The notes below the pieces were generated by a model. That model was given only the letters and a program-made list of their open reading frames with translations. It did not search any database and was not told where the DNA came from. The position numbers were made by a program, and so were the translations under genes. Source: Hyphomonadaceae bacterium (GTDB lineage Bacteria > Pseudomonadota > Alphaproteobacteria > Caulobacterales > Aquidulcibacteraceae). From it: a DNA stretch of 33,240 nucleotides. Below, one piece after another: positions 1-33,240 of the stretch (the first letter of the stretch is position 1; every line of letters begins with the position of its first letter). The DNA lies in assembly GCA_021731965.1 (NCBI GenBank), contig JAKFWI010000025.1:1-33240 (forward strand), read 5' to 3'.

Positions 1-1437
1 CCATATTATCTTGATAATCGGCCCCTTTTCGCTGTATCGCGCCATGCGATTGCGCGAGGTGCCGCGGGTGAAATACGCGCCGCGCTTGGGATGGGTGCCG
101 GGATAGGTGCGGTAGGCGATGCCATCGCCATCCACATCGGTGTAGCGGCCAAAGAAGGTGTCGGCTTCCAGCGCCGCCCCATCGAGGATCTTGCCGCGGT
201 CCAGCCGCCGGCTCTCGTCCCAAGTGAAAGGCGCGACCAGCCATTCCTGCATGCCGATATCGAGATCGAGCATCACAAAAATCGTGGTTTGCAGCCGATC
301 GGCCAAATCGAAGGCTTGCGCGCCCATCTCGAAGCATTCGCCCGGATCGGCGGGCAGCAGCAGCACGTGCTTGGTGTCCCCGTGCGAGGCGTAGGCGGCC
401 AGCAGCAAATCCGATTGCTGCGTGCGCGTCGGCATGCCCGTGGACGGCCCGCCGCGTTGCACATCGAAAATAACCGCTGGGATTTCGGCGAAGTAAGACA
501 GCCCAATGAATTCGTTCATCAAGGAAATGCCGGGGCCGGACGTGCAGGTGAAAGCGCGTGCGCCGTTCCAGGCCGCGCCGATCACCATGCCGATTGAGGC
601 GATCTCGTCCTCGGCCTGCACGATGGCGTAGCGCCTGGTGCCATCCGCATCGGTGCGCAGCTCGGCGCAATAGCTGGCGAAGGCCTCGGCCAGGGAGGTT
701 GAGGGCGTGATCGGATACCAGGCGCAGACGCTGGCCCCGCCATAGACTGCCCCCAGCGCCGCCGCCGCATTGCCTTCGACGAAAATGCGCTTGCCGACAT
801 TATCCGCGCGGCGGATCTGCAAGCCGATCGGCGCGAGCTTCGCGCTGGCCCAATCGCGCCCCAAATGAAAGGCCTGCACATTGGCACCGATCAATTTCGC
901 CTTGCTGGCGAACGCTTCGGCCAACAAGGTTTCGACCACCTGTGGCTCAATACCCAGCAAATGCGAAAGCGCGCCGACATAGGCAATGTTTTTGAACAAT
1001 TGGCGGTCGCGCGGCAACGTGTAGGCTTCGTTGCAGATGGCGGTCAGCGGCACGCCCAATACGTGGATATCGGGCCGGAATTTGGACTGCGGCATCGGCT
1101 TGGTGGAATCGTAGAAAAGATAGCCGCCCGGCAGCAATTCGGCGACATCGTCATCCCAGGTTTGCGGATTGAGCGCGACCGCCAAATCCACCCCGCCGCG
1201 CCGACCCAGATGGCCCGCTTCGCTAACGCGCACCTCATACCAGGTGGGCAGGCCCTGGATGTTGGATGGGAAAATGTTGCGGGGGGCCGCCGGCACGCCC
1301 ATGCGCAGCACGGCTTTGGCGAACAGGCCGTTGGCACTGGCTGAGCCCGATCCGTTGACATTGGCAAATTTGATAACGAAATCATTGACCGCGGCGATGG
1401 CGCGGGCCCCCGTTTGGTCTTGTTTCACCGCCTGCAT
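1..1437 (-). CDS. 2-oxoacid:acceptor (ferredoxin) oxidoreductase, fused gamma-alpha subunit (KorA-like), 3' end cut by window start
   Basis: Reverse-strand reading from 1437 is open for 479 codons to the window edge (absent from the ORF track because it has no stop). Translation begins MQAVKQDQTGARAIAAVNDFVIKFANVNGSGSASANGLFAKAVLRMG (gamma domain) and later reads GNAAAALGAVYGGASVCAWYPITPSTSLAEAF and GPGISLMNEFIGLSYFAEIPAVIFDVQRGGPSTGMPTRTQQSDLL, typical of alpha subunits. Confidence 0.88.
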   Translation of the reverse strand, partial: MQAVKQDQTGARAIAAVNDFVIKFANVNGSGSASANGLFAKAVLRMGVPAAPRNIFPSNIQGLPTWYEVRVSEAGHLGRRGGVDLAVALNPQTWDDDVAELLPGGYLFYDSTKPMPQSKFRPDIHVLGVPLTAICNEAYTLPRDRQLFKNIAYVGALSHLLGIEPQVVETLLAEAFASKAKLIGANVQAFHLGRDWASAKLAPIGLQIRRADNVGKRIFVEGNAAAALGAVYGGASVCAWYPITPSTSLAEAFASYCAELRTDADGTRRYAIVQAEDEIASIGMVIGAAWNGARAFTCTSGPGISLMNEFIGLSYFAEIPAVIFDVQRGGPSTGMPTRTQQSDLLLAAYASHGDTKHVLLLPADPGECFEMGAQAFDLADRLQTTIFVMLDLDIGMQEWLVAPFTWDESRRLDRGKILDGAALEADTFFGRYTDVDGDGIAYRTYPGTHPKRGAYFTRGTSRNRMARYSEKGPIIKIIW

Positions 1438-3206
1438 GCCGGCCCCGCTTGCGTGAGATCGATCAAATATTTCTGCATGTCCCACGCGCCGGTGGGGCAG
1501 CGTTCCGCGCACAGCCCGCAATGCAGGCAGACATCCTCATCCTTGGCCATGATACGCTTGGTCAGCAGGCCATCGGCCACATAGATATCTTGGGTGAGGT
1601 TGGTGGCTGGGGCTTTTAGCCGCGCGCGCAGACCCTCTTCTTCGCCATTGTCGGTGAAGGTGATGCAATCCATCGGGCAGATGTCTACGCAGGCGTCACA
1701 CTCTATGCAGGCCTTGGCGTTGAATACGGTTTGGATATCGCAATTGAGGCAACGCTGGGCTTCCTTAAAGCCAATGGCGCGGTCAAACCCCAATTCCACC
1801 TCAAGTTTGAGATTGGACAACGTTTGCGCCTTGTCGCGGTGCTGGACTTTGAAACGCCGATCATTGGCAATGTCATTGTCATAGGACCATTCGTGGATAC
1901 CCATTTTTTGGGAAATCACGGTGACGCCGGGGGGCGGGCGGATGGTCACATCCTCGCCATTCAGGAATTTATCGATCGATACCGCGGCGCTATGGCCATG
2001 GGCCACGGCCCAGATGATGTTTTTGGGGCCAAAGGCCGCGTCACCGCCAAAAAACACATGCGGCAAAGACGATTGCAAAGTTTCCTGGTGCACGATCGGC
2101 ATGTCGGAGCCGTCGAACGCCAAGCCGATATCGCGCTCGATCCAGGGAAAGGCGTTTTCCTGGCCAACCGCGACCAATACGTCATCGCAGGCAAAATGCT
2201 GATCGGGCTCACCCGAGGGCACGAGCTGGCGCCGGCCTTTGGCATCGATCTGTGGCTGCACCTTCTCGAACACAACCCCGGTCAGCTTGCCATCCTCGTG
2301 GGTGAATGCCTTGGGCACCAAATAATTGAGGATGGGGATATCCTCATGCAGGGCATCCTCCTTTTCCCAAGGGGAGGCCTTCATCTCGGTGAAGCCCGAG
2401 CGCACCACCACTTTCACATCCTCCCCGCCAAGGCGGCGCGCGCTGCGGCAGCAATCCATGGCCGTGTTGCCGCCGCCCAACACGATGACGCGCCGGCCGA
2501 TGGCCTTGGTGTGCTCGAAGGAGACGTTGGAGAGCCAGTCGATGCCGATATGGATATTGGCGGCGGCCTCCCTGCGGCCGGGCAGATCGAGATCGCGCCC
2601 GCGCGGGGCCCCTGCGCCCACGAAGATCGCGTCATAGCCCTGCTTGAGCAAAGCCTGCAGGCTGTCCACCCGCTCATTCAGCCGCAGCACCGGGCCGAGC
2701 GCGGCGATATAGCCCACCTCTTCGTCGATGACCTCCTCGGGGAGGCGAAAGCGCGGGATCTGGCTGCGGATCATGCCGCCGGCGCGTGCATCGCCATCGA
2801 ACACATGCACTTCATAGCCCAAAGGGGCCAAATCGCGCGCCACGGTCAGCGAGGCGGGCCCCGCTCCAATGCAAGCCACCTTGCGGCCATTGGGCGCAGC
2901 CCGCTGGGGCAAGAAAGCGGTGATATCGTCTTTGTTGTCGGCGGCCACGCGCTTCAGGCGGCAAATGGCCACCGGCTCATCTTCCACGCGGCCGCGCCGG
3001 CAGGCCGGCTCGCACGGGCGGTCACAGGTGCGCCCTAAAATACCAGGGAAAACATTGGACTTCCAATTGATCAGATAGGCCTCGGTGTAACGCTGATCTG
3101 CAATCAGGCGAATATATTCCGGCACTGGCGTGTGGGCCGGGCAGGCCCATTGGCAGTCCACCACTTTGTGGAAATAGTCCGGATTGCTGATGTCTGTCGG
3201 CTGCAT
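1425..3206 (-). CDS. GltD-like NAD(P)H/FAD oxidoreductase with C-terminal 4Fe-4S ferredoxin domains
   Basis: GxGxxx nucleotide-binding motifs (ACIGAGPASLTVARDL; VIVLGGGNTAMDCCRSA), N-terminal Cys cluster (CDRPCEPACRRG), C-terminal CIECDACVDICPMDC and CLHCGLCAERCP clusters. Start chosen at MQPTDIS (3206), preceded by AGGGGAG; the ORF track start at 3311 is probably too long. Overlaps the start of the KorA-like gene. Confidence 0.9.
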   Translation of the reverse strand: MQPTDISNPDYFHKVVDCQWACPAHTPVPEYIRLIADQRYTEAYLINWKSNVFPGILGRTCDRPCEPACRRGRVEDEPVAICRLKRVAADNKDDITAFLPQRAAPNGRKVACIGAGPASLTVARDLAPLGYEVHVFDGDARAGGMIRSQIPRFRLPEEVIDEEVGYIAALGPVLRLNERVDSLQALLKQGYDAIFVGAGAPRGRDLDLPGRREAAANIHIGIDWLSNVSFEHTKAIGRRVIVLGGGNTAMDCCRSARRLGGEDVKVVVRSGFTEMKASPWEKEDALHEDIPILNYLVPKAFTHEDGKLTGVVFEKVQPQIDAKGRRQLVPSGEPDQHFACDDVLVAVGQENAFPWIERDIGLAFDGSDMPIVHQETLQSSLPHVFFGGDAAFGPKNIIWAVAHGHSAAVSIDKFLNGEDVTIRPPPGVTVISQKMGIHEWSYDNDIANDRRFKVQHRDKAQTLSNLKLEVELGFDRAIGFKEAQRCLNCDIQTVFNAKACIECDACVDICPMDCITFTDNGEEEGLRARLKAPATNLTQDIYVADGLLTKRIMAKDEDVCLHCGLCAERCPTGAWDMQKYLIDLTQAGPACRR

Positions 3207-3408
3207 GGCCGGCTCCCCTGAGGACATGCGCTTGCCCGCGCACGTTCGTGTATCCGCTATCTGAGCGGCGCGCGCCCCGCTTGTCCAGCGGGGCTTAACG
3301 CAGATGCCCACAAAGTCGCGGTGTCAACCCGGTGATTGAAAAGCGCGCCATATGCCGCGATCATGGGTGTGCGGCCGATCATGGCCGGCATGCTTGAATG
3401 CGGTGCGT

Positions 3409-4473
3409 ATGCTGAGACCCTCCGGTGATCTGACCATGGCCGATATTGCGCGGATGGCGGGGGTATCGGAATCCACCGTTTCTCGTGCGTTGGCGGGCTC
3501 AAGCCGCGTCGCCGCCAGCACGCGCCAGCGCATCGCCGAGCTGGCCAGCGCGACGCGCTACACAGTCAACGAAAGCGCCCGCAGCCTGCGCTTGGGCCGC
3601 ACCCGCACCGTGGAAGTCCTGATCCCGATCGAGCCGGACAATCCCCAATCCATTTCCGATCCCTTTTTCCTCGATCTGTTGGGGGCCATCGCCGATGCGC
3701 TGACCGCGCGCGGTTATGATTTGCTGCTCTCCAAATCCCCGCCTTGGGGCAAGACGCCGCGCGGCAATTCCCTGGTATCGGGACGGGCGGATGGCATGAT
3801 CATCATTGGCCAGGGCAAGCGCCTCCAGGAATTGCGCGATCTCGCCCAGGCGCATGCGCAAATCGTGGTGTGGGGCGCGCATCTGGACGGAGAAGATTAC
3901 ACGATTGTCGGCGGCGATAACCGCGAGGGTGGGCGCTTGGCCTGCGCGCACCTCATTGGCCTGGGGCGCACGCGCATTGCCTTTATGGGCGATTATCGGC
4001 TCCCCGAGATCCGTCTACGCCATCAGGGTTATCTCGAGGCGATGGGCGCGGCGGGACTCAGCGTCGATGGCGCGCTCGTGGTGCCTGCCAAGTTCGATCG
4101 CGAAAGCGCGTTCGCTGCGGCGCAGGCTTTGATTGCAGGCGCGCCGGATGTGGACGGGGTGGTGGCCTCCAGCGATGTGATCGCCATGGGCGTGATCAGC
4201 GCGCTGGCGCAAGCGGGGCGGCGCACGCCCGCGGATGTCGGCGTGGTGGGCTATGACGATATCTACAGCGCGGCCTGGTTCAACCCGTCTTTGACCACCA
4301 TCAGCCAATCCATCCGCCGCGGCGGGGATGCCTTGGTTGATGCCTTGTTTGCCCGCATGGCCGGTGAGCCGGCCGCCAATGTATTGCTGCCGGCGCAGCT
4401 CATTGTACGCGCCAGTTGCGGCGCGCAAGGGCTCACCAAAACGAAAAGAGGATCGCGGCGGTCAAACCCATAA
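3409..4473 (+). CDS. LacI-family transcriptional regulator (probable sucrose locus regulator)
   Basis: N-terminal HTH MADIARMAGVSESTVSRALAGSSRVAASTRQRIAELA plus periplasmic-binding-like domain (GVVGYDDIYSAAWFNPSLTTISQSIRRGGDAL). Start could also be 3436 (MADIAR). Confidence 0.93.
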   Translation: MLRPSGDLTMADIARMAGVSESTVSRALAGSSRVAASTRQRIAELASATRYTVNESARSLRLGRTRTVEVLIPIEPDNPQSISDPFFLDLLGAIADALTARGYDLLLSKSPPWGKTPRGNSLVSGRADGMIIIGQGKRLQELRDLAQAHAQIVVWGAHLDGEDYTIVGGDNREGGRLACAHLIGLGRTRIAFMGDYRLPEIRLRHQGYLEAMGAAGLSVDGALVVPAKFDRESAFAAAQALIAGAPDVDGVVASSDVIAMGVISALAQAGRRTPADVGVVGYDDIYSAAWFNPSLTTISQSIRRGGDALVDALFARMAGEPAANVLLPAQLIVRASCGAQGLTKTKRGSRRSNP

Positions 4474-6073
4474 GCGCCAGCGCCTGCAAGCGGTAATCCT
4501 TCCACCAGGCCCCGGTCATGAGCGCGGATTCTTCGCGGTAGAGCTTTGGCGTCCACAAGAAGGCCTCGATCTGCTCTGCTGGGGCGGGCGTGGTGGCGAG
4601 GCTGACGACCACCAACACAATCGAGGAGAACACGAACATGATGGGGCCGATATAGAGGAAATGTAGATGCAAGCCTATGGTGCCGTTCAGCGCCTGTAGA
4701 CTGGCGTTTTCCGGGGCGGCGGCCGCCAGGCCCGGCAAAATGGCGTTCAGGCCCATCATGACGCCCCCGCCAATAAAGCCCAAAGTCAGTGCCCAAAAGG
4801 CACCCGCCGCATTGGCCCGCCGCCAAAAACTGCCCAGCAAAAATAGCGCCACCACCGGGCCCACGGTATAAGACAGGATTTGTTGCAGGTATTTGAACAG
4901 GGATTCAAAGCGGCCGATCTGCGGGGCCCACAGCACGGCCATGACCATAAACACGATGGTGGCGATCCGCCCGATGCGCGTCAGCTCGCGATCCTGCAAA
5001 GCAGGCCGCATGGGGCGTATGAAATCCATGGTGATCAAGGTCGATGCCGAATTCAGCGTCGAGGCGATGGAAGACATCAAGGCCGCGATAAAACCAGCCA
5101 AAGCCAGCCCCAATATGCCGCTCGGCAGCAAGTCAAACATCAGCGCGGGGAATACCAGATCGGGCCGATCAAGCTTGGGGTAGAGCAAAATCGCCATGGT
5201 GCCGGGCAAAACCATGATGAACAGCACCGGCAGCTTCAGCAGGCCGGCCAGCAAGGCCCCGCCGCGCCCGTGCGCCAGGCTTTTGGCGCTGAGCATGCGC
5301 TGCGCCATGAATTGGTTGGTGCACCAGAAATAGAAGCCGAGCAGCGGCACCCCGGTGATCAGGCCCAGCCAGGGCACGCCCGGATCATTCAGGGGGCGGA
5401 TCAGGCTGAGCTTTTCTGGCGGGGTGACGGCCAGCACGGTGGCCCAACCGCCTTCAATCTTGTTCAGCGCGAAAACGGTGATCAGCGCCGAGCCGATCAA
5501 CAAAATGAAGGCCTGCACCACTTCGGTGATCATCACCGCCGATAGGCCGCCCAATACGGTGTATATCCCGGTGAGCGTGGCCAGGATGGCAATCAATTGC
5601 CAGCTCTGCATCTGCGGAAAGACAAACTCGAGCAGCAGCGAGCCCGCATAGAGGCTGGCGGCGGTATCCACCACAATGTTCAGAAACAAGGTGAGCCACG
5701 CGAACATGGTGCGGGCGCGCCGATCAAAGCGCCGCTCCAGATATTCCGGCATGGTATAAACTTGGCTGCGCAGCACCATGGGCAAAATGAAGATGCAGAA
5801 GAACACCAAAACGACGCCGGCCATCCACTCATAATTATAAACCGAGATGCCGGTGGAATAGGCATCCCCCGCCAGGCCCACCAAAGTGGTGCTGGAAATA
5901 TTGGAGGCAAACAGCGCAAAGCCGATCATGAACCAATTCATGTTGCGCCCTGCCAGGAAGTAATCCTTCGCGCCCTTGGTGTTGCGCGAGGCCGCAGCCC
6001 CCAGCACAATCATCATCACGGCATAAAGCCCCAGGATCCAGATATCCAACGTGCTCAAATGCGGCTGCGGCAT
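4433..6073 (-). CDS. Sodium:solute symporter (SSS family, SglT-like), probable sugar transporter
   Basis: 546 aa multi-TM protein with DYFLAGRNMNWFMIGFALFASNISSTTLVGLAGDAY and AGFIAALMSSIASTLNSASTLITMDF, typical of SSS transporters; start preceded by GGGGGGA. Confidence 0.92.
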   Translation of the reverse strand: MPQPHLSTLDIWILGLYAVMMIVLGAAASRNTKGAKDYFLAGRNMNWFMIGFALFASNISSTTLVGLAGDAYSTGISVYNYEWMAGVVLVFFCIFILPMVLRSQVYTMPEYLERRFDRRARTMFAWLTLFLNIVVDTAASLYAGSLLLEFVFPQMQSWQLIAILATLTGIYTVLGGLSAVMITEVVQAFILLIGSALITVFALNKIEGGWATVLAVTPPEKLSLIRPLNDPGVPWLGLITGVPLLGFYFWCTNQFMAQRMLSAKSLAHGRGGALLAGLLKLPVLFIMVLPGTMAILLYPKLDRPDLVFPALMFDLLPSGILGLALAGFIAALMSSIASTLNSASTLITMDFIRPMRPALQDRELTRIGRIATIVFMVMAVLWAPQIGRFESLFKYLQQILSYTVGPVVALFLLGSFWRRANAAGAFWALTLGFIGGGVMMGLNAILPGLAAAAPENASLQALNGTIGLHLHFLYIGPIMFVFSSIVLVVVSLATTPAPAEQIEAFLWTPKLYREESALMTGAWWKDYRLQALALMGLTAAILFSFW

Positions 6074-6235
6074 GCAATCCCCCCAAAGCGCGCCGCGATC
6101 GAGCGCGTGTTTATTATAGGCCGGCCGGCTTATGCCGTGCGCCAGTTTGCGCCATCGCGGCGTGCGCGCCTGTGGCGCCGCCGCAACGGGTTTAAAGAGA
6201 GTATAGCCATCGCGTCGCGAACCGCAAGAAGCCTA

Positions 6236-6252
6236 TTGCAATCGATTGGCAA
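6236..6252. promoter_or_regulatory. Candidate LacI-family operator in the divergent symporter/TonB-receptor promoter region
   Basis: TTGCAATCGATTGGCAA contains the perfect 10-bp palindrome CAATCGATTG with a central CG, the usual architecture of LacI/GalR operators; lies in the 6074-6325 divergent gap. Confidence 0.5.
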
Positions 6253-6325
6253 AGCGCGATGCTCAAATCTGGTGATGTCATTTGGCACGTGGCGTTAAGC
6301 TGCGGCCGTTCGCCGGGAGGTAGAA

Positions 6326-8818
6326 ATGCGTGCTGGAAGTATGAAAACCGCATGGCTATGCTCGTCAGCTTTGATGCTGGCGTTGGCCATTGGTGCGCCG
6401 CAAGCGCTTGCCCAAGAGGTTGCACCGGCCCCCGTGGCGACGGAGGCCGTTGATGATTTGGGGCTGGATGAAATCGTCGTCACCGCCGTATCGGGCGGGG
6501 CCTCCAAATTCCGCAGCAGTGTTTCGGTCAGCGATCTCAGCCTTGAGGAGTTGGAAAACTTCGCGCCGCGCTCCACCGCGGAATTGTTTCGCAACATTCC
6601 GGGCATCCGCTCGGAATCGTCAGGCGGTGATAACAACGCCAATATCCAGGTGCGCGGCCTGCCCGTGACCACTGGAGGCGCGAAATTCGTGCAATTGCAA
6701 GAAGACGGCCTGCCGGTTTTGTCTTTCGGGGACATCACTTTTGGCAATGCCGATAATTATCTGCGCGCCGATTACAATATCGCGCGGGTCGAGGCGATCC
6801 GCGGCGGTTCTGCCTCTACTTTTGCATCGAACGCGCCCGGTGCCGTCATCAATTTCATTTCCCGCACGGGGGAGCAGGAGGGCGGCGATATCGCCATCAC
6901 CCGCGGTGTGGATTTCGACACCACGCGCGTGGATGTCAATTATGGTGCGCCCATCAGCGATACATTATCCTTTAACATTGGCGGCTTTTATCGTGTGGGC
7001 GAAGGCGCGCGCGAAGCGGGCTTTAATGCCGAGAATGGCGGGCAGATCAAAGCCAATATCACCAAGAGGTTTGAGCAGGGCTATCTGCGCTTTTACTTCA
7101 AGCACTTGAACGATCGCGCCATCCCCTATCTTCCGGCCCCGGTGCGGCTGGAAGGCGGGCGGGCCCGGCCGATCCCGGGTTTTGATTTCCGCGATCAAAC
7201 GCTATCCACCGGCAATTTATTGACCAATACGCGGATCGATAGTGGCGATCTCAACACCACAAATGTCCAGAACGGGGTCCGTACGATCTCCACGTCACTG
7301 GGTGCTGAAGGGGAATTCAACCTGCCCGGCAATTGGAAGATTAGCGACAAGATCCGCTATTCAGATAATCGCGGCGGCTTTGTTGGCACCTTCACCAATG
7401 GCGTGCTGAATGCCGCGACGACGGCGGCCCAGTTTGGCGGCACGTCTTTGCGCTACGCCAACGGTCCCAACGCTGGCCAGACGCTGACCAATCTGGCGAA
7501 CTTGAATGGCAACGGCCTGATCATCGACAATCTCTTGTTCGATGTGCGGGTTAACAGCCTCAATCAATTCGTCAATGATTTGAAGCTGAGTAAGGAGTTT
7601 CAAGTCGGTGGCGGCGATCTGAACATCACGGGCGGCTATTATAAGTCCGTGCAGCAGATCGAAACGGTGTGGTCATTCAATATCTTTCTGCAGGACGCCT
7701 TGGGATCGAATGCCGCCTTGATCGATGTGATCGGGGCCAATGGCCAATCGCGCAGCGTGGGCGGCGTGCGCGCCTTTGGTATTTTCGATCCCTTCTTTAA
7801 CCTGACCTATGATCGTGACGCATTGTATAGTTCCGTCACCTGGACGGGAGAGAAGCTAACGCTCGATGGCAGCTTCCGGTATGATGATTTGCTGGGGCGC
7901 GGCAACAGCAATATTGGTGCGCCCGCTGGCTCACCGCTGGGCGGCTTTCTTTTTCGCAATATTGATGTCAACGGCGATGGATTGATCACGCCCGCCGAAA
8001 CCGCCATCGGCACGGTGGATCGCACCAGTCTCTTTGCCATCAATTACAATGTCGATTACTTCTCCTATTCCTTCGGCGGTAATTATGTGGTCACGCCGGA
8101 ACTGGCCGTGTTTGGCCGCTATAGCCGGGGCGGGGTCGGCAATGGCGATCGTGTCGTGCTGGGCGGCAGCGGCTTTAATTCGTCCGGCAATTTGCTCGAT
8201 GACGGCATCGCCGTTGATATCGTGCGTCAGGCTGAAATCGGCCTGAAATATCGCGAAGAAGGCAGCACCATTCCGGGGCGCTTCAGTGCCTTCCTCACCG
8301 GCTTTTATGCCAACGCCGAGGAAAGCAATTTCGAAGTGACCTCGGGGCGCAGCTTTGACCGCACCACGCGCGGTTTGGGGATCGAGCTGGAGAGCTCCTA
8401 TCGGCTGGGAGGCTTCAATTTGGCCACGGGGCTGACGTACACCAATTCCCGCATCCGCCGCGATGTCATCACACCCGCCAATGTTGGCAACACGCCGCGC
8501 CGGCAAGCCGCGGTGATTTATCAGATCACCCCTTCTTATGAAGTGTTCGGCCATGTTTTCGGGGCCAATATTGTCGGCACCACCTCATCTTTCGCGCAGG
8601 ATAACAATGTGCTGAGATTGCCCGGCTTTGCGCAGGTCAATTTGTTCGCCAATTTCCGGCTCACCGACGGGCTGACATTTGCGGTCAATTCCAATAACGT
8701 TAGCAACGCCTTTGGTTTGACAGAGGCAGAAGAAGGCGTGCTTCCGGCTAATGGCATTGTGCGGGCGCGCCCGATCAATGGCCGCACCACTTCGGTTTCG
8801 CTGCGCTATTCTTTCTAA
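6326..8818 (+). CDS. TonB-dependent receptor (probable sucrose/oligosaccharide transporter)
   Basis: Signal peptide (MRAGSMKTAWLCSSALMLALAIGAPQALAQ), TonB-box-like DEIVVTA, plug domain (STAELFRNIPGIRSESSGGDNNANIQVRGLP), C-terminal beta strand ending in F (TTSVSLRYSF). Confidence 0.94.
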   Translation: MRAGSMKTAWLCSSALMLALAIGAPQALAQEVAPAPVATEAVDDLGLDEIVVTAVSGGASKFRSSVSVSDLSLEELENFAPRSTAELFRNIPGIRSESSGGDNNANIQVRGLPVTTGGAKFVQLQEDGLPVLSFGDITFGNADNYLRADYNIARVEAIRGGSASTFASNAPGAVINFISRTGEQEGGDIAITRGVDFDTTRVDVNYGAPISDTLSFNIGGFYRVGEGAREAGFNAENGGQIKANITKRFEQGYLRFYFKHLNDRAIPYLPAPVRLEGGRARPIPGFDFRDQTLSTGNLLTNTRIDSGDLNTTNVQNGVRTISTSLGAEGEFNLPGNWKISDKIRYSDNRGGFVGTFTNGVLNAATTAAQFGGTSLRYANGPNAGQTLTNLANLNGNGLIIDNLLFDVRVNSLNQFVNDLKLSKEFQVGGGDLNITGGYYKSVQQIETVWSFNIFLQDALGSNAALIDVIGANGQSRSVGGVRAFGIFDPFFNLTYDRDALYSSVTWTGEKLTLDGSFRYDDLLGRGNSNIGAPAGSPLGGFLFRNIDVNGDGLITPAETAIGTVDRTSLFAINYNVDYFSYSFGGNYVVTPELAVFGRYSRGGVGNGDRVVLGGSGFNSSGNLLDDGIAVDIVRQAEIGLKYREEGSTIPGRFSAFLTGFYANAEESNFEVTSGRSFDRTTRGLGIELESSYRLGGFNLATGLTYTNSRIRRDVITPANVGNTPRRQAAVIYQITPSYEVFGHVFGANIVGTTSSFAQDNNVLRLPGFAQVNLFANFRLTDGLTFAVNSNNVSNAFGLTEAEEGVLPANGIVRARPINGRTTSVSLRYSF

Positions 8819-8835
8819 CGCAGTGAGGTATCGGG

Positions 8836-8863
8836 AAGGAGTAGGGGCGGGCCCCTACTCCTT
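8836..8863. terminator. Perfect hairpin between TonB receptor and amylosucrase genes (attenuator/terminator-like)
   Basis: AAGGAGTAGGGGC-gg-GCCCCTACTCCTT: 13-bp complementary arms; followed only by TATTCCTT, so not a classical U-tract terminator. Confidence 0.55.
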
Positions 8864-8878
8864 ATTCCTTCAAGGTGG

Positions 8879-10762
8879 ATGATGGCGGACGATGAGCATG
8901 GCGCGGCATCGGATGCCGAGTTTCACGCACGTGCAGCGCGCTGGCACGGCGATCTAAATCGCGCTTTGCACGCGCTGTATGGTGAGAGGGCGGATTTCGC
9001 CGCGTGGCAGGCCAAGGCCCTGCAGATTGCGCTGGAAGCGCATCGGGCGCGCCCCGCCGCCTTGCGGGCGTTGGATCGGGCGCGCGAAGCGGATCCGGCC
9101 TGGTTTTTGGCCCCCGATCGCATCGGCTATTCCTGTTATGTGGATCGCTTCGCCGGCACCCTTGAGGGCGTAAGCGCGCGCATCGGTTACTTGCAGGAAT
9201 TGGGGGTCACCTATCTGCATTTGCTGCCATTTTTGAAGATGCGGCCGGGCTGTAATGATGGCGGCTTTGCCGTATCGAGCTATCGGGCGGTGGAGCCAAG
9301 CCTCGGCGACATGCACGATCTCGCGGCCCTGGCGCAGCGCCTGCGCGCAGGCGGCATCAGCCTTTGCGCTGATCTCCTGTGCAACCACACCGCCGACGAT
9401 CACGAATGGGCGCTGCGGGCCAAAGCCGGGGATGCCCATTATCGCGATTATTATTTGACCTTTGCCGATGAGGCACAAACCAAGGCCTTTGAGGCCCATC
9501 TCGGGCAGGTCTTTGCCGTTACGGCTCCCGGCAATTTCACTTTTTCACCTGAGCTGCAGGCCTGGGTGTGGACCACGTTTTACCCCTATCAATGGGATCT
9601 CAATTTCGCCAATCCGGCGGTCTTGCTGGAAATGGCTGCGGCCATGTTGAATTTGGCCAATCACGGGGTGGAGGTGTTTCGGCTCGATTCGGCGCCTTTT
9701 CTTTGGAAGCGGCTGGGCGGCGATTGCCAGAACGAGCCGCAGGCCCATGCCATCATCCAGGCCCTGCGGGCCTTGGCGGCGATCGCGGTTCCGGCTGTGG
9801 CCCTGAAGGCCGAGGCCATCGTCCCGGCGGCGCAGCTGGTGGATTATCTTGGCATTGGCCCATCGGCGGGCAAGGAATGCCATCTCGCCTACAATACCAA
9901 TTTGATGACCCTGCAATGGGCGGCGCTGGCGCGCGGCAATGCCGAATTGCTGGCCGAGGGGCTGATGGCCATGCCGCGCCCGCCGCCAAACACGGGCTGG
10001 CTTTCTTATGTGCGCTGCCACGATGATATCGGTTGGGGCGTCCTGCGCGGTGGCCCGGAGGGCAAAGCGCGCGATTGGGAGGCGCTGCGCGGGTTTTTGA
10101 GCAAATTCTACGCAGGCGAGACGGAAAATTCCTTCGCCAGCGGCGCGGCTTTCCAAGTGACCAATGCGCAAGCCGTGCACGGCACCTCCGGCAGCTTGGC
10201 CTCTTTATGCGGGCTGGAGCGGGCGCTGCTGGCCGGCGATGCAGGGGAAATGGATCTGGCGGTGCGCCGTATTTTGCTGATGGCGGCGGTCTCCTTCGCG
10301 TTTGGCGGCGTGGCCTTGATCAATATGGGCGATGAGCTGGGCCAGCTGAATGATCTCACCTTTGCGCAGGGGCCGCGATATGACGGGGATGGCCGTTGGC
10401 TGCACCGCGGGGCCATGGATTGGGGGCAGGCGGCGCTGCGCACTGCGCTGGGATCGATCCCCGGGCGCGTGTTTAGGGGCTTTCAGGCCCTGGCCCGCGC
10501 CCGCGCCACTTTGCCCTTGGGCCGCGCCCCCGATCTGGTGGAAACCGGGCCTGCATCGGTGCTGCGCATGCATCATCGCCAAAGCGGCGCGCATTTTCTG
10601 CTTCTGGCCAATTTTTCGCCGCGCGAAGTGCCGGTTGCTTTACCTGCTGGGGTGTGGCGCGATGTCTTGCAGGATAAGGACGGCCTAAGCGGCGAACTGC
10701 CCCTGGAGGGCTATGGCGCGCGCTGGCTGTTAAGGGCGGGTATCGTGAATAAGACGGGCTAG
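8879..10762 (+). CDS. Amylosucrase-type GH13 enzyme
   Basis: Colinear with amylosucrase motifs: DRIGYSCYVDRFAGTLEGVSARIGYLQELGVTYLHLLPFLK, DGGFAVSSYR, CNHTADDHEWA, VWTTFYPYQWDLNFANP, FRLDSAPFLWKRLG (nucleophile Asp), LKAEAIV (acid/base Glu), RCHDDIGW. No signal peptide visible. Second ATG at 8882 is an alternative start. Confidence 0.9.
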   Translation: MMADDEHGAASDAEFHARAARWHGDLNRALHALYGERADFAAWQAKALQIALEAHRARPAALRALDRAREADPAWFLAPDRIGYSCYVDRFAGTLEGVSARIGYLQELGVTYLHLLPFLKMRPGCNDGGFAVSSYRAVEPSLGDMHDLAALAQRLRAGGISLCADLLCNHTADDHEWALRAKAGDAHYRDYYLTFADEAQTKAFEAHLGQVFAVTAPGNFTFSPELQAWVWTTFYPYQWDLNFANPAVLLEMAAAMLNLANHGVEVFRLDSAPFLWKRLGGDCQNEPQAHAIIQALRALAAIAVPAVALKAEAIVPAAQLVDYLGIGPSAGKECHLAYNTNLMTLQWAALARGNAELLAEGLMAMPRPPPNTGWLSYVRCHDDIGWGVLRGGPEGKARDWEALRGFLSKFYAGETENSFASGAAFQVTNAQAVHGTSGSLASLCGLERALLAGDAGEMDLAVRRILLMAAVSFAFGGVALINMGDELGQLNDLTFAQGPRYDGDGRWLHRGAMDWGQAALRTALGSIPGRVFRGFQALARARATLPLGRAPDLVETGPASVLRMHHRQSGAHFLLLANFSPREVPVALPAGVWRDVLQDKDGLSGELPLEGYGARWLLRAGIVNKTG

Positions 10763-10763
10763 A

Positions 10764-10809
10764 GCGGATCCCGATTTGACCTATCGCAGGTCAAATCGGG
10801 TGAATCCGC
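10764..10809. repeat. Long hairpin immediately after amylosucrase stop codon
   Basis: CCCGATTTGACCT (10770-10782) / AGGTCAAATCGGG (10788-10800), perfect 13-bp stem with 5-nt loop, plus outer arms GCGGAT (10764-10769) / ATCCGC (10804-10809). Confidence 0.8.
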
Positions 10810-10822
10810 CCTACACTTAGTG

Positions 10823-10875
10823 ATTAAACCCGTTCTCGTCCCAAAACCGCATCACACTTTTCGGGAACGGGTCTA
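10823..10875 (+). repeat. Dispersed intergenic palindromic repeat, copy 1
   Basis: ACCCGTTCtcgtcccaAAACCGCATCACACTTTTCggGAACGGGT; arms ACCCGTTC/GAACGGGT are complementary, and the core AAAACCGCATCACA-TTTTC recurs at 33130-33150. Confidence 0.75.
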
Positions 10876-10892
10876 AGCTTGGAGACATGGCC

Positions 10893-11783
10893 ATGAGCGA
10901 TGCGCCGGTTTTTTTTGGCCTGGAGGCTGGCGGCACCAAATGCGTGTGCTTGGTGGCTCGTGGGGCGGATGCCATTCTGGCCCAGGCCGCTTTGCCCACC
11001 ACCAATCCGGCGCAGACGATCGGCGCGGCGCGCGCGTTCTTTACCGAGGCCAGCGCCTGGGTGCGCCCAGCGGGATGCGGCATCGCTTCGTTCGGGCCGA
11101 TCCAACTCGATACCGAGGCCGCGGATTTTGGCCACATCGCCAATACGCCCAAGCCAGGCTGGAGCGGCGCGGATATGCGCCAGGTGTTCGCCGGGTTCGA
11201 TGCGCCGCTGGCGCTGGAAACCGATGTCAACGGCGCAGCGCTGGCCGAATGGATTTGGGGCGCGGGCCGGGGCTTGCGCAGCTTTGCTTACGCCACCATT
11301 GGCACCGGCATCGGTGCGGGCGTGCTGCGCGATGGGCGCGCCTTGCGCGGAGCGTGGCATTTCGAATTGGGGCATCTGCGCCCGCGCCGCGCGCAGGGCG
11401 ATGACTTTGCCGGAACATGCCCCTTTCACGGCGATTGCCTTGAGGGTTTGGCTAGCGGCCCGGCGATCCAGGCACGATGGGGCGTGCCGCTTTCGGCGCT
11501 GGCGGATGATCACCCGGCCCACGCCATGCAGGCTGAGTATCTTGGCCAATTGTGCGCCGCTTTGGCTTTTGCCCACGCGCCGGAACGCATCGTTCTCGGC
11601 GGCGGGGTGATGCAGGTGCCGGGCTTGCTGGAGCGCACAGCTAGCGCTGCTCATGCGTTGATCGGGGGTTATGCCTCCTGGCCAGCGGCGCTTGACAGTT
11701 CGGGCTTTGTGCAGAGGCCGCTATTGGGTGATCGCGCTGGGCCCTTGGGGGCGATCGCCTTGGCGATGCGCGCTGCGGGCTAG
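10893..11783 (+). CDS. ROK-family fructokinase
   Basis: N-terminal FFGLEAGGTKCVCLVA phosphate-binding motif, ATIGTGIGAGVLRDGRALRGAWHFELGHLRPRR, zinc-type CPFHGDCLEGLASGPAI. Start at 10893 is 8 nt after GGAG; 10887 is the alternative. Confidence 0.9.
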   Translation: MSDAPVFFGLEAGGTKCVCLVARGADAILAQAALPTTNPAQTIGAARAFFTEASAWVRPAGCGIASFGPIQLDTEAADFGHIANTPKPGWSGADMRQVFAGFDAPLALETDVNGAALAEWIWGAGRGLRSFAYATIGTGIGAGVLRDGRALRGAWHFELGHLRPRRAQGDDFAGTCPFHGDCLEGLASGPAIQARWGVPLSALADDHPAHAMQAEYLGQLCAALAFAHAPERIVLGGGVMQVPGLLERTASAAHALIGGYASWPAALDSSGFVQRPLLGDRAGPLGAIALAMRAAG

Positions 11784-12061
11784 CAGGCTGCTGAAGAACT
11801 CCAGCGCGGCCGCGACGGCAAGAATTTTTTGCTCTTCCTGAGCAGGAGCCGGGTGCAGCGCGATGCGGGGCATCGGGCCAGACCGGCGACGCACTCAGGA
11901 TAAAAAATCCTGCCGTCCTAGAGGGATGCGGCCGATTTCGGCTTCGGGTTCGTCGTGTCCCAGCCCCCGGTGCACCGCTACGCGAACTGGGCCTCTCCTG
12001 CCCGAAAGCGCAAAATCGGCTTCGCATCGCGGCTCGCGGGAGTCCTTCAACAGCCTGCTAG
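11780..12061. mobile_element. MITE-like non-autonomous element with ~30-bp terminal inverted repeats and CTAG at both ends
   Basis: Left end CTAG-CAGGCTGCTGAAGAACTCCAGCGCGGCCGCG, right end (reverse complement) CTAG-CAGGCTGTTGAAGGACTCCCGCGAGCCGCG. Internal inverted repeats 11816-11842/11894-11915 and 11925-11948/12001-12028. No convincing ORF inside. Confidence 0.78.
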
Positions 12062-12513
12062 GCCGTTCTCAGGTCTTGGCGCAGGCGCGCTTCTGGCGGC
12101 AGGCCCCGGCCTGGCAAGGTGCGCACACCTTGGCAGAATTGCTCGGCATGGATCAAGAAGCGCAGCACTTCGCGGGCTGGCATGCTGCGCAACAGCGCTG
12201 GCGGCTCCATCGGCACGAAGGCCATCGACCAGTCGGGAAAGGCCCGGCCCTTGACCTCCACACCCAGGATTTGCTGCACATCGCTGTGGCGCGGATCTGT
12301 CTTGATGCGGGCATAGAGTTCCAACACCCGGCTTTCCTCCCCTTCCAGCGATTGGATGAAGGCCTGGAGGCTGTAGGCCAAGACGCCCGTCAAATGCTGG
12401 TGGCTGTTATGGCTCAAGCATTGGCGACGGATATCGTGGACGAGATCGACCAGGTCATCTTCATCCAGCCCAGGCGGGGGGCTGGAAACATAGATCAGGC
12501 GGAAAACCCCCAT
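12058..12513 (-). CDS. BLUF-domain blue-light photoreceptor protein
   Basis: MGVFRLIYVSSPPPG...CLSHNSHQHLTGVLAYSLQAFIQSLEGEESRVLELYARIKTDPRHSDVQ...RAFPDWSMAFV: BLUF-type Tyr, Asn, Gln and Trp positions present. Start at 12513 preceded by AGGAGA; the track start at 12591 is too long. Confidence 0.88.
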   Translation of the reverse strand: MGVFRLIYVSSPPPGLDEDDLVDLVHDIRRQCLSHNSHQHLTGVLAYSLQAFIQSLEGEESRVLELYARIKTDPRHSDVQQILGVEVKGRAFPDWSMAFVPMEPPALLRSMPAREVLRFLIHAEQFCQGVRTLPGRGLPPEARLRQDLRTA

Positions 12514-12624
12514 ATTCGTCTCCTGGGCCGCACGTGCACCGCAACCTCTAGCAGCAAAGGCTGCGTTGATTGCCATCGCGTTAAGCCGCAAGCGCGGTTG
12601 CGCCAGGGGGGCGGATCGAAGCGT

Positions 12625-14631
12625 TCAGCCAGGCGGCATTTTTTCTTTTAAAAACCGATCGATCTCCACAAGGAATTGCGTGCGCCCGTCCCAGGTTGAA
12701 AACCAGTGATCATCACCTTTCAGCACAACAGTCTGCACATTCTTGTTGGCCGCCTTCAGCGCATTGATCATGGCTTTGGGTTGTTCGGCAGGCACCACGC
12801 TATCTTCGGTGGAATAGACCACCAAGACCGGGGCCTTTACCGCCTGCGCGAGATGGACCGGTGAGGCGGCGCGCAGCTTTTCAAGCGCCGTGCTGGGATC
12901 GCCCATGGACCCGCGCCAGAAATCATAGACGGAGCTGTTCCCGCCCGAATTTTCCTTGGTGCGCCGCAGCATCAATTCCAGATCGGACACCCCATTGACG
13001 CTGACGGCGCAGGCATAGCGATCAGGGGTGAGGGTGATTCCGGCGAGGGCCGCATAGCCGCCATAGCTCGCCCCCATGATGCACACGCGCGATCCATCCA
13101 CCATGCCGGCCTTGATCAAGGCCGCCACGCCATCTTCGGCATCGGTTTGCATCAGCCCGCCCCATTGGCCCTTGCCCGCCGATTCCCATTTTCGGCCAAA
13201 GCCGGAAGACCCCCGGAAATTCGGCTGCAACACCGCATACCCGCGGGACGCCAGAAACTGGGACCAGAAATCATATTGCCACACATCGCGGCTGTGCGGG
13301 CCGCCATGCACCAGAAGAATGAGGGGGAGATTCTTTGCCTCTCGGCCGCGCGGCACGGTGAGATAGCCGGGGATGCGTACGCCATCGCGGGCCTTGAATT
13401 TGATGGATTGCACGGGGGAGATGGCCGCCTCCGGCAAATCCGGGTAATCGCTGGTGATCCGCGTCAATTTCCGGTCGGCCGGCTCGAACAAATAATAATT
13501 GCCGGCTGAAAGCTCGCTCGTGCGGCCATAGACAATGAAACGGGCCCGATCCCGAGACCAATCGATCAGCCGCGCCTCGCCATCGGCGAAAAAATCCTGG
13601 ATCGCCTCATAATAACTGACCAGCGTGGAATCGAAGAAATGCTGGCGCTCGGTGAATGCATCGGTGTAACGCGCCCCGATGATCAGATGCGTGTGGGGAT
13701 CCATGATCACCCCATCGACATCAAACCCCGGAATTTCGAAAAAGACGCTCTTTTCGCCAGTTTTCAGATCGACGGCGATCAGCTTGTCGGTATCGCCTTC
13801 CAGCGCCTCGTCATCATAGGCATTGCTGGTGATCAAGCGCCCATCGGCGGCCAGCCCGAACAAAGCTGGGCCAAGGCCGGTCAAGGATTGCCCCTCGGCG
13901 ATCTTTCTGCGTGGCCCCTCGCCATGCGCATAAAGCGCCCAGATATTGGCCTTTTCATCCAGCGTGTCGATGCTGGCGACGATCTTGCCCGAGGGATCCA
14001 ATTCGATGGCCCGGGTTTTGGGCGTGGCAGTGGCGGTAACGGATGCACTGCCGCTGCGCAGATTGACACGGAATACAGCGAGCTTGGCCCCGGCATCCGG
14101 GCTGGTACGCGAAATCATCCGGCCGAAGCCAGGATCGCCCTCGATCGGGGCCAACACATAGCTGAGATTTGTGTCGGCCCAGCTATCGGCCTCTCTATCC
14201 ATCAACAATACCTGCTTGCGCGTTTTCAGATCGGCCGTGCCGGTGCGAAAATACTCAAGCTGACGGCGCGCACCGGTGAAATAATAGCCCGCAGCCGCGG
14301 CGCGATCGGAGGGAATTGTTGTGCTGAAAGTATATCTGGCCAGATCGCTGTCGATCCAATCCACCCCGCGCAGCACCTGATCCTTCTGGGTGCGCGCGCC
14401 ATAGACCATCTTGGCCGATTCCAAATCCACAATCGCGACAACCGAAAATTCCGGCGTATTCAGCGCCTCGGCGATCTTCGTGCCGTCGGGGGAGATGGCC
14501 ATCCCGGCCACTTGCGGCAGGCGGCCAAATTCCTGCGCCGGGATTTCTGCGGGGGAGGCCGATTGGCCAAACACCGGTTCGATCCCGATCCAGAGGAGGA
14601 GAAGAAGGGCTCGCAACATTGTGCGCGGCAT
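12625..14631 (-). CDS. S9-family (prolyl oligopeptidase / acylaminoacyl-peptidase-like) serine peptidase, exported
   Basis: Signal peptide; C-terminal alpha/beta hydrolase domain with VHGGPHSRDVWQYDFWSQFLASRGYAVLQPNFRGSSGFG, nucleophile elbow GASYGGYAAL, VYSTEDSVVP and GDDHWF. Confidence 0.92.
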   Translation of the reverse strand: MPRTMLRALLLLLWIGIEPVFGQSASPAEIPAQEFGRLPQVAGMAISPDGTKIAEALNTPEFSVVAIVDLESAKMVYGARTQKDQVLRGVDWIDSDLARYTFSTTIPSDRAAAAGYYFTGARRQLEYFRTGTADLKTRKQVLLMDREADSWADTNLSYVLAPIEGDPGFGRMISRTSPDAGAKLAVFRVNLRSGSASVTATATPKTRAIELDPSGKIVASIDTLDEKANIWALYAHGEGPRRKIAEGQSLTGLGPALFGLAADGRLITSNAYDDEALEGDTDKLIAVDLKTGEKSVFFEIPGFDVDGVIMDPHTHLIIGARYTDAFTERQHFFDSTLVSYYEAIQDFFADGEARLIDWSRDRARFIVYGRTSELSAGNYYLFEPADRKLTRITSDYPDLPEAAISPVQSIKFKARDGVRIPGYLTVPRGREAKNLPLILLVHGGPHSRDVWQYDFWSQFLASRGYAVLQPNFRGSSGFGRKWESAGKGQWGGLMQTDAEDGVAALIKAGMVDGSRVCIMGASYGGYAALAGITLTPDRYACAVSVNGVSDLELMLRRTKENSGGNSSVYDFWRGSMGDPSTALEKLRAASPVHLAQAVKAPVLVVYSTEDSVVPAEQPKAMINALKAANKNVQTVVLKGDDHWFSTWDGRTQFLVEIDRFLKEKMPPG

Positions 14632-14708
14632 GCATGGCCTCCCCTGATGGCTTTCAGCGAGGCAAGTTCAGCACGGCCCAGCCTGCGCGGTCAAGGCACT
14701 TGCCCTCT

Positions 14709-15695
14709 TTACGCCACTTTGATCCGCGTTGCCGCCTCTGGCAGATCCTGGCCGAAGGCGCGCTGATAAAACTCCGCCACCGTGGGCCTCTCCAGCTCAT
14801 CGCATTTGTTGAGGAAGGTGACGCGGAAGGCATGGGCGGTTTCGCCGAAGATCACCGCGTTTTCCGCCCAAGTGATCACGGTGCGCGGGCTCATCACCGT
14901 GGAAATATCGCCGTTCATGAAGGCGTTGCGCGTCATATCGGCCACGCGCACCATGGCATGGATTTGGCGCATTCCCTCGGCATTTTGGTAGGACGCCACC
15001 TTGGCGAGCACGATTTCCACTTCCGCATCATGGGCGAGATAATTCAGCGTCGTCACCACGGACCAGCGATCCATCTGGCCTTGGTTGAGCTGCTGCGTGC
15101 CATGGTAAAGCCCCGTTGTATCGCCCAGCCCCACGGTGTTGGTGGTGGAAAATAGCCGGAAAAATGGGTGGGGGCTGATGACGCGGTTTTGATCCAGCAA
15201 GGTCAGCTTGCCTGAGGCCTCCAGCACGCGCTGGATGACGAACATCACATCTGGGCGCCCGGCATCATATTCATCGAACACGATGGCCATGGGCCGCTGC
15301 AAGGCCCACGGCAAAATGCCTTCGCGAAACTCGGTGATTTGCTTGCCATCCTTCAAGACGATGGCATCCTTGCCAACGAGATCGATGCGGCTGACATGGC
15401 TATCGAGATTGACGCGGATCATCGGCCAGTTCAGCCGCGCGGCCACCTGCTCGATATGCGTGGATTTGCCGGTGCCGTGATAGCCCTGCACCATGACGCG
15501 GCGGTTGAAGGCAAAGCCCGCCAAAATGGCCAAGGTGGTCTGCGGATCGAAGCGATAGGCCGTATCGAGTTCGGGCACGTATTCGCTGCGGGCCGAAAAG
15601 GCCGGCACTTTCATCTCGCTGTTGACGCCGAACACGTCCCGGGCGGACAGTTCGCGGTCGGGCAGGGCTTTGGTCGAGTCATTCACGGTGCTCAT
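14709..15695 (-). CDS. cobS: CobS-like AAA+ ATPase (aerobic cobaltochelatase subunit)
   Basis: Walker [10 protein letters not shown], Walker B-like [78 protein letters not shown], as in CobS. Confidence 0.9.
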
Positions 15696-15738
15696 CGGCC
15701 TATGTAGGCGGGCTTATGGCCCAAAGCCAAGGGGCCGC

Positions 15739-16080
15739 TCAGCGACTTTTTCCACTGGGGCCGGGCTTGGCACGCGTATGCGCACCCAGCCATGCGATTA
15801 TGCCAACCAGCGTATCGGAGGGGATGAAGGCGTCGAACTGCTCGGTGATATCCAGCATTTCCCAGGCGGCCAATAGCCCCAGGGGTCCCCACAGGAAAAC
15901 CAGGCCCACGAGCCCGAGCGCCTCGGCACCAAAGCTGAGCCCGATGAACAGGCGCCCAAAAGTGAAATCCCAGAAATCAGCGCCGGCGCACAGCGCAAGT
16001 TTGATCCAGACGGGCCAATCGATCCCGCGTTGAAGATTCCACCAGGCGCGCGGGCGCGTGTTTACATCCATGGCCATCAC
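15739..16080 (-). CDS. Small membrane protein of unknown function
   Basis: 113 aa with hydrophobic stretches (LFIGLSFGAEALGLVGLVFLWGPLGLLAAWEMLDI); plausible spacing between neighbours; no family recognised. Confidence 0.6.
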   Translation of the reverse strand: MMAMDVNTRPRAWWNLQRGIDWPVWIKLALCAGADFWDFTFGRLFIGLSFGAEALGLVGLVFLWGPLGLLAAWEMLDITEQFDAFIPSDTLVGIIAWLGAHTRAKPGPSGKSR

Positions 16081-16099
16081 CCAGCCGGATTAGCCGGCC

Positions 16100-17488
16100 T
16101 CAAAAGGATACATCCACTTCTGCAAAGGCGAACAGCGGTGAAACACTGCGCCCATTGGGGGCATTGCTTTCGAAATTCGCGTCCAGCAGGGCAACGCCGC
16201 CCACGTCAAAGCGCAGCGCATTGGGGATCAGCCAATAGCGCCCCGTGATTTCCAATTGGTGGCCGGCAAAGCGGCCCGATTGGCCGCTGGGATCGCGGAT
16301 GCCGGCCGCGAAGGCATCGCGGGCCTGCGCCAGAAACAAGGCGCGGTAGAATAGCGCCCCGCTGAAGCGCGGATTGGGCGCGATATCCAGGCGCAAAGCC
16401 GGGCTGGTGATATTGCCGACTGGCACGTCATTGAGCAGACCGCGCGGGCCAAAATCGGCGCGGCGCGGGCCGAACAGGCTGTCAAAGCGCCCGGAAATGC
16501 CATCATTGGGATCGGCATCGCCGCTGCCATAATCATAGATAAAGGCGAGGCGCGGCTTCCATGGGCTCGCCCAGGTATAGCCCAAAGTGGCGTGCACATA
16601 AGCCGCCCGGACCGAAAGATCGCGGATATTGGCCGGATTGTTCGAGCTGCGCGCACTGCCGCGCTGGACGCCGCCTTCGAGTTCGAAATCCCAGGCCCTG
16701 GGGGCCGGGAGGCGCAGGATGCGCGCGCCCGGTGTGTAAAACTCCCGATCCAGGGTTTGGAAGCGGCCATCCTGCTCATCCACGGCGAACAGAAAGATTT
16801 CGCCGCTGGAATGGAAGGGCAAATCCTTGCGCCGCAACAGCGCGCCCCAGAAAGTGAGATCGAAGGTTTCGGTATCGAACACCACTTTGTTGTTCAGCAC
16901 GCTATCGCGATCATTGGGCAGGCGCGTATGGGGCAAGGTATAAAACAGCGTGGCTTCGGTGTTTTTGGCATCGGTCCAATCCACGCGCAGGCCAGTGAAG
17001 GCATTGGTGGCATTGCGAAAGGCATGGCGCCCGGCCAGCCGGGCAGAGCCAAGATTCATGGTGAAGCGGCCGAACTGGGCATCCAGCTTGTCGCCGGGTG
17101 CCAGCACGCTTTTCAGCGTCACTGCGCCATAAGCCTGGACCAATTCGGCCGCGTTCACATCGTCGGCGGTGACGCCGCTGCCCACATCGGTGAGATAAGA
17201 GCGGGAATCGATCAGCTCCGCGCCGATGCGAAAGGGGGCGAATTTGGCCTCCGCGAACAGATTGGTGCGCAGGAAAAGGCCCTGGTCGGAGCCGGTCAGG
17301 CCTGGGCGGAACTGGCGGCTCAAGGTTTCGTATCGGGCGCGGAAATCACCGCGCAGCGTCAGCCAATCGGGCAAATCCAGCGCATCATGGATTTTCCATG
17401 GCTTGGCTGGGCTGGCATTGGTTTGGGCGTACGCCGTGCACGCGGGCGTCAAAGCCAAAGCGAGAGCGGTCAACGCAAAGAGTTTCAT
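16100..17488 (-). CDS. Alginate-export-family-like outer-membrane beta-barrel protein
   Basis: Signal peptide; LTLRGDFRARYETLSRQFRPGLTGSDQGLFLRTNLFAEAKFAPFRIGAELIDSRSYL, DAQFGRFTMNLGSARLAGRHAFRNATNAFTGLRVD; ends in a terminal strand AEVDVSF. Confidence 0.85.
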   Translation of the reverse strand: MKLFALTALALALTPACTAYAQTNASPAKPWKIHDALDLPDWLTLRGDFRARYETLSRQFRPGLTGSDQGLFLRTNLFAEAKFAPFRIGAELIDSRSYLTDVGSGVTADDVNAAELVQAYGAVTLKSVLAPGDKLDAQFGRFTMNLGSARLAGRHAFRNATNAFTGLRVDWTDAKNTEATLFYTLPHTRLPNDRDSVLNNKVVFDTETFDLTFWGALLRRKDLPFHSSGEIFLFAVDEQDGRFQTLDREFYTPGARILRLPAPRAWDFELEGGVQRGSARSSNNPANIRDLSVRAAYVHATLGYTWASPWKPRLAFIYDYGSGDADPNDGISGRFDSLFGPRRADFGPRGLLNDVPVGNITSPALRLDIAPNPRFSGALFYRALFLAQARDAFAAGIRDPSGQSGRFAGHQLEITGRYWLIPNALRFDVGGVALLDANFESNAPNGRSVSPLFAFAEVDVSF

Positions 17489-17566
17489 GAGGCTTCAGTG
17501 GGCGTGGGGAGGGAGAAGCGCAAGCCAAAGGCTGGCACTATCACACGCGTTTGAGGAAAGGTGCGC

Positions 17567-18187
17567 TCACACAAATCCCGCCGCTTTTAGCACCTGATAA
17601 GCGCGGATCACCTTATGCAGATGGGCCTCGGCGGTGCGATCCCCGCCATTGCTATCGGGGTGGTAGCGCTTGACGAGCTCCGCGTAACGGATCCGCACCG
17701 CGGACTTATCGGCACTATCCTCCAACCCGAAAATCTCAAAGGCCAGGGCCTGCACCCGGCCGATGCGCGGGCGGCGCGGCTCGAAATCGGGGCCGGCCTT
17801 GCCCCCGTGCAACACGCCGAAGCGATCGCGCACCTTGCCGGCCTGGAAGGCACGGAAGGCCGCCGCCTCGCGCGCGCCGCGCCCGGCCCGGAAAGCCCAG
17901 GTGGGCCGATGGCCAACCCACTCGCTCTGCTCGAAAGCGGCAAGCTCATCATCGTCCATGCCCTGAAAAAAATTCCAGCGATTATTATATTCGCTGGCGT
18001 GCTCTGGGCAAAACAACCAGAACTCCCCCATGCGATCGCGTGATTTGGGCGCACGGCATTCGCCCAGCCGCTCGCAGCCCGTATAGGCACAGGCGCTGGG
18101 CTCTGGCTGCTGGGCGCGCTTGCCCGAAGCGGGTTTCTTAACCCGGATATCCACGAATTTGGGGCGGTAGTTGAATGCTGCGGCCAT
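17567..18187 (-). CDS. J-domain (DnaJ-like) protein
   Basis: C-terminal J domain with HPD motif (RIRYAELVKRYHPDSNGGDRTAEAHLHKVIRAYQVLKAAGFV). Start set at MAAAFNYRPKF (18187); the 305-aa track ORF from 18484 runs antisense through bolA. Confidence 0.9.
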   Translation of the reverse strand: MAAAFNYRPKFVDIRVKKPASGKRAQQPEPSACAYTGCERLGECRAPKSRDRMGEFWLFCPEHASEYNNRWNFFQGMDDDELAAFEQSEWVGHRPTWAFRAGRGAREAAAFRAFQAGKVRDRFGVLHGGKAGPDFEPRRPRIGRVQALAFEIFGLEDSADKSAVRIRYAELVKRYHPDSNGGDRTAEAHLHKVIRAYQVLKAAGFV

Positions 18188-18199
18188 TTCACTACGAGT

Positions 18200-18511
18200 A
18201 TGGGGAAGTTTGTTGATGCGGACAAGCAAGTGATCGAACCGATTAAAATTCCTTCTCAGCGCGCCGATCGCATGCGCGCAGCGCTCGCGCTGCAGTTTGA
18301 CGATGCCATCATCCAGGTGCGTGATGACAGCATGCGCCATGCTGGCCATGCCGGCGCGCGGCCGGGGGGCGAAACACATTATCACGTGCAGGTGCAATGG
18401 GGCGGGTTTGCGGAGCTTGGCCGCTTGGCCCGCCACCGCCTGATCACCGATGCTCTGGCCGCAGAATTCGATACCGGCCTGCACGCGCTTACCATTGAGG
18501 CTAATCCATGA
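18200..18511 (+). CDS. BolA-family protein
   Basis: VRDDSMRHAGHAGARPGGETHYHVQVQWGGFAELGRLARHRLITDALAAEFDTGLHALTIEA; start uncertain (18200, GTG 18230 or 18272). Confidence 0.85.
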   Translation: MGKFVDADKQVIEPIKIPSQRADRMRAALALQFDDAIIQVRDDSMRHAGHAGARPGGETHYHVQVQWGGFAELGRLARHRLITDALAAEFDTGLHALTIEANP

Positions 18512-19251
18512 ACGATGCTCTGCGCCTAGACGGCGTCACCAAACGCTATGGCGACAAAATTGCCGTGGATGCGATCTCCTTCAGCGTGCAGCCTGGGGAA
18601 ATGTATGCGCTGCTTGGCCCCAACGGGGCGGGCAAAACCACCACGCTGCGCATGATTTGCGGCCTCTTGCGCCCCGATGCGGGGCAGATCAGGGCCTTTG
18701 GCGTGGATGTGATCAACGATCCCATGGCCGCCAAGCGCCTGATCGCTTGGGCCCCGGATGAGCCCCAGCTGTATGACCGCCTCAATCCGATGGAATATCT
18801 GGAGTTTGTGGCCGCGTTGTGGGATTGCGAGCCCAAAGCCGCCCGTGCTTTGGCGCAGGAGCTGCTGGAGCGCTTGGGCCTGTGGGAAAACCGCCAGCAA
18901 CGCTGCGAAAGTTTTTCGCGCGGGATGAAGCAAAAGACGGCTTTGGCCGGGGCCCTGATCCATGATCCCAAGCTTTTGCTATTGGATGAGCCCTTGACCG
19001 GCCTCGATGCTGCGGCGGCCCGCCTGGTCAAGGACATGCTGGCCGAGCGCCTACAGGCCGGCGGGGCTATCATCCTTACCACCCATATTCTCGATGTCGC
19101 GGAGCGCATGGCCGATCGGATCGGCATTATCCGCTCGGGCGCGCTGCGTGCCGAGGGCAATTTGGCGCAATTGCGGGCCGTTGCGGGGGAAAGCGGCAGC
19201 CTCGAAGACGTCTTCTTGCGCCTAGTGGCACCGGACGAGCCAACGCCATGA
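18508..19251 (+). CDS. ABC transporter ATP-binding protein
   Basis: Walker A LLGPNGAGKTTTLRMICGLL, signature-like SFSRGMKQKTALAGALIHDPKLLLLDEPLTGLD; ATGA overlap with bolA stop. Confidence 0.95.
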   Translation: MNDALRLDGVTKRYGDKIAVDAISFSVQPGEMYALLGPNGAGKTTTLRMICGLLRPDAGQIRAFGVDVINDPMAAKRLIAWAPDEPQLYDRLNPMEYLEFVAALWDCEPKAARALAQELLERLGLWENRQQRCESFSRGMKQKTALAGALIHDPKLLLLDEPLTGLDAAAARLVKDMLAERLQAGGAIILTTHILDVAERMADRIGIIRSGALRAEGNLAQLRAVAGESGSLEDVFLRLVAPDEPTP

Positions 19252-20894
19252 ACGCGCGTCATCTTTGGCTTTTTGCGCGCCACGAAGCGCGCCTTGCGCT
19301 GCGCTCCATGCTGGGGCGGGTCAATAAGCCGCTCGCACGCTTCGTTCTGCTGGCTTTTTTGGGCCTGCTGGCTATAGGGCTGTCCTTGCTGGCGGCCTTT
19401 GGGCTGAAAGCCATCAATGGGTCGCTATCGCCGGTGGTGTTGGCTGGGATATCGGCCGGGCTGATCCTGCTCTCCACCTTGATGTTGGCGCAGGCATTGC
19501 TGAACGCGGTTGAATCCGTTTTCGTGCGCGCCGATCTCGATTTCCTCATGGGTGCACCCATTTCGCCCGCCATTGTCTTGGGCGTGCGCATGCTGGTGCT
19601 GGCGCTGAATACATCGCTGTTTTGGCTGATCATTGCCACCGGGGCGGGCATCGGGGCTGGCGTGCTGGGCGATTGGCGGTGGCTGGGCCTGCCCTTTGCT
19701 GTGTTGGGCCTGGGCATGGCCATGGTGGGCCTGGCTTTGCCGATCGCCGATGTGTTGTTTCGTGTGTTTGGGGCGCGGCGCGTGCGCCCCATCGCCCAAG
19801 GCATTTCGGGCGTCATTGGCGTCTCGATCGGGCTTGGCTTTCAGTTTTGGAACATTTCCCGCATCGGCGCGGACCGCAGCGCAGACATTCTGCAGGTGTT
19901 CAAAACCGTGGGCCGGGTGGCACCGCCCATTGACAGCTGGGTGTGGATCCCCGCCCGGGCCTTCAGTGCCGATTGGAAAGCGCTGAGCCTGTGGCTGCTG
20001 GTGACGAGCTTTTTGTTCGTCTGGCAGGTGCTGCGTTTCAGCCGGCGCTTTCTGGCCCGCGTGGCCGCGGCGGCGGGACAAAGCAGCGGGCGCAAGGGGC
20101 CGATCAAACCAGCGGGGCCCTTCCGCAGCGGGCGTGCCGCGCTGATCGCCAAGGAGCTGCGCTTGCTCGTGCGCAATCCCATCGCGGTGCCGTCTTTGTT
20201 GTTACCCTTTTTGTCTTTGGCACCGTTGACCATCCCCTTGCTCGGTTTGGTGCGCGGGCAAGGCACATTGCCAGTGGCCTTGACCTCCTTGGCGGCCAGC
20301 CTGATCGCCTGGATCGCCTTATCCACCTCGCGGGCCATGGTGGGTTTGACCCTCTTGGTCGAGGAGGCCCCTGATTTGGCGCTGGCCGCGCCTGCAGCAA
20401 ACCGCGGTTTGCAGCGCGCCAAGCTGATCGCGGCGCTTACGCCGGCGGTGGGCCTGGCCAGCCTGGTGATCATGCCCTTGGCCTTTTTCGCGCTGCAAGC
20501 GGGGTTGGCCAGTTTGCTGGGCATGCTGGGGGCCAGTTTGTGTACCGGCCTGGTCGCGATCCGCCATGGCCGGCCGCGCACCAAGAAGGAGCTGCGCCCA
20601 GGCCGCACCATGCCGCGCATGCCCTTGGGAATTACAGTTGGCGGCGGCTTGGCGACCAGTGGCTTCCTGGTGGCGGTTGGGCTGGGCTCCAATAGCCTGT
20701 GGCCGGTGGCGGTCATTCCCGCGCTGATCGGGGTGGGGCTGACTTTGGTCTTGCTCGATGAGCCGGTGCAGATCGAGCCGGAAATCCTGGCCACGCCCAA
20801 ACCGCGCTTTGGCAAGGCAAAAGCCGCGCTCAGCGCTGTTTTTGCGCGCGTGGGCCAAAGAATAGCCAAGCCAAAAACCCCAGAAAAGGGATGA
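19248..20894 (+). CDS. ABC transporter permease (ABC-2-type exporter-like)
   Basis: 548 aa polytopic membrane protein, ATGA-coupled to the ATPase gene. Confidence 0.85.
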   Translation: MNARHLWLFARHEARLALRSMLGRVNKPLARFVLLAFLGLLAIGLSLLAAFGLKAINGSLSPVVLAGISAGLILLSTLMLAQALLNAVESVFVRADLDFLMGAPISPAIVLGVRMLVLALNTSLFWLIIATGAGIGAGVLGDWRWLGLPFAVLGLGMAMVGLALPIADVLFRVFGARRVRPIAQGISGVIGVSIGLGFQFWNISRIGADRSADILQVFKTVGRVAPPIDSWVWIPARAFSADWKALSLWLLVTSFLFVWQVLRFSRRFLARVAAAAGQSSGRKGPIKPAGPFRSGRAALIAKELRLLVRNPIAVPSLLLPFLSLAPLTIPLLGLVRGQGTLPVALTSLAASLIAWIALSTSRAMVGLTLLVEEAPDLALAAPAANRGLQRAKLIAALTPAVGLASLVIMPLAFFALQAGLASLLGMLGASLCTGLVAIRHGRPRTKKELRPGRTMPRMPLGITVGGGLATSGFLVAVGLGSNSLWPVAVIPALIGVGLTLVLLDEPVQIEPEILATPKPRFGKAKAALSAVFARVGQRIAKPKTPEKG

Positions 20895-21033
20895 ACAGCA
20901 CCACCACAATCCATACGGCTTTGGAAAAGGGGCGCGTGCGCTCACTCTGCGCGACGTGAAATACCGCCCACAGCGCCAAAACCAAGGATAGGAGAAAGCC
21001 CAGCCCGAATTGCTCCCAGCTCTGCCCAAACAC
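20830..21033 (-). CDS. Small PLDc_N-domain membrane protein
   Basis: 67 aa: two TM segments ending WIVVVLFIPFLGFLAWLFFGPRAQK, typical of PLDc_N proteins. Apparent GTG start; overlaps the ABC permease 3' end by 65 nt on the opposite strand. Confidence 0.75.
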   Translation of the reverse strand: MFGQSWEQFGLGFLLSLVLALWAVFHVAQSERTRPFSKAVWIVVVLFIPFLGFLAWLFFGPRAQKQR

Positions 21034-21061
21034 CGTCTACGCTCCCTTGCAATGATAAGAC

Positions 21062-21913
21062 TTAGGCATGGCTGGTCTCTTCGTTCTCGCTGATAGCAGG
21101 CAAGATCAGCCAAGCCGGCGGATCAAGCGTGCAGAGTAAGCCGCCCGCCAGCAATGGCTCCTGCGCGGTCAGCGCCCTGTCCAGCCGCAGCAAGCCCAGG
21201 GCCGCGCAATGCCCCACCGCGCGGATGCTGCCCAATTCAGCGCTGCCGGCGGTGATCAGCGCCCCGGCCTCGGGCACGCTTTCGGCAAAGCGCAGTCTGC
21301 AGAATTTTTTGCGCGTGGTTGCGCGCCGCTTCATCCGGCTGACATTCTCCTGGCCGGGAAAGCAGCCTTTCTTGAAGCTCACCCCATTGAGCTCTTCCAG
21401 CAGCCCCTCGAGCGCAAACACTTCTTCCGGGCCGGCATCTTGCGCAAGATCGGGCACGCCTGCCGCCACCCGGGCGCGCAGCAGCGCCTCCTCGGGGTAA
21501 AGCGCGGGCGCATTGCTCCGGGGCACAATGGCGCGTTGGCCCCATTCGGGCTGGCGGGGATCAGGCCCGGCCCATAGCGCGCCTGCTGGGGGCACCCCCT
21601 CATAGGTGGCGACGGCCAAATCCGGGCAGGCCTCGATATCCACTGCCGCGCGCAAGCGAAAGCGCCTGAGCCGCTGCTGCAAGTCCTCCAGGCGTGTTTC
21701 ATCGCAATCCAGCAGCATGCCTTCACCGGTGCGCCAGATGAAAAAATCGGCGCTGATCTTGCCCTGGGGTGAGAGTAGGGCCCCATAAGCCAGCGTGCCG
21801 ATCTCTAGGCCGCTGAGGCTTTGCGTGACCAGCTTTTCGAGAAAATCCAGGCTATCTGGCCCGCTAACGCGCAGGCAAAAGCGGCGGGCCAGCGGGCCGA
21901 AGGCAGTGTGCAT
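21062..21913 (-). CDS. YgfZ/GcvT-like (CAF17/IBA57-type) Fe-S/folate protein
   Basis: Signature KKGCFPGQENVSRMKRRATTRKK; N-terminal RFCLRVSGPDSLDFLEKLVTQSL. Start at MHTAFGPLARR (21913). Confidence 0.9.
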   Translation of the reverse strand: MHTAFGPLARRFCLRVSGPDSLDFLEKLVTQSLSGLEIGTLAYGALLSPQGKISADFFIWRTGEGMLLDCDETRLEDLQQRLRRFRLRAAVDIEACPDLAVATYEGVPPAGALWAGPDPRQPEWGQRAIVPRSNAPALYPEEALLRARVAAGVPDLAQDAGPEEVFALEGLLEELNGVSFKKGCFPGQENVSRMKRRATTRKKFCRLRFAESVPEAGALITAGSAELGSIRAVGHCAALGLLRLDRALTAQEPLLAGGLLCTLDPPAWLILPAISENEETSHA

Positions 21914-21964
21914 GTGCGCAATTTGGCCCTTGCCCGCCACTTGGCAAGCCCAAAATGGCCGGCC

Positions 21965-22933
21965 ATGACTGCGCCCATGAAGCGGCTGTTGTTTATCACC
22001 TCTGGCCCGATCGGTGATTGCGTGCTGTCCACCGGGGCGCTGGAATTGGCCCGGGCGCGGCTGAGCGGGGATCCGGCCGTGACCATTGCTTGCGGGCCCA
22101 ATGCGGCGGAAATGTTCCGGGCGGTGCCGGGGCTGACGAGGGTATTGCCCATCCAGAAACTGCCCTTGGCCGGGCATTGGCTGAAATTATGGGGCCGGCT
22201 GGGGGGTGAAATCTTTGATCTGGCGGTGGATCTGCGCGGGTCTGGCCTTACCTACGCCTTGGCGTGCCGGCGGCGGGTGGTAAGGCGGGTCCGCGGTGAG
22301 GGCCATCAATGCGAGCGTGTCGGGGCCTTGTTTGGCCAGCCCCAGGGCTTGGCACCGCGTCTGTTTCTGGACGAGGCGGCGCACGGCGCGGCGCACGCGG
22401 CCTATACGGGGCGGGGCTTTGTGGCGCTTGGCCCCGGCGCGAAATTTCCCGGTAAGCGCTGGCCCGCCGATCGCTTTTCCGATATCGCACGACGCCTGAC
22501 CGCGCCGGGCGCTGCCTTGGCGGGCGCGCCCATTTTGGTGCTTGGCAGCGCTGCGGAAACCGCTTTGGCCCAAAGAATAGCGGCCGCGTGCGGGGGCCAG
22601 GCCCTGGCCGGGGAGTTGGATTTGCTGGCCAGCGCGGCCTTGCTGGCGCGGGCTGGGGTGTTTATCGGCAATGATTCTGGCCTCATGCATTTGGCAGCGG
22701 CGGCGGGCGCGCCCACTCTGGGCTTGTTTGGCCCCTCTGATGAAGCCCGTTACGCGCCGTTTGGGGCGAAGGGCTTGGCGGTGCGCGGGTCGCGGACCTA
22801 TGCCACGCTGCGTCAAGCGGGCTGGTCCGAGGCGCATCCCGATTCGCTGCTCCAGGATCTGACCATCGAACGCGCTTTGGCGGGCGTACATACATTGTTG
22901 CAGAGGCAGATTGGTGATGAGCGCGCGATTTGA
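21965..22933 (+). CDS. Glycosyltransferase family 9 (heptosyltransferase-like)
   Basis: MKRLLFITSGPIGDCVLSTGALELARARL, ALGPGAKFPGKRWPADRFSDIARRL, GVFIGNDSGLMHLAAAAGAPTLGLFGPSD. Alternative start 21977. Confidence 0.9.
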   Translation: MTAPMKRLLFITSGPIGDCVLSTGALELARARLSGDPAVTIACGPNAAEMFRAVPGLTRVLPIQKLPLAGHWLKLWGRLGGEIFDLAVDLRGSGLTYALACRRRVVRRVRGEGHQCERVGALFGQPQGLAPRLFLDEAAHGAAHAAYTGRGFVALGPGAKFPGKRWPADRFSDIARRLTAPGAALAGAPILVLGSAAETALAQRIAAACGGQALAGELDLLASAALLARAGVFIGNDSGLMHLAAAAGAPTLGLFGPSDEARYAPFGAKGLAVRGSRTYATLRQAGWSEAHPDSLLQDLTIERALAGVHTLLQRQIGDERAI

Positions 22934-24254
22934 GCTGATGCTACACGGCGGGCAGGTGTTTACACCCAATGGCCTGGAGGCGGTCGATATCGGGGTGCAT
23001 GGGGGGCGGATCACCGCGATCGGCAAGCTCGATCCCAACCACGCCGCCGAGGCGATCCCCGTGAAGGGCCTCACCGTGTTGCCGGGCGTGATCGACACGC
23101 AGGTGCATTTTCGTGAGCCGGGCCTTGAGCACAAAGAGGATTTGGAGAGCGGCTCGCGCGCGGCGGCGCTCGGTGGAGTCACCGCTTTTTTTGAAATGCC
23201 CAATACCAAGCCGCCCACCGTTTCCGAGGCGGCTTTGGCCGATAAGCTGGCGCGCGCCGCAGGCCGCTGCCACGTGGATTACGCCTTTTATGTCGGTGCT
23301 ACGCAGGAGAATGCCGCGCAGCTAAGCGCGTTGGAGCGCCTGCCTGGGTGCTGCGGGGTAAAGACCTTTATGGGCTCCTCGACCGGCTCTTTGTTGGTAG
23401 GCGATGATGCCGGTTTGGAGGCCGTGCTGCGGGCCATGCAGCGGCGCGGGGCCTTCCATGCGGAAGACGAGGCCCGCCTGCAGGCCCGTTTGGGGCTCGC
23501 CAAGGCTGGCGATCCCAGCAGCCATCCGCTGGTGCGCGATGATGAGGCCGCTTTGCTGGCGGTGCAGCGCTTGGTGGCCATGGCCCGCAGGCTCGGCAAG
23601 CGGGTGCATGTGCTGCACGTCTCTTCGGCCAAGGAAATGGCCTTCCTGGCCGGTGCCAAGGATGTGGCCACGGTAGAGACCACGCCGCAATTTCTCAGCT
23701 TTCAAGGCCCGGAGGTTTATGAGCGGCTTGGCAGCTTGGCGCAGATGAACCCGCCAATCCGTTATGCCCCTGATCGTGCCGCGCTGTGGAAACTGGGCAT
23801 CGCCCAAGGCGTTGTGGATGTGATCGCCACCGATCACGCGCCCCACACTTTTGCGGAAAAAGCCCAAGCCTATCCCGCCTCGCCCTCTGGCATGCCGGGC
23901 GTGCAGACGCTCGTGCCGGTGATGATGACGCATGTTGTCGAAGGCCGGCTTAGCCTCGCGCGCTTTGTCGATCTGACCAGCGCCGGCCCCGCGCGCATAT
24001 TTGGCATTCAGGGCAAGGGCCGCATCGCCCTTGGCTATGACGCCGATTTCACCGTGATGGACATGGCGCGCGCGCGTGTCATCGCCAATGCCGATCAGGC
24101 CAGCCGGGTGGGCTGGACCCCCTTCGATGGCTGGCGGGCCAAGGCCTGGCCGATTATGACCATCGTGCGCGCCTCCTTGGTGATGCGCGAGGGAGAGATA
24201 CTGGCCGCCAGCCGGGGCGCGCCTCTGCGCTTTTTGGAATGCATGGTGCCATAA
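22917..24254 (+). CDS. pyrC: Dihydroorotase
   Basis: LPGVIDTQVHFREPGLEHKEDLESGSRAAALGGVTAFFEMPNTKPPT, VHVLHVSSAKEMAFL, DVIATDHAPHTFAEK. Start chosen at ATG 22917 (TTG 22911 / GTG 22914 possible). Confidence 0.92.
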   Translation: MSARFELMLHGGQVFTPNGLEAVDIGVHGGRITAIGKLDPNHAAEAIPVKGLTVLPGVIDTQVHFREPGLEHKEDLESGSRAAALGGVTAFFEMPNTKPPTVSEAALADKLARAAGRCHVDYAFYVGATQENAAQLSALERLPGCCGVKTFMGSSTGSLLVGDDAGLEAVLRAMQRRGAFHAEDEARLQARLGLAKAGDPSSHPLVRDDEAALLAVQRLVAMARRLGKRVHVLHVSSAKEMAFLAGAKDVATVETTPQFLSFQGPEVYERLGSLAQMNPPIRYAPDRAALWKLGIAQGVVDVIATDHAPHTFAEKAQAYPASPSGMPGVQTLVPVMMTHVVEGRLSLARFVDLTSAGPARIFGIQGKGRIALGYDADFTVMDMARARVIANADQASRVGWTPFDGWRAKAWPIMTIVRASLVMREGEILAASRGAPLRFLECMVP

Positions 24255-24326
24255 GGCGATTGTGGGGAAGGAAGTTCGCCTTTGTGCCGTTGTCGCCCTG
24301 CGAGGACAGCACAAAGGAAATTCTCC

Positions 24327-25160
24327 ATGAAACGGAAGTTGGAAGTTTTGCTCGCGGCCGCGGTGCTGGCCGCCACCTTTGCCCCGATCGCCGATGCCTC
24401 CGCCCGGGAGCGGCGCTCGGCCGGATCGGTTACCACCCAGCGCGGGACCTATCAGGGCCAAGCGGTGCGCACCCGCCAGCCAGGCCAGGTGAGCCGTGAT
24501 GCCACGGTCACGGGGCCCAAAGGTGCCCAGCAATCGGTGAGCCAACGCCGCCAGCGTGATGCCGCGGCCGGTACCGCCAGCGCGGATCGCACCCGCACCT
24601 TCTCCGATGGCAGCTCGCGCAATGTGAATAACCAGGTGCAGCAAACCGGCGAAGGGGCCTATGCCGCCCAGCGCACCGTCACCGGCCGCAACGGCGAAAC
24701 CCGCACCCAAACGGGCCAATTCGCCACCACGCCCACAGAAAATGGTCGCAGCACCACAGGCCAAATCCAAACCCAAAACGGCCAAAGCGTTGATTACAAT
24801 CGCGATGTCAGCCGCTCGGAAAACGGCCGCGCCGTGAGCAGCAGCGCCACCTTCGCCGATGGCACCAGCGCGTCACGCGAAAGCCAAACAGCCTGCGCGC
24901 AAGGCGCCGGCTGCACGACCAGCGCCACATTGACGGATCGCCAAGGCCGGCAAACCAGCAGCACGCAGAACGTGCAGCGCACCGATACGGGGGCGGTTTT
25001 GGCCCGCGACACCACCTTCCCGGATGGCAGCACGCGCAGCGTCGATACCGCCACGACCCGCAATGGGGATGGCTCGGCTTCGGCGACCCGCACGGTCACC
25101 GGGCGCGATGGGCAAACCCGCACGCAATCAGCGGAAGGCTCGACTTCCGTCACGCCGTAA
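24327..25160 (+). CDS. Secreted protein built from degenerate T-x-x-DG/GxxR-type repeats, unknown function
   Basis: Signal peptide MKRKLEVLLAAAVLAATFAPIADASA, RBS-like AAAGGAAA; repeated units TFSDGSSRNV/TFADGTSASR/TFPDGSTRSV and TVTGPKGAQQS/TVTGRNGETRTQ/TLTDRQGRQTSS/TVTGRDGQTRTQ. Confidence 0.8.
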   Translation: MKRKLEVLLAAAVLAATFAPIADASARERRSAGSVTTQRGTYQGQAVRTRQPGQVSRDATVTGPKGAQQSVSQRRQRDAAAGTASADRTRTFSDGSSRNVNNQVQQTGEGAYAAQRTVTGRNGETRTQTGQFATTPTENGRSTTGQIQTQNGQSVDYNRDVSRSENGRAVSSSATFADGTSASRESQTACAQGAGCTTSATLTDRQGRQTSSTQNVQRTDTGAVLARDTTFPDGSTRSVDTATTRNGDGSASATRTVTGRDGQTRTQSAEGSTSVTP

Positions 25161-25360
25161 CCGCTCGATTGATTTGACTTCCCCTTCGACTGGCGCCTCC
25201 CCCCGCACCGTTCGTCGAAGACAAGGACGGAGCGCGAGCTGCGCGGCGCAAGCCGGGCGGCTCGTGTTTCGTTTTGCTGCGGCGGGTCTTCGATGGGGAC
25301 TTGCACACGCGCCAGCGCTGTGGATCATGCGCTTTGGACCGCTGCGACTTGGGGGCGAAC

Positions 25361-26545
25361 ATGCTGAAAATCCTGATTTGGTTGGTTGGGGCGGTGCTTG
25401 CTCTGGTGGCGGGGGGGCTGGCTTGGCTGGGATTTGCGCCAGAACCCACGCCGGTTCCTGCCCCTGAGGCGCAGGTGGCCAGGGGTTTGCAGATCCTGGC
25501 GGATCCCCGCTGGGCCGCCCCGCAGGGATGGGCCTGGGCGAAGTACACGCTACCGGACGGTAGCAATTTGCGCTATGGCATGGCCGCTCCTGTGGCATTG
25601 CCCCCTGTGACAGCCCTTCCGCTTCCGCCACGCTCGAGCGCGCGTCCGGTGCCTGCATTGCCGCCACCGCCGCAACCGGTGTTTGTGTTCGTGCCTGGCT
25701 TTACGGGGCTGATCGAGCAGCATTTCGAGCTGTTCAATCGCCTGACCAAGCAAGGCGTGCGCGTCTATGCGGTGGAATTGCGCGGCCAGGGTGGCTCCAG
25801 CCGGCCCTTGCCGGGGCCCGATGGCCAGCAGAAATCCTATCTCGGCGATTTCAAAGTCTACGCCGATGATCTCGCGGCGTTTATCAGCCAAGTCGTGCGG
25901 CCAGCCGCGGGTGATAATGTGGTGGTGCTTGGCGGCTTGTCCTTGGGTGGCCATGCCGTGCTGCGCACGGCGGTGGAAACTCCGGACGTGGCGGATGCTT
26001 ATGCGCCGATCTCACCGGCCATCGGCATATTCACCAAGCCCTTGTCCGAGCCGCAGGCCTTGTTGCTGACCTCCACGCTCACCAATCTGGGTGCGGGCAG
26101 CCATTATGCTGTGGGCAGCGGCCCGCGCAGCTGGCCGCCCGAGCGGCTGGACGGGATCGGTTCGTGCGGGGCCGATCCGGCCCGTGCCGCGGCGCTCAAC
26201 GCCTGGTATGTCACCAGCCCCGACGTGCTGGTTGGCGGCGCGACCAATGCCTGGCTGGCGGCGTTTATCCGCTCCGGAGCGCTGCTGCAGGACAAAGCCC
26301 AGCTGGCCAAGGTGACGCGGCCAGTTCTGATGATCATTCCGCAGCGCGATACGGTGGTGAAATCAGGAGTCAGTGCGCAATCTTGCGCCAGTATTACGGG
26401 ATGCACCTCCGTGATGATCGAAAGGGCGCATCATTGCCCCTTCCAGGATTCCGACGCGGAATTTGACGAGGCCTATGGCGAGTTGATGGGGTTCATCCAG
26501 GCACGGGTCGCGGCAGCGACACCCGCGCCTGTGCCCATGCCATGA
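25361..26545 (+). CDS. Membrane-anchored alpha/beta hydrolase (lysophospholipase-like)
   Basis: N-terminal TM MLKILIWLVGAVLALVAGGLAWLGF; FVFVPGFTGLIEQHFELFNRLTKQGVRVYAVELRGQGGSSRP; nucleophile GGLSLGGHAV; C-terminal IPQRDTVV and ERAHHCPFQD. Pro-rich segment after the anchor. Confidence 0.87.
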   Translation: MLKILIWLVGAVLALVAGGLAWLGFAPEPTPVPAPEAQVARGLQILADPRWAAPQGWAWAKYTLPDGSNLRYGMAAPVALPPVTALPLPPRSSARPVPALPPPPQPVFVFVPGFTGLIEQHFELFNRLTKQGVRVYAVELRGQGGSSRPLPGPDGQQKSYLGDFKVYADDLAAFISQVVRPAAGDNVVVLGGLSLGGHAVLRTAVETPDVADAYAPISPAIGIFTKPLSEPQALLLTSTLTNLGAGSHYAVGSGPRSWPPERLDGIGSCGADPARAAALNAWYVTSPDVLVGGATNAWLAAFIRSGALLQDKAQLAKVTRPVLMIIPQRDTVVKSGVSAQSCASITGCTSVMIERAHHCPFQDSDAEFDEAYGELMGFIQARVAAATPAPVPMP

Positions 26546-28095
26546 ACGGCGCGCACGCTTTGGTGCGGACCCTCGCCGATTGCGGGGTGACGGCGTGCTT
26601 TGCCAATCCTGGCACCAGCGAAATGCACCTCGTCTCGGCGCTGGATGGCGAAAGCCGCATCCGCTCGGTGCTGTGTTTGTTTGAAGGCGTGGCTACGGGG
26701 GCTGCCGATGGCTTTGCGCGCATGGCCGGCTTTCCGGCGATGACGCTTTTGCATCTGGGGCCCGGCCTGTTGAATGGCGGCGCGAACTTGCACAATGCGC
26801 GTCGCGCCTTTTCCCCCTCGATCCAAGTGGTGGGGGATCATGCGAGCGGCCATGCCCAGTTCGATGCGCCCTTGGCCAGCGATATCGCGGCGGTGGCCGG
26901 CTCCCTAGCCCAATGGGTGGGCCGGGCCGAAAACGCGGCGCAATGCGGGCCAATGGCCGCTTTGGCCTTTCAGAAATCGCTCGACTTGCCCGGCGGCGCA
27001 TCGGTGCTGATCCTGCCGGCCGATGCCGCCTGGAGCGAAAGCGGCGCGCCGTGCCCGCCGTTGGAGATCGCGCCCCGGACCGTGGTGACCGAGGCGGCGA
27101 TCATGGCGGCAGCCCAAGCGCTGCGCGCAGCCGCCAAGCCGGTTTTGCTCATTGGCGGCGCAGCCTTGACGCAAGCGGGCCTCGCTTCTGCGGCGAGGCT
27201 GGAGACCTGGGGAGTGCGGGTCATGACGGATACTTTCCCGGCCCGCCAGGCGCGCGGGGCGGGGGTGTTTGCGCCGGCGCGGATGCAATATTTCAGCGAA
27301 ATGGCCCAAGCGGATCTGGCAGGTGCCGATTTGATGGTTTTGCTGGGTGCGCGCGCGCCGGTGGCGTTTTTCGCTTACCCGGATAAGCCCGCCTCCCCCA
27401 TACCGCCGGGCTGCCAGACGCTGGCTTTGGGCGGGGTGGAGGTGGACGGCGTGCGCGCGCTGGAGGCTTTGGCGGCGGCGATGCAGGCACCGGTGGCGGG
27501 GGCCGCTGCCCCAGCCGCCAGCTTTGCGCCGCCCAGCGGGCCATTATCCGTGCAGGATGTTGCCATCAGCTTGGCCCGGCACATGCCTGAGGGGGCCATC
27601 ATCGCCGATGACGGCGTCACCAGCAGTTTGCCCGCCTTCGCGCTGACCGCCGGGGCCGCGCCCCATGATTGGCTGTGCCTGACAGGCGGGGCGATCGGCA
27701 TGGGCATGCCTTTGGCCATCGGCGCGGCCATCGCCGAGCCGGCGCGCAAGGTGATCTGCCTCAGCGGCGATGGGGCGGGCATGTATACGCCGCAGGCGCT
27801 CTGGACCATGGCGCGCGAGGGCCTGGATATCACCGTGATCGTGTTCGCCAATCGCAGCTATCGCATCCTCAATATCGAACTGGCGCGCACAGGCGCGGGC
27901 AGCACGGGCGCGGGCAGCCCTGGCCTGGTGGCCGGGCGCATGCTCAGCCTCGATGGCCCGGCCTTGGACTGGGTGCAGCTGGCGCAGGCGCAAGGCCTGC
28001 CCGCGCGCCGCTGCGAGCGCGCCGAGGATTTCGACGCGGCCTTGGCGGCTTTTCTGGCCTGCCCGGGCCCCAAATTGATCGAGGCCATGGTGTGA
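26542..28095 (+). CDS. Thiamine-diphosphate-dependent enzyme, acetolactate-synthase-large-subunit-like
   Basis: N-terminal ACFANPGTSEMHLVSALD, C-terminal CLSGDGAGMYTPQALWTMAREGLDITVIVFANRSYRILNIE (TPP-binding GDG...N motif). ATGA overlap with hydrolase stop. Confidence 0.9.
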   Translation: MNGAHALVRTLADCGVTACFANPGTSEMHLVSALDGESRIRSVLCLFEGVATGAADGFARMAGFPAMTLLHLGPGLLNGGANLHNARRAFSPSIQVVGDHASGHAQFDAPLASDIAAVAGSLAQWVGRAENAAQCGPMAALAFQKSLDLPGGASVLILPADAAWSESGAPCPPLEIAPRTVVTEAAIMAAAQALRAAAKPVLLIGGAALTQAGLASAARLETWGVRVMTDTFPARQARGAGVFAPARMQYFSEMAQADLAGADLMVLLGARAPVAFFAYPDKPASPIPPGCQTLALGGVEVDGVRALEALAAAMQAPVAGAAAPAASFAPPSGPLSVQDVAISLARHMPEGAIIADDGVTSSLPAFALTAGAAPHDWLCLTGGAIGMGMPLAIGAAIAEPARKVICLSGDGAGMYTPQALWTMAREGLDITVIVFANRSYRILNIELARTGAGSTGAGSPGLVAGRMLSLDGPALDWVQLAQAQGLPARRCERAEDFDAALAAFLACPGPKLIEAMV

Positions 28096-28562
28096 GCGGC
28101 GCGGCGGCGCGCATGGCCATCGGCCAGCGGCGCGGGCTGACGGGTGGGGAAATCGCCCTCTCGCACGAAATGTTCGGTGCCAGCATCGCCTATGATCGCG
28201 TGCGCATCGTGCAGGCCGTGCCGCTGGCCTTCGGGGCCATGGTGCCTTTGGGCGGCACCATTGTTTTCGCGCGCTGGCGCGCCGCGTTGGATTTCACCGT
28301 GACCCCGGTGGAGGAGCAAGGCTGGTTCATCCATGAAATGGCGCATGTCTGGCAGGCAAAGCGAGGCATTCTCTTGCCGCTGGCCAAGCTGGCCGCCTTG
28401 GGGCGTGGGGCCTATTCCGTTCGGCTGCGGCCCGGCCAGCCATTGGCCGCTTATAACATCGAGGCGCAGGCCGAAATCGCCCGCTTGGTCTGGCGCGCCC
28501 GCATTCGCAGGGCCGAGCCGGATCACGAATTGGAGGCCCTCTGGGCGCAGGCTTTGGGCTGA
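28092..28562 (+). CDS. Small protein with HExxHxxQ motif (vgr-related/zincin-like), unknown function
   Basis: GLTGGEIALSHEMFGASIAYDRVRI...GWFIHEMAHVWQAKRG. GTGA overlap with preceding stop; alternative ATG at 28113. The track ORF from 27669 is too long. Confidence 0.8.
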   Translation: MSGAAARMAIGQRRGLTGGEIALSHEMFGASIAYDRVRIVQAVPLAFGAMVPLGGTIVFARWRAALDFTVTPVEEQGWFIHEMAHVWQAKRGILLPLAKLAALGRGAYSVRLRPGQPLAAYNIEAQAEIARLVWRARIRRAEPDHELEALWAQALG

Positions 28563-28635
28563 ATGCCGGATTCTCAGTCCGCAGACACGCTCGCGGGACG
28601 CGATTTTGATAAGCACTCCGGTCTGCTTGCTTCAA

Positions 28636-29301
28636 CTAGAGTTGCTTCGTGATCCCAGTGCAGCATCCTCCTTCGCCATTGGTCGTGTCACTGCAGCAAG
28701 CGGAATTGCCGCAGCATGTCAGGCATCCCGTGCTGCAGCACCGATCGCCGCCAGCCACGTATGTAAAATCAGGGATTTGCGCTCCTGCGAGCGGTTCAGT
28801 GGCGAGCTCCTGCCAGAGAGAACAGGACTTCACAGGGTTTGGAACTTTCGTTAGTTTCCGCGCGACGACTTCTTTGGCGACGACTGAAAAGTGCAGCAAT
28901 GCTGCACCGCGTGCTGAAGGCGCAGGGCTCGTCACGCTTGCGCGTTCACCAGCCAAAAAAGAAAGCTGGGGAGAAGAGATCTTCTTCCACGCGCCCGATT
29001 CGTTGATGAAAATCTGTGCTTGCATCGCCAATCTTTTCGCGCCTGCTGGGGCTGGGCGCGTAGCATCTGGCGCAATCATCAATCGCACGGCATAGCCGCC
29101 TGGCTTATTGACGGATACAAACGCCTCGTCTGCGGCTTTCGAGATGATCACGGGTGAGCCCAAAATGGTGTTCCCTTGTTGGATTTGCAATTGAATTTCG
29201 AAAAACTGCTCCGGTGCAGAGCTGGTTTGAGCAAAAACAGATGCAGCTCCGCAAAATATCAACCAAATGGTCAAAAATATTGAATGAAGCGCGCGTCTCA
29301 T
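28636..29301 (-). CDS. Secreted protein with cysteine-rich C-terminal tail, unknown function
   Basis: Signal peptide MRRALHSIFLTIWLIFCGAASVFAQ, beta-rich-looking middle, tail DRCCSTGCLTCCGNSACCSDTTNGEGGCCTGITKQL (CCx3Cx2CCx4CCx9CC). Confidence 0.82.
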   Translation of the reverse strand: MRRALHSIFLTIWLIFCGAASVFAQTSSAPEQFFEIQLQIQQGNTILGSPVIISKAADEAFVSVNKPGGYAVRLMIAPDATRPAPAGAKRLAMQAQIFINESGAWKKISSPQLSFLAGERASVTSPAPSARGAALLHFSVVAKEVVARKLTKVPNPVKSCSLWQELATEPLAGAQIPDFTYVAGGDRCCSTGCLTCCGNSACCSDTTNGEGGCCTGITKQL

Positions 29302-29432
29302 TTTCTATTCTCCAACCATTCGATAAAAATCAACCATTGATTGTACGTAGCGTCAAGCGCGAATCTAAGCAATTTACATGGCACGATAATGCCAGGTTGG
29401 TTTTGCTCGCAATCTCCTGCTAATCTTGCCCC

Positions 29433-30341
29433 ATGAGCATGCTTCCCATTGCCCTTTCGCAAATCGGCGCGCGTTTGTTCGATACGCCCGCCACGCTGGA
29501 TAAGCTGATCGGCGCGCTGCAGGAGGCAAGCGTGGCCGGCGCGCGCCTCATCGTTTTTCCCGAGGCGCTGCTGGGCGGCTATCCCAAGGGGGTGGATTTC
29601 GGGGCGCGTGTCGGCTCGCGCAGCGCTGAAGGGCGCGAATGGTTTCGCCGCTATCATGCGAGCGCGGTGGAGCGCGATGGGCCGCAGATCGCCGCATTGC
29701 GCCAAGCGGTGCAGGCGGCGGGGCTCTTTTGCGTGCTGGGCCTGATCGAGCGCGCCGGCGGCACCCTCTATTGCGTGGCCGCGACGTTCGGCCCCGATGG
29801 GGCCATCCTGGCTTGGCGGCGCAAATTGGTGCCCACGGCCATGGAGCGCTTGATCTGGGGCAGCGGCGGGCCGGGGGATCTGGAATGCGCCTCCACCCCT
29901 TGGGGAAATCTATCGGCCAGTATTTGCTGGGAAAATTACATGCCCTTGCTGCGCCAGCATTGGTATGAGCGCCAGGTGGCGCTCTATTGCGCGCCGACGG
30001 TGGATGATCGCGAGGCCTGGCTGCCCTCGATGCGCATGATCGCGCTGGAGGGGCGCTGCTTCGTGCTTTCGGCCTGCCAATATTTACTGCGCGGCGATGC
30101 GCCGGCCGATTTCCACCCCATCCAGGGGGAGGCCGGCGATACGGTGCTCATCAACGGCGGTTCTTGCGTCATCGGGCCTTTGGGGGAGGTGATCGCCGCG
30201 CCCGTGTTCGGGCGCGAGGCGCTGGTGCTGGCCGAGCTGGATCTGGACGCCATCCCCCGCGCCAAATTCGATCTGGACGTGGCGGGCCATTATGCGCGGC
30301 CGGATTTGCTGCGGCTTGATCGGGGGCGCTATAGCCCCTAG
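29433..30341 (+). CDS. Nitrilase-family carbon-nitrogen hydrolase
   Basis: Glu-Lys-Cys triad contexts FPEALLGGYPKG, WRRKLVPTAMERL, SASICWENYMPLLR. Confidence 0.93.
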   Translation: MSMLPIALSQIGARLFDTPATLDKLIGALQEASVAGARLIVFPEALLGGYPKGVDFGARVGSRSAEGREWFRRYHASAVERDGPQIAALRQAVQAAGLFCVLGLIERAGGTLYCVAATFGPDGAILAWRRKLVPTAMERLIWGSGGPGDLECASTPWGNLSASICWENYMPLLRQHWYERQVALYCAPTVDDREAWLPSMRMIALEGRCFVLSACQYLLRGDAPADFHPIQGEAGDTVLINGGSCVIGPLGEVIAAPVFGREALVLAELDLDAIPRAKFDLDVAGHYARPDLLRLDRGRYSP

Positions 30342-30468
30342 CCGTGACAACGGGTATGCGCATGATACTTTTTGCTTGATTGTTGCGCGCACGAAAGCAA
30401 AGGGGGCTTGCGTTGTTCATTGCCGCTGAGGGCGCTGACGAGTTGGAAGTCAAGGGGCTGCAGGCCCA

Positions 30469-31038
30469 TTGGCGAACCCACTTTTGACCGAGCGACTGGA
30501 TGGCACGCGCCAGGCCGCTGAAAAGCGAGGCGTTTTTGAAATGCTCTTGCCCAATTGGCTGCTAGCGGCGCTCAGCTTGGCGCTGTTCGTTGCAGTGTGC
30601 ATGGCTTTGGCGCGCGGGCAGGCGCATTGGTCGGCGATTCCAATAATGGTGTGGGCGCATCTGGGGTCCATCTTGCTGGCGACGGGCCTGACGCCGATCA
30701 TGTTGCTGCGCCCCAAGGGGGATCGCCCACACCGGGCCATCGGCTATGTCTGGGTGACGGCCATGGTGGGGACGGCTTTGATCAGCCTGTTCCTGAAGCT
30801 GAACCGCAATGATGGGGCCTTGCAGGGGCTTGGGGTGTTTACGGGGGATTTCTCGCCCATCCATGCCTTGTCTGTATTCGTGTTGATCATGGTGCCGCTG
30901 CTGGTCATTTTCGCGCGCCAGCACAAGTGCGCCGCCCACGAGCGCGCGGTGCGGGGCCTGGTGATCGGTGCCTTGCTGATTGCCGGCACCTTCACCTTTC
31001 CCTTCGGGCGGCTGATGGGCGCTTGGCTGTTCGGGTGA
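30469..31038 (+). CDS. DUF2306-like membrane protein
   Basis: Four-TM protein with HRAIGYVWVTAMVGTALISLFL and FSPIHALSVFVLIMVPL. Start uncertain (TTG 30469 or ATG 30541). Confidence 0.75.
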   Translation: MANPLLTERLDGTRQAAEKRGVFEMLLPNWLLAALSLALFVAVCMALARGQAHWSAIPIMVWAHLGSILLATGLTPIMLLRPKGDRPHRAIGYVWVTAMVGTALISLFLKLNRNDGALQGLGVFTGDFSPIHALSVFVLIMVPLLVIFARQHKCAAHERAVRGLVIGALLIAGTFTFPFGRLMGAWLFG

Positions 31039-31063
31039 ACGGCCAAACGCCCAGCATAAGCGC

Positions 31064-32488
31064 TTATTTCCCCATCACGGCTTTGGCTTCGAGATATTCC
31101 TCAAGGCCCAAAAGGCCCCATTCGCGGCCATTGCCCGATTGCTTATAGCCGCCAAAGGGGGCGGCCGTATCCATGCCCGCGCCGTTGAGGTGCACATTGC
31201 CGGCGCGCAGCCGTTTGGCGACCGCGAAAGCGTGCTCCTCGGAGCCGGATTGCACATAAGCCGAGAGGCCATAGACGGTGTCATTGGCCATGGCGATGGC
31301 CTCTTCCTCGTCCGCATACGGGATCATGGTCAGCACCGGGCCGAAGATTTCCTCGCGCGCGATGGTCATGTCATTCGTCGCGCCAGCGAACACGGTCGGC
31401 CGCACGAAATAGCCGCGGTTAAAGCCCTCGGGCCGGCCGATGCCGCCCGCCATCAGCTTCGCGCCTTCGTCGATGCCCTTTTGGATGAGGGCCTGGACCT
31501 TCTGGAATTGATTGGCGTTGGAAAGCGGGCCGATGGCGCCGCGCTCCGCGCTGGCAGGATCCATAACCTTCACGGAATTGGCGATCGCCCCGGCCATTTC
31601 GGCGGCCTGATCGTGCAAAGCCGCCGGCACAAACAAACGCGAGGGCGCGTTGCACGATTGGCCCGAATTGCTCATCATGCCCAGCACGCTGATTTGCATG
31701 GCTTTGGGCAGATCGGCATCGGCAAGGAGAATATTGGGGCTCTTGCCGCCCAATTCCTGTGCCACGCGCTTGACGCTATCGGCCGCGGATTTGGCCACCA
31801 AAATTCCAGCGCGGGTTGAACCCGTGAAGGAGACCATGTCGACATCGGGATGCGCCGAGAGCGCTGCACCGACGCCCGGGCCATCACCATTGACCAAATT
31901 GAACACGCCCGCCGGCACGCCGGCATCATGCAGCACCTGCGCCAGGATCAAGGCATCGAGTGGGGCCAGCTCGGAGGGCTTCAAAACCATGGTGCAGCCG
32001 GCCGCCAAAGCCGGGGCAATTTTGCAGGCGATCTGATTGGCCGGCCAATTCCACGGCGTGATGAAGGCGCACACCCCGATCGGTTCGCGCAGCAGCCGCG
32101 ATTTGCCGATGCTGCGCTCGAATTCATAGCCTTCCAGCAGGCGGCGCGCCTCCATGAAATGCCCGAGCGCGGAAGGGGCCTGCGCGCCATTGGCCAGCCA
32201 CATGGGCGCGCCCATTTCCTGGCTGATGGCCACCGCCACTTCGCCCATGCGCGCCGAATAGCCGGCGATGATGCGATCGAGCAGGCTCATGCGCTCTTCG
32301 CGGCTGGTCTGGCTGAAGCTGGCGAAGGCGCGCCGCGCCGCCGCCACCGCGCGATCCACATCGGCCTTGCCGCCCAAGGCGATGCGCGCGATCGGCTCTT
32401 CATTGGCCGGGTTGATCACCGCGTGGGGGCGCAATTCCGCAGGATTCACCCACGCGCCATCGATGTAAAACTGCAAATGATCGGTCAT
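31064..32488 (-). CDS. Aldehyde dehydrogenase family protein
   Basis: FITPWNWPANQIACKIAPALAAGCTMVLKPSELAPL, VSFTGSTRAGILVAKSAADSVKRVAQELGGKSPNILL, SNSGQSCNAPSRLFV, EEIFGPVLTMI. Start at MTDHLQFYIDGAWV (32488). Confidence 0.95.
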   Translation of the reverse strand: MTDHLQFYIDGAWVNPAELRPHAVINPANEEPIARIALGGKADVDRAVAAARRAFASFSQTSREERMSLLDRIIAGYSARMGEVAVAISQEMGAPMWLANGAQAPSALGHFMEARRLLEGYEFERSIGKSRLLREPIGVCAFITPWNWPANQIACKIAPALAAGCTMVLKPSELAPLDALILAQVLHDAGVPAGVFNLVNGDGPGVGAALSAHPDVDMVSFTGSTRAGILVAKSAADSVKRVAQELGGKSPNILLADADLPKAMQISVLGMMSNSGQSCNAPSRLFVPAALHDQAAEMAGAIANSVKVMDPASAERGAIGPLSNANQFQKVQALIQKGIDEGAKLMAGGIGRPEGFNRGYFVRPTVFAGATNDMTIAREEIFGPVLTMIPYADEEEAIAMANDTVYGLSAYVQSGSEEHAFAVAKRLRAGNVHLNGAGMDTAAPFGGYKQSGNGREWGLLGLEEYLEAKAVMGK

Positions 32489-32595
32489 GCCAGTCTCCAA
32501 ACCAGGGGGGCATCATCGCGCGTTGCTCATCAATGTGCAATTGCGCCGCTGCGCGCTCTACCATAGGAATTTGGCGTGAACCCAAGGAGGAAAAC

Positions 32596-32988
32596 ATGCT
32601 TGGTTACGTGACGGTGGGCACCAATGACTTGCCCCGGGCGGCCGCCTTTTACGAGGAATTGGCCAAGGAATTGGGCGTTCCGCGCATGATGGAAAGCGAT
32701 GGCTTTGTGGCCTGGGGCGTGGCTGATAGCCCCGCCGCGGGCCTGGGCGTGACCAAGCCGTTTAACGGCGAAGTGGCCAGCGTGGGCAATGGCGTGATGG
32801 TGGCGCTGGCCGCCAAAGATCGCGCGCAGGTCGATCGCCTTCACGCCAAGGCGCTGGCTTTGGGCGGCAGCTGCGAGGGCCCTCCCGGCGTGCGCATGCC
32901 CGGCTTTTATGCTGCCTATTTCCGTGATCTCGATGGCAACAAGCTCAATGCTTTTGTGATGGAGGCACCGCCGGCAAGCCAAGCCTGA
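32596..32988 (+). CDS. VOC-family (glyoxalase/bleomycin-resistance fold) protein
   Basis: MLGYVTVGTNDLPRAAAFYEELAKELG...PGFYAAYFRDLDGNKLNAFVMEA; RBS AAGGAGG before 32596. Confidence 0.9.
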   Translation: MLGYVTVGTNDLPRAAAFYEELAKELGVPRMMESDGFVAWGVADSPAAGLGVTKPFNGEVASVGNGVMVALAAKDRAQVDRLHAKALALGGSCEGPPGVRMPGFYAAYFRDLDGNKLNAFVMEAPPASQA

Positions 32989-33110
32989 GAGGCTCAGCGC
33001 ATTTTCAGCAACGATCCAATTGCCGTTTTGTGACCGGGAAAGCGCCAAATCAAAGCATGACACCGCTCTGGCTCCGCAAGGCCAAGGGCGGCGCGCTTTG
33101 AGTGGATCAA

Positions 33111-33162
33111 TTTAATCCGTTCTGTTGCGAAAACCGCATCACAATTTTCAGGAATGGGTCTA
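33111..33162 (+). repeat. Dispersed intergenic palindromic repeat, copy 2
   Basis: AATCCGTTCTgttgcgAAAACCGCATCACAATTTTCagGAATGGGTCTA, aligned with 10823-10875. Confidence 0.75.
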
Positions 33163-33212
33163 GAACGCATTCAAGAAAAGTGGAGTTGCGGTTTTCTGTC
33201 CGAATGCGCTCT
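33162..33212 (-). repeat. Dispersed intergenic palindromic repeat, copy 3 (inverted orientation)
   Basis: Reverse complement reads AGAGCGCATTCGGACAGAAAACCGCAACTCCACTTTTCTTGAATGCGTTCT: same AAAACCGCA...CTTTTC core; outer arms AGAACGCATTC/GAATGCGCTCT complementary at 10 of 11 positions. Confidence 0.72.
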
Positions 33213-33225
33213 AATTTATTGAATC

Positions 33226-33240
33226 AGAGCATTTTTCGAA
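33226..33240. repeat. Possible start of a further repeat copy, truncated by window edge
   Basis: AGAGCATTTTTCGAA resembles the outer end of the same palindromic family; too short to be certain. Confidence 0.35.

What the first reader, a model, noticed from the sequence alone, without database searches (positions are those of the whole stretch)
28636..29301. Secreted protein ending in a dense cysteine tail (CCx3Cx2CCx4CCx9CC)
Seen: signal peptide, a ~150-residue middle with few cysteines, then DRCCSTGCLTCCGNSACCSDTTNGEGGCCTG with nine Cys in about 30 residues, four of them as adjacent CC pairs besides one single. The gene and its upstream region look less GC-rich than the neighbours. Inference: disulfide-knotted or metal-binding exported tail, possibly a toxin-like, adhesive or surface-attachment module, and possibly recently acquired.
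Basis: partly seen in the sequence, partly recalled or inferred. Interest (0 to 1): 0.6.

Follow-up and report, generated by a model that had tools for sequence, protein, structure and literature searches.

The report
Rare bacterial secreted protein, cysteine-rich tail
A rare family of exported bacterial proteins, found here in only a handful of related alphaproteobacteria and absent from the family libraries searched, carries a fast-changing beta-sheet body and a nearly unchanging 28-residue tail with nine or ten cysteines, which most likely forms a tiny disulfide-stapled module that does the protein's work outside the cytoplasm.

Summary
The minus-strand gene 28636-29301 encodes 221 aa with a signal peptide, one mid-protein Cys and a tail CCx3Cx2CCx4CCx9CC. 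No known family matches it (Pfam, NCBIfam, PHROGs, PDB; none in plasmids or phages). It is not an isolated oddity: four relatives with intact frames in sampled genomes of the same order, one more in an unplaced MAG, and two broken copies keep the tail, roughly CCSxGCLxCC[GW]x(2-6)CCSDxxNCxxGxCC. Pairwise identity is 23% in the body, 16% in the linker, 69% in the tail, so selection acts on the tail. AlphaFold gives a confident ten-strand beta body (residues 25-146) and a disordered linker and tail. Low GC is real but no sign of recent acquisition: every member is 7-12 GC points below its surroundings, including two at the same place in one genus. This genome has no paralogue with the tail, and there are no conserved neighbours, so a sorting tag or RiPP cluster is unlikely. 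Best reading: an exported beta-sandwich presenting a disulfide-stapled C-terminal mini-module; target unknown. The window copy is divergent: it lost one tail cysteine and gained a short C-terminal extension.

The parts
28636..29301 (-). gene for the 221-aa exported protein (CDS 28639-29301 plus stop)
   Evidence: (single copy in the genome)
29230..29301 (-). signal peptide, residues 1-24, cleavage expected after VFA
   Evidence: sequence by inspection; a hydrophobic N-terminus is present in all intact relatives
28864..29229 (-). beta-sandwich body, residues 25-146, two similar five-strand halves
   Evidence: AlphaFold2 block pLDDT mostly 71-94, strands 9-18..46-54 and 66-77..110-121 (mature numbering)
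28741..28863 (-). variable, predicted disordered linker (residues 147-187) with one Cys (160) present in all members whose linker was aligned
28657..28740 (-). conserved cysteine tail, residues 188-215
28639..28656 (-). C-terminal extension (residues 216-221, GITKQL) absent from the relatives, which all end within one or two residues of the last CC
29302..29432 (.). A+T-rich gap (42.7% GC) to the divergent carbon-nitrogen hydrolase gene; presumed to hold the promoter, but no sigma-70-like match was found

Best explanation
The gene encodes a Sec-exported protein of a small, undescribed family patchily present in one alphaproteobacterial order (the order that also holds the Parvularculaceae MAG L.E.AP.15). 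A fast-diverging ten-strand beta body (predicted) carries, on a flexible linker, a 28-residue C-terminal module of 9-10 cysteines (shown). In the oxidising periplasm DsbA/DsbB would pair these cysteines into a compact, disulfide-stapled mini-domain (inferred) that is displayed or released and binds a conserved partner outside the cytoplasm (inferred). The body would act as carrier or anchor (inferred). The single linker Cys, which gives the typical member an odd total of 11, may bond to another chain (inferred). The most likely role is a secreted binder or inhibitor of an extracytoplasmic target, used as an accessory function that lineages gain and lose.
For: Tail 69% mean pairwise identity against 23% body and 16% linker; non-Cys tail positions still 60%. 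In the congeneric pair pN is 0.11 in the tail and 0.32 in the body, with pS about 0.8 in both. All twelve invariant tail positions are Cys, Gly or Asp. Hydrophobic export signal in all intact members. DsbB in 6/6 and DsbA-type thioredoxin in 5/6 host genomes. Confident beta body, disordered linker. Rare, patchy distribution with two decayed copies.
Against: The typical member has 11 mature Cys, while exported disulfide proteins tend to have even numbers (PMC7678975); this would also fit a metal site or a free thiol. AlphaFold gives no confident tail fold, which is uninformative with eight sequences. There is no partner, operon or phenotype to name a target. The window copy lost a tail Cys and may be drifting.
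Confidence: 0.5

Rival explanations
1. The tail is an extracytoplasmic metal-binding module (metallothionein-like, or copper/zinc storage); the body is a periplasmic carrier.
For: Nine to ten Cys in about 28 residues, odd total of 11 in typical members; invariant Gly and Asp between Cys pairs.
Against: Exported through Sec into an oxidising compartment with DsbB present. No His in any of the eight tails (one His in L194 apart) and Met in one only. No metal-handling neighbours recognised in the intact loci. No Pfam metallothionein match.
Confidence: 0.2
2. The protein is a precursor: a leader-like beta body and a Cys-rich core peptide that is clipped off and modified (RiPP- or bacteriocin-like), acting on rival bacteria.
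For: Tail conserved and at the extreme C-terminus, linker variable and disordered; patchy distribution and broken copies, one near a transposase-like ORF.
Against: No conserved neighbour in the four unrelated loci read; no modification enzyme, protease-transporter or immunity gene recognised beside it. The body is a folded domain of about 120 aa rather than a short leader.
Confidence: 0.13
3. The tail is a C-terminal sorting or anchoring signal.
For: Fixed position at the C-terminus and higher conservation than the body.
Against: Only one protein in the genome carries it. There is no C-terminal transmembrane helix or Arg cluster. No other body bearing the tail was found in the all-genome pattern scan.
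Confidence: 0.04
4. The window copy is a decaying relic: it lost one tail Cys and reads on past the usual stop.
For: NCP to NGE in the tail and the GITKQL extension, unlike every relative; two other copies in the order are frameshifted; no homologue in 59 other genomes of its family.
Against: The reading frame, signal peptide and all other conserved tail residues are intact.
Confidence: 0.2

Closest known systems
Granulin/epithelin module (Pfam Granulin; spacing recalled from memory)
   Same: Several CC pairs and a CCxDxx[HN]CP-like stretch (tail: CCSDxxNCPxG); exported.
   Different: Granulin has 12 Cys with longer gaps (x5 to x8) in about 60 residues; the tail has 9-10 Cys in about 28. No Pfam match for any tail, no PDB match.
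Disulfide-rich miniproteins in general (knottins, conotoxins, hevein-like)
   Same: Short exported Cys-dense module with a fixed framework.
   Different: Here it is a bacterial C-terminal appendage on a beta-sandwich; the framework CC-x3-C-x2-CC-x(2-7)-CC-x5-C-x(3-4)-CC has no library match; disulfides are not shown.
Secretin beta-domain (phage f1 pIV, InvG, RcpA)
   Same: Foldseek lists secretins among weak hits for the body.
   Different: Best secretin hit E 0.038, TM 0.27; no PDB hit with E below 0.001; no secretin Pfam match.
Tail-less 156-170 aa secreted beta proteins of the same order (L209-L214)
   Same: Match the body profile (E 2.3e-9 to 2.7e-4).
   Different: No tail, most end in ITIKGTPF or similar; other neighbourhoods.

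Membership tests
Granulin (PF00396) | Profile match | tested here: not met
   No Pfam match for the protein or any of eight tails at E up to 10; HMMER filters limit short queries.
Granulin (PF00396) | 12 Cys in C-x5-6-C-x5-CC-x8-CC-x6-CC-xDxxHCC-Px4-C spacing (recalled) | tested here: not met
   Tail has 9-10 Cys with much shorter gaps.
C-terminal sorting tags (PEP-CTERM/LPXTG-like) | Many proteins per genome share the tag | tested here: not met
   Single copy in a 95% complete assembly.
C-terminal sorting tags (PEP-CTERM/LPXTG-like) | Transmembrane helix and basic cluster after the motif | tested here: not met
   Tail ends the protein.
RiPP/bacteriocin precursor | Adjacent modification, export or immunity genes | tested here: not met
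   No shared neighbours; unrelated genes beside it. Distant enzymes not excluded.
Disulfide-rich secreted miniprotein | Export signal | tested here: met
   By inspection of the window copy and five intact relatives; no predictor run.
Disulfide-rich secreted miniprotein | Conserved Cys framework | tested here: met
   Nine Cys invariant in eight tails, a tenth in seven of eight.
Disulfide-rich secreted miniprotein | Paired disulfides | not testable with these tools
   Needs mass spectrometry; DsbB present in hosts.
Metallothionein-like | Metal bound by the Cys cluster | not testable with these tools
   Only a negative Pfam scan is available.

The most novel reading that the evidence does not exclude
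The tail is a new disulfide-stapled bacterial mini-domain, with a framework not seen in known knottins, granulins or conotoxins, that acts as a secreted effector or inhibitor against other cells, with the beta body as a delivery scaffold.
Probability: 0.2. Interest if true: 0.75.

Novelty: new variant of a known kind. Interest (0 to 1): 0.42.

Why it matters
It adds an undescribed, rare exported protein family whose only strongly conserved part is a very dense Cys tail. If the tail folds as a disulfide miniprotein it would be a new natural scaffold in Gram-negative bacteria, where such modules appear uncommon (own knowledge). It also shows that low GC here is a family trait rather than a mark of recent transfer.

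Tried and rejected
Homologues in the window's own GTDB family: the hits read were chance (aconitase, other frames; two searches were a failed script and a wrong-strand reading, corrected). Tail pattern across one genome per species for 84,980 species: 112 stretches, only three true members, the rest mostly GC-repeat frames. Same pattern in IMG/VR: 42 stretches, none a member. Plasmids and phages: none. Class-wide profile: only the window gene itself. Rfam: none. Empty-site test with the neighbouring hydrolase: the neighbourhood is not kept in relatives, so inconclusive. Foldseek of the body: no PDB hit with E below 0.001; one uncharacterised marine phage protein at 1.4e-4, not pursued. Profile self-comparison to look for the internal repeat gave only the trivial full match. 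Literature searches found nothing on this framework.

Full report
Observation. The ORF at 28636-29301 on the minus strand encodes 221 residues. It is the Cys-densest stretch among the 308 frames of 60 aa or more in the window, and no shuffle of the mature protein reaches it. The gene is 54.0% GC with GC3 55%. The 20 other window genes checked have GC3 of 68-83%, and the 131-base gap upstream is 42.7% GC.

Family. The protein has no match in Pfam, NCBIfam, PHROGs or the PDB, nor in plasmids or phages. The 59 other held genomes of its GTDB family gave only chance hits among those I read. A sample of 398 genomes of the order gave true relatives: L070/L168 (E 2.4e-11, MAG RI_41), L071/L169 (E 2.8e-8, Parvularculaceae MAG L.E.AP.15) and L073 (tail 70% identical). 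A profile then added a decayed copy L208 and, in the family of L168, L215 and the frameshifted L216/L217. A DNA pattern for CCxxGCxxCCGxxxCC, run over one genome per species for 84,980 species, gave 112 stretches. Only three are members: L168, L169 and L173/L194 from the MAG B61T3L11. That pattern would miss variant spacings such as L073 and L215, so the count is a lower bound. A profile search of 385 genomes drawn from the class found only the window gene. The family is therefore rare and, as far as sampled, centred on one order.

Where selection acts. Across five intact members the mean pairwise identity is 23% in the body, 16% in the linker and 69% in the tail; the non-Cys tail positions still reach 60%. 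In the congeneric pair L073/L215, pS is about 0.8 in both regions (saturated), while pN is 0.32 in the body and 0.11 in the tail. The eight tails share twelve invariant positions: nine Cys, two Gly and one Asp. The tail is thus the constrained part.

Anatomy. AlphaFold2 with ten sequences predicts residues 25-146 confidently as ten strands in two similar sets of five; most of the linker and tail is below 50 pLDDT. The tail alone gives pLDDT 62, which is no basis for a disulfide map. Foldseek finds no solved structure below E 0.001. Shorter tail-less relatives of the body occur in the order (L209-L214).

Genome context. The window gene stands alone between a small uncharacterised gene and a divergent carbon-nitrogen hydrolase. 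The loci of L194, L073, L168 and L169 share no neighbours; within one genus L073 and L215 both lie beside the same RNA methyltransferase gene. This argues against a gene cluster and, for that genus, for vertical inheritance.

Low GC. In all six intact copies the gene is 7-12 points below its surroundings while following host GC: 0.54/0.62 (window average), 0.58/0.69, 0.54/0.66, 0.45/0.57, 0.45/0.55, 0.39/0.46. Because this also holds where the gene is vertically inherited, low GC is a trait of the family and does not show recent transfer into this genome.

Mechanism. Shown: export signal by inspection, conserved tail, predicted beta body. Inferred: disulfide pairing. DsbB is present in six of six hosts, a DsbA-type thioredoxin in five of six. 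Typical members have 11 mature cysteines, an odd number, while exported disulfide proteins tend to even numbers (PMC7678975); one Cys may be free or bridge to a partner, or the tail may bind metal. The window copy has 10, having replaced the NCP motif by NGE, and extends six residues beyond the usual end. It is either a variant or an early relic.

Verdict. Function stays open between a disulfide mini-domain (favoured), a metal site and a processed peptide.

Noticed in passing
window 24282-25160 (+): 292-aa exported repeat protein rich in T, G, R and Q with repeated TGRDGQTRTQ-like units.
   Followed up: no
L208:1486-1809 and upstream (G086): Decayed family copy: signal peptide and first strand in one frame, second half and tail in another, with part of the body missing.
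   Followed up: partly
L216:2-1176 (G821): Frameshifted family copy close to a transposase-like ORF.
   Followed up: partly
L179 (Phycisphaerales MAG): 89-aa frame with DCCPAAVCCEAGCDECCGEGCEKCCGSTDCC, a different Cys-rich sequence that met the same DNA pattern.
   Followed up: no
window 28098-28559 (+): 154-aa protein with an HEMAHVWQ stretch and no Pfam match, next to the tail gene.
   Followed up: no
outside the window: UniProt A0A8D9FS26: Uncharacterised marine phage protein with a predicted structure similar to the body (Foldseek E 1.4e-4, TMt 0.55).
   Followed up: no
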